Assembly: GCF_020149915.1 (NCBI RefSeq)
Contig: NZ_CP083760.1
Coordinates: 2,542,001-2,606,000, forward strand
DNA: 64,000 bases
Origin: Candidatus Sulfidibacterium hydrothermale
GTDB taxonomy: Bacteria > Bacteroidota > Bacteroidia > Bacteroidales > F082
Reading direction: 5' to 3'
Shown here: positions 1 to 64,000 of the stretch, one piece after another
Numbering within the stretch: the stretch's first letter is position 1
Layout: each line of letters starts with the position of its first letter
Notes under the pieces: model-generated
What the model was told of the DNA's origin: nothing
Database searches by the model: none
Seen by the model: the letters and a program-made list of their open reading frames with translations, nothing else
Program-made: the position numbers and the translations under genes

Positions 1-107
1 TACACCAGTTTCCTTATGCACATGTAATTGATCATTTACAAATTATGCCGGCTACAGCACCGGATATTGCCATTATCGGCGCAGCATCATTAATTAAAAT
101 CAAATAA
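1..107 (+). CDS. C-terminal end of an upstream gene, possibly a sugar kinase (partial)
   Basis: A reading frame is open from the left edge (first full codon at 3) to a TAA at 105-107, giving about 34 residues that end in PDIAIIGAASLIKIK. The start lies outside the window. The ending resembles the last strand-helix of ROK/hexokinase-type sugar kinases, which often finish with a Gly-Ala-Ala motif. The next gene, 12 bases downstream on the same strand, is a sugar transporter, which fits a kinase-transporter pair. The family call is inference from a short tail; that it is coding is more secure than what it encodes. Confidence 0.5.
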   Translation, partial: HQFPYAHVIDHLQIMPATAPDIAIIGAASLIKIK

Positions 108-119
108 ATACCCATCGAC

Positions 120-1382
120 ATGACAACAAAGAGAAAATACACTATTGACCCAATCATCATCATCGGATTACTGTTTTTTATTTTTGGGTTTATCACCTGG
201 TTGAATGCCACGCTCATCCCCTATTTGCAAACAGCCTGCGAGCTCACTTCTTTTGAGTCGTACCTGGTAACTTTTGCTTTTTACATCTCCTACTTTGTTA
301 TGGCTATTCCTTCATCGGCGGTACTGGAAAAAACCGGGTTTAAAAAAGGAATGTCCTTAGGATTGTTTATTATGGCTTTGGGAGCTTTCATCTTTGTACC
401 GGCAGCATATACCCGTACTTACATCTGGTTCCTTACCGGATTATTTATTCAGGGAACCGGACTGGCCATTTTACAAACAGCAGCCAATCCCTATGTTACC
501 ATTCTCGGCCCTATCGAAAGTGCGGCAAAACGGATCAGCATTATGGGAATTGCCAACAAATTTGCCGGCATCCTGAGCCCGGTTATTTTAGGCGCTTTGA
601 TCTTAAGCGGTATTGGAAAAATCCAAAAAAGCATTGTCCATCTGGATGCTGCTGCCAAAGCCCAGGCATTGGATAAACTGGCCCATAAAGTTATTTTACC
701 CTATGTGGTGATTGGCATTGTACTGATTATTATGGCTGCTTTGATCCTGCTTTCCACTCTTCCGGAAATCGAAGCCAAAGAAGAACCGGTGAGCGATGAT
801 GAACATAAACGTAACAGCCTTTTTCAGTTTCCTTATTTTTGGTATGGTGTGTTGGCCCTTTTCTTTTATGTAGGAGCAGAAGTTCTGTCGGTGGACGGAC
901 AAATTAAATATGGGCTGGCTTTAGGTTTCGACATCAAAGTTGCCAAATTCTTCTCATCATTTACACTCATTGCCATGCTGGTAGGATATCTGGTGGGAAT
1001 TATCAGTATTCCGAAATATATTTCCCAGCAAAAAGCACTAAAATATTTTGCTCTCCTGGGTATCTTTTTCACCATTGTAGCTGTTTTCACAAAAGGATAT
1101 GTTTCCATCCTCTCCATTGCAGCCCTGGGATTTGCCAACTCGATCATGTGGCCGGCAATCTGGCCTCTTGCCATTGACGGCCTTGGAAAATTTACCAAGC
1201 TGGCATCTGCTATTTTGGTTATGGCTATCGCCGGTGGTGCATTAATTCCTTTGTTTTACGGATATCTTTCCGGCTTACCGGCTATAGGTCCCACTCACGC
1301 TTATGCTATTTTGGTGGTTTGTTATCTTGTTATCTTTTACTTTGCTACTTACGCCTATAAAATTGGGAAACGGGTAAAATAA
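120..1382 (+). CDS. FucP/GluP-type sugar MFS transporter
   Basis: A 420-residue inner-membrane protein of the major facilitator superfamily. It has about twelve hydrophobic segments, starting near residue 12, and matches the fucose/glucose/galactose:H+ symporter family in length and in the N-terminal region (GFITWLNATLIPYLQ). The segment AILQTAANPYVTILGP (about 118-133) is typical of this family in Bacteroidota. It probably imports a hexose or N-acetylhexosamine; the exact sugar cannot be read from sequence. It starts at ATG 120, 12 bases after the stop of a possible sugar kinase, so the two are probably co-transcribed. A hairpin at 1425-1448 may end the unit. Confidence 0.88.
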   Translation: MTTKRKYTIDPIIIIGLLFFIFGFITWLNATLIPYLQTACELTSFESYLVTFAFYISYFVMAIPSSAVLEKTGFKKGMSLGLFIMALGAFIFVPAAYTRTYIWFLTGLFIQGTGLAILQTAANPYVTILGPIESAAKRISIMGIANKFAGILSPVILGALILSGIGKIQKSIVHLDAAAKAQALDKLAHKVILPYVVIGIVLIIMAALILLSTLPEIEAKEEPVSDDEHKRNSLFQFPYFWYGVLALFFYVGAEVLSVDGQIKYGLALGFDIKVAKFFSSFTLIAMLVGYLVGIISIPKYISQQKALKYFALLGIFFTIVAVFTKGYVSILSIAALGFANSIMWPAIWPLAIDGLGKFTKLASAILVMAIAGGALIPLFYGYLSGLPAIGPTHAYAILVVCYLVIFYFATYAYKIGKRVK

Positions 1383-1424
1383 AAACCGAAATTTTTTTGA
1401 AAGAAAACCGGTTCGTTCTTCTTT

Positions 1425-1448
1425 AGGTAAAAAAGCAGTTTTTTACCT
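1425..1448 (+). terminator. Hairpin after the sugar transporter, possible terminator
   Basis: AGGTAAAAAA (1425-1434) pairs perfectly with TTTTTTACCT (1439-1448) around a GCAG loop. A T-rich stretch follows a few bases later (1451-1463). It lies 43 bases after the transporter stop. The stem is AT-rich and the T-run is not immediately adjacent, so termination is plausible but not certain. Confidence 0.4.
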
Positions 1449-1490
1449 GTATTTTTCTTTTTTAACACTTAGACAGAAATTTGTTATTTC

Positions 1491-1508
1491 CTTACAACTA
1501 GTTGTAAG
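1491..1508. promoter_or_regulatory. Perfect 18-bp palindrome upstream of the GH18 gene
   Basis: CTTACAACTAGTTGTAAG is identical to its own reverse complement over all 18 bases. It ends 72 bases before the GH18 start codon and lies in non-coding DNA. It is too compact, and not T-flanked, to be a terminator, so a dimeric regulator's operator is the simplest reading. Which regulator is unknown; none is encoded next to it. Confidence 0.45.
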
Positions 1509-1580
1509 TTAATGGGGTTTGTCCTAATTTTATCCTGAAAAATAATCAGAAAATCCTCTTACCTACAAGAAAACAGGCAC

Positions 1581-3977
1581 ATGAAAAAATGGATACCCTT
1601 TAAAGGCTTGCTTATCCTGCTGGCATTCATCACCCTGCAGACAAAAGCACAAATTCCCCAACCCATGGGAGAACACATGGCAGAAGAACTGCTTTACGGC
1701 AGAAGAGAAAAATTACCCAGCCGGTTCGACATTCATGGCAAAGGGATCATTCCACTGCAACACCGCAAACAGACCAAAAGCCTCTCAAAGATTGTTTTTG
1801 GTTTCATGCCCGACTGGGAATACACCAACGATGCCAATGCAGACATGCATTACGATCTGCTGACTCATGTAGCCGCGTTTGCATTTGTCACCTCATCATC
1901 CGGAAATATCACCAATCCGTCAGCCTGGCCGTGGACCGACGTCATCAATGCCGCCCACACGAAAGGCACTAAAGTTATAATGGCCGTTACCAATTTTGGC
2001 GGCAGCGAAAAAGCATCTGCGGTAGCCCACAATCTGGTTACCGATGCCGGAGCCCGCGACAACCTTTTCAGAAACATAAAAAATATCATCACAACCTACC
2101 AACTCGACGGTGTAAATATTGATTTTGAAGCCATGAACAGTGATGATCGCGGTACCTTGCTGAATCAGTTCATGAGTGCACTCACACAATATATTCATAC
2201 AAACCTGCCGGGAAAAGAGGTTTCGTTTGACGGACCAGCAGTAAACTGGGGTGGTTGGGACATGAACGGATTGGCCCAAAGTGTGGATTATATTTTTATT
2301 ATGGGCTATGATTATTATGGTTCATGGAGTAACACATCCGGGCCAGTAGCCCCTCTTACCAGTAATAATGGCGGGCATTGCATAGAATATGATTTAACAC
2401 ACACGTACAGTTTGCCCCTAAAAAATTATCCACAGAAACTCATCCTTGGCGTTCCGTATTACGGAAAACACTGGGAAACCTCCACCGGTGAAGCTTACGC
2501 TGCTGTAACCAGTTATATAAGTACACCCCGCTATCGCGATGCTGCGGTCAGCGCACCAAATTATGGCGGATTTTTATGGGATTATGCTTCCAGTACGCCC
2601 TGGTACAAATGGGAGTCGTCCGGAACCTGGAATCAGGTTTGGATTGACAATGATAAAAGTCTGGGTAAAAAATACGACTATGCTTTAAGCCAAAACCTTG
2701 GTGGCGTAGGAATATGGGCACTAAACTACGATGGAAGCCGGCAGGAATTGTGGGAACTGATCCGGACCAAATTCGGAGGATCCGTTCTCCCTTCTCCGTC
2801 GCGTCCCCAATCACCTGCTGCACTAATCAAAGACAGCACATCGGTTACCCTGCTTTTCAGACCGGGTAATTATTCTGAGAAATACAACATTTATGAAAGT
2901 ACGGATAATGAAAATTACACAAAAGTAGGAGAAACTACCGACACCCTTTTTAATGTTTCCGGTTTAACCACCGATTCGGTCTATTACTTTAAAATTTCAT
3001 CGGTCAACGCATCGGGAGAATCTGCCATGACCAAAGTACTGGCTGCCATGCCGGGGAGAAACACCCGTAAATTTCTTATTGTTGACGGAGTGGAACGGCG
3101 CAGTTTCGACGCCATAACCCAGTACAAGTATCCTATGACACAGTTAAAATACGACTTCTCCGAGGCTTCTAACGAAGCGGTTGAAGATGGTGTTGTGAAT
3201 TTGAAAAATTTCAAGTTCATTATTTGGATGTTACTGGATGAAAGCACTGCCGATGACACCTTTAACAAAACAGAACAAGCCCGCGTAGCAGATTTTATTG
3301 ACAATGATCAGGGGGTTTTTATTGTTTCCGGATCTGAAGTAGGATGGGATTTGGTAGAAAAAGGCGATGCTACCGACAAAGCCTTTTATGAAAAGTACTT
3401 TAAAGCCAAATATATTGCCGATAAGCCCGGTGACGGTTATCAGGAATACACTGCCGAAGATAACAACCAGTTTATTTACCATTTTGATGACGGAACACAC
3501 GGGATCACAAAAATTGGCTATCCGGATTTAATCCAGCCCCTGAACGGTTCAAAAGAATCATTTACCTACCCGGGCATTGCGCCATCTACCGGTGTAGCAG
3601 GAGTAAGTTACAAAACCGATAATGGAGGAATAGAATACCTTGCTTTTCCCATTGAAGCAGTATACAATAACAACGAAAGAGAAAAACTGCTCACTTATAT
3701 TTTAAGCAAATACAACGATTTGCTTCCGGTGGAAGAAAATCCTGTACAAACCCAATTACGGATTTATCCTAACCCGGCACATGACCAGATTATTCTTTCC
3801 AATCCGGAACATCTCAATTTAAAGAAAGTGGAAATATTTGACCTTTACGGCCGGAAACAGGAAATCCAAACAGAAAATAACAGAATCAACATTGGTCTCC
3901 TTCCTAAAGGATTATACATCATCCGGATTACAGACAAAAAAGGTCATCAAGGAAGCTTCAAGATCATCAAGCAATAA
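1581..3977 (+). CDS. Secreted GH18 glycoside hydrolase with FnIII, GATase-like and T9SS type A sorting domains
   Basis: A 798-residue exported enzyme. Residues 1-23 form a signal peptide (hydrophobic LLILLAFITLQ, then KAQ). A GH18 barrel covers about 65-400, with the signature DGVNIDFE placing the catalytic Glu at 183. This Asn-containing form of the motif is common in the YaaH/SleL-like GH18 branch, so the substrate may be chito-oligosaccharide or peptidoglycan GlcNAc rather than bulk chitin (inference). A fibronectin type III domain follows (about 406-490), then an alpha/beta region beginning FLIVDGVERR (about 497-690) that resembles the class I glutamine amidotransferase-like folds of other Bacteroidota secreted proteins. 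The last 70 residues (YPNPAHDQ... KGLYIIRI) are a T9SS type A sorting domain, so the protein should be exported across the outer membrane. It stands alone on the plus strand with a palindrome upstream. Confidence 0.87.
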   Translation: MKKWIPFKGLLILLAFITLQTKAQIPQPMGEHMAEELLYGRREKLPSRFDIHGKGIIPLQHRKQTKSLSKIVFGFMPDWEYTNDANADMHYDLLTHVAAFAFVTSSSGNITNPSAWPWTDVINAAHTKGTKVIMAVTNFGGSEKASAVAHNLVTDAGARDNLFRNIKNIITTYQLDGVNIDFEAMNSDDRGTLLNQFMSALTQYIHTNLPGKEVSFDGPAVNWGGWDMNGLAQSVDYIFIMGYDYYGSWSNTSGPVAPLTSNNGGHCIEYDLTHTYSLPLKNYPQKLILGVPYYGKHWETSTGEAYAAVTSYISTPRYRDAAVSAPNYGGFLWDYASSTPWYKWESSGTWNQVWIDNDKSLGKKYDYALSQNLGGVGIWALNYDGSRQELWELIRTKFGGSVLPSPSRPQSPAALIKDSTSVTLLFRPGNYSEKYNIYESTDNENYTKVGETTDTLFNVSGLTTDSVYYFKISSVNASGESAMTKVLAAMPGRNTRKFLIVDGVERRSFDAITQYKYPMTQLKYDFSEASNEAVEDGVVNLKNFKFIIWMLLDESTADDTFNKTEQARVADFIDNDQGVFIVSGSEVGWDLVEKGDATDKAFYEKYFKAKYIADKPGDGYQEYTAEDNNQFIYHFDDGTHGITKIGYPDLIQPLNGSKESFTYPGIAPSTGVAGVSYKTDNGGIEYLAFPIEAVYNNNEREKLLTYILSKYNDLLPVEENPVQTQLRIYPNPAHDQIILSNPEHLNLKKVEIFDLYGRKQEIQTENNRINIGLLPKGLYIIRITDKKGHQGSFKIIKQ

Positions 3978-4046
3978 AAAAACACTGATGGCCTTACAAG
4001 ACACGACGGAAATTATTAATACGCAAGAAATTAATCAACGAAAGGA

Positions 4047-4784
4047 TCATAAGAATTCTTGGGGAAAACCCCGATCGATCAAAAAATCACGCATGGTAAA
4101 AACGCCTTTCTTATCCTGAACAAACTCGGCAGCAAGCACGGCGCCCAAAGCAAATCCTTTCCGGTTTTTTGCTTCATGTTTAATGGAAAGCGTATCGGAA
4201 TCCGAGTCGTAAACTACTTTATGGGTTCCCGGCACTTCCCCCTGCCGCACTGAAATTACCGGTAAAACGTTCTCCGGTACATCCGGACTATTTTGCCATG
4301 AATCGAATTCGGGGTGCGAAACCAAAATATCTTCGGCAATCCGGATAGCCGTTCCGCTGGGAGCATCTAACTTATGAACATGATGAATTTCTTCAACCGA
4401 AACCCGGTAACCCGTAAGCGAAGTCATCATTCTGGCAAACAAGCGGTTCAGCTGAAAAAAAACATTTACTCCCAAACTAAAATTGGGAGCATAGAACAGG
4501 GTTCCGTTAAACTTTTCAGCCATCTTTTTCACTTCCGGAAGTTGTTGGTACCATCCGGTAGTACCGGTTATCACCGGCATCTGTTTCTGAAAACAAAACA
4601 AAATATTTTCCACAGCCGACTCCGGGAGAGAAAAATCAATCACTACCACCCCATCAGGAACAGTTGACAACTTATCACGATCGGAGGCATTATCCCATAT
4701 ATCAACAATGGAGTGCCCGCGTTCGCGACACACTTGTTCCACCATTTTTCCCATTCGTCCATATCCAGAAATGATTACCTTCAT
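4047..4784 (-). CDS. dapB: 4-hydroxy-tetrahydrodipicolinate reductase
   Basis: A 245-residue cytoplasmic enzyme of the diaminopimelate/lysine pathway that reduces hydroxy-tetrahydrodipicolinate with NAD(P)H. The N-terminal nucleotide loop is ISGYGRMGK. The family active-site stretch is HHVHKLDAPSGTA, with the catalytic His and Lys, and the closing part is the usual substrate/tetramer region. I chose ATG 4784 rather than an earlier in-frame codon at 4820 because MKVIISGYGRMGK is the normal start, and because its ATG overlaps the aroE TGA as ATGA. That overlap indicates translational coupling in an aroE-dapB operon. Confidence 0.93.
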   Translation of the reverse strand: MKVIISGYGRMGKMVEQVCRERGHSIVDIWDNASDRDKLSTVPDGVVVIDFSLPESAVENILFCFQKQMPVITGTTGWYQQLPEVKKMAEKFNGTLFYAPNFSLGVNVFFQLNRLFARMMTSLTGYRVSVEEIHHVHKLDAPSGTAIRIAEDILVSHPEFDSWQNSPDVPENVLPVISVRQGEVPGTHKVVYDSDSDTLSIKHEAKNRKGFALGAVLAAEFVQDKKGVFTMRDFLIDRGFPQEFL

Positions 4785-5545
4785 AAGCCCAATATCAATT
4801 TTGCATGCCAAATTTTCCACGATTCATCAGCCTGTATTTTTAACATTTCCAGGCCATTTTTAGTTACAGCGCCTTTTTCCCGGCCTTTTTTCAAGAAAAG
4901 TGTTTCGGCAGGATTATAAATCAGATCAAACAAAACATGTTCCGGAGTCAAAAGATCATAAGGAATGTCCGGTTTTTCATCCACATTTGGATACATGCCC
5001 AGCGGGGTGGTATTAATAATCAGTTTACACTTTTTCATCACTTCAGGAGTTATCCAGCTATACCCCACCGCTTCAAGCTTATTCGGCTTTCGTGTCACAA
5101 AAGTGAAATAAATACCCAACTTACGCAAAACGAAAGCTACCGAATGAGCCGACCCTCCAGAACCTAAAATAAGGGCATGAAGTCCGGTACGTCCCTGGAT
5201 TAACGGTTTCAACGAACGTTCGAAACCAATCACATCCGTATTAAATCCATGAAGAAATATTTTATCCTTTTTTCGCTTCACTTTCACCACATTCACACTT
5301 CCGGTAAGTCCGGCAGCTTTATCCAGTTTATCCATGTACTGAATAACTGCCCTTTTATACGGGATTGTCACATTAAAACCCCGAAGATCAGTATTTTGGC
5401 GAACAAAATCATACAAATCGGGCAAAGTATCCCATTCCCATAAACGATATACGGCATCAATACGTTTTTCCTGAAATTTCCGTAAAAAATAATCTCCCGA
5501 AAAGGAATGTGTCAATGTTTTACCAATAAGTCCGTACAATTCCAT
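4781..5545 (-). CDS. aroE: Shikimate dehydrogenase
   Basis: A 254-residue NADP-dependent enzyme converting 3-dehydroshikimate to shikimate. The substrate domain has GLIGKTLTHSFS (residues 6-17), and the family catalytic Lys is in NVTIPYKRAV. The partner Asp is in GFNTDVIGF. The NADP-binding glycine loop is ILGSGGSAHSVAF. The length is slightly short of the usual 270, as often seen in Bacteroidota. It overlaps dapB by four bases and follows the DUF368 gene by 21 bases, so it sits mid-operon. Confidence 0.93.
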   Translation of the reverse strand: MELYGLIGKTLTHSFSGDYFLRKFQEKRIDAVYRLWEWDTLPDLYDFVRQNTDLRGFNVTIPYKRAVIQYMDKLDKAAGLTGSVNVVKVKRKKDKIFLHGFNTDVIGFERSLKPLIQGRTGLHALILGSGGSAHSVAFVLRKLGIYFTFVTRKPNKLEAVGYSWITPEVMKKCKLIINTTPLGMYPNVDEKPDIPYDLLTPEHVLFDLIYNPAETLFLKKGREKGAVTKNGLEMLKIQADESWKIWHAKLILGL

Positions 5546-5566
5546 AATCTAACCCTATCCTCCTTT

Positions 5567-6505
5567 TTACGCCAATTCTTCCTTTGACTCTTTCCCAGCC
5601 ATCAATTCAATAACGGTAATACTAATTACACCTAACAGCATCACGCCTACTGCAATCCAGAACTGTTTATCCAGATGTTCCGGAAAAACACTCACATAAC
5701 GGGCTATCACCTTTTCCCCGTGTTTCAATACAAAATCACCCGCTGAATTTTTCAGGTATTCAGCCGTTTTCCAAGGCCACAACACATTCAACGATCCCAG
5801 AATAAATCCGGAAAGTGTGGCAATAGTTTCATCTTTATAATGTTTAAAAACCCACGAAAGCACATGAGAGAAAGCCACTAAACCAATCACGGCACCCAAA
5901 GCTACCGGAAGCAGAATACCCAAATCGCGGTCATTGATTGCCTGGATGGCCACCAACTGATAATTTCCCATCAGGATCATCACAAACGAACCGGACAACC
6001 CGGGCAAAATCATACTACAAATGGCCACAACACCACACAAAAACAAATACCAAAAACTACTGTTCTCTGCTGCCGGATGAATCAACGAAACAAATACAGC
6101 AAAGGCTGTTCCGGCCACAAACAACAGGACAACCACAACATTCCACCGCTCGATGGTCTTCGCCACAAAATAAATAGAAGCCAGCACCAGGCCAAAGAAA
6201 TAAGACCAGATGTAAACCGGATAATCTTTAAAAAGATAATCGAAAACCCGCGCCAGGGTAACGATAGCCAGCGCAATTCCCACAAAAAGAGTAAACAGAA
6301 AATAAAAATCGGTTTTCCGGGCAAAGGCTTTCCATTGTCCGGTAAAAAGGAGTTTCAGCGCTTTTCCGTCAAAAGCTTTAATGGCATTAATCAGCCGTTC
6401 AAAAATTCCGGTGATCAGGGCAATGGTACCTCCGGACACTCCCGGAATAATATTGGCTACTCCTACTGCAATTCCCTTCAGCAAATAATTCAGATATTCT
6501 TTCAT
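5567..6505 (-). CDS. DUF368 (PopT-type) polyprenyl-phosphate flippase
   Basis: A 312-residue multi-pass membrane protein of the DUF368 family. The family signature IIPGVSGGTIALITGIFERL is near the N-terminus (about 19-38), and a related pair, MILPGLSGSFVMILMGNYQL, occurs near 165; the inverted duplication is characteristic. Work on DUF368 (PopT) and DedA proteins identified them as transporters that recycle undecaprenyl phosphate across the inner membrane for cell-wall synthesis. About eight hydrophobic segments are visible. It lies between the aldehyde dehydrogenase and aroE genes, all on the minus strand with short gaps. The family call is strong; function in this organism rests on homology. 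Confidence 0.88.
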   Translation of the reverse strand: MKEYLNYLLKGIAVGVANIIPGVSGGTIALITGIFERLINAIKAFDGKALKLLFTGQWKAFARKTDFYFLFTLFVGIALAIVTLARVFDYLFKDYPVYIWSYFFGLVLASIYFVAKTIERWNVVVVLLFVAGTAFAVFVSLIHPAAENSSFWYLFLCGVVAICSMILPGLSGSFVMILMGNYQLVAIQAINDRDLGILLPVALGAVIGLVAFSHVLSWVFKHYKDETIATLSGFILGSLNVLWPWKTAEYLKNSAGDFVLKHGEKVIARYVSVFPEHLDKQFWIAVGVMLLGVISITVIELMAGKESKEELA

Positions 6506-6555
6506 TGATATTCTTTTTCCATATAACCGGCAAACATCTTTTTTACAAAAGACAC

Positions 6556-7932
6556 TTACCGCATCAAAAATTTCAAAATTTTCAGTTTTTTCCCGTAAGG
6601 GGCATAACGGATAGGAACATCCAGCCAGTTTCCTCTTTTCACTACCGGCTTGGCATTGGAGAAAGTCTGAAAACTGTAAACTCCATGGTACTGCCCCATT
6701 CCACTGTTTCCCACGCCACCAAAAGGAAGCCGGTTACTCACAATATGCATCAACGTATCGTTTACCGTCACCCCGCCGGCAGGAATTTCTTTCACTATTT
6801 TTTTCCGGAAAGATTTGTTTTGTGAAAATACATACAACGCCAACGGACGGGGCCGGCTATTCACAAACCGGACAATTTCCTCTGTCTCACGAAAAGTCAG
6901 CACCGGTAAAACAGGCCCGAAGATCTCCTGCTGCATCACCGGCATATCCGGAGTAACCTCATCAAGTAACGTCGGCTCGAAATATCTTTCATTGACATCA
7001 AATGTTCCGCCATAAACTACTTTAGCATCCTGAATCAAAACCGCCAATCGTTCCACATTGGCCGGTGTAATAATACGCGGATAGTCCGGACTTTTTCGGG
7101 CATCCGGGCCATAAGCTTTCTGAATGGCTTTTTTCAAGGCATCCAACAGTTTGTCTTTCACCTTTTCGTGTACCAGCAAATAATCGGGAGCGATACAGGT
7201 TTGCCCGGCATTTAAAAGTTTTCCCCAAATAATCCGGCGAGCAGTCAATGACAACGGGGCTGTTTCATCCACAATACACGGACTCTTTCCGCCCAGTTCA
7301 AGTGTAACAGGAACCATTTGTTTTGCAGCGGCCTGCATCACAATTTTTCCCACCCGCGGACTTCCTGTAAAGAAAATATGGTCGAATTTGAACTTCAGCA
7401 GGGTCTGTGAAACATCCACTCCGCCCGTCACAACATGGATATATTCTTTTTCAAAACTCGTGTTAATCAGTTTGGCCATCACTTCAGCTGTGTTTTCAGC
7501 AATTTCGGATGGCTTTACTATCGCTGTATTCCCAGCGGATATGGCTCCGATAAGAGGAGCCATCAACAATTGAAACGGATAATTCCAGGGAGCAATAATA
7601 AGCACTGTTCCTAACGGTTCGTAGGTTAGTACTGCCTGAGCAGGAAAACTCACAATGGAAGAAGCCACCCTTTTTGGCCGGGTCCATTTACCGATTTTTT
7701 TTAAATGGAAACGAAGTTCCTCCAGCACAAAACCAATTTCAGACGCATACGACTCAAAAGGCGATTTGTGTAAATCTTTTTGCAAAGCTTCATACAGCTC
7801 GTCTTCATGCATTAAAATCGCCGCACGCAGTTTTTTCAGCGCTTCTTTTCTGAATTCTACTTTCCGGGTTTTTCCGGAAGCAAAAAAATGCTGTTGACGC
7901 TCAAATAATGCTTGTAAAGAAGGTTCTTCCAT
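6556..7932 (-). CDS. Aldehyde dehydrogenase, ALDH3-like
   Basis: A 458-residue NAD(P)-dependent aldehyde dehydrogenase. The general-base Glu lies in LELGGKSP, the nucleophilic Cys in NAGQTCIAPDY, and the nucleotide-binding loop in FFTGSPRVGK. Length and the ending (LPFGGVGNSGMGQYHG) match the class 3/fatty-aldehyde and coniferyl-aldehyde branch rather than the ~490-residue class 1/2 enzymes. There is no C-terminal membrane anchor. It may oxidise medium- or long-chain aldehydes; the substrate is unknown. It begins at ATG 7932 and ends 50 bases before the DUF368 start. Confidence 0.9.
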   Translation of the reverse strand: MEEPSLQALFERQQHFFASGKTRKVEFRKEALKKLRAAILMHEDELYEALQKDLHKSPFESYASEIGFVLEELRFHLKKIGKWTRPKRVASSIVSFPAQAVLTYEPLGTVLIIAPWNYPFQLLMAPLIGAISAGNTAIVKPSEIAENTAEVMAKLINTSFEKEYIHVVTGGVDVSQTLLKFKFDHIFFTGSPRVGKIVMQAAAKQMVPVTLELGGKSPCIVDETAPLSLTARRIIWGKLLNAGQTCIAPDYLLVHEKVKDKLLDALKKAIQKAYGPDARKSPDYPRIITPANVERLAVLIQDAKVVYGGTFDVNERYFEPTLLDEVTPDMPVMQQEIFGPVLPVLTFRETEEIVRFVNSRPRPLALYVFSQNKSFRKKIVKEIPAGGVTVNDTLMHIVSNRLPFGGVGNSGMGQYHGVYSFQTFSNAKPVVKRGNWLDVPIRYAPYGKKLKILKFLMR

Positions 7933-7996
7933 ACGGCTTATCTTTAAAACATTGAAAAAATTCCGGCCTCATGAGCGCTGAATCTTCCCAAAGCCT

Positions 7997-8770
7997 TTAT
8001 TGTTTCAACTCATCGGGCAAAAAGTGCATAAAAGTATCGCCGCGCAAGCCCAGACGCAGTGTTTCGAGCGGAATAATTTCCGTTGGAGCAATATTCCCCA
8101 GGTTCACATTAGCACCGAAATGTTTAATAAACCAAACCTGCTGCGATTTTTGTGGTGCTTCCCACAAGATTTTATCCAGTGGCAAATGATTTGAGATTTC
8201 ACTAATCAGCTCAAAATTGGCTTTTCCGTGAACATCATAAATTCCTACTGTACCGCTCTCGCGGGCCTCGGCAATCACTTTAAACGAACCGGCTTCCAGT
8301 TCACTTTTCATCTGTGAAACCCACTGGGGAATAGGAATTTCAAGTCCGGCAATTTTTGAACCTACTTCTGAAACCACCAAAAAGTCTTTGGAAAGTTTTT
8401 CGATGTAAGCACATTTTTCATCATGGTCAATTTCCATAGAACCGTCAGAAACTTCAGCCGCATCAAATCCCAGTTTATCCAAAAACCGGCGATAATCATC
8501 AAACTGGTTACGAATTACAAAGGCTTCAAAAAGAGTACCCCCCGGATAAACCCGGATGCCGTTCTTTTTGTATAATGCTATTTTCTTCTTAATTTTCTGA
8601 TTCACGTAAGAGGTCCCGAAGCCGAGTTTTAACAAGTCGATCAAATCTCCTGCTGTTTCCACCAAATCTTCAGCCTGATGCATACCAATTCCTTTATCCA
8701 TTACCATGGTTATCCCCTTGGTACGCGGACGGGAAGCTCTTTCCGGAATAAATTGTAAAGCAAACTTCAT
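7997..8770 (-). CDS. Phosphosulfolactate synthase (ComA-like)
   Basis: A 257-residue protein of the ComA family, which in methanogens adds sulfite to phosphoenolpyruvate to give (R)-phosphosulfolactate, the first step of coenzyme M synthesis. Family hallmarks are KGITMVMDKGIG near the N-terminus, LIDLLKLGFGTS (about 46-57), GIRVYPGGTLFE and GFDAAEVSDGSMEI. The fold expected is a TIM barrel. The partner phosphatase (ComB) and dehydrogenase (ComC) genes are not in this window, so the fate of the product is unclear. It ends up 23 bases downstream of the TPR gene on the same strand. The family call is strong, the reaction here inferred. Confidence 0.85.
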   Translation of the reverse strand: MKFALQFIPERASRPRTKGITMVMDKGIGMHQAEDLVETAGDLIDLLKLGFGTSYVNQKIKKKIALYKKNGIRVYPGGTLFEAFVIRNQFDDYRRFLDKLGFDAAEVSDGSMEIDHDEKCAYIEKLSKDFLVVSEVGSKIAGLEIPIPQWVSQMKSELEAGSFKVIAEARESGTVGIYDVHGKANFELISEISNHLPLDKILWEAPQKSQQVWFIKHFGANVNLGNIAPTEIIPLETLRLGLRGDTFMHFLPDELKQ

Positions 8771-8793
8771 TTTTAATATTTTATATTATTATG

Positions 8794-10212
8794 TTAACGA
8801 TTGGGTTTCTTATATAAATCAAGAATCTCAACAAAGCGAGGTTCATCCAGTAATTCAGGAAGATACCGCAGCAATTCCTCATGCTCGTCGAAATTCAGTT
8901 TTACCGCTTCTTCAATATCATAATACGCTTCTTCCACTTTTCCCATCCGGTAAAGATAACCGGCACGCCGGTAACGAATACGGGCATCATCAGGATTATG
9001 TTTTAACGCTTGTCCCAACAATTTAACAGCCTCAGAAAATTTCTCCTGCAGTGCCAGCACCAGCGAATAATTCAGCCACGATTCCACATCATGCTCATTA
9101 TTCTGAACCACATCATCAAAAAGTTTTGCGGCTTCCTCAAGCTGATTATTTCGCAAAAGCAAAAGTGCCAGCTCAAATTTCAGGTCATACTGATTTGGGG
9201 CCAGCTCTATGGCTTTCTCATAATATTTTACTGCTGTTTTCTCCATCTTCTGACGGACAAAAACACGCGCCACGCCGCCCCAGGCTTCTGCTAACTTATC
9301 ATCAATATCCAATGCCCGGTTATAATAAATCAGGGCTTTTTCTATCTCGTTCAGATTTTCCCACGACTCCGCAATGTAACAATAGGTAATGGCATCGGGT
9401 TTTTCCAGTTTCAGTGTTTCTTCATACAGCTGAATGGCTTTGTGGTACTGGTGCATATTGGTGTATGCATTGGCCATGTTAAAATAAGCCGACGAAAACT
9501 TCTCATCAATGGCCACTGCAAATTCATAAGCCTGAATGGCTCTTTCATACAACTCCAGGTTACTGTAAAAAATACCCAAGTTAAACCAGGCCATTTTGGA
9601 ATAAGGATGCCGGTCAATAAAATGGCCAAAAAACTCTATGGCTTCTTCTTCACGACCGGTCAGTTCAAAGAAAAAAGCGATTTCCTGGATCAGCTCCTCC
9701 GATTCGGGTTGCAGCTCCAAAGCTTTGGTCAAATAACGCAAAGCATTGGGATAATCATTCAGACTTTCGTATTCATAAGCAATGTTAGAATAAACTTCTT
9801 CAGGACGCTCAGTGGTTTCCAGCACTTTTTTAAAAGCATCAATAGCTTCCTGATGTTTATCCATCATGCTGTAAATCTCAGCTTTGGCAAAATGCAGCTC
9901 TTCGTTTCCTTTTTCCAGTTCATCCAGATCGTTGAGAATTTTCAAAGCCTGATGATATTTGGACTCCTGGGTAAGCAACCGGGCTTCCCTGATTTTCAAC
10001 GAGCTGCATGTTGGGTGCTGTGCTTTGGCCCGGTCAAGAGCCATCCTGGTCATGCCTGTTTGCTGAATATCCAAATAATAATCGATAATCGCCTCAAACT
10101 CTTCCACATCAAAGAAAAGCCCCTCACCTGATTCAAGTGACGTTTCAAAACGATTAATCAAGGCCCCGGTCTCTTCATCGGGCTGCCATTCTAATTCTTC
10201 ATCCATACCCAT
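8794..10212 (-). CDS. Tetratricopeptide-repeat protein
   Basis: A 472-residue soluble protein made almost entirely of TPR units: repeated 34-residue helix pairs with the Trp/Leu/Gly/Tyr/Ala/Tyr/Pro pattern, for example AWFNLGIFYSNLELYERAIQ and AWGGVARVFVRQKMEKTAVK. I estimate at least ten units from about residue 60 to 450. There is no signal peptide, so it is probably a cytoplasmic scaffold. The first 30 residues are acidic. ATG 10212 and ATG 10206 are both possible starts. It leads the minus-strand block into comA and is divergent from the mutase gene. No specific function can be assigned. Confidence 0.85.
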   Translation of the reverse strand: MGMDEELEWQPDEETGALINRFETSLESGEGLFFDVEEFEAIIDYYLDIQQTGMTRMALDRAKAQHPTCSSLKIREARLLTQESKYHQALKILNDLDELEKGNEELHFAKAEIYSMMDKHQEAIDAFKKVLETTERPEEVYSNIAYEYESLNDYPNALRYLTKALELQPESEELIQEIAFFFELTGREEEAIEFFGHFIDRHPYSKMAWFNLGIFYSNLELYERAIQAYEFAVAIDEKFSSAYFNMANAYTNMHQYHKAIQLYEETLKLEKPDAITYCYIAESWENLNEIEKALIYYNRALDIDDKLAEAWGGVARVFVRQKMEKTAVKYYEKAIELAPNQYDLKFELALLLLRNNQLEEAAKLFDDVVQNNEHDVESWLNYSLVLALQEKFSEAVKLLGQALKHNPDDARIRYRRAGYLYRMGKVEEAYYDIEEAVKLNFDEHEELLRYLPELLDEPRFVEILDLYKKPNR

Positions 10213-10224
10213 TCAATTCTGCTG

Positions 10225-10232
10225 CAAATTTA
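10225..10232 (-). promoter_or_regulatory. -7 element for the TPR-comA unit
   Basis: Read on the minus strand this is TAAATTTG, a match to the Bacteroidota -7 consensus TAnnTTTG, 13 bases before the TPR start codon. A TTTG also occurs 15 bases further upstream, closer than the usual 19 or so. Confidence 0.4.
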
Positions 10233-10330
10233 CGATTAATCCCTTCACAAAATCCTTTTCCAGCCATACAATCTTTTTATCTTTAAGCGAAAATAAACAA
10301 TCTTTTTACTGGTAAGGCAATATATTTCCT

Positions 10331-10338
10331 TAATTTTG
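10331..10338 (+). promoter_or_regulatory. -7 element for the mutase gene
   Basis: TAATTTTG matches TAnnTTTG, 51 bases upstream of the chosen start at 10390. No clear -33 TTTG is present. The placement supports ATG 10390 over an earlier in-frame codon at 10336, which would lie inside the promoter. Confidence 0.45.
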
Positions 10339-10344
10339 CTCCAT

Positions 10345-10359
10345 CCCTTTAGAAAAGGG
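10345..10359 (+). other. Small hairpin at the likely 5' end of the mutase mRNA
   Basis: CCCTTT, loop AGA, AAAGGG forms a perfect six-pair stem beginning about seven bases after the -7 element, so it would sit at the very 5' end of the transcript. Such caps can stabilise mRNA; that role is inferred. Confidence 0.35.
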
Positions 10360-10389
10360 CAAAAGTTAACTTTACAACCCAACATCATC

Positions 10390-11772
10390 ATGACATTAAT
10401 AAAATCCATTTCTGGCATCCGGGGCACCATTGGCGGAAAACCGGGAGATAACCTGACCCCTTTAGATATTGTTAAATTCACGGCAGCTTATCTGCGTTTT
10501 CAACAACAAAAACATCAAAAAACCGCACTGCAAATTGTGGTTGGTCGCGATGCGCGTATTTCGGGAGAAATGGTCGAAGGACTGGTTGTACAAACAGCAG
10601 CAGCCATGGGAGTAAATGTTATTCTTGCCGGATTTTCTACCACGCCAACAGTGGAAATGGCTGTTGTTCAAACACAATCGCAAGGAGGAATCATTCTTAC
10701 AGCAAGCCACAATCCCAAACAATGGAATGCCCTTAAACTGTTGAACGAAAACGGAGAATTTTTAAATGCCGCAGAAGGACAAAAAGTTTTGGAAATTGCC
10801 GAACAAAATGATTATGAATTTGCTCCGGTGGAAAAACTGGGTAAAATAAATCGTGACAATACCCTGATTGACAAACATATCGATGCCGTTTTACAGCTAA
10901 AATCCGTAAACCGGGATATTATTTCAAAGGCCGGTTTCCGGATTGTTGTTGATGCCGTAAACTCCACCGGGGGAATTGCCATTCCCAGGTTATTAAAAGC
11001 ATTGGGCGTAAAAGAAGTAATTGAGCTCAACTGTGAGCCCACCGGAGATTTTGCCCATAACCCGGAACCCCTTCCGGAGAACCTGACGGAAATTGCCAAA
11101 AAAGTAGTCGAAGAAAAAGCTGATTTGGGCATTGTCGTTGATCCTGATGTGGACCGGCTGGCTTTTATCATGGAAAATGGTCAAATGTTTGGTGAAGAAT
11201 ACACTTTGGTAGCCGTGGCAGATTACATTTTACAACAAACTCCGGGAAATACGGTATCGAACTTATCTTCGACCCGCGCTTTACGCGACATTACCGAAAA
11301 AGCCGGAGGAAAATATTATGCTGCTGCCGTAGGCGAAGTAAATGTTGTTGCCAAGATGAAAGAAACCCATGCGGTTATCGGCGGAGAAGGCAACGGCGGA
11401 GTAATTTATCCTGCTTTACATTACGGAAGAGATGCGCTGGTAGGAACCGCTCTTTTCCTTACCCATCTTGCCCAAAAGAAAATAAAAATATCCGAACTGC
11501 GGAAATTGTATCCCGATTACTTCATTTCGAAAAACAAGATAACCCTTAAACCGGAAATGAATGTAAAGCAGCTTTTCGAAAAACTCAGAAAAATATACAC
11601 CGGGTTTCCTATTATTGACATCGACGGATTAAAAATTGAATTTCCGGATGGCTGGGTCCATTTACGAACTTCCAACACCGAACCGATTCTTCGTATTTAT
11701 GCCGAATCGGTTTCACGCGAAAAAGCAGATGCATATGCACAAAAGGTAATGAAAGCCATCACCGAAGAATAG
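10390..11772 (+). CDS. glmM: Phosphoglucosamine/phosphohexo-mutase
   Basis: A 460-residue alpha-D-phosphohexomutase. The phosphoserine loop is TASHNPKQWNALKL (about 97-110), the Mg-binding loop is DPDVDRL, the sugar-specificity loop is GGEGNGGVIYP, and the C-terminal phosphate site is RTSNTEPILRIY. The GEGNGG loop, in place of the GEQSG of E. coli GlmM, is usual for the Bacteroidota/archaeal-type enzymes annotated as phosphoglucosamine mutase. It would make glucosamine-1-phosphate for peptidoglycan and LPS, though phosphomannomutase activity cannot be excluded. ATG 10390 begins the conserved MTLIKSISGIRGT. Confidence 0.85.
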   Translation: MTLIKSISGIRGTIGGKPGDNLTPLDIVKFTAAYLRFQQQKHQKTALQIVVGRDARISGEMVEGLVVQTAAAMGVNVILAGFSTTPTVEMAVVQTQSQGGIILTASHNPKQWNALKLLNENGEFLNAAEGQKVLEIAEQNDYEFAPVEKLGKINRDNTLIDKHIDAVLQLKSVNRDIISKAGFRIVVDAVNSTGGIAIPRLLKALGVKEVIELNCEPTGDFAHNPEPLPENLTEIAKKVVEEKADLGIVVDPDVDRLAFIMENGQMFGEEYTLVAVADYILQQTPGNTVSNLSSTRALRDITEKAGGKYYAAAVGEVNVVAKMKETHAVIGGEGNGGVIYPALHYGRDALVGTALFLTHLAQKKIKISELRKLYPDYFISKNKITLKPEMNVKQLFEKLRKIYTGFPIIDIDGLKIEFPDGWVHLRTSNTEPILRIYAESVSREKADAYAQKVMKAITEE

Positions 11773-11862
11773 GAAACCGGCTTTTGTTTCCCTGGCAAAC
11801 CGGGAATCTCATAAACAGTCCGAAATATTTTTTATCTTTATGCGGAAAAATCTTTCTCCGCC

Positions 11863-12105
11863 ATGCGAAAAGTACGCAGCAAAAAGAATGCTTTTAAAAC
11901 CGTCACGTTCAAACTTTCGGCCAAACAGATGAAATCATTAAAAAATTACTGTAAAGCACGAAAGACAACCCCCATAAAACTGATAAAGAAAAGCATCCGG
12001 AATTATACTGAAAATTTTTCAGAAGAGGTTCCTCCAAAATATTATGTTACAGCAAATCAGCTTGATATTTTCGAAGAAAACAATCAGGAACTCGATCTGT
12101 TTTAG
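11863..12105 (+). CDS. Small basic RHH-like protein with two sliding-clamp-binding-like motifs
   Basis: An 80-residue protein of unknown function. Residues 12-52 have the order expected of a ribbon-helix-helix DNA-binding fold: a strand (KTVTFKLS), a helix (AKQMKSLKNYCKARK), then TTPIKLIKKSIRNY. The first half is strongly basic. The C-terminus carries QLDIF (66-70) and, as the last residues, QELDLF (75-80). Both resemble the bacterial beta-sliding-clamp-binding pentapeptide QL[SD]LF. This suggests a DNA-bound, clamp-associated factor (inference). It stands alone between the mutase gene and a convergent hypothetical gene; a near -7 element (TATCTTTA) lies upstream. ATG 11863 is the only reasonable start. 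Confidence 0.7.
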   Translation: MRKVRSKKNAFKTVTFKLSAKQMKSLKNYCKARKTTPIKLIKKSIRNYTENFSEEVPPKYYVTANQLDIFEENNQELDLF

Positions 12106-12173
12106 CAATAATTTTGAAAAGCCAACGCGAAGAGTATTCTAAAAACACACATCAAGCTTTTCAAGTCAACGCC

Positions 12174-12608
12174 TTACTTCACCATCACTTCAAGGGTACT
12201 TTCCTTTTTCCCGCGTGACAGTTTAAATTTCACCCTTCTACCGTTAATCATCTCTTTTTTAGGAGGTTCGTTGTACTGGTGCAGATCGAAAAAATCACCG
12301 CCATTCCGCATATCGTAATAAATGATAATATCCGTAATCCGTTTGGTATCTTTTTCATCGCCCCGTTTCATTTCAAACTCCCATTTCTTCATATTATTTT
12401 TACTTCCTTCCACAAAAGCAGAGGCTTTACGCGATTTTTCCTTAATCATTTGAAAAGTAAGTCCGAGCGAATTGAGCGCATCTTTCACACTGGGATAATC
12501 TTGACTGACCAGTTTTTTGGCTATGGATAAATCGGTCATCGTGCTATCCTGGGCCTGTAATAAAAAACCACTCAGAAGAAAAATAAAAAACAGGATTCCT
12601 TTTTTCAT
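12174..12608 (-). CDS. Small secreted protein of unknown function
   Basis: A 144-residue protein with a clear signal peptide (MKKGILFFIFLLSGFLLQAQ, probable cleavage after QAQ at 20). The mature part is mixed alpha/beta and polar: a helical SIAKKLVSQDYPSVKDALNSL segment, then strands such as ITDIIIYYD and a basic end. I do not recognise a family. It is probably periplasmic or surface-exposed. A good promoter with both -33 and -7 elements lies just upstream, and it is convergent with the small RHH-like gene. Confidence 0.7.
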   Translation of the reverse strand: MKKGILFFIFLLSGFLLQAQDSTMTDLSIAKKLVSQDYPSVKDALNSLGLTFQMIKEKSRKASAFVEGSKNNMKKWEFEMKRGDEKDTKRITDIIIYYDMRNGGDFFDLHQYNEPPKKEMINGRRVKFKLSRGKKESTLEVMVK

Positions 12609-12626
12609 GCGTCTATATTTTTATTT

Positions 12627-12656
12627 CAAAAGTAATCATTTTTATGAAATCAGCAA
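12627..12656 (-). promoter_or_regulatory. Bacteroidota-type promoter of the small secreted protein
   Basis: On the minus strand a TTG (12654-12656) is followed by 19 bases and then TACTTTTG (12634-12627). This fits the TTG-N19-TAnnTTTG arrangement, with the -7 element 18 bases before the start codon at 12608. Confidence 0.6.
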
Positions 12657-12707
12657 TATGCTGAAAGTCTTCATTTTCCGATATAAAATTCCGGGCACGC
12701 TATCGGG

Positions 12708-13739
12708 CTAATTAAATTTCTCTACAATAAGCTTTCGAAAACCCGGTGTAGCATACGTTTTAAACCGTCCGTCTTTGGCTGACCAGATAAACATGGCATC
12801 CAAATCGGGGTGCTTTTCCACAAAAGCACGGGATTTTTTATATCCCATCACCATAAAAGCCGTAGCATAAGCATCGGCAAGGGCTGTATTTTTTGCCAGT
12901 ACAGACACGCTTAAAAGCGAGTGCTGAACCGGATATCCGGTTTTAGGATCAATGGTATGGGAATAACGAATTCCATTAACCACATAATATTTCCGGTAGC
13001 TTCCCGAAGTGGCTACCGAGCGGTTATGTAAAACGATTACTGCTTTCAGGGTTCGGGGCGAAACACTGTCGGCAGACGGTTTTTCAATCCCTACACGCCA
13101 ATATTTCCCGTCTGGTTTCGTTCCTTTGGCTTTTACTTCTCCGCCAATATCAATCAGATAATTATGAATTCCCAAATGATCAAAAAATTTCCCGATAACG
13201 TCATCGGAATACCCCTGTGCAATTCCATTAAAATCAATTTGCATGCGGGGATCTGCTTTCACCACTTTTCCATTGATCAGCTTGATTTTTTGATATCCCA
13301 CCAAAGGCAAAAGGCTATCCACAATCTTTTTCCCCACCTTTTCACGGCTCTTAAAGCCAAAACCCCAGGCTTCGACCAAAGGGCCCACCGTCATATCAAA
13401 AGCGCCGTCGGTGGCTTTACTTACTTCCTGAGAATCTTTAAAATTTCCCACAAAATAGTCATCCAGCACCACCGAGGTATCGTTTCGGTTTACCCGCGAG
13501 ATGATAGAAGTAGGCACCCACAACGAAACCGAACGGTCAAATGCTTTCAGAATAGAATCAACCTGCCGGTGAAGATTCCGGTGAAGCGAATCGTAATACA
13601 CCATATTGTAATAAGTGCCCTGTGCTTCGCCCACAAGATGAATGGGCTGAATGGTACGGTCGGGTTTACAGGAAACCATAAACAGAACCGCTATAACTAC
13701 TGTAACTATTGTGGTGAGAAAAATTCTTTTTTTCATCAT
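12708..13739 (-). CDS. apbE: FAD:protein FMN transferase, lipoprotein
   Basis: A 343-residue ApbE-family enzyme that attaches FMN covalently to Thr/Ser of periplasmic redox proteins such as Nqr/Rnf subunits or flavinylated reductases. The N-terminus is a lipoprotein signal with the lipobox FMVSC (Cys at about 24). Family motifs present: AQGTYYNMVYY near the start, IDFNGIAQGYSDD (the FAD-binding segment), IDIGGEVKAKG, YSHTIDPKTGYP and the Mg-site region DAYATAFMVMG. No obvious flavinylation target is encoded nearby. It lies between the small secreted gene and an EEP hydrolase on the same strand, about 110 bases from the latter. Confidence 0.9.
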   Translation of the reverse strand: MMKKRIFLTTIVTVVIAVLFMVSCKPDRTIQPIHLVGEAQGTYYNMVYYDSLHRNLHRQVDSILKAFDRSVSLWVPTSIISRVNRNDTSVVLDDYFVGNFKDSQEVSKATDGAFDMTVGPLVEAWGFGFKSREKVGKKIVDSLLPLVGYQKIKLINGKVVKADPRMQIDFNGIAQGYSDDVIGKFFDHLGIHNYLIDIGGEVKAKGTKPDGKYWRVGIEKPSADSVSPRTLKAVIVLHNRSVATSGSYRKYYVVNGIRYSHTIDPKTGYPVQHSLLSVSVLAKNTALADAYATAFMVMGYKKSRAFVEKHPDLDAMFIWSAKDGRFKTYATPGFRKLIVEKFN

Positions 13740-13847
13740 TTCGATTTTCCCTATTGTGGTTATTGGTTTTTTAGCTCCACCACAAAATAACTACATTTTT
13801 CTACAGGAATAACACGGTTGGCAAAAATCCGGCTTTTTTCAAATCCA

Positions 13848-14903
13848 TTAAATGATGGTGAATATCTCACCACTCAAGTCCACCTTCATTTTAACCATAA
13901 CCGGTAAGTGGTCGCTGTAACCCCCGTAATAGTGTCTCCCTGCCGTACGGTTAGGCACAGCCGGCCCTTTTTTCGGATGATACAACATCCAGTCTTTTTT
14001 GAAAACTTCTTCCTGGTTAACATCGGTTTTGATTCCATTATAACCGCCTACCAGTGCAGTGGAAACAATTACCTGATCAAATAAATCCCAGTGTTTGTAA
14101 TAAAGCGAACCTTTTCCGGCTTTGTAAGGAAGAATAGCCAGATTGTACAATCTTTTTTTAGCAAATGGTGGCCGTGGCTCTATGGCGCCCAGTCCTTCGG
14201 TAAGGCTTTTATCTGTCGGATTATCATTCAGATCGCCCATAATCAGGATATTGGCATTGGGATCCACATTAAAAATAGAATCCGCCAACAGGCGCAACAT
14301 ATGTCCGGTAAAACGGCGTAAAGCATCCGTCTTTTCTTTTCCACCATAACGCGAAACCCAGTGATTCACAAAAATATGGATCGTATCCATGCCATAAACC
14401 AATCCTTTTGAATAAAGAATATCGCGGGTGGGATTATCCGGTTCAGAAGGAAAACGGATACGGATAAACCGTGTTTTTACCGGCTTGTAAATTTTAGGCT
14501 GATACAATAATGCCACATCAATTCCCCGCTCATCCGGACTGTCTTTATGCAAGATTTTGTAATGGGCATCTTTTAATTTGCCGGTATGGATCAAATCTTC
14601 TACAACCTGCTTGTTCTCTACCTCAGCCAATCCAAAAACCGTAGGAAACCCCGGAGCATTCATCGCAGCCATTACTTTGGCAATGTGTTCCAATTTGGTT
14701 TTATACCGTTTTGTGTTCCAGGGAATTTTACTGTCAGGTAAATGATCGTTGTCGCGTGTGTTCGGATTGTCAATGGTATCAAACAAATTTTCCACATTAT
14801 AAAACGCCACCGAAAAAGGTTTCATCTCATCTTTCCGGCAAGACGAAACCAGGTAGGTCAAAATGGCTATAAAAAGTACAATACCAATAAAATATTTTTT
14901 CAT
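13848..14903 (-). CDS. Endonuclease/exonuclease/phosphatase-family lipoprotein (EEP copy 1)
   Basis: A 351-residue exported protein starting at ATG 14903 (MKKYFIGIVLFIAILTYLVS), with a lipoprotein signal ending SSC. The earlier in-frame codon at 14936 would put 11 polar residues before the signal and is rejected. DNase I/EEP motifs are present: AFYNVENLFDT, GLAEVEN (metal Glu), VNHWVSRYGG, MGDLNDNPTD and a terminal YSDHLPV (catalytic Asp-His). It should hydrolyse phosphodiesters or phosphate esters at the cell surface or in the periplasm. It is paralogous to the copy at 35845-36909, sharing almost every motif, but is lipidated where the other has a cleavable signal. Confidence 0.88.
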   Translation of the reverse strand: MKKYFIGIVLFIAILTYLVSSCRKDEMKPFSVAFYNVENLFDTIDNPNTRDNDHLPDSKIPWNTKRYKTKLEHIAKVMAAMNAPGFPTVFGLAEVENKQVVEDLIHTGKLKDAHYKILHKDSPDERGIDVALLYQPKIYKPVKTRFIRIRFPSEPDNPTRDILYSKGLVYGMDTIHIFVNHWVSRYGGKEKTDALRRFTGHMLRLLADSIFNVDPNANILIMGDLNDNPTDKSLTEGLGAIEPRPPFAKKRLYNLAILPYKAGKGSLYYKHWDLFDQVIVSTALVGGYNGIKTDVNQEEVFKKDWMLYHPKKGPAVPNRTAGRHYYGGYSDHLPVMVKMKVDLSGEIFTII

Positions 14904-14933
14904 TTTACAGGATGATTCATGAATTTTCCGCGG

Positions 14934-14941
14934 CAAAATTA
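14934..14941 (-). promoter_or_regulatory. -7 element for EEP copy 1
   Basis: Minus-strand TAATTTTG matches TAnnTTTG, 31 bases upstream of the start at 14903. A TTG lies 16 bases further upstream. It also explains why the codon at 14936 cannot be the start. Confidence 0.4.
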
Positions 14942-15062
14942 ATCATTTACCGGCCAACAATACCGAATTAGGAATAAAATGTTAAAAAAATCAAAAGAAT
15001 TCCGGAACAAAAACAAGTGGACTGCAGACGTTTGCATAAACTGCTTTTCGACAAAAGCCCGT

Positions 15063-16358
15063 TTACTTTACAATGGTCTGGCTTCGGTCAGGACCCGTTG
15101 AAACCAAACTTACCGGCACTCCGGTTTCGGTTTCAATAAAGCGGATATAATTTTTTAATGCCGGAGGCAGGTCATTAAATGTTTTTGCTTTTTCCAGCTC
15201 ATCATTCCAGCCTTCAAAAGATTGATAAACCGGTTCTATGACCGTCCGGTCCATATCAAACGGTAATTTATTGGTTTCTTTTCCATTGACCCGGTAAGCC
15301 ACCGCCACTTTAATTTCGCTAAAGCCCGATAAAACATCGGCTTTCATCATTTTCAGTTCGGTAACGCCGTTCAGCATAATGGCATATTTCAGAGCAGGAA
15401 GGTCAAGCCAGCCACAACGCCGCGGACGACCGGTAGTGGCACCAAACTCATGACCTTTTTCGCGCAAGCGTTGCCCTGTTTCATCAAAGAGTTCTGTTGG
15501 AAAAGGGCCACTGCCCACACGGGTACAATAGGCTTTAAAAATGCCATACACTTTTCCAATTTCGGACGGAGGGATTCCCAAACCGCTACAAACACCTGCT
15601 ACCGTAGTATTTGACGAGGTAACAAAAGGATAAGCTCCAAAATCCACATCCAGCAATGTTCCCTGTGCCCCTTCTGCCAAAACTGACTTTCCACTCTTCA
15701 GAGCCTGATTTAAGAAATATTCACTATCGGTTTTTTTAAACCGATTTAAGGTTTCCAGCTTTTTCAGCCACTCTTCTTCATATTCTTTAAAGGGAAGCCC
15801 TTCAATCACCACTTCTTCCGGATTCGAATCATACAACGAAGCTATCTGCAGATGTTGTTCCCGCAAATTCTGATAACGATTCGGGAAACCGGGAAGTTCC
15901 AGATCACCCACACGCAATCCTTTCCGTGCCGTTTTATCGGTATAAGCCGGGCCGATTCCTTTCAACGTGGATCCGATTTTTTCTTTTCCTTTTGCTTTTT
16001 CGTACACGGCATCTAAAAGCCGGTGAGCAGGCAAAATCAGATGGGCTTTCCGGGAAATCAGCACCTGTTGTAATAAATCAACACCAGATGACTTTAATGA
16101 CTGTACTTCCTGATCAAAAATATAAGGATCGATCAGTACACCGCTTCCAATAACATTGATGGTTTCCGGAATAAAAACACCAGAAGGAATTGTATGCAAA
16201 ACAAACTTCCGGTTTTCAAATTCGATGGTGTGTCCGGCGTTAGGCCCTCCCTGAAACCGGGCAACCACATCATAATGCGGGGTAAGGAAGTCCACAATTT
16301 TACCTTTTCCTTCATCGCCCCATTGCAGGCCAAGAAGTACATCTGTTTTTGCTTCCAT
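15063..16358 (-). CDS. purA: Adenylosuccinate synthetase
   Basis: A 431-residue enzyme joining IMP and aspartate with GTP in AMP synthesis. Diagnostic motifs are LGLQWGDEGKGK (the family GDEGKGK loop), QGGPNAGHTI, GSTLKGIGPAYTDK and the C-terminal GPDRSQTI. ATG 16358 (MEAKTDVLLG) is chosen; the codon six bases upstream is only a TTG. The gene follows the Fur-family regulator by 72 bases on the same strand, so co-transcription with it is possible. Confidence 0.96.
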   Translation of the reverse strand: MEAKTDVLLGLQWGDEGKGKIVDFLTPHYDVVARFQGGPNAGHTIEFENRKFVLHTIPSGVFIPETINVIGSGVLIDPYIFDQEVQSLKSSGVDLLQQVLISRKAHLILPAHRLLDAVYEKAKGKEKIGSTLKGIGPAYTDKTARKGLRVGDLELPGFPNRYQNLREQHLQIASLYDSNPEEVVIEGLPFKEYEEEWLKKLETLNRFKKTDSEYFLNQALKSGKSVLAEGAQGTLLDVDFGAYPFVTSSNTTVAGVCSGLGIPPSEIGKVYGIFKAYCTRVGSGPFPTELFDETGQRLREKGHEFGATTGRPRRCGWLDLPALKYAIMLNGVTELKMMKADVLSGFSEIKVAVAYRVNGKETNKLPFDMDRTVIEPVYQSFEGWNDELEKAKTFNDLPPALKNYIRFIETETGVPVSLVSTGPDRSQTIVK

Positions 16359-16430
16359 GTTCAATTTTTAACGGTGTTTCAAGAAAAGGTTCACACCCGT
16401 ACAACCCGGATTAAATCTTTGTTTCAGAAA

Positions 16431-16910
16431 TCACGATTTCTGACCCGAAGCTTTTTCCTTGGCATCTTCCGGACATTTGCCGTAAAAGGTTAAAGAGTGA
16501 TAAGCCACTTTTACCCCAAGGAGTTCTTCTACCGACTTTTGGATTTCGTGAATACGCGGATCGCAAAACTCAAGGACCGTACCATCATCCATACACACAA
16601 AATGATCGTGTTGTTTGTATTTAAACGACCGTTCAAACTGGGCACAGTTGTTTCCAAACTGATGTTTGGTAACCAAATTGCAATCAAGCAAGAGTTCAAT
16701 GGTATTGTATAAAGTGGCTCGACTTACACGGTATTTGTTGTTTTTCATGCGAATGTACAACGTCTCTATATCAAAGTGACCGTCGGTAGCATAAATTTCT
16801 TTCAGAATGGTATAGCGCTCGGGAGTCTTCCTGTGTCCCCTGGAATCAAGATATTCGGTAAATACCTTTTTTACCTTTTCAAAAGTGTCTTTTTTCGTTT
16901 CCTGTTTCAT
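16431..16910 (-). CDS. Fur-family transcriptional regulator with incomplete CxxC sites
   Basis: A 159-residue DNA-binding regulator of the Fur/PerR/Zur superfamily. The N-terminal winged helix contains [12 protein letters not shown] and the recognition region [15 protein letters not shown] (61-75). The dimerisation half keeps the metal ligands HDH (101-103). The structural-zinc CxxC pairs are reduced to single Cys: CMDD at 106-109 and CPED at 146-149. It therefore probably lacks the usual structural zinc and binds a regulatory metal only. Whether it senses iron, peroxide or zinc cannot be told. A 17-base palindrome 44 bases upstream may be its own operator. Confidence 0.87.
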
Positions 16911-16953
16911 ATTCGCATCATAAAGTTTTGCGCTGTAAAAATAAGCAAATTAT

Positions 16954-16970
16954 ATTTAAACAGTTTAAAT
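16954..16970. promoter_or_regulatory. 17-bp palindrome upstream of the Fur-family gene
   Basis: ATTTAAAC, a central A, then GTTTAAAT: perfect eight-base arms in the non-coding gap before the regulator's start at 16910. Position and size fit an autoregulatory Fur/PerR-like box, although the bases differ from the classical Fur box. Assignment to this regulator is inference from adjacency. Confidence 0.45.
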
Positions 16971-17097
16971 AGAAATAATATTTTTTAAATTTTTATTCTC
17001 TGCCACGAACCGTTTTGAATATCGTAATTCGGAAAATCTGTATTCTGCTTTTTTATTCCCCATCCCCGTAGCCAAAACAATAAACGTAAAACATTTA

Positions 17098-19305
17098 TTA
17101 AAAAGTTCGTACAACTTTGATTACCTGCGAAACTTTACTCAGTGAAGAAATCAGCTTTTTTAAAGTAAGCAAATCGGGAACAAAGATTTTTATATCGATA
17201 AACACGAGTCCTTCATGCGAATACATGTTAATGGCATTCATGTCAAGCTGATACTTCATGGAAATGATCTCGGTAATGGTGTTGAGCAAGCCGGGACGGT
17301 CTTTGGCCGTGATATGCAAAAGAGCCAGATAGGTTTTCCCTTCCTGCGGTTTCCATTCCGATTTCAGAATATTCCGGCCATAAACCGACATTAACTGGAT
17401 GGCTTTTTCGCAATCGGTACGATGCACCTCTGTTCGCCCCGAAGGGAGCTCCAGCGCAATAACGTTATCTCCGGGCACCGGATGACAACAAGAGGATACC
17501 AGGTATTCTTTTCCCGGCTCCTGCACCTTTCCTGTTTTTTGGGTTACCGGTGATTCATCAGAAGCTGATGACTTTGATGAACGATTAATAAAAGGAATAC
17601 GCAAGCTGCTAAACCATCTTGATTTATCTTCTTCGGGCAATAAGATTCGCCGGATATCTTCCTTGCCGATTTCCCCCATGGCGAGGTAATAATAAAAATC
17701 AATCGGGCTGGTAATTTCCAGCTCCTTCATCAGGGTCTGAACCGGCTGGTTTCCCATTTCAATTTTCAGTTGGGAGAAATACTCCTGTAGTTTTTTCTCG
17801 CCGGCTTCCCGGTAAGTTTTCCTTTTATTTTTCAGCGCTGCTTTAATCTTGGTTTTAGCACGGGCAGTTACCACATTCTTATACCATTCTTCCTGTGGTT
17901 CTGCAATCTGAGAAGTAATAATTTCTACCTGGTCACCACTACGCAATTTCGAATCGATGGTTTTCACCTGCCGGTTTACATTCGCACCAATGGCCCTGTT
18001 TCCCAAGTCGCTGTGAATAGCATAAGCAAAATCCAATACCGTAGCCCCTTTGGGCAGGCTCACCATATCTCCTTTAGGAGTAAAAACATAGATCTCATCC
18101 GAAAAAAGATCCTGTTTAAAATCGTCAATAAAGCTGATAGACTCGTCGTTCTGGTCGTTTTCATTCAACAGTTCGCGGGTTTTTTTCAGCCACAGTTCCA
18201 GACTTCCGGGTGACGACTCCTGTTTTTTATATTTGAGGTAAGCAGCATATCCTTTTTGTGCAATTTCCTGCATACGGCGGCTGCGAATATGAACAGCCAC
18301 CCATTGTCCCTGAGGTCCCATTACTGTAGTATGAATTGCTTCATAGCCATTGGCCTTAGGGGTACTCATCCAGTCACGTAACCTTTTGTTGTTCGGTTTG
18401 TAAATTTTTGCCAGTTCCGAATAAACAGCCCAACACTCCAGACTTTCATCTTCCGATTCCACATCTACAATGATGTCCAAACTGAAAGTATTGTAAATCT
18501 GCTCAAAAGGCAATTCAAGACGCCGCATTTTTTTCCAAACCGAATAGGTTGTTTTTTCGTTGATGAGCAATTCAAACTTCAGCCCTTTTTCGTTCAAAGC
18601 TTTCCGGATAGGAACCATAAAATCATTCAGATAACGGTATCGCTCTGACCGGGCAGCATCAATTTCCTTTTTGATTTCTTCATACAATTCCGGCTGCGAA
18701 TACCGGAATGAGAGTTCTTCCAGCTCGCTCTTCACTGCAAAAAATCCAAGACGATAAGCCAATGGAGCATAGATGTAGAGTGTTTCTGAAGCTATACGTA
18801 ACTGCTTGTTACGCGGCATCACATCCAGCGTTCTTAAGTTGTGCAGACGATCAGCGAGTTTTACAAGAATCACCCGCACATCATCTGACAGCGTCAGGAT
18901 AATTTTTTTCAGCGTAGCCGATTGGGCCGTGGAATTGTTATCGGAGATCTCATCAATTTTGGTAAGGCCATCAATAATTCGCGACACTTTCTGACCGAAC
19001 ATTTTCTCCACATCTTCAAGGGTAATATCGGTATCTTCCACGGTATCATGCAATAATGCCGAGATAATAGAAGTCCGCCCCAGCCCCATTTCACCCGCCA
19101 CAATAGTAGCTACAGCAATCGGATGCATGATGTACGGTTCACCCGATTTCCGCCGCATATCTTTGTGGGCTTCGGCAGCCATACGAAAGGCTTTTCGCAC
19201 ATCCCACAAGTCTTTGGTTTCCTTACGGGTAGTCCAAACGTCAATCAAATGACGATATTGGCGCAGGATTTCCTGCCTTTCTTCTTCTGTTGTTAATTTT
19301 TTCAT
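17098..19305 (-). CDS. spoT: RelA/SpoT homologue: intact (p)ppGpp hydrolase, degenerate synthetase
   Basis: A 735-residue cytoplasmic RSH protein with HD hydrolase (about 40-190), synthetase (about 220-345), TGS (about 404-465) and C-terminal ACT (about 660-735) domains. The hydrolase ligands are all visible: H47, H61, HD at 86-87 with VEDTD, and KLADRLHNLRT (N156). The synthetase fold is recognisable (TPKANGYEAIHTTV) but key residues have changed. The catalytic Glu of the usual E-x-Q-I-R-T motif is Ala337 (VAVHIRS), the conserved Arg of the A-x-R-I-I strand is Asp277, and the conserved Asp is Glu290. It probably degrades but does not make the alarmone, which would require a second RSH elsewhere in the genome. 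It is transcribed toward the Fur-family gene, with a 187-base gap. Confidence 0.9.
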   Translation of the reverse strand: MKKLTTEEERQEILRQYRHLIDVWTTRKETKDLWDVRKAFRMAAEAHKDMRRKSGEPYIMHPIAVATIVAGEMGLGRTSIISALLHDTVEDTDITLEDVEKMFGQKVSRIIDGLTKIDEISDNNSTAQSATLKKIILTLSDDVRVILVKLADRLHNLRTLDVMPRNKQLRIASETLYIYAPLAYRLGFFAVKSELEELSFRYSQPELYEEIKKEIDAARSERYRYLNDFMVPIRKALNEKGLKFELLINEKTTYSVWKKMRRLELPFEQIYNTFSLDIIVDVESEDESLECWAVYSELAKIYKPNNKRLRDWMSTPKANGYEAIHTTVMGPQGQWVAVHIRSRRMQEIAQKGYAAYLKYKKQESSPGSLELWLKKTRELLNENDQNDESISFIDDFKQDLFSDEIYVFTPKGDMVSLPKGATVLDFAYAIHSDLGNRAIGANVNRQVKTIDSKLRSGDQVEIITSQIAEPQEEWYKNVVTARAKTKIKAALKNKRKTYREAGEKKLQEYFSQLKIEMGNQPVQTLMKELEITSPIDFYYYLAMGEIGKEDIRRILLPEEDKSRWFSSLRIPFINRSSKSSASDESPVTQKTGKVQEPGKEYLVSSCCHPVPGDNVIALELPSGRTEVHRTDCEKAIQLMSVYGRNILKSEWKPQEGKTYLALLHITAKDRPGLLNTITEIISMKYQLDMNAINMYSHEGLVFIDIKIFVPDLLTLKKLISSLSKVSQVIKVVRTF

Positions 19306-19467
19306 TCACAAACTGTCCGGTCAACAGCTACAAAATTAAGTTTTTTTTATGTTGTGGCCGGTTTAGGAAGTTTTTGACGCGAAAAAAATTTCCGCACACC
19401 AACCTTTTCACGCTAAGTTTTTGATTTTCATTTAAAACAAAAAATAAAAGGTGTAACAGATTATTTG

Positions 19468-19475
19468 TAGTTTTG
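19468..19475 (+). promoter_or_regulatory. -7 element upstream of the T9SS type B gene
   Basis: TAGTTTTG matches TAnnTTTG, about 168 bases before the ATG at 19643. No -33 TTTG at the usual spacing. Transcription would start near 19482, almost at the ATG of the small ORF at 19487. Confidence 0.4.
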
Positions 19476-19486
19476 AGAGCCGTTCA

Positions 19487-19603
19487 ATGAAACAGGAACG
19501 AACCCCGTCAAACCGATGGGTCAAACCCTATCGGGATGAGGACAAAAACACAATTAAAAGCGTTGAAAAAACACAAATAAATACAAAGCGGTTGGATGAA
19601 TGA
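19487..19603 (+). CDS. Possible 38-residue leader peptide
   Basis: ATG 19487 to TGA 19603 encodes a hydrophilic, charged 38-residue peptide (begins MKQERTPSNRW). It sits between a -7 element and the T9SS type B gene and contains the 19513-19534 hairpin within its codons. An open frame of this length can easily arise by chance, there is no clear ribosome site, and I know of no homologue. It is listed because the position suits a leader ORF. Confidence 0.2.
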   Translation: MKQERTPSNRWVKPYRDEDKNTIKSVEKTQINTKRLDE

Positions 19604-19642
19604 TGAAATTTTTTCTTCGTTCTTCAAAAAATTTTTGAGTGC

Positions 19643-22255
19643 ATGAAACAGTATTTACTCACAGGAGTACTTTTTCTTTTTCTTCTTCCGGAAGTCTTTG
19701 CCACCCACCAAAGAGCCGCAGAAATTACCTATCGGCACATTGAAGGGCTGACTTACGAGTTTACCATTACCATGTACACACGTACATCCAGCCCGGCCGA
19801 TGACGAAAGAAATACCATGCCCATCTTTTGGGGCGATGGAAGTTCGGAAGAAATCCCGCGTATTGATTTTTATCCGTTGGGAAATGACATCTCTTACAAC
19901 CGCTATGTAGGCCGACACACGTACGCCGGCCCGGGATCTTACACCATCACCGTGGAAGACCCCAACAGAAATAATGGCGTCGTAAACATTCCTAACTCGG
20001 TAAACGTCCCCATGTTTATTGACAGTTATCTGGTTATCAATCCTTTTCTTGGATACAATAATTCGGTTCAATTATTGAATCCCCCCATTGATGCCGGCTG
20101 TGTCGGACAACCGTTTTATCACAATCCGGGAGCATATGATCCGGACGGAGACAGCCTTTCCTACAAATTAGTGGTTTGTAAAGGAGCCGGCGGCCGGGAC
20201 ATTCCGGGATACACTTTTCCGAAAGCTTCCGATTATTTTCGTATAGATTCGCTTACCGGAGAAATCCAATGGGTAAATCCGGTTTTGCAAGGGGAATACA
20301 ATGTAGCCTTTTTAACGGAAGAATGGCGACGGGGAGTAATGATTGGTTACGTACGACGCGATATGCAAATTACCATTGTAAGCTGTAGCCATAAACCACC
20401 CATTATTATTACAGGTAACGACACTTGTGTGGTAGCCGGCGACAGTCTGCATTTTACCACCACGGCTATTGATCCTGAGGGAACCGATGTTACCCTTACT
20501 GCTTTTGGCGGGCCTTTTGTCCAAACCATCAGCCCGGCTACGATCAATCCGGATCCGGCCAAAGGAAACGACACGGTATCCACCGTTTTTTCATGGCATA
20601 CCGTTTGTAATCATGTTCGCCGGCAAGCTTATTACGTTGGGTTCAAGGCCAAAGACAGTGGTTTTCCGGTCAGTCTGGCCAGTTTTAAACAAGTAGACAT
20701 TAAAGTAATTGCTCCTGCGCCAAAAAACCTTACCGCCAAAGCACTGGGTGACGGAATCAATTTACAATGGGATACTACCGGTTGTGAGAATGCTGTGGGA
20801 TACAAAATTTACCGGAAAGCCGACAGTACTTTTTGGCAGCACGGAGTATGCGAAACCGGCGTACCGGCCTATACCGGGTTTGTGGAAATCGGTACAACCG
20901 ATAGTTATGACCAAACTACTTTTCGCGATGATAATCAAGGTACCGGATTATCACAAGGTATCCGGTATTGCTATCGTGTAACAGCCATTTTTGCCGATGG
21001 CGCTGAAAGCTACGCATCAGACCAGGCCTGTGCATCCCTGAAACGTGATGTACCCATTATTACAAAGGTCAGTAACGACAAAACCAATCTCGAACAGGGA
21101 CATGTCATTGTAAACTGGGCAAAACCCGTGGAACTTGATACTTTACAGTATCCCGGACCTTATGTTTACAAACTGTTCCGCAGCGACAAAGCTTCCGGAG
21201 GCACCATGCACCTGATTCAAACTTTTCAGGGACTTCTTGATACCACTTACTTCGATAATGCAATTGATTTGAACTCAGAAAATGCAGCCGTTTACTACCG
21301 GGTTGATCTGGAAAGCAATACCACAGGAAAAATCGGGAGTTCCCAAGCAGCTTCTTCCATTTTCTTACGGATCAGAGCAGCAGATAAAAGACTTACGCTC
21401 AGCTGGGATCCTTCAGTTCCCTGGATCAACGACCGTTTCATTATCTACCGGAAAACAGAAAACAGCACGACATTCGACTCGCTGACCACCGTAACAGGAA
21501 AAAGTTACACAGACTATCATTTGGACAACACATCCCGATACTGCTATTACATTAAATCTGAAGGCCATTTTTCACTTGCCGGAATGCCCAATCCGGTTAT
21601 CAATTACTCACAAATAGCCTGCGCTATTCCCAAAGATGTTACACCACCGTGTACTCCTCTTGTTGCCGTAGTTACCGATTGCGAGAAAGTGGATAACACC
21701 GTAAAAATGTGGCTCCCCCAGAATGACACCTGCTACAACGATTTGGCAAAATACAGGATTTTTTATGCTACTCCGGGTTCTGATTTGACTTTGATTGATT
21801 CTATCGACGGAAACCTGGCTGATACGGCCTATTTTCTGCACCAGGATTTAGGCAGCGTAGTAGGATGCTATGCCGTTGAAGCGGTTGATTCCATCGGAAA
21901 TGTCAGCAACCAGAGCCTGAAAATCTGTGTGGATTACGATGCCTGTCCGCAGTATACTCTTCCCAATGTGTTTACACCAAACAATGACGGAGTAAACGAT
22001 AAGCTGGTTCCCATGAACAGCTTGTCGAGTAATCCGAAAGCCACCGTAGACCACGTGGACATGGTTATTTTTAACCGTTGGGGAAAAGAAGTTTTTCAAA
22101 CCCACGATCCCATGATCAACTGGGATGGAAAAAATATACATACCGGAACAGACTGTGCCCCCGGAACCTATTTTTACACCTGCGAAGTTTATTTTCATTC
22201 TACCAGCGGACTCATGAAAAGACATTTACAAGGCTCCATCACCCTGCTCCGCTGA
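19643..22255 (+). CDS. Large secreted adhesin-like protein with T9SS type B (gliding-motility) sorting domain
   Basis: An 870-residue exported protein. Residues 1-20 are a signal peptide (MKQYLLTGVLFLFLLPEVFA). The N-terminal region has PKD/cadherin-like beta domains (for example FWGDGSSEEIP and YDPDGDSLSYKL), followed by about three fibronectin type III-like domains (about 365-710). The last 90 residues are the gliding-motility-associated C-terminal domain: NVFTPNNDGVNDKL, IFNRWGKEVFQT, then W-D-G-K and a GTYFYTCEV strand. This is a T9SS type B signal, usually for surface attachment or release with a dedicated PorP/SprF partner. No such partner is adjacent. A binding or structural role at the surface is likely; the ligand is unknown. 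Confidence 0.83.
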   Translation: MKQYLLTGVLFLFLLPEVFATHQRAAEITYRHIEGLTYEFTITMYTRTSSPADDERNTMPIFWGDGSSEEIPRIDFYPLGNDISYNRYVGRHTYAGPGSYTITVEDPNRNNGVVNIPNSVNVPMFIDSYLVINPFLGYNNSVQLLNPPIDAGCVGQPFYHNPGAYDPDGDSLSYKLVVCKGAGGRDIPGYTFPKASDYFRIDSLTGEIQWVNPVLQGEYNVAFLTEEWRRGVMIGYVRRDMQITIVSCSHKPPIIITGNDTCVVAGDSLHFTTTAIDPEGTDVTLTAFGGPFVQTISPATINPDPAKGNDTVSTVFSWHTVCNHVRRQAYYVGFKAKDSGFPVSLASFKQVDIKVIAPAPKNLTAKALGDGINLQWDTTGCENAVGYKIYRKADSTFWQHGVCETGVPAYTGFVEIGTTDSYDQTTFRDDNQGTGLSQGIRYCYRVTAIFADGAESYASDQACASLKRDVPIITKVSNDKTNLEQGHVIVNWAKPVELDTLQYPGPYVYKLFRSDKASGGTMHLIQTFQGLLDTTYFDNAIDLNSENAAVYYRVDLESNTTGKIGSSQAASSIFLRIRAADKRLTLSWDPSVPWINDRFIIYRKTENSTTFDSLTTVTGKSYTDYHLDNTSRYCYYIKSEGHFSLAGMPNPVINYSQIACAIPKDVTPPCTPLVAVVTDCEKVDNTVKMWLPQNDTCYNDLAKYRIFYATPGSDLTLIDSIDGNLADTAYFLHQDLGSVVGCYAVEAVDSIGNVSNQSLKICVDYDACPQYTLPNVFTPNNDGVNDKLVPMNSLSSNPKATVDHVDMVIFNRWGKEVFQTHDPMINWDGKNIHTGTDCAPGTYFYTCEVYFHSTSGLMKRHLQGSITLLR

Positions 22256-22327
22256 TAAAACACAAAGAAAAAATACAGCCTGTAACTTTTCATGCTTCTT
22301 TCCCGTTTTATGCCAAAAAGAAAAACG

Positions 22328-23935
22328 ATGAAGAAAATTACATTTTTGGCAAGTTTATTCACGGCTTTAATTTTTCTCTTTACACCCGTTAAAGGATACA
22401 GCCAATGGAATAAAAGAAACATTAAAGGAAATGGGCAAATCGTAAAAAGCAGCATAAAAGTACCTGCCTTTAACCGTATTCAGGCTGACGGAGCAGATCA
22501 CATCATTATCCTGACTAAAGGCAATGCACCCTACACCGTAATTACAGAAACCGACGAGAACCTGCTCAATGCCATTCACATAAGCGTCAAAAACCAAACC
22601 CTGCACATCACCTATTCCAATCTTAACCCCACCCGGTTAAAATTTTATGTTACTGTTCCTTACTTGCAATCCATTAGAGCATCCGGAGCTTCTGTGGTGA
22701 AAGGAGCCGACACGCTTTCAGGACAGCTGTTCAAACTGGATGCCAGTGGTGCTGCCAACGTTGACCTCATACTACATTATCATCAGGTAAATAGCCATGT
22801 TTCAGGAGCAGCCGATGTAGTTCTTTACGGTAAAGCAGACAAATTATATGCTAACGTATCCGGTGCTGGCGAAATGAAAGCCGGCAGTCTGGTCGCTGAT
22901 TCTGTTTTTGCCAAAGCTTCCGGTGCTGGCGAAATTAAAATCAACGCACAAAAATTTTTAAACAAAGAAACTTCCGCTGCCGCCAGTATTCGTTTGGTTC
23001 GCTCTTCCGAAAAATCGATTACCGTGAAAAATGCAGCCGGGAAAGCCCACCTGATCGTTTATAATTCATCTCCCAGCCAAAACCACTGGAATGATACCAC
23101 ACGCGTAAATGTAGGCTCAATTCATGTGGAAGTCGTTGACGGCGATACCACCAAAGTTACCCTGGGAAGTCACACTTTGGTAGTAGACGATAACGGGAAC
23201 ATAAAATGGATTCGTACAAAACCGGTAAAATTTAACGGGCATTGGGGCGGTGTTGATTTGGGAATCAATGGCTATCTCACTCCTTCCATGAATACCGATT
23301 TTGGAAAAGAATACGAATACCTGAATCTACAGTACGAAAAATCCATTAATGTTAATTTAAACCTGTTCGAACAAAATATTCCTTTCAACAAAGCCCGGAC
23401 CATCGGAATGGTAACCGGCTTAGGCTTAAGCTTTAACAACTACCGGTTTACCAATCCCACTTATCTGTCGCCCGACAGCAATACATTGCAAGGTTTTTAC
23501 ATGCGCAATGTAAGCGTTCGCAAAAGCAAACTTACGCTGTTTTATCTTTCAGTTCCTGTACTCTTTGAGTTCCAGACCAATAATGTTCAGCGCAGTCACC
23601 GGTTCTTCATCAGTTTCGGGATGATCATTAACGCGCGGTTACGAACCCATACCAAAATCTATTTTAATGAAGCCAACAAGCAATACTATTTGGAAGATCC
23701 TGCCACCGGAAAACTCCTGCCGGGATACTACACTACCCCCAACCGCGACAACCGGAATATTGTAAAAAGTGTGAACAGTTTCAACCTGCAACCTTTCCGT
23801 TTTGATGCTACCGTCAGGATGGGATACGGAACGCTCGTTTTATATGCCACTTATGCGGTGAACAACATGTTTTTAAAAGATCAGGGACCGGATTTAAATC
23901 AGTGGTCTGCCGGAATCAGTATTTCCGGATGGTAA
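22328..23935 (+). CDS. GIN-domain (DUF2807) protein fused to an outer-membrane beta-barrel
   Basis: A 535-residue protein starting at ATG 22328 (MKKITFLASLFTALIFLF), with a signal peptide ending near GYSQ. Residues about 28-240 form a GIN/DUF2807 right-handed beta-helix-like domain, with recurring DASGAANVDL, VSGAADVVLYG and VSGAGEMKAG motifs. The C-terminal half (about 295-535) is rich in alternating strands with aromatic ends (LGLSFNNYRF, FISFGMIINARLR, MGYGTLVLYATYAV) and resembles an outer-membrane barrel of the PorT/OmpA-like type. GIN proteins are usually stand-alone, so the fusion suggests the beta-helix is displayed at, or plugs, the barrel. The codon at 22292 is not the start because it precedes the signal peptide. 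A strong terminator follows. Confidence 0.77.
   Translation: MKKITFLASLFTALIFLFTPVKGYSQWNKRNIKGNGQIVKSSIKVPAFNRIQADGADHIIILTKGNAPYTVITETDENLLNAIHISVKNQTLHITYSNLNPTRLKFYVTVPYLQSIRASGASVVKGADTLSGQLFKLDASGAANVDLILHYHQVNSHVSGAADVVLYGKADKLYANVSGAGEMKAGSLVADSVFAKASGAGEIKINAQKFLNKETSAAASIRLVRSSEKSITVKNAAGKAHLIVYNSSPSQNHWNDTTRVNVGSIHVEVVDGDTTKVTLGSHTLVVDDNGNIKWIRTKPVKFNGHWGGVDLGINGYLTPSMNTDFGKEYEYLNLQYEKSINVNLNLFEQNIPFNKARTIGMVTGLGLSFNNYRFTNPTYLSPDSNTLQGFYMRNVSVRKSKLTLFYLSVPVLFEFQTNNVQRSHRFFISFGMIINARLRTHTKIYFNEANKQYYLEDPATGKLLPGYYTTPNRDNRNIVKSVNSFNLQPFRFDATVRMGYGTLVLYATYAVNNMFLKDQGPDLNQWSAGISISGW
22859..22935 (+). repeat. 17-bp direct repeat, 60-base period, in the GIN domain
   Basis: TCCGGTGCTGGCGAAAT occurs at 22859-22875 and again at 22919-22935, exactly 60 bases (20 codons) apart, in frame. 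Both encode the SGAGEM/I turn of adjacent coils, consistent with a beta-helix built from about 20-residue rungs. Confidence 0.7.
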
Positions 23936-23960
23936 GATAAAGCATAAAAACACAAAGTGA

Positions 23961-23986
23961 AAAGCTCCCGCAGGTGGGAGCTTTTT
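23961..23986 (+). terminator. Rho-independent terminator after the GIN/barrel gene
   Basis: AAAGCTCCC (23961-23969) pairs with GGGAGCTTT (23976-23984) around GCAGGT, followed by Ts. It lies 25 bases after the stop codon and before the yebC promoter. Confidence 0.85.
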
Positions 23987-24022
23987 CATTTTTCAGGTCA
24001 TTTTCCATTTCGCTATTTTTCT

Positions 24023-24030
24023 TAATTTTG
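24023..24030 (+). promoter_or_regulatory. -7 element for yebC
   Basis: TAATTTTG matches TAnnTTTG, 38 bases before the yebC ATG and downstream of the preceding terminator, so yebC has its own promoter. No -33 TTTG is obvious. Confidence 0.5.
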
Positions 24031-24068
24031 CCCTGTAAAATCAAAAATTTCATAAAAAAGAAACAAAT

Positions 24069-24809
24069 ATGTCAGGACACAGTAAATGGTCAACCATAAA
24101 AAGGAAAAAGGGAGCTCTTGATGCCAAACGTTCCAAAATCTTCTCAAAACTCATCAAAGAAATTACAGTAGCCGTTAAAGAAGGTGGTCCCGATCCGGAC
24201 GGCAACCCCCGTTTACGCATGGCCATTGCCAATGCCAAGGGACAAAGTATGCCCAAAGACAATATTGAGCGCGCCATTAACAAAGGAAAAGATAAAAATT
24301 CTGCCAATTTCACCGAAGTAACCTACGAAGGCTATTTACCTCACGGTATTGCTGTTTACCTGGAATGCACCACTGACAACCTGCAACGGACAGTTTCCAA
24401 TATCCGGGCTATTTTCAATAAATATGGCGGAAGCTTGAGCACCAACGGCTCTTTGAGCTATCTGTTTGACAGAAAAGGTGTTTTCGAAATTCCCAAAGGA
24501 GATTTAGACCAGGATGAATTTGAAATGGAATTGATTGATGCCGGTGCTGAAGATATTGAACTGGAAGACGGATTCTTTCATGTTACGACCTCCATGGAAG
24601 ATTTTGGCCCCATGATGAAAAAACTGGAAGAGCTGGGCATTGAGCCGGAAACCGCAGAGCTGCAACGTATTCCGAACGATACCAAAACGCTTCCTCTTGA
24701 AGAAGCACAAAAGATCATGAAGATTATCGATCTGTTTGAAGATGATGACGACGTCCAAAAAGTTTTCCACAACCTGGAAATGACCGATGAAATGATGGAA
24801 AACATGTAA
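24069..24809 (+). CDS. yebC: YebC/PmpR-family protein
   Basis: A 246-residue member of the universal YebC/PmpR/TACO1 family. The N-terminus MSGHSKWSTIKRKKGALDAKR is diagnostic, as are NPRLRMAIANAKGQSMPKDN and YEGYLPHGIAVYLE. Family members have been described both as DNA-binding regulators and as translation factors that relieve ribosome stalling at proline runs. Length is normal. It is monocistronic, with its own -7 element upstream and a 15-pair bidirectional terminator downstream. Confidence 0.96.
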   Translation: MSGHSKWSTIKRKKGALDAKRSKIFSKLIKEITVAVKEGGPDPDGNPRLRMAIANAKGQSMPKDNIERAINKGKDKNSANFTEVTYEGYLPHGIAVYLECTTDNLQRTVSNIRAIFNKYGGSLSTNGSLSYLFDRKGVFEIPKGDLDQDEFEMELIDAGAEDIELEDGFFHVTTSMEDFGPMMKKLEELGIEPETAELQRIPNDTKTLPLEEAQKIMKIIDLFEDDDDVQKVFHNLEMTDEMMENM

Positions 24810-24836
24810 CCATTTTCTGTTTTTCCTGTCATCTTA

Positions 24837-24872
24837 CAATAAAAAAGCCCGTTTTCACGGGCTTTTTTATTG
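24837..24872. terminator. Bidirectional terminator between yebC and ackA
   Basis: CAATAAAAAAGCCCG (24837-24851) pairs perfectly with CGGGCTTTTTTATTG (24858-24872) around TTTTCA. The A-run on one side and T-run on the other make it work in both directions, serving the convergent yebC and ackA genes. Confidence 0.92.
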
Positions 24873-24889
24873 TATAGAAGTTACAAAAA

Positions 24890-26086
24890 CTATTTCTGTA
24901 CCAGATCAAAAGTATCCTGAGCAATCATCAGTTCTTCCTGGGTAGGAATGACCATTACTTTTACTTTTGATTTTTCGGTTGAGAGCATCATTTCCTCTCC
25001 TCTTTTATCCATCATGGATTCATCCAGGTCAATTCCCAGAAATTCCATGTCTTTTAAAATCCGTTTCCGGGTTTCGGTATCATTTTCTCCAATTCCACCG
25101 GTAAAAATCAGGATATCTACCCCACCAAGTGCTGCTGCATATGCTCCGATATATTTTTTCACACGATAAGCAAACATTTCAAGAGCAATCCGTGCCCTTT
25201 CGTTTCCTTTTTCCGCGGCTTCTTCAATATTACGCATATCGGATGAAACTCCCGAAATACCAATCATACCAGAGAATTTATTCAGCAAAGTACGGGTATA
25301 ACCAATGGAAGTTCTTTCTTTTTCAGCAATAAAAAGCAGAGCACCCGGATCCAAATCGCCAGAACGGGTTCCCATAATCAATCCTTCGGTAGGCGTCATT
25401 CCCATAGAAGTATCGTACGATTTCCCGTCTTTAATAGCTGCAACCGAAGCACCATTGCCCAAATGGCAGCTAATAATCCTGGGCTGATTATAATCAACGC
25501 CTAAGATATTACAAGCCCGGTGCGAAACATAATTATGGCTCGTACCATGAAATCCATACCGGCGGATTTTATATTTTTCATACAAGCTGTAAGGTATTCC
25601 GTACAAAAACACATGAGGCGGCATGGTTTGATGAAAAGCCGTATCGAAAACACCCACCTGGGGAACATGAGGCAACAGCTGTTTCATGGCATAAATCCCT
25701 TTCAGGTTTGGTGGATTATGCAACGGAGCCAATTCGGACGAACGTTCAAGAACATCAATCACTTTATTGGTAATCAACACACTACCACTAAACTCTTCTG
25801 CTCCATGAACCACCCGGTGTCCTACTGCCCCAATCTCTTCCATACTTTTCAGGCTGCCATATTTCTCGCTGATAAGAATACCCAGCAAGTATTCTATCCC
25901 TTGTTGATGGTCTAAAATTTCTCCTTCAAATTTCTTCTCAAAGCCATCGTTCCGGCTATGTTTAATGGCACTGCCCCGCAACCCGATACGTTCTACCAGG
26001 CCTTTGGCCAGCACTTCTTTTGAAGGCATATTTACCAGCTCGTATTTAATAGACGAGCTACCGCAATTTAAAACGATTATTTTCAT
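24890..26086 (-). CDS. ackA: Acetate kinase
   Basis: A 398-residue enzyme interconverting acetyl phosphate + ADP and acetate + ATP. The N-terminal LNCGSSSIKYELV is the acetokinase phosphate motif, and the second signature VGHRVVHGAEEF follows. The active-site stretch is FDTAFHQTMPP, and GYRGHGTSHNY-type residues appear as RRYGFHGTSHNYV. Length is normal. It is the last gene of a pta-HBD-like-ackA operon, 15 bases after the dehydrogenase gene, and is closed by the shared terminator. It provides the energy-yielding end of fermentation. Confidence 0.96.
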   Translation of the reverse strand: MKIIVLNCGSSSIKYELVNMPSKEVLAKGLVERIGLRGSAIKHSRNDGFEKKFEGEILDHQQGIEYLLGILISEKYGSLKSMEEIGAVGHRVVHGAEEFSGSVLITNKVIDVLERSSELAPLHNPPNLKGIYAMKQLLPHVPQVGVFDTAFHQTMPPHVFLYGIPYSLYEKYKIRRYGFHGTSHNYVSHRACNILGVDYNQPRIISCHLGNGASVAAIKDGKSYDTSMGMTPTEGLIMGTRSGDLDPGALLFIAEKERTSIGYTRTLLNKFSGMIGISGVSSDMRNIEEAAEKGNERARIALEMFAYRVKKYIGAYAAALGGVDILIFTGGIGENDTETRKRILKDMEFLGIDLDESMMDKRGEEMMLSTEKSKVKVMVIPTQEELMIAQDTFDLVQK

Positions 26087-26101
26087 TTTTACGCTTTTTC
26101 T

Positions 26102-27061
26102 CTAATTAATAATGGCACACGAAATAGTATTTCCCACGGGTTTGTTTCCTTCGTAATTATAAAAACCTTTTTTGGTTTGTACCCCCAGGTAGTTAGCACG
26201 TACCAACCGTTTGATAATCGGTGAAGCCTTGTATTTCTTATCGCCGTACTCCTGATAAAGATTATCCATGTATTTCAAAATCTTATCAAGACCGATTTTG
26301 TCGGCGATTTCGAACGGGCCAAAAATATAACCGGTGGTTTCTTTCATGGTTTCGTCAATATCGGAAATTGACGCCACCCCTTCCATCAAAATCTCACAGG
26401 CTTCATTGATCAGCGGGATCATCATCCGGGTCGAAATGTTTCCGGGCGATTCATTGATCAGAATGGCTTTTTTGTTCAGCATCTGAACAAAACGTTTCAC
26501 CTTTTCATAGGTTTCGTCGGTAGTCTGACGTCCTTTAACTACTTCTACGATATTGGTTTTATCGATGGGTTCAATAAAATGAATCCCGATAGCCCGTCCG
26601 GGATTTTTCAGTACGACAGCCAAATCAGAAATAATTAATGTGGACAAGTCGGAAGAAATAATTGTATCCTCGCGTACCACAGCTTCCACTTTCTGAAACA
26701 ACTCTTTTCGCAAATTCACCAAAGTACCTTTTTGCCGGGAGCTGATGGTTTCGATAACCAAATCGCAATCTTTCAGGTCTTCATAACGGGTGGTCCCTTT
26801 CAGCCGCGACATGATCAGTTTTTTTTCGGATGACGTGATGCCCCAGTGGGCAATAACATCATCAAGTTGGCTTTCAATGTCCCGGTAAATTTCCTGAATT
26901 CGTTCTTCATTCAAATCCAGAAAAACGACATCCATTCCATACTGGGCACAAATACGGGCTACAACCTGTCCTACTGAACCGCAACCGAGGATACCCACGG
27001 TTTGAATATTTCCTTTGGGTTTCAGGCGACCGCCCAGACTAAATTGAACTAATTCGCTCAT
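26102..27061 (-). CDS. 3-hydroxyacyl-CoA dehydrogenase-like protein with altered active site
   Basis: A 319-residue protein with the two-domain 3-hydroxybutyryl-CoA dehydrogenase fold. The NAD-binding loop is VGILGCGSVGQVVA (22-35), and the C-terminal domain has GPFEIADKIGLD and ANYLGVQTKKGFYNY. The catalytic His161 (GIHFIEP) and Glu173 are kept. The Asn normally found in PGFIVNR is Thr211 (PGNISTR), the usual N-T-S of SNTSS is D-L-S, and HFFNP is HFIEP. It may still be a dehydrogenase on an unusual substrate, or act as a regulator. It sits between pta and ackA with gaps of 24 and 15 bases, so it is transcribed with acetate metabolism. No other butyrate-pathway gene is present. Confidence 0.82.
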   Translation of the reverse strand: MSELVQFSLGGRLKPKGNIQTVGILGCGSVGQVVARICAQYGMDVVFLDLNEERIQEIYRDIESQLDDVIAHWGITSSEKKLIMSRLKGTTRYEDLKDCDLVIETISSRQKGTLVNLRKELFQKVEAVVREDTIISSDLSTLIISDLAVVLKNPGRAIGIHFIEPIDKTNIVEVVKGRQTTDETYEKVKRFVQMLNKKAILINESPGNISTRMMIPLINEACEILMEGVASISDIDETMKETTGYIFGPFEIADKIGLDKILKYMDNLYQEYGDKKYKASPIIKRLVRANYLGVQTKKGFYNYEGNKPVGNTISCAIIN

Positions 27062-27085
27062 TTTTAAAATTTTAATATTTTCTAA

Positions 27086-28093
27086 CTATTGTAATAAACC
27101 GTTAGCCTGATTGGCTGTAATGGCAATCATATTAATGATATCGTCTACCGAACAGCCACGCGACAAATCGTTAATCGGCGCCGCTAATCCCTGCAAAACC
27201 GGGCCTACCGCTTCAGCCCCGGCCAAACGCTGCACCAGCTTGTAAGCAATATTTCCACTTTCCAAAGAGGGGAAAACCAATACATTGGCTTTACCGGCAA
27301 TAGGTGAACCGGGAGCTTTTTTCTTTCCAATGGCTTCAATAATAGCGGCATCAGCTTGTAATTCACCGTCTATTTGCAGATCCGGGTTCATTGTTTTAGC
27401 CATATTCAATGCTTCCACCACCTTGTCCACTTTTTCATGTTTGGCACTTCCTTTCGTTGAAAAACTCAACATGGCCACTTTCGGTTCAATCCCGGCAATA
27501 TTCTTTGCCGTTTTAGCCGATTCAACAGCAATTTCAGCCAGCTCACGTACCGAAGGATCAGGATTCACAGCACAATCAGCAAAAATCATCACCCCATCGG
27601 TACCAAAATTTTTGTCTTTCAGGATCATGATAAAAGCACCGGAAACGGCACTCACCCCCGGAAGTGTTTTGATGATCTGAAAAGCCGGACGCAACACATC
27701 GCCGGTGGCATGCTCAGCACCACTCACTTCACCATCTGCTTTTCCGTCTTTAATCAGCAACGTGGACAGATACAACGGCTCTTCCACTTTTTTCAAAGCT
27801 TCTTCATACGTCATTCCTTTTTTCTTCCGGATATCAGCCAGCATCCGGGCATAATACGTTTTGTCCGGATGGTTTTTCGGGTCAATAATTGTGGCCTTTT
27901 CAATATTTTGTAATGAAAAACCAGACGCCTTTTTCAAAATCTCATCCCGGTTTCCCAGCAAAATAATAGCTGCAATTTTTTCTTTTAAGACATAATCCGC
28001 AGCACGAAGGTTTCGTTCTTCAGTACCTTCGGGTAAAACAATGGTTTTACCTGCCTGCCGCGCCATCTCATGAATCTTATCAATTAATTCCAT
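27086..28093 (-). CDS. pta: Phosphate acetyltransferase
   Basis: A 335-residue enzyme converting acetyl-CoA and phosphate to acetyl phosphate. Family hallmarks: VLPEGTEERNLRAA near the N-terminus, DGEVSGAEHATGDVLRPA, and the closing PINDLSRGCSVDDI. It is the short single-domain form, without the N-terminal DRTGG regulatory domains of enterobacterial Pta. It opens the pta-HBD-like-ackA operon, with a -7 element 26 bases upstream of its start. Confidence 0.96.
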   Translation of the reverse strand: MELIDKIHEMARQAGKTIVLPEGTEERNLRAADYVLKEKIAAIILLGNRDEILKKASGFSLQNIEKATIIDPKNHPDKTYYARMLADIRKKKGMTYEEALKKVEEPLYLSTLLIKDGKADGEVSGAEHATGDVLRPAFQIIKTLPGVSAVSGAFIMILKDKNFGTDGVMIFADCAVNPDPSVRELAEIAVESAKTAKNIAGIEPKVAMLSFSTKGSAKHEKVDKVVEALNMAKTMNPDLQIDGELQADAAIIEAIGKKKAPGSPIAGKANVLVFPSLESGNIAYKLVQRLAGAEAVGPVLQGLAAPINDLSRGCSVDDIINMIAITANQANGLLQ

Positions 28094-28118
28094 TTTGTTT
28101 TAATTTTAATGCGCACTG

Positions 28119-28126
28119 CAAAAGTA
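28119..28126 (-). promoter_or_regulatory. -7 element for the pta operon
   Basis: Minus-strand TACTTTTG matches TAnnTTTG 26 bases before the pta start. A TTTG is present 15 bases further upstream, closer than the usual spacing. Confidence 0.45.
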
Positions 28127-28195
28127 TTACTAATTTTGTTGCAAAATTTAGTTTCGTTAATTTTTTAACAAAAATTTTTTATTACTTTAAATATC

Positions 28196-28939
28196 TTGAA
28201 ACCAATTCTATACATTTTAACCTTGCCCGTTGCCGATACTTTGAAAAAGACCGGGATTTTTTTTCAAAAAGGGCATATTGCCATTCATCCGCATCCTCTC
28301 CCACATCCGGAAGGGCATTTGGTTTTTTATCTTCTCTTCGGTTTTCTAACCTTGATTGCTCTGATTCGTTTTTTTTATCCGAGAACACTGCAAGCCATTT
28401 TTACCCTTTTTTTAAAAAGTGGCACCCGGCGCGACAACGACAGCTATAGCAAACCGGGGTGGGCTGTTCCGCTTTTCTTTTCCATCAATTTCTGGGTAGC
28501 CATTACCCTGTTTTCCATCATTATTCTGATTCGTTACCATTATCTTCCGGCCCGGTCGTTTACCGATTTTTACTGGGTAGGCAGAATTGCAGGAATTACG
28601 TTTGTTTTCTTTTTTCTCAATCAGATACTCACTTTGCTGTCCGGCATTTTATTCAATGCAAAAACATCCGCCAAAAACCAGTTAAAATCCAATCAACTAT
28701 GGATGTTCATCAGTGGCATTATCCTTATTCCGCTGCTGCTCATTTATTTTTATTCGGGGAGTCGCTTTTTAATTGACGGAATGATTGTTACCATAATTAT
28801 CCTGTTCCTTTTCAAATGGTTTCAAACGTTTCGCAACGGATTAAGCGAAGGGGATTTTCAAATACATCATATATTTTTATATCTTTGCGCCATTGAAATT
28901 GCCCCTTTGTTATGGCTGGTAAAACTGGGAACGGGATAA
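28196..28939 (+). CDS. DUF4271 membrane protein
   Basis: A 247-residue integral membrane protein of the Bacteroidota-specific DUF4271 family, with about five hydrophobic segments (for example YLLFGFLTLIALIRFF near 45-60 and LFFSINFWVAITLFSIIILI near 92-112). Function is unknown. It is directly followed by hemD, an arrangement I recall from many Bacteroidota genomes. The frame has no upstream ATG (a stop lies at 28166-28168), and the next Met is far inside the protein, so initiation at TTG 28196 is the best choice, though a nearby alternative cannot be excluded. Confidence 0.77.
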   Translation: MKPILYILTLPVADTLKKTGIFFQKGHIAIHPHPLPHPEGHLVFYLLFGFLTLIALIRFFYPRTLQAIFTLFLKSGTRRDNDSYSKPGWAVPLFFSINFWVAITLFSIIILIRYHYLPARSFTDFYWVGRIAGITFVFFFLNQILTLLSGILFNAKTSAKNQLKSNQLWMFISGIILIPLLLIYFYSGSRFLIDGMIVTIIILFLFKWFQTFRNGLSEGDFQIHHIFLYLCAIEIAPLLWLVKLGTG

Positions 28940-29007
28940 TAAAAATGACGGTATCACCATGATAAACAGGGGCATTAGTGTATTATGGGGGTTAAAAATT
29001 CGGGACA

Positions 29008-29778
29008 TTGAAAATCAAAAACATTTTAGTATCGCAGCCAAAACCGGCCGATATTAGCCGGTCTCCGTACGGAGAATTGAGTGAAAAGTTTAATTTAAAC
29101 ATTGATTTTCGTAAATTTATTACGATTGAGGGAATTTCTGCCCAGGAATTCCGGATGAATAAAAATTCTTTGAACGGGCATACAGCGGTAATCCTTACCA
29201 GCCGCCATGCCGTAGACCATTTTTTCCGGATTGCCAAGGAACTCCGAAAAGAAATTCCGGATTCATTGAAATATTTCTGTATTTCAGAATCCACCGCTTA
29301 CTATCTGCAAAAGTATGTGCAATACCGAAAAAGAAAGATCTTTTTCGGAAAACAAAACTTTCAGGATCTCCTTGAAATTCTGAAAAAACACCGTGACGAA
29401 ACCTTTTTGGTTCCTTCGTCGGATGTGCCCAACCAGACCATGTTTAAATTACTCAACAAAGAAAAAATCAATTACACCCAAGGAGTAATTTACAGAACCG
29501 TTCCAAGCGATCTGTCGGATCTGGATATCAAAAAATACGATATGCTGATCTTTTTCAGTCCGGGAGGTATTAACTCACTCCTGACTAATTTTCCGGATTA
29601 CGAACAGGGCGACCAACTAATTGCCGCTTTCGGGCCATCTACCAACAAGGCACTGAAAGATGCCGGACTGACAGTAAATATTCCGGCTCCCACGCAAGCA
29701 GCGCCTTCCATGGCTATGGCCATTGATCATTACATTACGGAAAAAGAAAGAGAACGGCGGCGGCGGAGCAGAAAATAA
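29008..29778 (+). CDS. hemD: Uroporphyrinogen-III synthase family protein
   Basis: A 256-residue protein of the HemD fold: two alpha/beta lobes with KNILVSQPKPAD at the start, AVILTSRHAVDHFFRIA (about 57-73), and the second-lobe motifs TFLVPSSDVPN, YDMLIFFSPGGINSLL and IAAFGPSTNKAL. The enzyme cyclises hydroxymethylbilane in tetrapyrrole synthesis. Sequence conservation in this family is low, so motif order and fold carry the call. It starts with TTG at 29008, the only start placing the conserved KNILVSQP near the N-terminus. The C-terminus is very basic (ERERRRRSRK). It is 68 bases after the DUF4271 gene. Confidence 0.82.
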   Translation: MKIKNILVSQPKPADISRSPYGELSEKFNLNIDFRKFITIEGISAQEFRMNKNSLNGHTAVILTSRHAVDHFFRIAKELRKEIPDSLKYFCISESTAYYLQKYVQYRKRKIFFGKQNFQDLLEILKKHRDETFLVPSSDVPNQTMFKLLNKEKINYTQGVIYRTVPSDLSDLDIKKYDMLIFFSPGGINSLLTNFPDYEQGDQLIAAFGPSTNKALKDAGLTVNIPAPTQAAPSMAMAIDHYITEKERERRRRSRK

Positions 29779-29788
29779 AACCGGTATC

Positions 29789-30604
29789 TTAATAACCGGG
29801 GAACCTGAAAACACGAACTTCACCCATAAATTCCGGGAAAGAAACTGATGGCTTTTTCCGGAAAAAAGCATAAAAAGCACATCCAGAACCGGTCATTGAC
29901 CAATAAACCGGTTTCCTTTTAATAAGCTCTTGCTGCACGCGATACAGAACCGGATTCTGCCGGGTGGCTATTTCCTGAAAATCATTTTTTACAAACAGAG
30001 ACCATGTTTCTACCGGTTGACGGAGAAACTCGGTCAAAGGAGCTGTGAACTTACCGGGTTTTGTCAATGAAAACATCTGACCGGTAGCACAATGCACCGG
30101 CGGAAGCACCAGCATCAGCCACAAGTTCTTAACCGGAAGCGTAATGGGTTTTATTTCTTCCCCTCTTCCGGAAACCAGCGCAGGCCGGTTCTGCAGAAAA
30201 AAAGGAACATCACTTCCAAGCTGCAAAGCCAGTTCCTGAAGCGCAGCAGACGATCGGTTCAAATGAAAAAATTCATTCAGCCCATTTAAGAAGAAAGCGG
30301 CATCAGAAGCCCCTCCCCCCAGTCCGCTTCCCGGAGGAATATTTTTCATCAAAGCAACCCGTACCGGCGGAATCGAAAACTTTTGATTTAAAAGTTTCCA
30401 CGTTTTCGTAATCAGGTTTTCTTCGGGCATTCCGGGAACCGGTTTCCCATAAAGCGATAACTCAAAGGTTTCTGACGGCAAAAACTCCAGCACATCACAT
30501 AAAGGAACCGGACAAAAAACCGACTCGATATTATGATACCCGTCTGCTCTTTCTCCGGTAATCCGTAATCCGATATTGATTTTCGCCGCAGGAAATAGAA
30601 TCAT
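29789..30604 (-). CDS. ispE: 4-diphosphocytidyl-2-C-methyl-D-erythritol kinase
   Basis: A 271-residue GHMP kinase of the non-mevalonate isoprenoid pathway. The N-terminal FPAAKINIGLRITGERADGYH and the ATP loop IPPGSGLGGGASDAA are diagnostic, and the third GHMP motif is MTGSGCAFYAFF. It converges with hemD, with only ten bases between the stops. The product feeds the prenyl synthase encoded near 46 kb. Confidence 0.95.
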   Translation of the reverse strand: MILFPAAKINIGLRITGERADGYHNIESVFCPVPLCDVLEFLPSETFELSLYGKPVPGMPEENLITKTWKLLNQKFSIPPVRVALMKNIPPGSGLGGGASDAAFFLNGLNEFFHLNRSSAALQELALQLGSDVPFFLQNRPALVSGRGEEIKPITLPVKNLWLMLVLPPVHCATGQMFSLTKPGKFTAPLTEFLRQPVETWSLFVKNDFQEIATRQNPVLYRVQQELIKRKPVYWSMTGSGCAFYAFFRKKPSVSFPEFMGEVRVFRFPGY

Positions 30605-30621
30605 CTTATTTTTCTGTTGGA

Positions 30622-30629
30622 CAAAAATA
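30622..30629 (-). promoter_or_regulatory. -7 element for ispE
   Basis: Minus-strand TATTTTTG matches TAnnTTTG, 18 bases before the ispE start. No -33 element at the usual distance. Confidence 0.4.
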
Positions 30630-30711
30630 ATACTTTGCCTATTTTCGAAAAGCGATTTTTTATTTACCGGATTTAAACCGACAAAAGCGAAGGGATATTC
30701 ACAAAAATTTT

Positions 30712-30719
30712 TAAATTTG
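30712..30719 (+). promoter_or_regulatory. -7 element for the GH3-dnk unit
   Basis: TAAATTTG matches TAnnTTTG, 31 bases before the ATG at 30750. No -33 TTTG found. Confidence 0.4.
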
Positions 30720-30749
30720 ACTTTTTAAACATCCATTTGAAAAACGCTG

Positions 30750-32282
30750 ATGGCTTTCATAAATTCTGTACTTACATGGCTTATTAAGAAGAGAATGCAC
30801 CAGATTGAGCTCTTCCTGAAATATCCGAATGAAGTACAGCACGACTGGTTTGACAAGCTCATCGAAAACGGGAAGAATACAGAATGGGGGCAAAAATATG
30901 ATTATGCCTCTATCAAAAATCCGGATATTTATAAACAACGGGTACCGGTAAGCCGTTATGAAGATATCCAGCCGCTCATCGAACGGATGCGTCAGGGAGA
31001 AAAAAATCTGCTCTGGCCCGAAACGATCAAATGGTTTGCCAAATCATCGGGAACCACTGACAATAAAAGTAAATTTATCCCCATCAGTCAGGATACCATT
31101 GAAGAATGTCATTTTAAAGCGGGTAAAGATGTTTTAACCCTTTATTTGAATAACCATCCTGATTCATCCCTTTTTCAGGGAAAAGGATTGCTTATGGGCG
31201 GCAGCCAGAATATTCAGGAAGTCAATAACCAATCTTATTACGAAGGCGATCTCTCCGCTATTTTAATCCACAACATGCCTTACTGGGCACAGATCATGCG
31301 CACTCCTTCGCTGGCCATTGCCTTAATGGACGAATGGGAAAGCAAATTGCAGCGCATGGCTGAAACAACCTTGCATCACAATGTTACAAGCCTTTCCGGA
31401 GTACCTTCGTGGACATTGGTTTTACTGCGTAAAGTTCTTGAGCTTTCCGGGAAAAAAACCATACCGGAAGTGTGGCCCAATCTGGAAGTGTTCTTTCACG
31501 GAGGCGTCAGTTTCGAACCCTACCGGCATCAATTTCTTTCACTTATTCCCAAAAGTGAGATGCAATATTACCAAACATACAATGCTTCTGAAGGTTTTTT
31601 TGGCATTCAGGACCAAACCGGTGCCGACGACATGTTGCTGATGCTTGATTATGGAATTTACTATGAATTCATTCCGATGGACCAGCTGGGAAGGCCTTAT
31701 CCACAAACATTAACGCTGGATGAGGTACAAACCAATACCCATTACGCCCTGGTCATTACCACCAATTCCGGATTGTGGCGCTATCTGATTGGCGACACCA
31801 TTCGTTTTACTTCTCTTCGCCCTTACCGCATCCAGGTAACCGGAAGAACCAAAAACTATATGAATATCGTAGGAGAAGAGCTCATGGTAGACAATGCCGA
31901 GAAAGCGCTGGCCACAGCCTGCGCCAAAACAGGAGCCGCCATTCGCGATTATACAGCCGCTCCTTTATACGAAGAAAATAATATTCGTCATGAATGGCTT
32001 ATTGAGTTTGAAAAAATGCCGGATAACTTTGAGTTTTTCGCCGAAGTTTTTGACAATGCGCTAAAAGCACTCAATTCAGATTACGAGGCCAAACGGTATC
32101 ATCATTTGGTTTTAAAACCTCCTTTGATCCGTTCCATGAAAAAAGGAACTTTTTATAACTGGATGAAACACAACAACAAGCTGGGCGGGCAACACAAAGT
32201 ACCGCGGCTTCACAACAGCCGGGAGTTTGTAGATGAAATATTAAAAAACAGTCAGACAACAAAAAAGAATTTTAATTTTTAA
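30750..32282 (+). CDS. GH3-family acyl-acid-amido synthetase-like protein
   Basis: A 510-residue cytoplasmic protein of the GH3 family, which belongs to the adenylate-forming superfamily and in plants joins auxin or jasmonate to amino acids. Adenylation-type motifs are visible: AKSSGTTDNKSKFIP (ATP loop, about 93-107), YNASEGFFGIQ and YLIGDTIRFTSLRPYRI (the family IGD and hinge region). Bacterial GH3 proteins are widespread in Bacteroidota but their substrates are not established. It may activate a carboxylic acid and couple it to an amine (inference). It is followed 12 bases later by a deoxynucleoside kinase gene. Confidence 0.85.
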   Translation: MAFINSVLTWLIKKRMHQIELFLKYPNEVQHDWFDKLIENGKNTEWGQKYDYASIKNPDIYKQRVPVSRYEDIQPLIERMRQGEKNLLWPETIKWFAKSSGTTDNKSKFIPISQDTIEECHFKAGKDVLTLYLNNHPDSSLFQGKGLLMGGSQNIQEVNNQSYYEGDLSAILIHNMPYWAQIMRTPSLAIALMDEWESKLQRMAETTLHHNVTSLSGVPSWTLVLLRKVLELSGKKTIPEVWPNLEVFFHGGVSFEPYRHQFLSLIPKSEMQYYQTYNASEGFFGIQDQTGADDMLLMLDYGIYYEFIPMDQLGRPYPQTLTLDEVQTNTHYALVITTNSGLWRYLIGDTIRFTSLRPYRIQVTGRTKNYMNIVGEELMVDNAEKALATACAKTGAAIRDYTAAPLYEENNIRHEWLIEFEKMPDNFEFFAEVFDNALKALNSDYEAKRYHHLVLKPPLIRSMKKGTFYNWMKHNNKLGGQHKVPRLHNSREFVDEILKNSQTTKKNFNF

Positions 32283-32294
32283 ATCCATTTAAAA

Positions 32295-32906
32295 ATGCAT
32301 ATAGCAATTGCTGGAAATATTGGTTCGGGGAAAACAACCCTCACGAAAATACTCGCAAAACATTACGGGTGGAAAGCCCATTACGAAGATGTGGATCATA
32401 ATCCTTATCTGCAAAGTTTTTATGATGACATGCAACGCTGGTCGTTCAACCTGCAGGTTTATTTTCTGAACAGCCGTTTCCGCCAGGTGGTGGAAATACG
32501 CCGGGGAAATAAAAATGTAATTCAGGACCGGAGTATCTACGAAGACGCTTACATCTTTGCCCCTAACCTGCACGATATGAACCTGATGTCTACCCGCGAC
32601 TTTGAAAATTACAGCTCACTTTTTGAGTTGATGAGCTCCTTTATTCAACCTCCTGATTTATTGATCTATCTCCGGGCTTCAGTGTCTACCCTGGTAGAAC
32701 AAATTCAAAAACGGGGAAGAGAATATGAAGAATCTATCCGGCTGGATTATCTGAAACGACTGAACGAACGGTATGAAAGCTGGATAACAAAATATAAACA
32801 AGGAAAGCTGCTTATCATCAATGTGGACAACCTTGATTTTAATAAACCGGAAGATATCGGTATTGTAATTGAAAAAATTGATGCCGAAATCAACGGACTT
32901 TTTTAA
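32295..32906 (+). CDS. Deoxynucleoside kinase
   Basis: A 203-residue P-loop kinase of the dNK/dCK/dGK family that salvages deoxyribonucleosides. The P-loop is IAGNIGSGKTTLTK (residues 4-17). The family catalytic/specificity segment is VIQDRSIYEDAYIFA, with the DRS motif, and the lid is RGREYEESIRLDYL. The substrate base is not resolved by sequence. It is probably co-transcribed with the GH3 gene. Confidence 0.9.
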   Translation: MHIAIAGNIGSGKTTLTKILAKHYGWKAHYEDVDHNPYLQSFYDDMQRWSFNLQVYFLNSRFRQVVEIRRGNKNVIQDRSIYEDAYIFAPNLHDMNLMSTRDFENYSSLFELMSSFIQPPDLLIYLRASVSTLVEQIQKRGREYEESIRLDYLKRLNERYESWITKYKQGKLLIINVDNLDFNKPEDIGIVIEKIDAEINGLF

Positions 32907-33097
32907 AAAACGGTCCGGACTCCGGAAATTTTCCTGTTGACAGAACCCACAAAAACAGGATTACTTATCTTATTGAAAATGTTTATTTTGCGATCTTTAA
33001 ACCAGATTGCAAAAAACTTATTAACAAAATTTGCAACCCACAGCTGCAGTGCTTATCTTAGCAAGTTGAAGCTTTCACTTTACTAAAAACCCGTACC

Positions 33098-34393
33098 ATG
33101 AAGATAGCCAAATACATAGGTGATTTGTTGTATGATTATGAATGCGTGGTGATACCCGGTTTAGGCGGCTTTTTAACCCAGGATAAACCGGCGTCGATCC
33201 ATCCGCAAACCCACCACTTTCGTCCTCCTTACAAACAGATAATGTTTAATGCTTACCTGAAAACCAACGACGGCTTACTGGTAAACTATATTGCTCGCGA
33301 AGAAAACGTTTCTTACAAAGAAGCCAAAGCACAGGTTGACAAATTCGTTTTTTTGTGTGATCAGGCTTTACAACAAGGCAAACGCATTCATTTTCACAAA
33401 GTAGGCGCTATCTATCTCAACAAAAACCAAAAAATTGTTTTTGAACAGGACAAATCGGTTAACTATAATGCCGATGCATTTGGGCTCACCGAATTTGTCT
33501 CGCCAGCCATCCGGCATGCCACACCGGAAGAAAAATTACGGGAACAGGTTAGCCATCCGCGCCAGCCGGCAAAAAAACCACACACAAAAGCGTCTCCGGT
33601 TCACCATTCACCCAAAACAGCAACAGCTGAAACACACCGGAAAGCCCGGTTAATTGCCACGAAAAAAAAATCGCCTTACCGTACGCAATTACTCTTTCTT
33701 ACCGGACTTATCTTGGCTATGCTGGTAGGTTGGGGATTCATGAATAAAGACCGGGTTACAGCTTATTACGAAAATTATTCATCAGTAATCCCTCTGTTTT
33801 ATTCCCAGCCAAGTGCTTATATGATCGATAATATCGGCCATGTTCCTGTTACACAAATTACGGATAGTCATTGGGGCTCTTGGTGGTTGAAGTTACTGGA
33901 GGGAAAACACACCTCTGAGGCAAAAGAAATCCCCGAAACAACAAAAGCAAAAAAGGCGGAGACAATCCATAAAACCGTTCCGGAAAAAACAAAACCGGTA
34001 ACAACGATGTCAAATAAAAAACCGGCTGAATTATCGTCAACGGCTAAAATTGTCCCCGGTAAAACAACAGCAAAACCTATTTCTTCCGTTACTACTGCAA
34101 AAACAAAAAGTCATTTAAAACAAAAAATTCAGCCATCGGCTCCAAGTGTTCTTCAGTCTAAAAACACCCACCGGTATTACATCATCGCCGGCGCTTTTAA
34201 AAGTGTTCACAACGTCCGCTCCATGATTTACACCCTGAAGAAAAAAGGGTATGATGCATTGGCTGTAGGCGTCACTCCACAAGGATTGCACCGGGTAGCT
34301 TATGCCGCCTTCAGCAGCCGGACACAGGCAGAAGAACAACTGGCAAAAATCCGCCAGAAGGATAATCCTTCGGCCTGGATCTTATTCAATTAA
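33098..34393 (+). CDS. HU-CCDC81-like/SPOR membrane protein
   Basis: A 431-residue protein. The N-terminal 135 residues contain two HU/CCDC81-type domains (IGDLLYDYECVVIPGLGGFL; then ENVSYKEAKAQVDKFV). A Lys-rich linker precedes one transmembrane helix (LLFLTGLILAMLVGWGF, about 200-216). A long, low-complexity Lys/Thr/Pro periplasmic linker leads to a C-terminal SPOR domain (YYIIAGAFKSVHNVRSMI, from about 357). SPOR domains bind denuded peptidoglycan glycans at division sites, so the protein would link a cytoplasmic HU-like platform to septal wall (inference). This architecture is specific to Bacteroidota. It is separated from dnk by 191 bases without a clear promoter. Confidence 0.85.
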   Translation: MKIAKYIGDLLYDYECVVIPGLGGFLTQDKPASIHPQTHHFRPPYKQIMFNAYLKTNDGLLVNYIAREENVSYKEAKAQVDKFVFLCDQALQQGKRIHFHKVGAIYLNKNQKIVFEQDKSVNYNADAFGLTEFVSPAIRHATPEEKLREQVSHPRQPAKKPHTKASPVHHSPKTATAETHRKARLIATKKKSPYRTQLLFLTGLILAMLVGWGFMNKDRVTAYYENYSSVIPLFYSQPSAYMIDNIGHVPVTQITDSHWGSWWLKLLEGKHTSEAKEIPETTKAKKAETIHKTVPEKTKPVTTMSNKKPAELSSTAKIVPGKTTAKPISSVTTAKTKSHLKQKIQPSAPSVLQSKNTHRYYIIAGAFKSVHNVRSMIYTLKKKGYDALAVGVTPQGLHRVAYAAFSSRTQAEEQLAKIRQKDNPSAWILFN

Positions 34394-34405
34394 AACCTGA
34401 ACAGC

Positions 34406-35107
34406 TTGGGAAAGAAAAACAAACTTCAACGGTTTGCCGAAAACCTGACTTTTTCCAACCTTTTTCAATACCGTTATGAAGAAGTGGTCAAAGGTTTTTC
34501 CTTAAGAGGAAAATGGAAAACAGATTTTTTTCATAACAACCACCCGCTCATTCTTGAGCTGGGATGCGGAAAAGGAGAATACACGGTGGAAATGGCCCGG
34601 AGAAATCCGGAGATAAACTATATCGGCATAGATATTAAAGGCGCCCGAATGTGGCGGGGGCTGAAAACGGCTCAGGAAGAAAACCTGAAAAATGTGGCTT
34701 TCGTCCGGACCCGTATTGAACTTTCTGAATACTATTTTGGTGAAAAAGAGGTAGACGGATTGTGGATTACTTTTCCCGACCCACAAATCAAAGCCAAAAG
34801 AGAACGGAAACGACTGACGTCTCCACGGTTTCTGGAACGGTATGCCAAATTTTTAACACCGGATGCCGTGATCCGGCTTAAAACCGATGCGCTGTTACTT
34901 TACGATTATACACGCGAAGTCATTGAAAAAGGAAATCATATTTTACTGGAAGCCAACGAAGACATTTACCATTCAGGAATAGACAACGAAATTACCCAGA
35001 TCCAGACATTTTATGAAAAAAAATGGCTGGAACACGGGACCCCAATTCGTTATCTTGCTTTTCGCCTCAATCCGGAATGGTTTGAAAAAAAAGAAAGCAA
35101 ACAGTAA
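34406..35107 (+). CDS. trmB: tRNA (guanine-N7-)-methyltransferase
   Basis: A 233-residue SAM-dependent enzyme making m7G46 in tRNA. The SAM loop is LELGCGKGEYTVEMA (about 50-64), followed by NYIGIDIKGARMWRG and the family signature ITFPDPQIKAKRERKRL (about 117-133). The gene starts with TTG at 34406. The resulting MGKKNKLQRFAEN start is the usual one in this clade, and no ATG lies near. Its TAA overlaps the next ATG by one base. Confidence 0.93.
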   Translation: MGKKNKLQRFAENLTFSNLFQYRYEEVVKGFSLRGKWKTDFFHNNHPLILELGCGKGEYTVEMARRNPEINYIGIDIKGARMWRGLKTAQEENLKNVAFVRTRIELSEYYFGEKEVDGLWITFPDPQIKAKRERKRLTSPRFLERYAKFLTPDAVIRLKTDALLLYDYTREVIEKGNHILLEANEDIYHSGIDNEITQIQTFYEKKWLEHGTPIRYLAFRLNPEWFEKKESKQ

Positions 35108-35439
35108 TGGATAACTCCAATTTTTTCCGGCGTGTATATGATATTGTCCGGCAAATTCCGCCGGGACGGGTTACTTCGTATGGCGCCATTGCCCGGTTTT
35201 TAGGCAGTCCGCAGTCTGCCCGAATGGTGGGCTGGGCACTGAACAATACCAAAACCGAACTCCGAAACATTCCGGCGCATCGCGTGGTTAACCGCAACGG
35301 ATTTTTAACCGGGAAAAAAGCTTTTGGCGGAATAAATACCATGCAGGAATTACTTGAAAGCGAAGGCGTTGAAGTTCAAAACGATCAGGTTATCCGTTTT
35401 AAAGAACTCTTTTGGGATCCGTCAAAAGAACGATCCTAA
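35107..35439 (+). CDS. Alkyltransferase-like (ATL) DNA-repair protein
   Basis: A 110-residue protein of the MGMT C-terminal domain family. It has VTSYGAIARFLGSPQSARMVGWALN (helix-turn-helix with the Arg finger region) and NIPAHRVVN at the active site. The reactive Cys of PCHRV is Ala57, so it cannot accept alkyl groups. Such PAHRV/PWHRV proteins (ATLs) bind O6-alkylguanine and hand the lesion to nucleotide excision repair. Its ATG overlaps the trmB stop (TAATG), indicating coupling, and its stop overlaps the convergent thioesterase stop. Confidence 0.88.
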   Translation: MDNSNFFRRVYDIVRQIPPGRVTSYGAIARFLGSPQSARMVGWALNNTKTELRNIPAHRVVNRNGFLTGKKAFGGINTMQELLESEGVEVQNDQVIRFKELFWDPSKERS

Positions 35440-35831
35440 CCGTTCTGATTTACCTTTTTCATGAATTCAGGAAGGTTTACGACAAACCGCTCATGGGTTC
35501 CCATGCCAATCTTCCCTTTTTCATCCCATGCTTCCACATCAAAAACAAGCCGGGCACCATCCACTTCCCGGAGAATCGCTTTACAGGTCACCTGCATTCC
35601 TACCGGAGTAGCTTTTACATGTTTTACGCACACATCGATACCCACCGTAACAAAGTCTTTTTCAAGAAAGGACTGCACACACTCCAGTGCCGTCCCTTCC
35701 ATCAGCGCAATCATAGCCGGTGTAGCCAATACGTCCACATTGCCTGAACCATACGCCGCAGCGGTATCATTTGATGTTACAGCAATCGTTTTTTCGTACG
35801 TAAGCCCCGTTTTCAATTTCTTTTGAAACAT
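35436..35831 (-). CDS. FlK-like hotdog thioesterase
   Basis: A 131-residue single hotdog-fold protein related to fluoroacetyl-CoA thioesterase FlK. The FlK catalytic residues Thr42, Glu50 and His76 correspond to Thr37 (LATPAM), Glu45 (MEGTA) and His71 (VKHVKATPVG), with identical spacing of 8 and 26. The natural substrate in organisms that do not make fluoroacetate is unknown; a small acyl-CoA is likely. Its TAG overlaps the convergent ATL stop codon, with no room for a terminator. Confidence 0.85.
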   Translation of the reverse strand: MFQKKLKTGLTYEKTIAVTSNDTAAAYGSGNVDVLATPAMIALMEGTALECVQSFLEKDFVTVGIDVCVKHVKATPVGMQVTCKAILREVDGARLVFDVEAWDEKGKIGMGTHERFVVNLPEFMKKVNQNG

Positions 35832-35844
35832 CGATAAAAAGTAT

Positions 35845-36909
35845 TTAAGGAACCTGTTTTACCAAAACAATATAAGCCGGGAAATGGTCGCTGTAGCCCC
35901 CCAGATAAGTTCCACCGGCAAAAGTACGGTAAGGATATCCTTTATACCGACCATCTTTTTGCTGCATAAACGGCTTGTTAAAAATAAATGCCTTGTAAAA
36001 TTTTAATCCCGAATGCAGATTTATCGGCCCCAGCAAACCCTGGGAAACAAATATCTGATCAAAAAGGCTCCAGGTATCCCGCCAGGCAGTAGAACCAATT
36101 CCTTCTTTATACAATTTATACATCGGATTATAGAAATCACCGGGTTTTAATTTGTTTTTCGGGACAGCCCGCATGTATTTCATCACACTTTCGTTGGTAG
36201 GATTATCGTTCAGGTCGCCCATGACAATAATTTTGGCTTTCGGGTTAAGTTGCAACAACGAATCAGCAATATGGCGGGTAAGTTTTGCGGCCGCATCGCG
36301 CAGAGGCCGCGAGCGTTTCTCTCCACCATACCGCGACGGCCAGTGATTGACAATAACATATACCGTATCTCCCAGCAGAAGCCCGGAAACCAGCAATTGA
36401 TCGCGGGTACGGAACCACGGTTTATCCGGTATATGCAACCGGTACGATTTAGAGGTAATCAGTTTAAAATATTTGGGATTATAAAAAAGTCCCACATCAA
36501 TACCACGCCGGTCGGGCGAGTCGTAATGTACAATCCCAAGATGACGGTTTTTCAGCAACGGCTGATTCGCCAGATCTTTCATTACCCGCAGGTTTTCCAC
36601 TTCCGAAACACCAAGCAGGGCAATTCCGTCCGGATTAATGTCGGTACCAATCTTAGAAATCACTTTTGACATATTTGCCAATTTGTGCATGTACTTTGCT
36701 GTATTCCAATGATTGGCACTGTTCGGTAAAAATTCTTCATCATCAATTTTAGGATCATTGATGGTGTCAAATAGGTTTTCCTGATTATAAAATGCCACTA
36801 TGGCTACCGCCAGTTTCTTCTGATGCTGGGCTTTGAGCTGAACAAAAGGAGAAAAACTCAAAAAAATGACCAAAAAAGTCAAAAGTGTTTCAAATAAATA
36901 CCGTCTCAT
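35845..36909 (-). CDS. Secreted endonuclease/exonuclease/phosphatase-family protein (EEP copy 2)
   Basis: A 354-residue protein starting at ATG 36909 (MRRYLFETLLTFLVIFLSF), with a cleavable signal ending near LKAQ. The codon at 36939 is inside the -7 element and is rejected. EEP motifs are present: AFYNQENLFDT, LGVSEVEN, VIVNHWPSRYGG, MGDLNDNPTNES and GGYSDHFPAYI. It should cleave nucleic-acid phosphodiesters or phosphate esters outside the cytoplasm. It is divergent from a TonB-dependent receptor and a DUF5689 lipoprotein, and I infer they work together. It is a paralogue of the gene at 13848-14903. Confidence 0.88.
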   Translation of the reverse strand: MRRYLFETLLTFLVIFLSFSPFVQLKAQHQKKLAVAIVAFYNQENLFDTINDPKIDDEEFLPNSANHWNTAKYMHKLANMSKVISKIGTDINPDGIALLGVSEVENLRVMKDLANQPLLKNRHLGIVHYDSPDRRGIDVGLFYNPKYFKLITSKSYRLHIPDKPWFRTRDQLLVSGLLLGDTVYVIVNHWPSRYGGEKRSRPLRDAAAKLTRHIADSLLQLNPKAKIIVMGDLNDNPTNESVMKYMRAVPKNKLKPGDFYNPMYKLYKEGIGSTAWRDTWSLFDQIFVSQGLLGPINLHSGLKFYKAFIFNKPFMQQKDGRYKGYPYRTFAGGTYLGGYSDHFPAYIVLVKQVP

Positions 36910-36936
36910 TCTAATAAAATTGATTTTTTTTGACCG

Positions 36937-36972
36937 CAAATGTAGTTTTAATTTGATAAAGTTTTACCTTTG
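36937..36972. promoter_or_regulatory. Divergent -7 elements between EEP copy 2 and the TonB receptor
   Basis: Minus-strand TACATTTG (36944-36937) faces the EEP gene, and plus-strand TACCTTTG (36965-36972) faces the receptor gene 93 bases downstream. Both match TAnnTTTG. The 20-base gap between them would let one regulator control both units. Confidence 0.5.
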
Positions 36973-37064
36973 ACCACTTTTTTATTTGGGGAGATGCCCG
37001 ACCACGTAAGGATTCCCAACACATAAAAGAACAATCAATCATTTTATAATTTGAAAAATTTCAG

Positions 37065-39581
37065 ATGAAAAAAGTTTTATCACTACTTGTTATCCTGCTC
37101 TTTATACAGCAGGTAAAATCACAAACCGATACAACTAGTTCAGCGAAAGAAGGAACAGTGATTCCGACATTTACGCTTACCGAGACAGACCTAAGTAATG
37201 AAAGTCAGTCGCAGGATGTATCCGGTTTGTTACAGGCATCGAGAGACATTTTTGTTTCTACGGCCGGGTATATTTTTGGTGCGGCCCGTTATCGCGTAAG
37301 GGGATACGATTCACAAAATCTGAGCGTCTTAATGGACGGAATAACCCTGAACGATCCGGAAACCGGCAGGGCTTATTGGTCAAGCTGGGGCGGTTTAAAT
37401 GATATTACGCGGTACAACATTGTTAAAAGTGGTATCGTTTCTTCCGAATACGGATTTGGCGGTGTTGGCGGAATTACCGAGATCAACGCACGGCCTTCCA
37501 CTTTCAGGAAACAGGTGAAGTTCTCCTATTCCCTTTCGAACCGCAGCTACCGAGACCGGATCATGTTCACTTATTCTACCGGTGTAACTCCCAGCGGGTG
37601 GTCCATCGTCGCTTCGTTTTCACGCCGTTGGGCACAGGAAGGCTATGTAGAAGGAACTTTTTATGATGCCTGGGCTTATTTTCTCGGTGTAGAAAAGAAA
37701 TTAACCAGCAACAACAGCCTGACATTAACCGTCTTTGGCTCTCCTACGAAAAGAGGGAAATCGGGCATTTCTGTTCAGGAAGCGTATGATCTGACGGGAA
37801 ACAATTATTATAATCCTTATTGGGGTTACCAGGCCGGAGAAAAACGCAATGCCAGAGTCAGTGACTATCACCAACCAATGATCACTTTAACCGATTACTG
37901 GAAACTGTCTGACAAAACCAAAGTTAAACTGGCTACCTCCTACTGGTTTGGAAGAGGAGGCTCCACTGCCTTAAACTGGGTGGAAGCCAATGACCCACGT
38001 CCTGATTATTACCGTAATCTTCCCAGCTGGTATTATCTGATTGGAGACTCGGCTGCCGGAGATTATGCGGCCGAACAGTGGCGTACCAATGTCAATTACC
38101 GGCAAATCAATTGGGATGCTCTCTATTTTGCCAATAGTAAGTTTCTATATACCGTTAATGATGTTGACGGAATCGAAGGAAATAATGTAACCGGGCTTCG
38201 CTCGAAATACATCATTGAAGAACGTCGCAACGACAAAAGCGAGTTACAGGTTAACGGAGACATTACCTCTTTTCTCAATACACACATTTCCCTTTACGGA
38301 GGGTTCAACCTGAATTTTTACAAAGGCCATCAATACAAAAAAATTGACGACCTGCTCGGTGGCGATTATTGGCTCGACATTGACAAATATGCTTCCGGTG
38401 ACCCGTTTAAAATTCCGGCTGCCGCCCAAAGCGACCTGAACCATCCCAATCGTATTGTAAAAGAAGGAGATATTTTCGGCTACGATTACGATGCCAACAT
38501 ACAAACCCAAAATGTATTCGGTGAAGCCGATTTTAGTTACCGGAAAATGGATTTCTATTTCGGAGCTCAATTTACACACACTAATTTCTGGCGTACCGGA
38601 CACATGCGGAATGGACATTTCCCGCTCCACTCGTATGGCGAAGGCCACAAAAACAACTTTTACAATTACGGTTTAAAAGGGGGTGCAACCTATAAGATCA
38701 ACGGCCGGAACTATATCACCGGTAACCTGATGTACATGACCCGGGCTCCTTATTTCAGAGATGCTTACATTTCAGTACGTACCCGTGATTTTACCGTGGA
38801 TAACCTGAAAAGCGAAACCATCTATTCAGGAGACATCAATTACATTTTAAGAACACCGGCAGTAAAAGCCCGCCTGACTTTTTATTATACCCAATTCAAA
38901 GACAAAACCTGGTTGCGTAGTTTTTATCACGAAGGACTGAATTCCTTTGTTAACTACATTATGACCGGTGTAGATGAATTGAATACAGGTATGGAATTAG
39001 GACTCGAAGCCAACCTTACTCCCACCATTTCGGTTTCCGGAGTATTAGGAATTGGTCAAAACATTTACACTTCACGTCCTACAGCCACGATCACGCAGGA
39101 TAATGATGCTCAACTACTCGCCAGCGACCGGAAAGTTTACCTCGAGAACTATTACGTTGGCGGAATGCCACAAACGGTGGCTTCTGTAGGCATCCGGTAC
39201 AATGCTCCCAAATATTGGTTCATCGGAATCAATGGGAACTATTTTGGTGATTCTTATCTGCCTGTTAACCCTGACCGTCATACCCAAGAAGCACTTGAAG
39301 GTCTTGCACCGGATGATTACCGTATTCCGGAAATTCTGGCTCAGGAAAAACTTCCTGACGGCATGACCATAGATATGTTTGGCGGAAAATCGTGGCGTAT
39401 CCATCATAAATACACTGCCGGTTTTTCTGTAAGCATCAGCAATTTGCTGAACAATACAGGATACATCTCGGGCGGTTATGAACAATTACGCTACGATCCT
39501 AAAAACATCAACAAGTTTCCGCCCAAATATGCCTATTTGTACGGCCGGACATTTTTCCTGAATATTTATATCAGAATGTAA
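37065..39581 (+). CDS. TonB-dependent outer-membrane receptor
   Basis: An 838-residue outer-membrane transporter. A signal peptide (MKKVLSLLVILLFIQQVKS) is followed by a short linker and a plug domain (about 45-150: ARYRVRGYDSQNLSVLMDGI, then GFGGVGGITEINARPS). The rest is a 22-strand barrel with many aromatic-edged strands, ending in FFLNIYIRM. There is no carboxypeptidase-like N-terminal extension, so it is not a typical SusC. It is divergent from an EEP hydrolase and is followed by a DUF5689 lipoprotein gene, which suggests uptake of a nucleic-acid or phosphoester breakdown product (inference). Confidence 0.9.
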   Translation: MKKVLSLLVILLFIQQVKSQTDTTSSAKEGTVIPTFTLTETDLSNESQSQDVSGLLQASRDIFVSTAGYIFGAARYRVRGYDSQNLSVLMDGITLNDPETGRAYWSSWGGLNDITRYNIVKSGIVSSEYGFGGVGGITEINARPSTFRKQVKFSYSLSNRSYRDRIMFTYSTGVTPSGWSIVASFSRRWAQEGYVEGTFYDAWAYFLGVEKKLTSNNSLTLTVFGSPTKRGKSGISVQEAYDLTGNNYYNPYWGYQAGEKRNARVSDYHQPMITLTDYWKLSDKTKVKLATSYWFGRGGSTALNWVEANDPRPDYYRNLPSWYYLIGDSAAGDYAAEQWRTNVNYRQINWDALYFANSKFLYTVNDVDGIEGNNVTGLRSKYIIEERRNDKSELQVNGDITSFLNTHISLYGGFNLNFYKGHQYKKIDDLLGGDYWLDIDKYASGDPFKIPAAAQSDLNHPNRIVKEGDIFGYDYDANIQTQNVFGEADFSYRKMDFYFGAQFTHTNFWRTGHMRNGHFPLHSYGEGHKNNFYNYGLKGGATYKINGRNYITGNLMYMTRAPYFRDAYISVRTRDFTVDNLKSETIYSGDINYILRTPAVKARLTFYYTQFKDKTWLRSFYHEGLNSFVNYIMTGVDELNTGMELGLEANLTPTISVSGVLGIGQNIYTSRPTATITQDNDAQLLASDRKVYLENYYVGGMPQTVASVGIRYNAPKYWFIGINGNYFGDSYLPVNPDRHTQEALEGLAPDDYRIPEILAQEKLPDGMTIDMFGGKSWRIHHKYTAGFSVSISNLLNNTGYISGGYEQLRYDPKNINKFPPKYAYLYGRTFFLNIYIRM

Positions 39582-39615
39582 AACCCAAATCTTGAAAATT
39601 TATAAAGTAATCCAT

Positions 39616-41424
39616 ATGAAAAAGTTAGTTTTATTTTTCGCAGCTTCCATGCTTTTATTCCTTTCTTCTTGTGTCAAACAGGATTTTGACACGCCTCCTA
39701 TCAGCGAAATTCCGGTAGGAACAGTTTACACCATCGCCCAACTTCGGCAAATGTATGCCGATTCCGGAGCTTATCAGTTTAACACCGATGCGTCGGTATA
39801 TGCGGTGGTTACCATGGATGAGACTTCAGGTAACATCTACAAAAGCGCATTTATTCAAGATGCCAACGATGCCGTAAATATCCATTTACTGCAGTCAGGC
39901 GGACTGCGTATTGGCGATTCCATCCGGATCTACCTGAAAGGGGTGGTTTTATCTGATTACGGTGGCATGTTTCAGCTGGACAATGTGAATAACGATTCCA
40001 GCATTGTCATTCTGGCTACTCAAAAAGATATTGCTCCTAAAGATGCGACCATTGAAGATCTGCTCGCCGGAAAGTATAAAGAACAATTGGTTAAATTAAA
40101 TAATGTTCAATTTGCTGAAACAGATACCGGTAAAGTTTTTGCCGAACCAGACAAAGCAACCAACCGGAAACTGGAAGATTGCCAAGGCAATCAGGTGGAT
40201 GTAAGAACCAGTAACTATGCCACTTTTGCTCCGCTGAAAGTTCCGGACAAAAGAGGATCGCTCATTGCCATTGCCGGAAGTTTTAATGGTTTACCCCAGC
40301 TTCTGTTACGTTCGGCATCCGAAATTGTTATGGATAGTGCCCGCTGCGAAATTGGAGGTGGTGGAACTCCCGTCACACCGGTAGACAGCGTAAACGAACA
40401 ATTTGATAATGCAGAAAACTACACCGATATTGCCATTACCGGATGGACCAATATCAAAGTAGCCGGAGACCGCGCTTGGCAAGGTAAGATTTACAATACC
40501 GACAAATATGCCCAGGCCTCAGGATACAACTCCGGACTTTCTGATATGGAAACATGGCTTATTACTCCTCCGGTGAAAAACGATAACGGAGATATGGTAT
40601 TAAGCTTTAAATCAGCTATGGCTTACTGGAAACACACCGGCGACGACAAGCCGTTAACCATTCTGGCTTCCACTGACTTTGACGGCACTAATTTTGCCAC
40701 AGCACACTGGACAGAATTATCAGCCACTTTGCCCACAGCCAATAACAGCAATTACGAATGGGTTAACTCGGGTGATATTTCACTGGCCAATTTCAAAGGC
40801 AACGTAGCCATCGCCTTTAAATACAAAGGAAGTGATTCTGAATCTACTTCTATTGAATTGGATGATGTTGTTATTCATGCAGGTACCGGTGGAGGAACAA
40901 ATCCGGGTACCGTTACTTCCTTTGATATCGATTTCTCGGATCAAACGGCCTATCAAGACATTGCTATTAATGGCTGGATAACTACGGCAACCAAAGGAAC
41001 CCGTAACTGGCAAGGCAAAGAATACAGCACCAATTATTATGCACATGCCACGGCCTATAAATCAACCGATGACGAGAATGAAGAATGGCTGATTTCTCCT
41101 CCTATTGATTTGGACGCTATGACCAATCCTACCTTGAGCTTCGATACCGAAAAAGCCTATTGGAGCCATACAGATGATGAGCCTTTTGAAGTATTGATCT
41201 CCACCGATTTCGACGGAACAAATATTGAAAGCGCTACCTGGCAAAAATTGTCAGCTACCATTGCTACAAAAGATGATTCCGACTATACCTGGGTTCATTC
41301 CGGTGATGTTGATTTATCGTCTTATTCCGGCACTGCTTATATTGCATTCCGTTATTACGGAAATGCGCCAAAAGGAGAAACAACTACTTATGATATTGAT
41401 AATCTGAAACTATTTGACAAATAG
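39616..41424 (+). CDS. Surface lipoprotein: DUF5689 plus two choice-of-anchor J domains
   Basis: A 602-residue lipoprotein starting at ATG 39616 (MKKLVLFFAASMLLFLSSC, lipid Cys19). Residues about 27-242 are a DUF5689 domain with an OB-fold-like pattern (VYAVVTMDETSGNIYKSAFI). The rest consists of two tandem copies of a beta-sandwich 'choice-of-anchor J' domain (about 250-420 and 427-602), each with W-x-G-K-x-Y, ETWLITPP/EEWLISPP, ILASTDFDGTN and WVNSGDISL/WVHSGDVDL blocks. It follows the receptor gene by 34 bases and probably serves as its surface-exposed ligand-binding partner. The domain calls are from recognition, not a search. Confidence 0.8.
   Translation: MKKLVLFFAASMLLFLSSCVKQDFDTPPISEIPVGTVYTIAQLRQMYADSGAYQFNTDASVYAVVTMDETSGNIYKSAFIQDANDAVNIHLLQSGGLRIGDSIRIYLKGVVLSDYGGMFQLDNVNNDSSIVILATQKDIAPKDATIEDLLAGKYKEQLVKLNNVQFAETDTGKVFAEPDKATNRKLEDCQGNQVDVRTSNYATFAPLKVPDKRGSLIAIAGSFNGLPQLLLRSASEIVMDSARCEIGGGGTPVTPVDSVNEQFDNAENYTDIAITGWTNIKVAGDRAWQGKIYNTDKYAQASGYNSGLSDMETWLITPPVKNDNGDMVLSFKSAMAYWKHTGDDKPLTILASTDFDGTNFATAHWTELSATLPTANNSNYEWVNSGDISLANFKGNVAIAFKYKGSDSESTSIELDDVVIHAGTGGGTNPGTVTSFDIDFSDQTAYQDIAINGWITTATKGTRNWQGKEYSTNYYAHATAYKSTDDENEEWLISPPIDLDAMTNPTLSFDTEKAYWSHTDDEPFEVLISTDFDGTNIESATWQKLSATIATKDDSDYTWVHSGDVDLSSYSGTAYIAFRYYGNAPKGETTTYDIDNLKLFDK
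40381..41421 (+). repeat. Tandem duplication of a ~170-residue domain in the lipoprotein gene
   Basis: The segments at about 40381-40890 and 40918-41421 encode homologous domains in the same order of motifs: RAWQGKIYNTDKYA/RNWQGKEYSTNYYA, LASTDFDGTN/LISTDFDGTN, ATLPTANNSNYEWV/ATIATKDDSDYTWV. They are diverged in DNA, so the duplication is not recent. Confidence 0.75.
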
Positions 41425-41444
41425 GTTTAATAACAGATCAAAAG

Positions 41445-41483
41445 AAACCGGCAACAGGAAAGTTCTTCCGTTGCCGGTTTTTT
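41445..41483 (+). terminator. Rho-independent terminator after the DUF5689 lipoprotein gene
   Basis: AAACCGGCAAC (41445-41455) pairs with GTTGCCGGTTT (41470-41480), and the stem extends inward as GGAA/TTCC with one bulged A. A T-run follows. It lies 20 bases after the stop codon. Confidence 0.88.
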
Positions 41484-41555
41484 ATTTCACAATTTTTAAA
41501 TACTTTCTTCCTGTTATTTTATTGTTTTCTGCTATTTTAGCAAAAAAATATTTCC

Positions 41556-42299
41556 ATGAACAAAGGGTTGGTCATCATTCCCACTTTTAACGAAAAAGAA
41601 AACATTGAAAACATTATTCGTGCGGTCTTTGCACTGAAAACCCCCTTTGATATTCTTATCGTAGAAGACAACAGTCCGGACGGTACGGCAGCCATTGTAA
41701 AAAACCTGATAAAAGAATTTCCTGACCGGCTTCATATCATGGAACGTGAAGGGAAAAAAGGATTAGGCACTGCTTATATCGACGGGTTTAAATGGGCTTT
41801 GCAACGCCAGTACGATTATATCTTTGAAATGGATGCCGACTTTTCGCATAATCCGGATGATTTGGAAAAATTATATGCCAGCCTGCATCACGACAAGTAT
41901 GACGTAGCCATCGGTTCGCGGTATATCACCGGAGTAAACGTGGTTAACTGGCCTATGGGACGGGTTTTGATGTCGTATTATGCCTCGGCTTATGTAAGGA
42001 TGATTACCGGAATGGATATCCGCGATACCACAGCCGGCTTTGTAGGATGGCGGCGAGAAGTGTTGGAAACCATCGATCTGGATAAAATTAAATTTGTGGG
42101 ATATGCTTTTCAGATCGAAATGAAATACACCGCATTAAAACTGGGATTTAAAGTCATAGAGATTCCCATCATTTTTACTGACCGGACACTGGGTGAATCT
42201 AAAATGAACAAAAACATTTTTCGTGAGGCTGTTTTTGGCGTGATCAACTTGAGAAAAAGAAGCCTTCTCGGAAAAATCAAACCTAAAAAACAAGACTAA
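41556..42299 (+). CDS. Polyprenol-phosphate mannosyltransferase-type GT2
   Basis: A 247-residue GT-A glycosyltransferase of the dolichol/polyprenyl-phosphate mannose synthase type. Motifs: VIIPTFNEKENI at the start, VEDNSPDGTA, the metal-binding FEMDADFSHNP, and GSRYITGVNVVNWP. The C-terminal half lacks membrane helices, so it is the soluble Dpm1-like form. It probably transfers a hexose from a nucleotide sugar to polyprenyl phosphate. One base separates its stop from the dihydroorotase ATG, so the two are coupled, an arrangement common in this phylum. Confidence 0.88.
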   Translation: MNKGLVIIPTFNEKENIENIIRAVFALKTPFDILIVEDNSPDGTAAIVKNLIKEFPDRLHIMEREGKKGLGTAYIDGFKWALQRQYDYIFEMDADFSHNPDDLEKLYASLHHDKYDVAIGSRYITGVNVVNWPMGRVLMSYYASAYVRMITGMDIRDTTAGFVGWRREVLETIDLDKIKFVGYAFQIEMKYTALKLGFKVIEIPIIFTDRTLGESKMNKNIFREAVFGVINLRKRSLLGKIKPKKQD

Positions 42300-42300
42300 A

Positions 42301-43650
42301 ATGGCCGCTCCTTTCGTCATCCGGCAGGCTACCGTAGTCAATGAAAACCAACAATTTTTAGCTGATATTTACGTAGAAAACGGAAAAATCAAAAAAATTG
42401 TCAGCGGCAAAGATCCGGCATTAGACAAAAACATTGAAGTCATTTCCGCCCGGGGACTCTATCTGCTTCCCGGAGTTATCGACGACCAGGTTCATTTCAG
42501 AGAACCCGGACTGGAATACAAAGCGGATATCTTTACCGAAAGCCGTGCTGCCGTAGCCGGCGGAATAACCAGCTACATGGAAATGCCCAATACCCGGCCT
42601 CCCGTGCTTACACAAAAACTTCTGGAAGAAAAATATGCACTTGCAGCTGAGAAATCACTGGCCAACTACTCTTTTTACATGGGAACCTCTAACGACAATC
42701 TGAAAGAAGTATTAAAAACCGATCCGTCCCGGGTATGCGGAATCAAAATTTTCATGGGATCATCCACCGGAAACATGCTGGTGGATGAAGAAAAAACACT
42801 GGAAGCGCTTTTTTCGGAAGTTCCCATGCTCATGGCTACCCACTGTGAAGACGAAGCCATTATCCGGAAAAATTACTCCGCTTATTATAAAAAATACGGC
42901 CCGGACGGCGCTCCCTGGCTTCACCCGAAAATTCGAAGTGCAGAAGCCTGCCTCCGATCTTCTGAAAAAGCGGCAAGACTGGCCCGAAAATATGGCAGCC
43001 GGCTCCACATCCTGCATCTTTCCACAGCAGCCGAAACGGCACTTTTTGATAATCACATCCCACTAAAAGAGAAAAAGATTACCGCAGAAGTCTGTGTTCA
43101 TCATCTGTGGTTTTCTGATAAGGATTATGCAGAGAAAGGGAACCGGATGAAATGGAACCCGGCAGTAAAAACCGAAGCCGACCGCGACGGATTACTTCAA
43201 GCCGTATTGGAGAATCGAATTGATGTTATTGCCACCGACCACGCGCCCCATACAAAAGAAGAGAAACAACGTCCGTACTTTAAAGCTCCTTCCGGAGGAC
43301 CTATGGTACAACATGCATTGCCGGCTATGCTTGAACTGGTAAAACAAAAAAAGATCAGTCTGGAAAAGGTAGTGGAAAAAATGTGCCATCATCCGGCTAT
43401 TCTTTTCAGAATAAAAAACCGGGGGTTCATTCGCCCGGGCTACGCTGCCGATCTGGTGCTTGTTGATTTAAACGCTCCCTGGGAAGTCAATTCTTCCAAT
43501 ATCCTGTACAAATGCAGATGGTCACCACTCGAAGGCACCCGGCTCCACGCTCAGGTAATCTCCACCTTTGTTAACGGAAACCGGGTATATCACCAAGGTG
43601 AAATCAACGAAAATATCCGGGGAGAACGGTTACTCTTTTCTACCGATTGA
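42301..43650 (+). CDS. pyrC: Dihydroorotase (Bacteroidota type)
   Basis: A 449-residue class I amidohydrolase of pyrimidine synthesis (carbamoyl-aspartate to dihydroorotate). The metal site retains H65 (QVHFREPG), the carboxylated Lys in CGIKIFMGSS, the His of ATHCEDE, the His of LHILHLSTA, and the Asp of IATDHAPHT. The first His of the usual HxH is Gln63 (DDQVHF), which I recall as a shared trait of Bacteroidota dihydroorotases. The ending (FIRPGYAADLVLVDLNAPW) is typical. It is coupled to the upstream glycosyltransferase gene. Confidence 0.92.
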   Translation: MAAPFVIRQATVVNENQQFLADIYVENGKIKKIVSGKDPALDKNIEVISARGLYLLPGVIDDQVHFREPGLEYKADIFTESRAAVAGGITSYMEMPNTRPPVLTQKLLEEKYALAAEKSLANYSFYMGTSNDNLKEVLKTDPSRVCGIKIFMGSSTGNMLVDEEKTLEALFSEVPMLMATHCEDEAIIRKNYSAYYKKYGPDGAPWLHPKIRSAEACLRSSEKAARLARKYGSRLHILHLSTAAETALFDNHIPLKEKKITAEVCVHHLWFSDKDYAEKGNRMKWNPAVKTEADRDGLLQAVLENRIDVIATDHAPHTKEEKQRPYFKAPSGGPMVQHALPAMLELVKQKKISLEKVVEKMCHHPAILFRIKNRGFIRPGYAADLVLVDLNAPWEVNSSNILYKCRWSPLEGTRLHAQVISTFVNGNRVYHQGEINENIRGERLLFSTD

Positions 43651-43749
43651 TTCCCAAATATTTCCGGAATTCTTTTTATCACCACTTCCTCTCCTGTTTT
43701 TTTGAGATAAAAGAAACCACGGGAATAGGCTTTGTTTGAGACGAAATTC

Positions 43750-43757
43750 TATTTTTG
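43750..43757 (+). promoter_or_regulatory. -7 element for the ABC-F gene
   Basis: TATTTTTG matches TAnnTTTG and overlaps an in-frame TTG at 43755. This argues that translation starts further down, at GTG 43773. TTTG copies at 43731 and 43735 may be part of the -33 region. Confidence 0.45.
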
Positions 43758-43772
43758 CAAAAAAATTTTCCG

Positions 43773-45698
43773 GTGATAGCTGTTAATAATCTGGTCATGG
43801 AGTTTGGCGGGAAACCGCTTTTTAAAGGAATCTCTTTCCACATCAGTAATAAAGAACGTATTGGCCTTGCCGGTAAAAACGGCGCCGGCAAAACCACACT
43901 GTTACGCATCATTACCGGTGAACAGGAGCCCACAAGCGGGAGTGTTATTGTTCCGGAAAATGAAACCATCGGCTATCTTCCCCAGGAAAAACAAATTCGA
44001 AGTAAAAAAGATGTTCTCCATGAAACACTTTCTGTTTTTGACGCCCTGCACCAGCTAAAAAAAGAACTGGAAGAAATTCATCATCAGCTTGCTGTACGTA
44101 CCGATTACCAAAGCAAAGCTTATCTTAAGCTGTACGACCGGCAGGAAGAAATTCAGCACGTTCTGGCCGTTCATGACATAGAAAAACAAGAGGGCAAAGC
44201 CATAAAGATTTTAAAAGGACTGGGGTTTGACGAAAAGGAATTAAACCGTCCGGTAAACCTTTTCAGTTTAGGCTGGCAAATGCGTATTGAGCTGGCTAAA
44301 CTGCTTTTATTGCAACCCACCCTATTACTGCTTGACGAACCCACCAACCACCTGGATATTGATGCCATTCAATGGCTTGAAAATTTTTTAAAGGCTTACC
44401 GTGGTTCGGTTTTGCTGGTTTCGCACGACCGGCGTTTTTTAGACAACCTCACCACCCGAACATTAGAAATCAACAATGGGAATCTGTACGATTACAAGGT
44501 TCCCTATTCCCAATATATCCGGCTAAGCCGCGAACGTATTGAACAGCAACAAGCCGTTTTTTCCAACCAGCAAAAACAAATCAAAGAAATCGAAAGTTTC
44601 ATTGAACGGTTTCGCTATAAAGCAACCAAAGCCCGTCAGGTTCAGTCGAGAATCAAGCAGCTGGAAAAAATGGAAAAAGTGGAGGTGGACACACTGGACA
44701 AAGCCGCCATACATTTTCGTTTTCCGCCAGCTCCCCGAAGTGGAAAAGTCGTTGTGGAAGGCATCGGGATTTCAAAATCATTTGGCCAGAAAACCGTATT
44801 GAAATCATTAGATTTTCAAATCATTAAAGGAGATAAAGTCGTTTTTACCGGACGTAACGGAGAAGGGAAAACCACGCTGGCCAAAATTATTGCCGGACAA
44901 CTTTCGTACGAAGGAGAATTAAAATTTGGTCATAACGTACAGACCGGATATTATGCTCAGGATCAATGGGAAATGCTGGATCCTGAAAAGACTGTTTTCG
45001 AAACGGTTGACGATGTTGCCACCGGAGAAGTTCGTACCCGGTTAAAATCCATTCTCGGCGCTTTTTTATTTCAGGGCGAAGACATTGACAAAAAAGTAAG
45101 TGTGCTTTCCGGTGGCGAAAAGGCCCGGCTTTCACTGGCCCGGCTACTGCTTACCCCTTCCAACCTTCTGATTCTTGACGAACCAACCAATCATCTTGAT
45201 CTTGTCACCAAAGACATCCTGAAAACTGCGCTATTACAATATGACGGAACACTTATTCTTGTTTCGCACGACCGGGATTTTCTTCAGGGGCTCAGTGAAC
45301 ATTTTTACGAACTGAAAAATCACCAAATCAAAGAGTTCAGAGGAACTTTAGATCAATATCTTTCCAAACATAACAAGGCGCTGGAAGAGGAAGAAGCAAC
45401 AACACCGAAAACAAGTCGTTCAAAAACAAAAAACGAAACCCAAAAACAAAACTGGCTTCAACGAAAAGAAAAGGAGCGTCAGTTACGCAAAACCAAAAAG
45501 ATTCTCGAAGAAACCGAAACCAAAATAGAAGAAACCGAAAAAGCGCTTGCCGCATTAAATGACAAACTTTCGCGCCCGGAAGACTTTCAGGAAGAAATAA
45601 AAAACGGCAATCTTTATAAACAACACAGCAACTTACAGGAGCAACTCGATCAATTATACCAACGTTGGGAAGAAATTCAGTCAGCGCTGGAACAATAA
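43773..45698 (+). CDS. ABC-F family ATPase
   Basis: A 641-residue soluble protein with two ABC ATPase domains, a linker between them and a C-terminal coiled coil (about 555-641). The family acts on ribosomes (translation factors or antibiotic protection), not in transport. NBD1: Walker A GKNGAGKTT, Walker B LLLDEPTNHLD. NBD2: GRNGEGKTT, signature LSGGEKARLSLARLL, Walker B LILDEPTNHLD. The NBD1 signature is SLGWQMR where SGGW is usual. The Uup-like length and coiled coil suggest an Uup/EttA-type housekeeping role. GTG 43773 (VIAVNNLVMEFGG) is chosen over TTG 43755, which lies in the -7 element. Confidence 0.9.
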   Translation: MIAVNNLVMEFGGKPLFKGISFHISNKERIGLAGKNGAGKTTLLRIITGEQEPTSGSVIVPENETIGYLPQEKQIRSKKDVLHETLSVFDALHQLKKELEEIHHQLAVRTDYQSKAYLKLYDRQEEIQHVLAVHDIEKQEGKAIKILKGLGFDEKELNRPVNLFSLGWQMRIELAKLLLLQPTLLLLDEPTNHLDIDAIQWLENFLKAYRGSVLLVSHDRRFLDNLTTRTLEINNGNLYDYKVPYSQYIRLSRERIEQQQAVFSNQQKQIKEIESFIERFRYKATKARQVQSRIKQLEKMEKVEVDTLDKAAIHFRFPPAPRSGKVVVEGIGISKSFGQKTVLKSLDFQIIKGDKVVFTGRNGEGKTTLAKIIAGQLSYEGELKFGHNVQTGYYAQDQWEMLDPEKTVFETVDDVATGEVRTRLKSILGAFLFQGEDIDKKVSVLSGGEKARLSLARLLLTPSNLLILDEPTNHLDLVTKDILKTALLQYDGTLILVSHDRDFLQGLSEHFYELKNHQIKEFRGTLDQYLSKHNKALEEEEATTPKTSRSKTKNETQKQNWLQRKEKERQLRKTKKILEETETKIEETEKALAALNDKLSRPEDFQEEIKNGNLYKQHSNLQEQLDQLYQRWEEIQSALEQ

Positions 45699-45713
45699 AA
45701 ACTTTCCTGTAGT

Positions 45714-46688
45714 TTATTTCTCTCTGTTTATCATGGCTTTTACCACACCACGGAGTGGTTCTTTACGGGCTTCAGGAATTTCCACTTCATCCAGCTTTTC
45801 CAACCCTTTGTCTAGGTATCCGGCAATAGCTTTACGGGTAAGTTTTTCAATATCCAGCCGGTCAAATATCTCTCTGAAAGCCTTGATTTTTTCCTCAGCA
45901 GGAAGTTGTTTTTCATGAAAATAATCCAGCAAAATATCTTTGGTTTTCACATCAGCAGCAGAAAGTGCTTTAATAAAAAGATATGTTTTTTTATTTTCGA
46001 TAATATCCTGTCCGGTTCGTTTACCAAAGATTTCTTCATTTCCATACAAATCCAGCAAATCATCCTGCAGTTGAAATCCCATTCCCACATTAACGCCAAA
46101 CTCGTAAATCAGTTGTTTGTTTTTTTCGGATGATCCGGCAATAAGTGCACCGAGTTTCAAACTGGCACCAAACAATACGGCTGTCTTCAAACGGATCATA
46201 CTTAAATAATCGTCCAGCGTAACCTGTCTTTGTTTTTCAAAATTCAGGTCCATCTGCTGTCCTTCACACGCCTGCAAAGCTGTCGTATTAAATATCTTCA
46301 GTATTTCCGGAAGCAACGTTTTATCGGCCTGCAAAATGTAAGTATACGCCAATACAAACAAAGCATCGCCCGACAAAACCGCCAGTTTAGCATCCCATTT
46401 TTTATAAACGGTTTCCTTTCCGTGCCGGATAGGCGACTGATCCATCAGGTCATCATGAATCAACGTAAAATTGTGGAGCAATTCAACGGCCAGTGCCTGC
46501 GGCAAAGCTTTTTTAATATCTCCACCAAACATATCGCTGGCCATCAAAGTAAACACAGGCCGCAACCGTTTACCACACTGCGAAAGGCTGTACACAATAG
46601 GCTCATATAACTCTTTCGGGTTTTTACTGAAACTCTGGTTGTTCAGATGAGCAGAAAACAGATCATATAATTCGTCGTATGTGTACAC
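45714..46688 (-). CDS. Polyprenyl (geranylgeranyl/octaprenyl-type) diphosphate synthase
   Basis: A 324-residue trans-prenyltransferase. The first Asp-rich motif is IHDDLMDQSPIRHG, the second is GFQLQDDLLDLYG, and the early Gly-Lys-Arg substrate motif is CGKRLRPVF. It extends isopentenyl diphosphate units for quinones or other isoprenoids; chain length cannot be read confidently. It is the last gene of a possible MMPL-rmlA-prenyl synthase unit, 11 bases after rmlA, and is convergent with the ABC-F gene. Confidence 0.9.
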   Translation of the reverse strand: MYTYDELYDLFSAHLNNQSFSKNPKELYEPIVYSLSQCGKRLRPVFTLMASDMFGGDIKKALPQALAVELLHNFTLIHDDLMDQSPIRHGKETVYKKWDAKLAVLSGDALFVLAYTYILQADKTLLPEILKIFNTTALQACEGQQMDLNFEKQRQVTLDDYLSMIRLKTAVLFGASLKLGALIAGSSEKNKQLIYEFGVNVGMGFQLQDDLLDLYGNEEIFGKRTGQDIIENKKTYLFIKALSAADVKTKDILLDYFHEKQLPAEEKIKAFREIFDRLDIEKLTRKAIAGYLDKGLEKLDEVEIPEARKEPLRGVVKAMINREK

Positions 46689-46699
46689 CTTTAAAAATT

Positions 46700-47560
46700 T
46701 TAATCCAGCAAGTTTAACAAATACTCTCCATAACCACTTTTACGCAAAGGTTCGGCAATCTTGCGCAGTTGTGTGGCATCAATAAAACCTTTATGATAGG
46801 CTATTTCTTCAATACAACCGATTTTCAGGTTTTGCCTTTCCTGAATCACTTCAACAAATTGTGACGCCTGATTCAGGCTCGAAAAAGTTCCGGTATCCAA
46901 CCAGGCTGTACCCCGGCTCAATACCCCCACTTTCAATTTTCCCTGTTGCAGATAATGTTTGTTGACATCGGTAATTTCATACTCGCCCCGGGCACTGGGT
47001 TTCAGCTTTTTAGCCACTTCCACCACACTATTGTCATAAAAATACAATCCCGGCACCGCATAATTTGATTTGGGATGTTTCGGTTTTTCTTCAATGGAAA
47101 GGGCATTCATGTTTTCGTCAAATTCCACCACGCCATAACGTTCCGGATCGCTTACGTGGTAGGCAAAAACAATACCTCCATCCGGATCGGTACTATCCAT
47201 GAGCAGCTGCTGTAATCCCCGGCCATAAAAAATATTATCCCCCAGTACCAAGGCCACTTTATCGTTACCAATAAATGACTCCCCAATCACAAAAGCCTGA
47301 GCCAGCCCATTGGGTTCATGCTGTACAGCATATTCAAAACGGCAACCAATTTGCGAACCGTCGCCTAACAACAGTTTAAAGTTGGGAGTGTCATGCGGTG
47401 TGGAGATAATGAGAATCTCCCGGATTCCGGCCATCAGCAGAATAGAAAGCGGATAATAGATCATGGGTTTATCATACACCGGCATCAGCTGTTTACTTAC
47501 CGCCAGCGTAAGTGGATGCAACCGTGTGCCGGAACCTCCGGCTAAAATAATTCCTTTCAT
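46700..47560 (-). CDS. rfbA: Glucose-1-phosphate thymidylyltransferase
   Basis: A 286-residue nucleotidyltransferase making dTDP-glucose, the first step to dTDP-rhamnose and related sugars. [18 protein letters not shown] is the nucleotide loop, with [18 protein letters not shown] and [10 protein letters not shown] following. The start is ATG 47560; the extra residues to 47593 are not part of the family. rfbB, rfbC and rfbD are not adjacent. Confidence 0.95.
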
Positions 47561-47657
47561 GGGTTTATCATTTTGTTTGTATGTTGTATTCAAGAAGATT
47601 TTTTACCCACATTATTCGACCTTGCATTTTTTATCCTTTTCCTTTTGACAGCCTTAC

Positions 47658-50093
47658 TTAGTCTTTCTCTCCTTTTTTCTTGTTTTCCAGCTCTTCGGAA
47701 ACCACTTTGTCCAGTTCGCCGTGCTTTTCTTCCACAAAAACCTCTCGTCCGGCTTTTTTGAATGATTTGGTCAGCAACCACTTATCTAACGACAGTAACA
47801 ACGATGGCAAAACAATCAAGTTAGTGAGCAATGCCACCAACAGGGTAAACGAGACCAGATATCCCAGCGCTTCGGTACCGCCAAACGATGAAAAAGTAAA
47901 GATATAAAAGCCAAAGAAAAGAACGGTTGCCGAAAAGATCATACTATACCCCGCTTCCTGCAAAGCATCCATAACAGATTTTTTCACATTCCAATGATTG
48001 GTCATCAGGTGAAGTCGGTATCGCGACAAGTAATGGATCGTATTATCCACACTAATACCCAAAGCAATACTAAAGATGATAATAGTGGAAGGTTTTATGG
48101 AAATCCCGAAATAGCCCATCATTCCGGCCGTTAAAATCAATGGAATAGTATTGGGTATCAGCGAAATCACTACCATTTTAAACGAAGAAAAGATAAATGA
48201 CATCAGAATGGTAATGACGGCAATGGCCAAAAGCAAACTATACGCCAGATTTTTCACCAGATAGTTGGTACTTTTCAAGAAGACCACACTGGTTCCCGTA
48301 AGATGCACATCATATTTCGAAGGCGGAAAGATCTTATTGATCTTCGGCCGGATAGTCCGGATGATACTATCTATCTCATTGGTTCCGATATTTGCCATCT
48401 GAACCGATATCCGCGTGATCCGCAAAGTGGAATCCACAAAAGAGCTCAACAAATTTCGTTTTTTCGAATGAGTACTCTTCTTAAAATTAGGCAGATAACT
48501 GAGTATAAAGTTTTTCTCCTGGTTGTTGGGCAACGAATACATTTTTGGATTTCCCCGGTAAAAAGCCTGTTTAGCGGCTTTTACCACTTCCACAATGGAA
48601 ATCGGTTTGGCAAATTGCGGATATAAAGCCAAGGTATCCTGCAGTTCTTCAATCTTTCTCAGGTTCGACAATTTCAGCAATCCGCCTTTTCTCCGGGTAT
48701 CTACCGTAATTTCCAAAGGCATCACGCCTTTGAAGTTTTCCTCCATAAAACGAAGGTCTTTCTGGAGTTTATTCTTTTTTGAAATATCATCCACAATGGT
48801 ACCGGTAGTTCTCAATTTAGTAATCCCATATCCTCCCACCAAAACCAACAAAATGGTCACAGTGTAAATAACAGGGCGATAATTTGTTATCAATTTTCCC
48901 ACCAGGTGGATGATCTTGGTCGTGAATCCTTTGTCGTTGTCCAGATGCTTTAAATGACGGGGTTTGGGAACGGGGAAATAGCTAAACAAGATAGGCAGCA
49001 ACAACATGGATAACACATAAATAGCCAGAATATTCAGTGTAGCCACAATTCCGAACTGCACCAAAAAAGTATTGGAAGTAACAATAAAAGCACCAAAACC
49101 GGCTGCAGTAGTCGCGTTCGTCAACAAGTTAGCTTTTCCAATACGGACAATCATCCGCGACAAAGCGCGTGTTTTATTCCCATGCAGACGGATCTCATCC
49201 AAGTATTTATTAAGCAAGAAAATAGAATTCTCCACCCCGATCACAATGAGCAGCGGCGGTAATACTCCGGTAAGAATGGTGAATTTGTATCCCAACAGGG
49301 TAACTGTCCCCAAAGTCCAGATAACGGCTACCAAAACCACTACCATGGCAAAGAAAACCGCCCGCAATGACCGGAAAAGAATAAACAGTAAAACAAAAGT
49401 GATAAAAGCCGACAGGAAAACAAACAGGAAGGATTCGTGTAAAATCAATTCACTCTGAATGGTACGGATATACGGCAGTCCGGACTTTTTAATATCAAGA
49501 TGATATTTTTTGCCGTAAGCTTCCGCCGTTTCCGTAATTTTTTTCATGAGCGGAATACGGGCTTTGGAATCCAGAATCTTCTTGTCCACCGTGATCATGA
49601 TCAGATGAACATGGGTTTTACGGTTAAACAGCCGGTCCTGATACAACGGTAAATTATAAAGCACATGCTTTATTGAATCAACCTGTTTTTGCGTGGTCGG
49701 ACGCTTGGGAACCAAATTAACAAACTGAAATTTATGTAAGCTGTCGTTCCGCACCAAAGTAAACACCCTTGCCGATGACACCACCTGTTTTACCCCTTTG
49801 ATTTTCATCAGCTTGTGGGTCAGGTCATACCAGTCGTCAAAATGCTGAAGCGTAAAGAGCTTGGGGTCTTGTACCGCAATAAAGCTAATACTTCCATCGC
49901 CACTTTGGCCAAATTCTTTCTTAAACTTATTGTATTCTATGCTGGTAGGATCAGACGAAGGGAGCATCTTTGCCAAATGATATGACAATTGCACTTTAGA
50001 CCCTTCGTATCCCATAAAAATGGTCAACAGTCCGATAACGATTAATATTGCCAGCCGGTTTCTTAAGATAAACCGAACAAGAAATTGCCACAT
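47658..50093 (-). CDS. MMPL/RND-superfamily exporter
   Basis: An 811-residue inner-membrane protein of the MMPL/hopanoid-type RND branch. It has two repeats, each with one N-terminal helix, a large periplasmic loop and a five-helix bundle (about 195-380 and 610-770). The family pattern GVENSIFLLNKYLDEIR and, in the second half, ALGISVDNTIHYLSRYR marks the sterol-sensing/RND core. It is a stand-alone lipid or metabolite exporter rather than a tripartite drug pump, as no MFP/OMF genes are nearby. The start is ATG 50093 (MWQFLVRFILRNRL). A promoter with both elements lies upstream, and rfbA follows after 97 bases. Confidence 0.87.
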   Translation of the reverse strand: MWQFLVRFILRNRLAILIVIGLLTIFMGYEGSKVQLSYHLAKMLPSSDPTSIEYNKFKKEFGQSGDGSISFIAVQDPKLFTLQHFDDWYDLTHKLMKIKGVKQVVSSARVFTLVRNDSLHKFQFVNLVPKRPTTQKQVDSIKHVLYNLPLYQDRLFNRKTHVHLIMITVDKKILDSKARIPLMKKITETAEAYGKKYHLDIKKSGLPYIRTIQSELILHESFLFVFLSAFITFVLLFILFRSLRAVFFAMVVVLVAVIWTLGTVTLLGYKFTILTGVLPPLLIVIGVENSIFLLNKYLDEIRLHGNKTRALSRMIVRIGKANLLTNATTAAGFGAFIVTSNTFLVQFGIVATLNILAIYVLSMLLLPILFSYFPVPKPRHLKHLDNDKGFTTKIIHLVGKLITNYRPVIYTVTILLVLVGGYGITKLRTTGTIVDDISKKNKLQKDLRFMEENFKGVMPLEITVDTRRKGGLLKLSNLRKIEELQDTLALYPQFAKPISIVEVVKAAKQAFYRGNPKMYSLPNNQEKNFILSYLPNFKKSTHSKKRNLLSSFVDSTLRITRISVQMANIGTNEIDSIIRTIRPKINKIFPPSKYDVHLTGTSVVFLKSTNYLVKNLAYSLLLAIAVITILMSFIFSSFKMVVISLIPNTIPLILTAGMMGYFGISIKPSTIIIFSIALGISVDNTIHYLSRYRLHLMTNHWNVKKSVMDALQEAGYSMIFSATVLFFGFYIFTFSSFGGTEALGYLVSFTLLVALLTNLIVLPSLLLSLDKWLLTKSFKKAGREVFVEEKHGELDKVVSEELENKKKGEKD

Positions 50094-50402
50094 ACTCAAG
50101 TCATTAGTCAATAAACCCAGCAGGTTTCAGCTCCCTTTCCCTGAAACAAACAAAAACGAACGCCCTGCTTTTTTTGAGCGCACAAAGTTAACAGATGTTT
50201 TTCTGTTTACAAAATATTTATCAAGCCGATCCTTTATACTTACAGTCAACCCTTTACATGTTACAAACCATTTCAAAACCCCGACCGGACAAAACAAACA
50301 TTTCATTTTACATCTCCGACAAACTTCAAGGTATTCTGTTTTGTCGGATATTTGCCGGCAGAAAGTCAACAGAAAAAACTTTCAAACACAAAAAATGAAA
50401 CA
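50094..50402. other. 309-base divergent intergenic region
   Basis: This lies between the MMPL exporter (minus) and the 2-hydroxyacid dehydrogenase (plus). It contains the exporter promoter at 50183-50213. I see no clear TAnnTTTG for the plus-strand gene, no convincing terminator and no credible gene; the frames that are open here have no start context or recognisable product. Confidence 0.5.
50183..50213 (-). promoter_or_regulatory. Bacteroidota-type promoter of the MMPL exporter
   Basis: On the minus strand TTTG (50213-50210), a 19-base spacer, then TAACTTTG (50190-50183). This is an exact fit to the TTTG-N19-TAnnTTTG consensus and predicts a leader of about 80 bases before ATG 50093. Confidence 0.7.
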
Positions 50403-51371
50403 ATGAAAAAGGTTTTATTTATTGACAGCACACATCCTTCTTTACCGAAAGGATTAGAAGATTTAGGATATCAGTGCGACTTTTTTCCGAAATACCAACG
50501 CGATGATTTTTTAAAGATCATTGACCAGTATGAGGGCGTTATTGTCCGAAGCAAAATAAAGCTGGACCGTGAAATATTGGAAAAAGCCCGGCAGCTACGT
50601 TTTATCGGCCGTGTGGGTGCCGGAATGGAAAATATTGATACAGCTTTTGCCGAAGAGAAAGGAATCCGCTGCCTGAATGCTCCGGAAGGAAACCGGAGCG
50701 CAGTAGGCGAACATGCCATCGGGATGCTGCTCATGCTTTTTAATCATTTAAAAAAGGGAGATGCTGAAGTCCGGAAAGGACTGTGGCTGCGCGAAGAAAA
50801 CCGGGGCACAGAAATCGAAGGCAAAACGGTGGGGATCATTGGATACGGGAACATGGGAAGCGCTTTCGCAGAAAAGATTTCCGGATTCGGTGCCCGCGTT
50901 TTGGCTTATGACAAATACAAAACAGGATTTTCCAATGCCTTTGTCACGGAAGTCTCTTTGGAAACCCTTTTTTCCGAAACAGACATTTTAAGCCTGCATG
51001 TTCCGCTAACCGACGAAACCTTTTTCATGGTAAACGACGATTTTCTGCACCGTTTTAAAAAGCCCATCTGGCTTATTAATACTTCCCGCGGAAAAGTACT
51101 GAAAACAGCCGACCTGATCACAGCCCTTCGCAACAGAAAAGTAAAAGGCGCCTGTCTCGATGTTTTGGAATTTGAAGGATTCTCTTTCGAGAACCTGGAC
51201 AATAACAAATTACCCAAGGCTTTTTCCGAACTCATTACATTGGACAATGTGATCCTGTCGCCTCACGTAGCCGGCTGGACACACGAATCGAACCGCAAAC
51301 TGGCAGCTACCATTGTCCGGAAAGTAAAAGCCTTGCAGGAAGAAGGCTTTTTACAGAAAAACCCATCATAA
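50403..51371 (+). CDS. D-2-hydroxyacid dehydrogenase, phosphoglycerate dehydrogenase-like
   Basis: A 322-residue NAD-dependent dehydrogenase starting at ATG 50403 (MKKVLFIDSTHPSLP). The NAD loop is VGIIGYGNMGSAFAEK. The catalytic Arg is in INTSRGKVL, and the His is in SPHVAGWTHES, where family members commonly read SPHxAGxT. There is no C-terminal ACT domain, so it is the short type of SerA or a related 2-hydroxyacid dehydrogenase. No serB or serC gene is nearby. It converges with the M14 peptidase. Confidence 0.86.
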   Translation: MKKVLFIDSTHPSLPKGLEDLGYQCDFFPKYQRDDFLKIIDQYEGVIVRSKIKLDREILEKARQLRFIGRVGAGMENIDTAFAEEKGIRCLNAPEGNRSAVGEHAIGMLLMLFNHLKKGDAEVRKGLWLREENRGTEIEGKTVGIIGYGNMGSAFAEKISGFGARVLAYDKYKTGFSNAFVTEVSLETLFSETDILSLHVPLTDETFFMVNDDFLHRFKKPIWLINTSRGKVLKTADLITALRNRKVKGACLDVLEFEGFSFENLDNNKLPKAFSELITLDNVILSPHVAGWTHESNRKLAATIVRKVKALQEEGFLQKNPS

Positions 51372-51388
51372 GTTTTCCCTGAAAAAGT

Positions 51389-54001
51389 TTATTCCTGCAA
51401 AAGACCATTGAACACCAATTTGTAGGTAACCGGTGTGGAGGCACGGAAAATAGGGCTGAATCCATAAAGGATCAAATCGCCTTTTCCTTTTTTCACCCAT
51501 ACCAGTATCGGTTTGTTCCCTACCATTTTCAGATTTTCGGCATATCCGCTCATGAGCAGTTTTTTTTCAGGAAACCATCCCATCACCCGGCGATCCATCC
51601 CAAATCCGGGAATCCAGGTGGTAAAAACAGGATTTCCACGATAAAAAATACCGGTTTGATTGGCCATTCCATAAGTCAGCCACCGGTTCGGTTTCCAGTT
51701 TACCCGAACAAATGTTCCCGGACAATACAGTCCTTTTTTCTGCAACTGTGGTCCGATATTTTTAAACGGGAGCACAAACGATTCTTTGTTTCCGTTCTTC
51801 TTTTTTATGGTTTGGGTTCCTTCAAAAAGATCCACCGAACGTCCCCAGCTCAGAATTCTTCCGCCGTTGTTCACAAAGGCCATGATTTTCTGCATTCCTT
51901 CTTCACCTATTCCCTTGGTGTATTCAGGCGGATAATTGGGCTGATAATATCCACTTTCGGTATATTTTCCGTCCATCAGTACACTTTTGCTCATATCCGG
52001 AAAAACAAGGATATCAAAACGGCTGAAATCCAGCTTAGCCACGTCACCCGGATGAATTTCCGTGTAAGGGATGTGATACGTATCGAAAATAAACCGGGTC
52101 CATCCGGCATCCATATCATGAAACCAAGTTACCATCAAAGCAATACGCGGAAGTTTTACTTTTTCCATAGAGAGATCCGGTTTTTTGGACAAAATCACCG
52201 GCGAAATTTTCATTTTTTTGACCTGGTCTTTCACGGCGGCACCATTTTTCACCACAAAAGAACCGGCAGGCAACGTTTGCGAACCGACTTTAAAAGCTGC
52301 TGGCGCCCGGTAAACCGTTGCCTTTTTTCCCAATAGGGCAAAAACAGTTTGGTAACTTTCGTTGTCGTTAGCCGAAAAAGCATATCCCCACCCGGCATTT
52401 TCATTTTCCGGATTCTTCAGTGTAAACGGATATTTTACAGGAACTAAATTTGCACGGATGTCCGGACTGTTTTTATCCATCGCACAAGATTTCAATCCTT
52501 TATGCAACGGAAGCGACCAGCTGGTAATGTCGTAAGGGCGGATGATTTTCCCTCCCGGAGTAAAATGCCTAATCGGATAAGATTGGGCTTCCATCACTTC
52601 TTTAATAAACGGCCGGTAGGGCTGATTCATCGGGAAAACGATATCTCCCTGATGAAACTGACGGTTATTGACCAGCACATCTTTTTTCAGCCGGTAAATT
52701 TTTATTCCCTGCTCGTGCATAATATGCACCAGGTCTACCAGTTCGCCCGGATCACGCTGCTGCAACGGGACAATGTAAAAATAAGGCGCTTGCGTTTCTC
52801 CTTTTTTCACTTCCTTGCGACACAAATCATTACGATATTTCAAAATCGCATCTTTATGCAAAGCCGCTGTTTTGATAATAGCTTTTGTAGAACTGATTTC
52901 ATATTGAACAATATCGCTCAAATGCCACCAGCCGCCTTTCCACGGGTCGGGCATATTGATACTTTTTTTGTATTCGGCCAACCCTTTTCCTCCTGCACGC
53001 AGTTCTGTCGGCTCAACATAAACAGGGGTCGCAAATTTCGCGCTGGCACATTCGGTAAGCATAGCTATTACATTTTTCCACAGACAGGTTTCGGTAGATC
53101 CCGGCCAGTAATCATCAAAAATGTATTGCTGTGCAATGCCTTTCAAACTATCGGCCGTCATATCCGTGATCATGTTGGCGCCAAAAACTTTCATCCAGTC
53201 CCACAAGCCGGCATCAATTACCTGGGCAATCACATCGGTGGGCGGCGGAACAAAATAACGTACTCCCGAAGATCCCATCTGATGTTTTTCAAACATCACC
53301 TGCGGATACCAGGTATTGTTGTACACATTGGCTATGGCTTTGGTATCGGTTTGCGAAAGCGTGATAAAATCGCGGTTGTTATCGTGCCCCACATATTTAT
53401 GATAAACGCCCGGCAGGGAAGCTCCTTCATATTCTGTTCCCCTGTATTTCAGGTAATTATTCACCACCATATCCATTCCGTCCGGGTTGTGGCAAGGCAC
53501 CATCATATAAACCGTTTTATCAAGCCAGTGTCTGATTTTTGGATTTTTGGACGTAATCAGTTCATAAGCAATAAGCGGAGAAGCCTGCGACGGTCCTACT
53601 TCGCTTGAATGCATGGAAAGCGTGGCATAAATAAATACCCGTCCGTCTTTTATCATTTGAGCCCGCTGCTGCGGCGTCAAATCCGGATTGAGTGCCAATT
53701 GTTTATTGATTTCTTTCAGCTGATCCAAATGTGCAATGTTTTGCTCATTGGAAATCATGGCCACATACATCGGTTTCCCCATAGGAGAAGTTCCGATTTT
53801 AATCATTTTCAGCCGGTCAGACTGCGAATCCAGCAACTTAAAATAATCAATCAGCTTTTCATACGTAAAAAGCTGCCGGTCAGCTCCCGGTTTAAAACCA
53901 AAAAATTTTGTCGGGTTTCCCGGCATTTTTTGCCCCCAAACCGGGTTCGAAAGCAACAAAACGGCAATTAGCCACAAAAAGGAGTGATAAATCTTTTTCA
54001 T
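51389..54001 (-). CDS. Secreted M14-family zinc carboxypeptidase-like protein
   Basis: An 870-residue exported protein. The start is ATG 54001, giving the signal peptide MKKIYHSFLWLIAVLLLSNP (cleavage near WGQ); the longer frame to 54115 has no signal before it and is rejected. The M14 peptidase domain covers about 30-420, with the zinc motif MHSSEVGPSQ and a putative catalytic region MLTECASAKF. The C-terminal third (about 625-760: LPRIALMVTWFHDMDAGWTR, FDILVFPDMSK) looks like a class I amidotransferase-like domain. It is probably periplasmic or secreted and acts on peptides, but which ones cannot be told. Confidence 0.87.
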   Translation of the reverse strand: MKKIYHSFLWLIAVLLLSNPVWGQKMPGNPTKFFGFKPGADRQLFTYEKLIDYFKLLDSQSDRLKMIKIGTSPMGKPMYVAMISNEQNIAHLDQLKEINKQLALNPDLTPQQRAQMIKDGRVFIYATLSMHSSEVGPSQASPLIAYELITSKNPKIRHWLDKTVYMMVPCHNPDGMDMVVNNYLKYRGTEYEGASLPGVYHKYVGHDNNRDFITLSQTDTKAIANVYNNTWYPQVMFEKHQMGSSGVRYFVPPPTDVIAQVIDAGLWDWMKVFGANMITDMTADSLKGIAQQYIFDDYWPGSTETCLWKNVIAMLTECASAKFATPVYVEPTELRAGGKGLAEYKKSINMPDPWKGGWWHLSDIVQYEISSTKAIIKTAALHKDAILKYRNDLCRKEVKKGETQAPYFYIVPLQQRDPGELVDLVHIMHEQGIKIYRLKKDVLVNNRQFHQGDIVFPMNQPYRPFIKEVMEAQSYPIRHFTPGGKIIRPYDITSWSLPLHKGLKSCAMDKNSPDIRANLVPVKYPFTLKNPENENAGWGYAFSANDNESYQTVFALLGKKATVYRAPAAFKVGSQTLPAGSFVVKNGAAVKDQVKKMKISPVILSKKPDLSMEKVKLPRIALMVTWFHDMDAGWTRFIFDTYHIPYTEIHPGDVAKLDFSRFDILVFPDMSKSVLMDGKYTESGYYQPNYPPEYTKGIGEEGMQKIMAFVNNGGRILSWGRSVDLFEGTQTIKKKNGNKESFVLPFKNIGPQLQKKGLYCPGTFVRVNWKPNRWLTYGMANQTGIFYRGNPVFTTWIPGFGMDRRVMGWFPEKKLLMSGYAENLKMVGNKPILVWVKKGKGDLILYGFSPIFRASTPVTYKLVFNGLLQE

Positions 54002-54160
54002 AGATATTTCATTTAAAAATTTTATTAACCACAACAATCTCAGTCTATCTGAACAGTCCAACAGGGCCATTTCATAATGATCAAAAACAGGAAAAGGCAG
54101 AAAATTAGATTTCAAGCAATGTTAGTTCACAAATATAGGAGATATATTCACATCTTTTTC

Positions 54161-55714
54161 TCAACCAAGATAATGCCGCATAATCCGGCTCAACTCTTCT
54201 ATTTTAATCGGCTTGTAAATAACGTCATTAAATCCGGCATCGAGGGCTTCCTTACGGCTGATATTTAAAGCCAGTCCGGTTTGGGCTATCAAAGGAATAT
54301 CCGGGTCATTTTTCCGGATAGCCCGGGCAACTTCCAAGCCATTCATTTCGGGCATCTGCACATCAATAAGGGCCATATCAATTTCATTTCGGTGATTGGT
54401 GTAGATTTCCATCGCTTCCTTCCCATCTTTAGCATAAAACATCTCTACGCCGGTTCTTTTAAGCGTTTCGCGAAAAAAAGCAAAAATCTGTTTTACATCA
54501 TCGGCAATTAAAATGGTTTTCCCTTCCCAGGCGCCCACAGGGAAAAGCCCGGTTTTTACCGTTTTCTCTCCGGAAACATCCTTTTGGATCTCTGTTGGCT
54601 CTTTATAAGGCAACGTGAAAAGGAAAGTACTTCCTTTTCCCGGTTCGGAACGAAGGCGTACAGCTCCTCCCATAAAGGTTACCAATCGTTTTACAATGGA
54701 AAGTCCCAGTCCGGTTCCGGTAAAGTTGCGGGTCAGGTTTTCCTCTACCTGGGTAAAACGTTCGAAAATGGTTTCCTGTTTCTCCTTGGGAATTCCAACA
54801 CCGGTATCTTTTACAAAAAATTCCAGCACCGGCATCTCTTTTTTCACCAGGCGATATCCCAGTTCTATAAGACCTTCTTCCGTAAATTTTACTGCGTTGC
54901 TCAACAAATTATCCAACACCTGTTTCAACCGGACTTTATCGGCCACAATCCGGTCGGGAGCTTCATCAGCAATCCGCAGCACAATTTGTACCGGTTTATT
55001 TTTCAATCGGTTGGCAAAAATAGTACGCAGCTCTCCCATCAGTTTTTTCAGCGAAAACTCCTGTTCAAAAAGGCGCAGTTCACCCGCTTCTTCTTTGGAA
55101 ACCTCCAAAATTTCATCAATAATACTCAAAAGCTGTTCTCCACTGTTAATGATAATCGCCGAGAACTCTTCCCTTTCACTGGGAGTTAAGTCGCTGTCCT
55201 GCAACAATTCGGCAAAACCGACAATCGAATTCATGGGGGTTCGTATCTCATGCGACATGTTTGAGAGAAAAGCCATTTTTAACTTTTCGCTTTCCTCGGC
55301 CTTTTTACGGGCAACCACCAATTCTTCGAGATAACGCTTCATCCGAAGATGGGTTTCCACACGAGCCAACAGCTCTTCTTTTTCAAATGGTTTGGTAATG
55401 TAATCCACTGCTCCGGCACGAAACCCTTCCACAAGACTCTTTTTGTCTGACGCTACTGTAACAAAAATAACCGGGATATCTTTTGTCCGCGCATCCGATT
55501 TCAGCATTTTACAAACTTCAATTCCACTAATGTCCGGCAATCTGACATCAAGCATGATCAGGTCAAACGGATTTGATTTGGCTTTTTTTACTGCCTGTAC
55601 AGCGTTTTCGGCAAAAGCAGCCTTAATATAAGTTCCATCCAAGTAAGCCTGTATTAAGGAACGGGCAGAAGCGGAATCGTCCACCACAAGAATATGGGCG
55701 TTCTTGTTATTCAT
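54161..55714 (-). CDS. Hybrid sensor kinase: REC-HisKA-HATPase-REC
   Basis: A 517-residue cytoplasmic signalling protein without membrane segments. An N-terminal receiver (ILVVDDSASARSL; phospho-Asp in IMLDVRLP) precedes a short coiled coil and a HisKA domain with a normal H-box, FLSNMSHEIRTPMNS. The ATPase has N-box VLDNLLSNAVKF, G1 DTGVGIP and G2 GTGLGLSIV. A second receiver ends the protein (ILIADDVKQ; IDVQMPEMNG). Input must come through the first receiver or a partner. The start is ATG 55714 (MNNKNAHILVVDD). It is divergent from the J-domain-like gene and the chemosensory operon, so cross-talk is possible. Confidence 0.92.
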   Translation of the reverse strand: MNNKNAHILVVDDSASARSLIQAYLDGTYIKAAFAENAVQAVKKAKSNPFDLIMLDVRLPDISGIEVCKMLKSDARTKDIPVIFVTVASDKKSLVEGFRAGAVDYITKPFEKEELLARVETHLRMKRYLEELVVARKKAEESEKLKMAFLSNMSHEIRTPMNSIVGFAELLQDSDLTPSEREEFSAIIINSGEQLLSIIDEILEVSKEEAGELRLFEQEFSLKKLMGELRTIFANRLKNKPVQIVLRIADEAPDRIVADKVRLKQVLDNLLSNAVKFTEEGLIELGYRLVKKEMPVLEFFVKDTGVGIPKEKQETIFERFTQVEENLTRNFTGTGLGLSIVKRLVTFMGGAVRLRSEPGKGSTFLFTLPYKEPTEIQKDVSGEKTVKTGLFPVGAWEGKTILIADDVKQIFAFFRETLKRTGVEMFYAKDGKEAMEIYTNHRNEIDMALIDVQMPEMNGLEVARAIRKNDPDIPLIAQTGLALNISRKEALDAGFNDVIYKPIKIEELSRIMRHYLG

Positions 55715-55828
55715 AGAAACAGGGTTTTTCTCATTTCCAAAAATAAAAAAAAACCAATACGAATAAACATCAATAGTCATTTTTTACGAACCTACGCCAT
55801 TGGAAAACAGTCATAAGAAACCTGAAAA

Positions 55829-55850
55829 TATTAACAATCGATTGGTAATA
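55829..55850. promoter_or_regulatory. Imperfect 22-bp palindrome between divergent genes
   Basis: TATTAACAATC (55829-55839) and GATTGGTAATA (55840-55850) are inverted copies with one mismatch per arm. The centre, CAATCGATTG, is a perfect ten-base palindrome. It lies in the gap between the hybrid kinase and the J-domain-like gene. An operator is plausible; the regulator is unknown. Confidence 0.4.
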
Positions 55851-55889
55851 AATATCTCCGGATGAAGATCCGCGGAGCAGACTTGGTTT

Positions 55890-55897
55890 TAATTTTG
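55890..55897 (+). promoter_or_regulatory. -7 element for the J-domain-like gene
   Basis: TAATTTTG matches TAnnTTTG, 17 bases before ATG 55914. No -33 TTTG at the usual spacing. Confidence 0.45.
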
Positions 55898-55913
55898 AAA
55901 AACAAAATGATTT

Positions 55914-56261
55914 ATGCGATTTTTTCCTGACGACATTGAAACGGAAGTGCAGGCACGATTGAATTATAAGCGCCTGGCAGTTTTGTATCATCCCGACCGG
56001 GGTGGCAATGAGGAAATTATGCGCGAAATTAACCGGGAATACAACGAGATAAAAAAAAGGCTCCGGAAACAGCGTGAAGGATTACAGCATCTAGAACCCG
56101 GTGACTGTGTAATTGTCAACGGTACCGAATGCGAAGTCACTGCTGTTTTTGAAAAAACTTTTATTGCCAGAGCCAAAGGTCGGCACCGGCTGGCTATTTT
56201 CGACAAAAAAACCGGTTACGCTGTATACGACAAGAAATACATTGCACGGCTTCCCCGATAA
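55914..56261 (+). CDS. Minimal J-domain-like protein with beta-barrel tail
   Basis: A 115-residue protein. Residues about 12-48 match helix II, the HPD loop and helix III of a DnaJ domain (YKRLAVLYHPDRGGNEEIM, then REINREYNEIKKRL). The usual helix I is missing or replaced by a short acidic start (MRFFPDDIETEVQ). Residues 60-115 are strand-rich (PGDCVIVNGTECEVTAVFEK) and look like a small SH3/KOW-type barrel. HPD suggests interaction with a DnaK-type chaperone; the tail could be the client- or nucleic-acid-binding part (inference). It lies 67 bases before the chemosensory operon on the same strand, with its own -7 element. Confidence 0.78.
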   Translation: MRFFPDDIETEVQARLNYKRLAVLYHPDRGGNEEIMREINREYNEIKKRLRKQREGLQHLEPGDCVIVNGTECEVTAVFEKTFIARAKGRHRLAIFDKKTGYAVYDKKYIARLPR

Positions 56262-56328
56262 TTTCAATAACTTTTGTGCAACTTTCCGGTATTGATGTCG
56301 TAAAATTATATTATCAAAATTTTTAAAC

Positions 56329-56634
56329 ATGGTAGAAATCAATACTTCTGAAGATAAAAACACCATCCAAATTGTTTTTTCGGACGACCTGAGCGTGGCA
56401 AAAGCCTCCGAAATGCATGAACAACTCCGTAAATTCGCATGGGAAGCGCCCACTATTTCCATTTTGACAAAAGAGGTGAAAAATATGGATCTGAGTTTTT
56501 TGCAACTTTTGTTCTCTTTTGCCAGAGAAATGAAAAATTCCGGAAAAAAACTTATTTTTGATTTTCAGTTCGAGGAAGAAATGGAACGGATTTTTGAAGA
56601 ATCGGGGTTTCAACAAGCCTTTGAAAAAATTTAA
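56329..56634 (+). CDS. STAS-domain protein of the chemosensory operon
   Basis: A 101-residue single-domain protein with the STAS pattern: strand NTIQIVFSDDLSV, helix ASEMHEQLRKF, strand TISILTKEVKNMDLSFLQLL, then GKKLIFDF and FEESGFQQAFE. STAS proteins such as SpoIIAA act as phosphorylatable switches. Here the usual phosphoacceptor Ser before the D-L-S-F-L-Q-L-L helix is ambiguous (MDLSF contains a Ser). It heads the operon, ten bases before cheY. Its partner could be the kinase-like protein further down. The start is ATG 56329. Confidence 0.78.
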   Translation: MVEINTSEDKNTIQIVFSDDLSVAKASEMHEQLRKFAWEAPTISILTKEVKNMDLSFLQLLFSFAREMKNSGKKLIFDFQFEEEMERIFEESGFQQAFEKI

Positions 56635-56644
56635 GAGGCAACAC

Positions 56645-57013
56645 ATGCAAAAGAAAAAAATACTTTTTGTGGATGATTCGGCCAGCATTCGTGCGCTGGT
56701 AAAGATGATTCTTGAGAATGCCGGCTATGCCGTAACCCTTGGCACAGACGGACAGGATGCGCTGGAGCAGTTAAATGGTATTCCATACGACCTTATTATT
56801 ACCGACCTGCACATGCCCCGCATGAATGGACTGGAACTTATTAAAGAACTCAGAAAAAAGAATGAATACCGGTTTGTTCCTATTTTGTTTTTAACCACCG
56901 AAACAAAAACAGAGATCAAACAAGAAGCAAAGGCCGCCGGGGCCACCGGTTGGATTACCAAGCCCTTCAACGATGAAAAATTATTGCAAATCATAAAAAA
57001 AGTGATCAGGTAA
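56645..57013 (+). CDS. cheY: CheY-type response regulator
   Basis: A 122-residue single receiver domain. The acidic pocket is FVDDSAS (Asp10, Asp11), the phospho-Asp is Asp54 (ITDLHMPRMNG), the switch Thr is in FLTTETK and the Lys is in GWITKPF. There is no output domain. ATG 56645 (MQKKKILFVDD) is used because the longer frame to 56558 runs through the STAS gene. Its TAA overlaps the cheA ATG as TAATG, implying coupled translation. Confidence 0.93.
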   Translation: MQKKKILFVDDSASIRALVKMILENAGYAVTLGTDGQDALEQLNGIPYDLIITDLHMPRMNGLELIKELRKKNEYRFVPILFLTTETKTEIKQEAKAAGATGWITKPFNDEKLLQIIKKVIR

Positions 57014-59187
57014 TGGATGAGTTGTCAGCCAGTTTTGTAAACGAAGCTTATGAGCTACTGGAAAACCTGGAAGAAGCTCTTCTGAAACTGGAAAGTCATC
57101 CGGCAGACGAAGAACAAATCAATACGGTTTTTCGTGTCATGCATTCGTTAAAAGGAACCGGCGCCATGTTTGGCTTTGACGAACTAAGTACTTTCACCCA
57201 CGAAATGGAAAGCCTGTACGACATGGTTCGTTCCGGCAAATACAAAGTCGATAAAGACCTGATCGACTTTACCTTTCGAAGTATTGATGTTATCCGGTTA
57301 CTACTGGAAAAACCCGATTCACCGGAAACACAACAACAAAAAAAAGCTTTCCTTGGCGAACTTATTCATCGTTTTTCTGACCCCGGCACACCACATGAAC
57401 AACAGCAAAGTAAACCGCCGCATCATCAAAAGATCAAGAAATCAAAAGAAAAACCCTCTGCAACCTGGCATATCCGCTTTATACCCCACACCCAGATTCT
57501 GCAAAACGGTACACGTCCGTTATATTTATTGGATGAATTATCAGAAACAGGAAAACTGAAGTCATTTCTGCATACCGATAAAATTCCGCCTTTTCCTCAC
57601 CTGCCGGTTGAAAATGTTTACGTTTGGTGGGATTTGTTGCTGGCAACCGATAAATCTGAAAATTTCATCAAAGATGTTTTCATTTTCGTGGAAGATGAAA
57701 GCCAGATCGAGATAAAAAAAGTAGCTGACGGCGACCTGCTTAGTTACCCTGACGCAGTAGAAGAAATGGACAAACTGGCTTTTCATGAGTCAATTACGGA
57801 TGAAAAACTCAAAACATGGGCAGAAAAGCTCTCTTTGAAAAAACAGGAAAAAGAACAGACGCCTTCTGAACCGGTACCGGAACACACCTCACAAAAACCA
57901 GCTAAAGAACCCGTACCGGCCCCGGAAAAAAGCAACGACCAACAAGAAACCGAAAACCCGATTGAAGCCGATCAACATCCATCCGATCAACATAAAAAAG
58001 AAGAAAAAACCGGTGCAAAAGAAGAAGCATCGGTTTTACACGAAACCGTCCGGGTTTCTTCTGCCAAACTTGATGAACTCCTCGACATTATCAGCGAGGT
58101 CGTGACCACACAGGCAAGATTACTGCATTACAGTCAGAACCACGAAGACCCGGAACTAGAGAGCATTACAGAGGCTTATGAAAAATTGGCCCGGCAGTTA
58201 CGCGAAAACGCTCTCGACATGCGGCTCATCCCTATTTACACCATTCTTATCCGGTTTAAAAGGCTGGTACGCGACCTCTCTTCCCGCCTCAACAAAGAAA
58301 TTATTTTGAAAACTACCGGAACAGAAACCGAACTAGACAAGTCGATGATCGAGAAACTCTACGATCCGCTCATGCACATCCTGCGAAACAGTATCGATCA
58401 TGGCATTGAGCCGCCTGATGAACGTATTAAAGCCGGAAAAGATCCCAAAGGACTCATCCACATTAACACCTCCTATTCCGGAGCTCACGTAATTATCAAA
58501 ATCTCGGATGACGGTCGCGGCATGGACGAAAAACAATTACGGGAAACCGCATTACAAAAAGGGCTCATTTCTCCTGATGCCGAATATTCTAAAAAAGAGA
58601 TCCTGCAGCTGATATTTTTACCGGGATTTACCACTTCTGAAAAAGTAAGCCGGGTGTCAGGCCGTGGTGTCGGAATGGATGTGGTGAAAAAAAATATTGA
58701 AGAACTTCGCGGCAGCATCGAAGTGGATACGGAAAAAGGGAAAGGAACAACCATTATTCTTTCCTTGCCGTTAACCCTCTCCATTATCGACGGGCTATTG
58801 GTTTATGTCGGAAAAAACCGGTACATCATTCCGGTAAGTCATGTAAAACATATTTATCCGGTTACCCGGGAAGAACTCAAAAATACCATTAACCAGGTTA
58901 TTGGCAAAGACAATAAACAAATTCCATTTATTGATTTAGTGAAGGAATTTGATGAAAAAGACACCAACGAAAAAGAGATGTATCTTGTGGTGGTCAATTA
59001 TGGCAAGATGGAAACCGCACTGGTCATTAACAGTATTGTGGGGAAATACCAGGCCGTAATCAAACCGCTCAGCCGCATTGCGCAAAAACAGGAGATCTTT
59101 TCCGGTGCATCTATTCTTGGCGACGGGAATATTGCGCTGGTAATGGATATCAACAAATTAATCTACAAATTCTTGAACCATGAGTAA
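57013..59187 (+). CDS. cheA: Chemotaxis histidine kinase
   Basis: A 724-residue CheA. P1/HPt covers 1-105 with phosphoacceptor His44 (MHSLKGTG). A variable region (about 150-270) takes the place of P2, followed by a Pro/Glu/Lys-rich linker (about 285-345). P3 dimerisation helices run about 350-405 (AKLDELLDIISEVVTTQA). The P4 ATPase has N-box LRNSIDHGIE, G1 DDGRGMDE and G2 GRGVGMDVV. P5 (about 600-724) is CheW-like. The kinase appears fully functional. It overlaps cheY by one base and cheW by eight. Confidence 0.96.
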   Translation: MDELSASFVNEAYELLENLEEALLKLESHPADEEQINTVFRVMHSLKGTGAMFGFDELSTFTHEMESLYDMVRSGKYKVDKDLIDFTFRSIDVIRLLLEKPDSPETQQQKKAFLGELIHRFSDPGTPHEQQQSKPPHHQKIKKSKEKPSATWHIRFIPHTQILQNGTRPLYLLDELSETGKLKSFLHTDKIPPFPHLPVENVYVWWDLLLATDKSENFIKDVFIFVEDESQIEIKKVADGDLLSYPDAVEEMDKLAFHESITDEKLKTWAEKLSLKKQEKEQTPSEPVPEHTSQKPAKEPVPAPEKSNDQQETENPIEADQHPSDQHKKEEKTGAKEEASVLHETVRVSSAKLDELLDIISEVVTTQARLLHYSQNHEDPELESITEAYEKLARQLRENALDMRLIPIYTILIRFKRLVRDLSSRLNKEIILKTTGTETELDKSMIEKLYDPLMHILRNSIDHGIEPPDERIKAGKDPKGLIHINTSYSGAHVIIKISDDGRGMDEKQLRETALQKGLISPDAEYSKKEILQLIFLPGFTTSEKVSRVSGRGVGMDVVKKNIEELRGSIEVDTEKGKGTTIILSLPLTLSIIDGLLVYVGKNRYIIPVSHVKHIYPVTREELKNTINQVIGKDNKQIPFIDLVKEFDEKDTNEKEMYLVVVNYGKMETALVINSIVGKYQAVIKPLSRIAQKQEIFSGASILGDGNIALVMDINKLIYKFLNHE

Positions 59188-59701
59188 GTCGGAAGCGAAC
59201 ACCAAATCCAAAAAACAACATTATATTTTGTTTTATCTTGGCAACGAGGTATTTGTTATCAACGTAAAGTATGTTATTCGTGTACTGCCGGCTACAACTT
59301 TTACCAAAATTCCGCAAAGCCCCGGTTTTTTGCTGGGCGTAACCAACTTCAACGGAAGCGTGTTGCCGGTAGTAGACTCGTACAAGAAATTCAATTTTAA
59401 ACCTTCAAAAAAAAATGACAAACCCCTTATCCTGGTTTTAAATATCCGGGTAAACGGCAAAAATACCCATCTGGGGTTTTTGGTAGACGATTCGAATAAT
59501 GTGATCGAAGTGGCCGACAGCGAAATCAAACCCTATCCGGCTACCGGGAATAAATTCAATGTAGATTACATTGACGGGGTAATTCAGCTAAACGGAAAAT
59601 TCATTTTGATTCTGAATCCTGAAAAACTATTTGAAAAAGAAGCTGAACTAAGTATAGAAAACGAAATCAATACCGGAAAATCGGCTGCCGACAACCGGTA
59701 A
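59180..59701 (+). CDS. cheW: CheW-type coupling protein
   Basis: A 173-residue CheW domain protein linking receptor and CheA. It carries YILFYLGNEVFVINVKYVIR (strand 1-2), IPQSPGFLLGVTNFNGSVLPV and DYIDGVIQLNGKFILILNPEKL, which are the conserved CheW blocks. A basic N-terminal tail and an acidic C-terminal tail extend slightly beyond the usual length. Its ATG lies inside the cheA end, overlapping by eight bases. Confidence 0.92.
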   Translation: MSKSEANTKSKKQHYILFYLGNEVFVINVKYVIRVLPATTFTKIPQSPGFLLGVTNFNGSVLPVVDSYKKFNFKPSKKNDKPLILVLNIRVNGKNTHLGFLVDDSNNVIEVADSEIKPYPATGNKFNVDYIDGVIQLNGKFILILNPEKLFEKEAELSIENEINTGKSAADNR

Positions 59702-59748
59702 AAAAATAGAACAAATACAAGAAAAAGAAATATTATTTACTAAAACCC

Positions 59749-61434
59749 ATGGCCATGAAAAGTATAAGTTTCCGGGCAAAAATGATAAGCCTCCTCGTTT
59801 TAATCCTGATCATCTTTATTATTTTGGGAGTCGTCATGCAAAGTTCACTGCGGACCAGTAATCAAATTATTGGCAATCTGTATCAGAACAGCATTAAAAT
59901 CGAAGACCAGATTACAGTCATTAACAATACTTTGATGACAAAAGTTCAGGTTCCGATACAAAAATTGCGGACCACCGGCAAAACCGATCCCAATACCATT
60001 TTCGGAATTCGTTCTGCCATGAAAGGTTTGCGCGTGAAGCTGGCAGAAGTTTTAAATTTAACTAACAATTCTGAAAGCAAACGGATTTATCTTTCGGCCA
60101 TGACCGCTTCGCTGGACAAAATTTTTCAAAGCGTGGAAAAGATTCTTCAGTTTCATTTTAACGGAGCTCAGGCTACCCGGGATGAACTGAACCAATGGAA
60201 TGCCCTTTACGATTCACTAAACAAACATCTAGAACAATTCGCCGTCAATTCAGAAAAATTTTCGCAAGAACAAGTCCGGGATGACAAACAAACCATTCAG
60301 CAAATTCAAAAATCACTTTCTCATAAATCAAGGCTTAACATTACGATTCTTATTATCGGGCTTTTGATCATTTTCATTTTTCCGGTACTTTTCATCAAAG
60401 ACATCTCTCAAAAATACCTGTTGGTCATCCGGTATCTCACCAGTCTTTCCAAAGGGAATCTGAATGAGGACATTCCCGATATTTCGCGGGATGAAATGGG
60501 ATGGATTCTGCACAATGTCAGAAAATTACGAGACAGCCTACGGAAAATAACCATCGAGGTCAATACGGCTGCCGGAAATCTCTCTATTGCCAGCCACGAT
60601 TTAAGTGCTTCTTCGCAAAGTATTGCCCAGGGCGCTTCAGAACAGGCATCATCAGTTGAAGAAGTTTCCTCATCAATTGAGCAGCTGGCGTCTAACATCC
60701 ATCAGGTCTCTGATAATGCCAAAATTGCCGAAGGCATTGCCAATAAGCTGGCAGAAACGACAGACCTCATGGTTGCCGAAGCCCGCGAAAGCCAGGAAAA
60801 AATGACGGCTATTGCCGAAAAAGTAGGCATTATCAACGAAATTGCTTTCCAAACCAATATTCTGGCACTGAATGCCGCTGTTGAAGCAGCACGGGCCGGT
60901 GAACACGGAAGAGGCTTTGGTGTTGTAGCCGTAGAAGTAGGAAAACTGGCCGAACGCAGTAAAAAAGCAGCAATCGAAATTGAAAACCTGATCCATTCCA
61001 GCGTGGAAGTTATTGCCAAAGCCGGAGAAATGATGGTGGAAGTTGCTCCGGAAGTAAACCGTACTGCCGAAATGGTGAAAAGCATCTCCCAGGCCAGCAT
61101 TGAACAGAAAATGGGAGCCGATCAAATTAATACTGCCATCCAGCAGCTAAATGAAGTCACCCAGCAAAATGCGGCAGCTTCTGAAGAAATTGCTACCAGT
61201 GCCGAAGAACTATCGGCCCAAGCTGACCGGCTTATCGAAGCCCAATCCTTCTTTAAACTGGACGAAAAAAGTCAGGCAGCCACCCAGAATGCGGCATCTC
61301 AAAGTCCAATCAAGCCAAAGAAAAAGCTTCCGCAAACCGTAACTACCGGTAAAAAAAGTAAAAGCAGCAGCAAAGGTGTGGACATCGACCTGGGGAAACC
61401 GGATGATCTGGACGAGGAATACGAACGTTTTTAA
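59749..61434 (+). CDS. Methyl-accepting chemotaxis protein with CheR/CheB-tether-like tail
   Basis: A 561-residue receptor. TM1 (about 12-32, ISLLVLILIIFIILGVVM) and TM2 (about 196-216) flank a periplasmic four-helix-bundle sensor of about 160 residues. A HAMP domain follows (about 217-270), then a long signalling coiled coil with the hairpin tip IAFQTNILALNAAVEAARAGEHGRGFGVVA. A basic linker leads to a C-terminal DDLDEEYERF. The final EYERF fits the pentapeptide consensus x-[HFYW]-x-x-[HFYW] that recruits CheR and CheB. The ligand is unknown. It is the only receptor here and is followed 20 bases later by cheR. ATG 59749 or 59755 may start. Confidence 0.94.
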   Translation: MAMKSISFRAKMISLLVLILIIFIILGVVMQSSLRTSNQIIGNLYQNSIKIEDQITVINNTLMTKVQVPIQKLRTTGKTDPNTIFGIRSAMKGLRVKLAEVLNLTNNSESKRIYLSAMTASLDKIFQSVEKILQFHFNGAQATRDELNQWNALYDSLNKHLEQFAVNSEKFSQEQVRDDKQTIQQIQKSLSHKSRLNITILIIGLLIIFIFPVLFIKDISQKYLLVIRYLTSLSKGNLNEDIPDISRDEMGWILHNVRKLRDSLRKITIEVNTAAGNLSIASHDLSASSQSIAQGASEQASSVEEVSSSIEQLASNIHQVSDNAKIAEGIANKLAETTDLMVAEARESQEKMTAIAEKVGIINEIAFQTNILALNAAVEAARAGEHGRGFGVVAVEVGKLAERSKKAAIEIENLIHSSVEVIAKAGEMMVEVAPEVNRTAEMVKSISQASIEQKMGADQINTAIQQLNEVTQQNAAASEEIATSAEELSAQADRLIEAQSFFKLDEKSQAATQNAASQSPIKPKKKLPQTVTTGKKSKSSSKGVDIDLGKPDDLDEEYERF

Positions 61435-61454
61435 TCAGAAAAAGCCTTTTCATC

Positions 61455-62306
61455 ATGGATGAAACCCGTTTTAAAACCGAATTTGGGAAGCTGAGCCAAC
61501 GTGATTTTTCACGGCTCAGCCAGTTCATCTATGAGAATTTCGGTATTTTTCTTCCGGACAAAAAACATTACCTGTTACAAAACCGTCTTATTCCCCGACT
61601 TCGTGAGCTGGGATTCTCTTCATACGGCCAGTATGTTGATTATGTTTTAAACCAGGGAACGGAAAGTGAAGAGGTGTTCGAGATGATGAATGTGGTTTCG
61701 ACCAACAAAACAGAATTTTTTCGCGAAAAAGAACACTTCACCCTGTTACAGCAAAAGCTGCTCCCCGATTTTTACGGAGAAAATATCCGCGTATGGAGTG
61801 CCGGCTGTAGCAGCGGAGAAGAGGTTTACAGCCTTGCCATGGTGCTGGCCGAAGAAAAAGAAGCAGGACATATACCGGATTTTTTTATTTACGGAAACGA
61901 TATTTCAAAACGAATTCTCCACAAAGCCATTCAGGCCATTTATCCTTACAAAGAAGTGGAATCGATTCCTTTTGCTTACCGTAAAAAATATTTGCTACGG
62001 AGCAAAAACAAAGAGAATCCCACTATCCGGATTGTCCCTGAACTCCGGGCACACACCCGCTTTTTATGGGAAAACCTTACCGGAAATATAGAAACGTTGC
62101 CCTATGATTTTCAGTTTGTTTTTTGTCGGAACACATTGATTTATTTCGATCGTGAAACCCAGAACAAGGTGGTAACCCGCTTATTAAAGCACCTGAAACC
62201 GGGCGGATATCTCATTGTCGGGCATTCCGAATCGCTTTTACACCAACTTCCACCCGGTGTAAAAGTCATTCAGCCTACTGTTTATCAAAAAATTAAGAAA
62301 TCATGA
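61455..62306 (+). CDS. cheR: Chemotaxis protein methyltransferase
   Basis: A 283-residue CheR that methylates receptor glutamates with SAM. The N-terminal helical domain contains IYENFGIFLPDKKHYLLQ. The catalytic domain has VSTNKTEFFRE, the SAM loop VWSAGCSSGEEVYSLA (about 116-131), and FCRNTLIYFDRETQ, ending with GHSESL. Its stop overlaps the next ATG as ATGA. A receptor with a tether-like tail is encoded directly upstream. Confidence 0.95.
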   Translation: MDETRFKTEFGKLSQRDFSRLSQFIYENFGIFLPDKKHYLLQNRLIPRLRELGFSSYGQYVDYVLNQGTESEEVFEMMNVVSTNKTEFFREKEHFTLLQQKLLPDFYGENIRVWSAGCSSGEEVYSLAMVLAEEKEAGHIPDFFIYGNDISKRILHKAIQAIYPYKEVESIPFAYRKKYLLRSKNKENPTIRIVPELRAHTRFLWENLTGNIETLPYDFQFVFCRNTLIYFDRETQNKVVTRLLKHLKPGGYLIVGHSESLLHQLPPGVKVIQPTVYQKIKKS

Positions 62307-63169
62307 AGCATACAGACAAGCCGAACAAAGAAATAAAAAACCTACAGGAAGAAAATCGCCGGTTACTTGCTGAAGTTGAAGAACTCAACAAAAAACTGGT
62401 GGAATCAGAAGCTTTCAAAAGCCATTTTCTTTCCAATGTAACCAACGAAATCGTCAATCCGTTTGCTTCGGTCATCGGGCTTTCGCAACAAATTATGACG
62501 CTGTACAAGAACAGCTGTCCTGAAGCGGCAGAAGTGGCCGCACTAATTCACGCAGAAGCATCTTCACTTGACTTCCAACTGCGTAATATTTTTGTGGCAG
62601 CCCGTCTCGAAGCCGGCGAAGAAATCCCCGAGCCTTCCAAAATCATCATGGAAGAAGTATTGCAGGAAACCATAAAAAAAATCCGGCAGGAAGCCGACAA
62701 AAAAGAAATCCGCATCGTAGTAAACACCAATCCGGATTGTCCGGATTTCGTTACGGATAAAAACAAACTGGACCTGATTTTGCTCAATCTTCTCAGTAAT
62801 GCCATTCACTTTTCAGAAAACGGGAAAACAGTAACGCTTTCCACCGACTGCACGGATCAGGAATTGATTATTGAAGTAAAAGATGAAGGGATCGGCATGA
62901 CGAAAGAAGAAAAAAGCCGGATTTTCGACCGTTTTCACCGGGCCAATCCGCGAATACAATCGGTAAGTCCCGGCAGCGGACTGGGACTGGCTGTAGTGGA
63001 AGGTCTGCTGTTTTTGCTCAATGGAAATATTGAAATAGAAACAGCTCCCGGAGCAGGCACAACCATTAAAGTAACCCTGCCTGCAATGAGTATCGACGAC
63101 ATACCGTCGGACGATGTACTTTTTTTTGATGATGATGACGAAGAAAACAGCGAAGAAGAAAGTTTCTAA
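62303..63169 (+). CDS. Histidine-kinase-like protein lacking the phosphoacceptor His (pseudo-HisKA)
   Basis: A 288-residue cytoplasmic protein. An N-terminal coiled coil (about 8-38) leads into a HisKA-like helix, FLSNVTNEIVNPFASVIG. There the H-box His is Asn48 and the following R-T-P is V-N-P. The ATPase domain looks functional: N-box LILLNLLSNAIHF, G1 KDEGIGMT, F-box IFDRFHRA and G2 GSGLGLAVV. The C-terminus is a long acidic tail (FFDDDDEENSEEESF). It cannot autophosphorylate in the normal way. It may bind ATP and regulate the STAS protein, CheY or CheA, perhaps as a Ser kinase like SpoIIAB (inference). It overlaps cheR by four bases and precedes cheD by five. Confidence 0.87.
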   Translation: MKHTDKPNKEIKNLQEENRRLLAEVEELNKKLVESEAFKSHFLSNVTNEIVNPFASVIGLSQQIMTLYKNSCPEAAEVAALIHAEASSLDFQLRNIFVAARLEAGEEIPEPSKIIMEEVLQETIKKIRQEADKKEIRIVVNTNPDCPDFVTDKNKLDLILLNLLSNAIHFSENGKTVTLSTDCTDQELIIEVKDEGIGMTKEEKSRIFDRFHRANPRIQSVSPGSGLGLAVVEGLLFLLNGNIEIETAPGAGTTIKVTLPAMSIDDIPSDDVLFFDDDDEENSEEESF

Positions 63170-63174
63170 TTCAA

Positions 63175-63654
63175 ATGCAACCGTTTAAAACATACTACCT
63201 TTATCCGGCAAATATTTTTGCCAGCAGAGAGATGTACCATATCACGACACTTCTCGGATCCTGCGTGGCAGTATGTCTTTACGATACCCGTCAGCGTTTT
63301 GGCGGGATGAACCATTTTATGCTTCCGTTGTGGAACGGAAAAGGACTGGCTTCCCCGAAATTTGGAAATATTGCCATCCGGCAACTGGTACAAAAAATGG
63401 AATTTCTCGGAAGCGATAAAAAAGATTTGATTGCCAAAGTTTTCGGCGGAGCTGCGGTACTGGATGTCAGCTCCGAATTATTTAATGTGGGCAGCCGCAA
63501 TGCCGACGTAGCACTTTCCGAACTGAAAATGTTAAATATCGAGGTGGTGGCTTCCAGCATTAAAGGAGAAAAAGCACGAAAAATAATTTTTAATACTTTT
63601 ACAGGTGAAGTCAGACAAAAATACATTGAAAAACGCGGAGACAAAAAATCATGA
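63175..63654 (+). CDS. cheD: Chemoreceptor glutamine deamidase
   Basis: A 159-residue CheD that deamidates receptor glutamines and in some species binds CheC. The catalytic Cys lies in TTLLGSCVAVCLYD and the His in FGGMNHFMLP, as in Thermotoga CheD. KVFGGAAVLDVSS and the terminal GKKARK-type strand (GEKARKIIFNTFTG) complete the family pattern. No CheC gene is seen before the window ends. Its stop overlaps the cheB ATG as ATGA. Confidence 0.92.
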   Translation: MQPFKTYYLYPANIFASREMYHITTLLGSCVAVCLYDTRQRFGGMNHFMLPLWNGKGLASPKFGNIAIRQLVQKMEFLGSDKKDLIAKVFGGAAVLDVSSELFNVGSRNADVALSELKMLNIEVVASSIKGEKARKIIFNTFTGEVRQKYIEKRGDKKS

Positions 63655-64000
63655 TTTCAGGTAAACCCATAAAAGTATTGCTGGTGGATGACTCGGCTAT
63701 GGTCACAAAAGTAGTCTCCCATATCATTAACGAAGACAAAGAGCTTACCGTAATGGGGGTGGCAGCCAATCCGTATGAAGCGGTTGAGATCATGAAAAGA
63801 GAGAAGCCCGATGTTATCCTGTTAGATATTGAAATGCCCCGGATGGACGGACTCACGTTTCTGCGAAAGATCATGACACAACATCCTATTCCGGTGGTTA
63901 TTTTTTCGGGCGTGGCTCCAAAAAACTCCCGTAATGCAGTAAAAGCACTGGAATACGGAGCAGTAGCTGTTTTACAAAAACCCAAATCCATTCTTTCTCC
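63651..64000 (+). CDS. cheB: Chemotaxis methylesterase, N-terminal receiver part (partial)
   Basis: The frame opens at ATG 63651 (MISGKPIKVLLVDDSAMVTK) and runs off the right edge after 116 codons. It shows a receiver with phospho-Asp in ILLDIEMPRMDGL, PVVIFSGVAPKNS and YGAVAVLQKPKS, the arrangement of CheB receivers just before the linker to the esterase domain. The esterase itself is outside the window. Overlap with cheD and operon position support CheB over a stand-alone CheY. Confidence 0.88.
   Translation, partial: MISGKPIKVLLVDDSAMVTKVVSHIINEDKELTVMGVAANPYEAVEIMKREKPDVILLDIEMPRMDGLTFLRKIMTQHPIPVVIFSGVAPKNSRNAVKALEYGAVAVLQKPKSILS

Follow-up and report, generated by a model that had tools for sequence, protein, structure and literature searches.

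Kinases of the HisKA family usually combine kinase and phosphatase activities, and the evolution and control of both are debated. In a mutational study of CrdS of M. xanthus (PMC3510030), the Asn at position +4 from the phosphoacceptor His is needed for phosphatase but not for kinase activity, and CrdS with Thr at this position works only partly. The Glu at +1, in contrast, is required for kinase but not for phosphatase activity. The substitutions I373A and P376A lower phosphatase activity, H371A reduces it without abolishing it, and in both CrdS and EnvZ the loss of the His lowers rather than raises phosphatase activity (PMC3510030). Among chemosensory proteins, CheC of Bacillus subtilis acts with CheD, and its binding of CheY-P appears to be more important than its catalysis. 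The CheA of Rhodobacter sphaeroides is reported to be split into CheA4 and CheA3, and CheA3 to be a kinase-type protein that contributes phosphatase activity. CheS, a protein with a STAS domain only, belongs to the che cluster of Sinorhizobium meliloti and Agrobacterium fabrum and is encoded beside cheY1 (atu0515, atu0516; PMC12654446).

The window analysed here, a stretch of 64,000 nt from a member of the Bacteroidales, ends in an operon of nine genes, all on the + strand. One of them encodes a histidine-kinase look-alike, called pHK below. Coordinates are positions in the window, and domain calls were made with Pfam profiles against the family cut-offs.

56329..56634, + strand: STAS protein, CheS-like in domain and gene position; 101 aa; PF13466 29.5 bits
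56645..57013, + strand: cheY, single receiver domain; Response_reg 102.8 bits
57013..59187, + strand: cheA; 724 aa; Hpt, dimer, HATPase and CheW domains over cut-off; own Hpt His (HSLKG)
59180..59701, + strand: cheW; CheW domain 106.7 bits
59749..61434, + strand: mcp; MCPsignal 112.3 bits; C-terminus EYERF
61455..62306, + strand: cheR; CheR and CheR_N over cut-off
62303..63169, + strand: pHK, HisKA-type DHp and CA domain; 288 aa; Asn48 at the phosphoacceptor His site
62426..62464, + strand: H-box of pHK, FLSNVTNEIVNPF; Asn48 (0), Glu49 (+1), Asn52 (+4), Pro53 (+5)
63095..63166, + strand: C-terminal tail of pHK; acidic, last residue Phe, modelled at low pLDDT
63175..63654, + strand: cheD; CheD 83.4 bits; GSC and NHF motifs
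63651..64000, + strand: cheB, cut by the window end; CheB_methylest 210.9 bits and Response_reg 82.2 bits (whole gene)

The sequence-only reading had given this gene order with four start/stop overlaps, and open reading frames and Pfam domains bear out both. The overlaps are of 1 base at cheY/cheA (57013), 8 bases at cheA/cheW (59180-59187), and 4 bases each at cheR/pHK (62303-62306) and cheD/cheB (63651-63654). The listed cheY frame opens at TTG; the ATG at 56645, 10 bases past the STAS stop, is the likely start. CheA, CheW, CheY, MCP, CheR and CheB are thus encoded together, all over their Pfam cut-offs, and the whole cheB (L005:652-1731) encodes 359 aa with receiver and methylesterase domains. 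We take EYERF, at the end of the MCP, to be a pentapeptide of the CheR/CheB-binding type; a C-terminus of the form x[FHWY]xx[FHWY] occurs in 35 of the 47 MCP frames in the loci. The GSC and NHF motifs of CheD presumably hold its catalytic Cys and His. Promoter and terminator scans came out near chance (25 found against 22.3 expected, and 17 against 14.7).

The pHK of the window matches HATPase_c at 87.4 bits (cut-off 26.4) and carries N, G1, F and G2 boxes. Its HisKA match of 20.8 bits falls below the cut-off of 26.9; apart from these two profiles only HATPase_c_2 matched, so that neither a PAS domain nor a CheC, CheX or CheZ domain was detected with Pfam. Relatives of pHK were collected at E<=4.2e-34 in frames shorter than 400 aa, a selection in which residues 0 and +4 played no part. 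Asn occupies both the phosphoacceptor site, where HisKA kinases have His, and position +4, where HisKA-type phosphatases have Thr or Asn, in all 60 loci (59 genomes, 40 families). In counts of the H-box, N at 0, N at +4 and P at +5 were found in 55/55, and E at +1 and I at +2 in 54/55. The other kinases with a readable H-box in the same loci have His in 31/31 and Thr at +4 in 30/31; a further 27 matches without a readable H-box stand outside this background. The nucleotide-binding boxes of pHK are mostly kept (N-box N and G2 glycines 55/55), with decay of the G1 box in a few members (D 51/55, second G 50/55).

The positions that matter in CrdS for phosphatase activity (+2 Ile, +4 Asn, +5 Pro) are kept in pHK. 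CrdS and HK853 have the same domains and H-box as pHK, and CrdS also the +4 Asn; however, both have the His and are bifunctional, whereas pHK has Asn in its place. Since pHK has lost the phosphoacceptor His but has kept the residue needed for dephosphorylation in known kinases, it may be the missing off-switch of the pathway. With confidence and doubt about evenly balanced, we infer that pHK is a kinase-derived CheY-P phosphatase or binder, coupled to CheD, which terminates the signal in a non-flagellar chemosensory pathway. More tentatively, a histidine kinase may have fixed Asn at the phosphoacceptor site and become a dedicated CheY-P phosphatase or sensor, paired with CheD and replacing CheC in much of the order; as part of the same tentative reading, pHK may be the "phosphatase half" of a bifunctional kinase, occurring in nature as a protein of its own. 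One observation that counts against a phosphatase is that the kinase-linked +1 Glu is kept in all but one of the 55 proteins; another is the missing His itself, which by the results on CrdS and EnvZ would reduce such activity.

In the proposed mechanism, an array of MCP, CheW and CheA would phosphorylate CheY and CheB, the receptors would be adjusted by CheR, CheB and CheD, and the CheS-like STAS protein may work with CheA and CheY. The probable loss of autokinase activity through the change of His to Asn would leave pHK with its DHp surface and the +4 Asn; with CheY as its presumptive substrate, it would bind CheY-P and remove the phosphoryl group, and the signal would end. Contact of pHK with CheD may couple the CheY-P level to receptor modification, in the place that CheC has in B. 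subtilis. The proposed role resembles that of CheC, a CheY-P phosphatase or binder working with CheD, but the domains are unrelated, pHK having the fold of a HisKA-type kinase. It also resembles that reported for CheA3; however, CheA3 is a divided CheA, while pHK belongs to the HisKA type and accompanies a complete CheA. The tail of pHK may serve in docking; the frame ends in Phe in 54/60 and in Leu in 4/60, the other 2 being cut by contig ends. An MCP-type docking pentapeptide fits only 1/60 tails, and a CheD-binding receptor mimic, inspected by eye, is not claimed.

The distribution of pHK was examined in 247 genomes of the order. Relatives of CheA, of more than one type, were detected at E<=1e-30 in 76 of them, and the earlier statement that chemosensory operons are uncommon in Bacteroidota was too strong. 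All 59 genomes with pHK lie within these 76, and all 59 have CheA and some CheD. The cheD gene is directly downstream of pHK in 55/60 loci; of the five exceptions, three stop at a contig edge. Of the che loci without pHK, 11 have no CheD within the locus. Counting against the phosphatase reading are genome G162 (locus L157), where cheR-cheD-cheB has no pHK in between, and genomes G077 and G181, where CheD does not adjoin pHK. Profile searches of the 59 genomes found CheC in 0, CheZ in 0 and CheX in 1, and each family was recovered in the expected control genomes. These counts cover the 59 genomes with pHK and not the other 17 CheA-positive ones, so that a lack of these families could characterise the order as a whole. 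In 395 genomes of the phylum, with six candidates scored per genome, the matches listed for profile A1 are ordinary longer kinases of at most 194 bits (341 bits for the window's own pHK). Given these limits, and with only a few of the 395 genomes belonging to the same order, the restriction of pHK to it is an outcome of the sampling. A single-protein query of genome contigs gave six further loci (L006-L011) in which kinases were the only che-type genes recognised; the sole H-box read among them (L006) has His.

The AlphaFold2 model of pHK (mean pLDDT 81.7) predicts a histidine-kinase fold, with a DHp hairpin (6-66/72-104) and a CA domain; pLDDT is below 50 at 271-277 and 282-288. Foldseek placed the model nearest in the PDB to DivL (4q20; top match, E 1.1e-18) and to HK853-RR468 complexes, the latter in keeping with a phosphatase, and RetS was also among the matches. 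These matches may depend on the particular conformation in which AlphaFold2 built the model. DivL of Caulobacter crescentus lacks the phosphoacceptor His, as does pHK; it is a pseudokinase that is not known to act as a phosphatase. That it is the top structural neighbour again counts against a phosphatase. Like DivL, pHK may be a non-catalytic reader, the DHp domain of which binds CheY-P (or CheB-P) and informs, for example, CheD or CheA without hydrolysis. The loss of the phosphoacceptor in 60/60 loci and the apparent weight of binding over catalysis in B. subtilis CheC are consistent with such a reader. We nevertheless consider it rather unlikely, because the nucleotide-binding boxes are mostly kept and the +4 Asn, essential for phosphatase activity in CrdS, is invariant in pHK although the background kinases usually have Thr. 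Moreover, sequence-profile comparison puts HK853, the nearest solved sequence (147.8 bits), over DivL (115.3 bits). DivL has Tyr at the His site, carries PAS and other sensor domains and functions in the control of the cell cycle, whereas pHK has Asn, is without PAS, and is short, predicted to be soluble and encoded in a che operon.

The mostly kept ATP-binding boxes and the +1 Glu would also suit a split kinase, in which the Asn protomer is a catalyst only and the ATPase domain of pHK phosphorylates the Hpt of CheA or a partner kinase in trans. The reported division of CheA in R. sphaeroides is a parallel, and some loci have hybrid kinases next to the operon. However, these loci are a minority and the CheA of the operon has complete kinase domains of its own, which makes this arrangement improbable.

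The sequence-only reading had stressed the STAS protein and the ATPase without phosphoacceptor His as non-standard Che components and had proposed that they form a partner switch of the SpoIIAA/SpoIIAB type. Both are indeed non-core and conserved with the operon in relatives: a STAS frame lies directly upstream of cheY-cheA in 34/42 CheA loci (one more is cut by a contig end and another lies inside a longer frame), and pHK is present in 60 loci. The lack of conservation that the sequence-only reading had named as a refutation was thus not observed; the kept phosphatase residue and the pairing with CheD are not mentioned in that reading. Its description of STAS proteins as non-standard was too strong, as a single STAS domain at this position has a precedent in the alphaproteobacterial CheS; the likeness is one of domain and gene position, the window protein being only a weak STAS match. 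The call stands by PF13466 (cut-off 29.2), while PF01740 (21.8 bits, cut-off 22.6) and the NCBIfam anti-sigma antagonist model (27.5 bits, cut-off 53.45) fall short. The partner switch, in which pHK would be the Ser kinase of the STAS protein, is favoured by the operon that both genes share, here and in many relatives, and by a Ser at the relevant position of the window protein. It is not supported, and we regard it as very improbable, because the phospho-Ser is unconserved (S 12, T 11, A 7, G 2, P 1 and V 1 near the SpoIIAA site in 34 proteins, Ser/Thr in only 23), the STAS protein occurs in four che loci without pHK (L106, L107, L108, L112), and pHK is not SpoIIAB-like: it matches HATPase_c_2, the RsbW/SpoIIAB type, at 20.2 bits, under the cut-off of 27.4, and carries the DHp domain of histidine kinases. 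In addition, an RsbW-like ATPase adjoins a SpoIIE-type phosphatase elsewhere in the window's genome. The STAS gene sits by cheY-cheA, and pHK by cheR-cheD.

That pHK is a decaying kinase gene, functionless itself and retained by its operon position, could account for the lost phosphoacceptor, the few degraded G1 boxes and the absence from G162, but is scarcely credible given a mean pairwise identity (45.5% for 60 pHK) close to that of CheA (48.1%) and CheW (47.2%), and non-His residues invariant across 40 families.

For the output of the operon, the sequence-only reading looked to motility genes elsewhere in the genome, and these did not provide one. FlhA was found in 0/59 pHK genomes, and the retraction-pilus ATPase PilT (TIGR01420) exceeded the cut-off in 0/247. 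Weaker TIGR01420 matches (E<=0.001) occur in 24/247, 14 of them at 161-182 bits, as secretion or assembly ATPases would score, and the window's genome is not among them. GldJ matches 238/247 genomes (122 over cut-off; 4.5e-116 in the window's genome), and this gliding marker therefore does not discriminate. If pHK is a CheY-P phosphatase, it would add a new fold to those known for this activity and open a way into chemosensory systems that lack flagella. The 60 natural proteins without the His but with the phosphatase residue would be a ready test case for the activities of HisKA kinases. In favour of the phosphatase reading, no other protein of the operon is as conserved as CheY, with a mean pairwise identity of 67% in 37 loci with pHK and 42% in the 8 sequences from systems without pHK, an uneven comparison in number and because the latter systems are older and more mixed. 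CheA shows the same trend (48% with pHK, 36% without).

The STAS-cheY-cheA-cheW-mcp-cheR-pHK-cheD-cheB operon closes the window on the + strand (open reading frames, with domains assigned by Pfam), and its gene order and start/stop overlaps are as the sequence-only reading had them. The motifs HSLKG (CheA Hpt), TDLHMP (CheY), GSC and NHF (CheD) and GASTGG and MGNDG (CheB) are present, so the core of the operon looks intact from its sequence. In this genome, a single contig of 3.27 Mb in which the window covers bases 2542001-2606000, cheB is followed past the window by a 524-aa REC-HisKA-HATPase-REC hybrid kinase, a 135-aa receiver and multi-haem cytochrome-like genes (from translations). The hybrid kinase of this architecture at L005:1853-3849, a fetched stretch of the same genome, has relatives 50-59% identical in other che loci, and such kinases lie either 3' of cheB or in the cheR-pHK interval in L047, L051 and L054; L080, L105 and L123 (L123 by profile). 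The features in the window are as follows.

62303-63169, + strand: pHK, a kinase-like protein of 288 aa with Asn48 in place of the phosphoacceptor His
54161-55780, - strand: a further REC-HisKA-HATPase-REC hybrid kinase in the upstream flank, pointing away from the operon
55914-56261: a small protein with an HPD motif (YHPDRGG) as in J-domains, with no match in Pfam or NCBIfam

The H-box of pHK is altered. Counted from the phosphoacceptor site, Asn at 0, Asn at +4 and Pro at +5 occur in all 55 aligned sequences, and Glu at +1 and Ile at +2 each in 54. When five loci beyond the alignment are included, Asn stands at 0 and +4 in 60/60 loci (58 by pattern, L056, with NQIINP, from the alignment and L124 from a frame-split fragment). 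Among the other kinases in the fetched stretches, those with an H-box that can be matched to the pattern have His in 31/31 and, at +4, Thr in 30 and Asn in one, a count that leaves out 27 further hits with no readable H-box. The ATP-binding boxes of pHK are largely kept: both N-box Asn residues and the G2 glycines in 55/55, the G1 Asp in 51/55 and the second Gly of G1 in 50/55. In the CrdS study of Willett and Kirby (PMC3510030), the +4 Asn is required for phosphatase but not for kinase activity, Thr at +4 gives only partial function, and the +1 Glu is required for kinase activity only; phosphatase activity is lowered but still present in H371A, and lowered in I373A and P376A. The same study notes that CheX relies on an ExxN pair, the spacing of which is that of E49-x-x-N52 in pHK, although the folds are unrelated. 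For HisKA kinases at large, a study in Streptococcus agalactiae (PMC11502775) describes the phosphatase motif E/DxxT/N.

The AlphaFold2 model of pHK (25 sequences, mean pLDDT 81.7) comprises a DHp hairpin (helices 6-66, with Asn48, and 72-104) and a CA domain, and its tail is disordered. Its nearest PDB structures by Foldseek were DivL (E 1.1e-18) and HK853-RR468 complexes, several of the latter reaching a TM (query) of 0.67-0.70 versus 0.57 for free HK853 (2c2a); sequence-profile comparison placed HK853 first (148 bits; DivL, 115 bits). The predicted structure fits a receiver-binding conformation, a result that may depend on the model. The open frame ends with Phe after an acidic stretch in 54/60 cases and with Leu in four, and is cut in two. 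MCP C-termini in these loci carry the pentapeptide x[FHWY]xx[FHWY] in 35/47, a pattern found in only 1/60 pHK tails, so a dock common to both is only a guess.

CheA relatives (E<=1e-30, other che types included) were found in 76 of the 247 sampled genomes of the Bacteroidales. With a pHK-type match defined as E<=4.2e-34 in an open frame below 400 aa, and with at most nine candidates per genome scored, so that misses are possible, pHK-type matches numbered at least 60 and came from 59 genomes belonging to 40 families. Each of these 59 is one of the 76 genomes with CheA, and the other 171 gave no match among the candidates scored. No second pHK was among the matches listed for the 395-genome phylum-wide sample. 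No Pfam or NCBIfam family is specific for pHK (best NCBIfam match 155.6 bits, cut-off 400). We found no description of such a protein in the open-licence literature searched; most subscription papers lie outside that scope, and this is therefore weak evidence that pHK is new to the literature.

Loci were compared in stretches fetched around pHK matches and around other cheA genes. CheD lies directly 3' of pHK in 55/60 loci; the remaining five comprise three loci at the end of a contig and two (L099 and L124, both from the same family) in which CheD is encoded elsewhere. In 51/60 loci pHK is immediately preceded by CheR, most of the others having a receiver or hybrid kinase between or a contig end. 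CheD of any type occurs in 68/247 genomes, including 59/59 with pHK; in G084, whose pHK is at a contig end, the sole CheD found is of a second, non-operon type. Nine genomes have CheD without pHK, among them G162 with cheR-cheD-cheB (L157), and 11 pHK-less che loci (L106-L113, L116, L119, L120) have no CheD within the locus. The second CheD type lies outside che operons, directly 5' of a large hybrid kinase with an intact H-box, in five loci of five genomes; the three such kinases scanned have PAS domains, and a CheD-hybrid kinase module may exist.

L156:8063-11266, bases about 2118062-2121265: CheD-hybrid kinase locus of the window's genome (others: L158, L159, L160, L161)

Profile searches of the 59 pHK genomes found CheC and CheZ in none and CheX in one (G035). 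The searches, which gave positives in B. subtilis and E. coli among other controls, covered the pHK genomes only, so the absence may not be specific to them. According to PMC3579733, B. subtilis CheC is a CheY-P phosphatase that binds CheD in a complex stabilised by CheY-P, and its binding of CheY-P may outweigh catalysis in importance. Taken together, the adjacency of pHK and cheD, retention of the residue needed for phosphatase activity in CrdS and an otherwise vacant phosphatase position suggest that pHK takes the part of CheC. Mean pairwise identity is highest for CheY among the proteins of pHK-bearing operons (67%; 42% in pHK-less loci), and CheA differs in the same direction but more weakly (48% versus 36%), the pHK-less set being small and mixed. 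As to output, FlhA was found in 0/59 pHK genomes and PilT over the cut-off in 0/247, while GldJ is uninformative because it is nearly universal in the 247.

A STAS frame of 98-127 aa lies directly 5' of cheY-cheA in 34/42 CheA loci. Of these proteins 14 were seeds of the search profile, and the remaining 20 score E 3.6e-11 or better. The other loci comprise one cut copy, one STAS inside a 362-aa frame 5' of cheY (L050:5572-6660, the second che locus of G054; a possible fusion), four with no STAS upstream (L048, L052, L053, L086) and two that stop at a contig edge (L092, L102). In the D-L-x-x-x-Q motif Asp is kept in 34/34 and Gln in 33/34. The proposal that STAS and pHK form a partner switch in the manner of SpoIIAA/SpoIIAB, joined to the chemotaxis phosphorelay, is not supported, since STAS precedes cheA in pHK-less loci too and its Ser is not conserved. 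For S. meliloti, a review (PMC12654446) describes CheS, a STAS-only protein of the che cluster, as binding CheA and altering CheA-CheY binding. Because of this precedent and the pHK-less loci, the operon's STAS protein is best read, by analogy, as CheS-like and acting on CheA/CheY rather than as a partner of pHK. A candidate partner switch lies elsewhere in the genome, in a 19.9 kb stretch with no match to the operon-STAS profile.

L182:3667-5884, about 1667666-1669883 in the window's genome: RsbW-like ATPase adjoining a Cache-SpoIIE phosphatase
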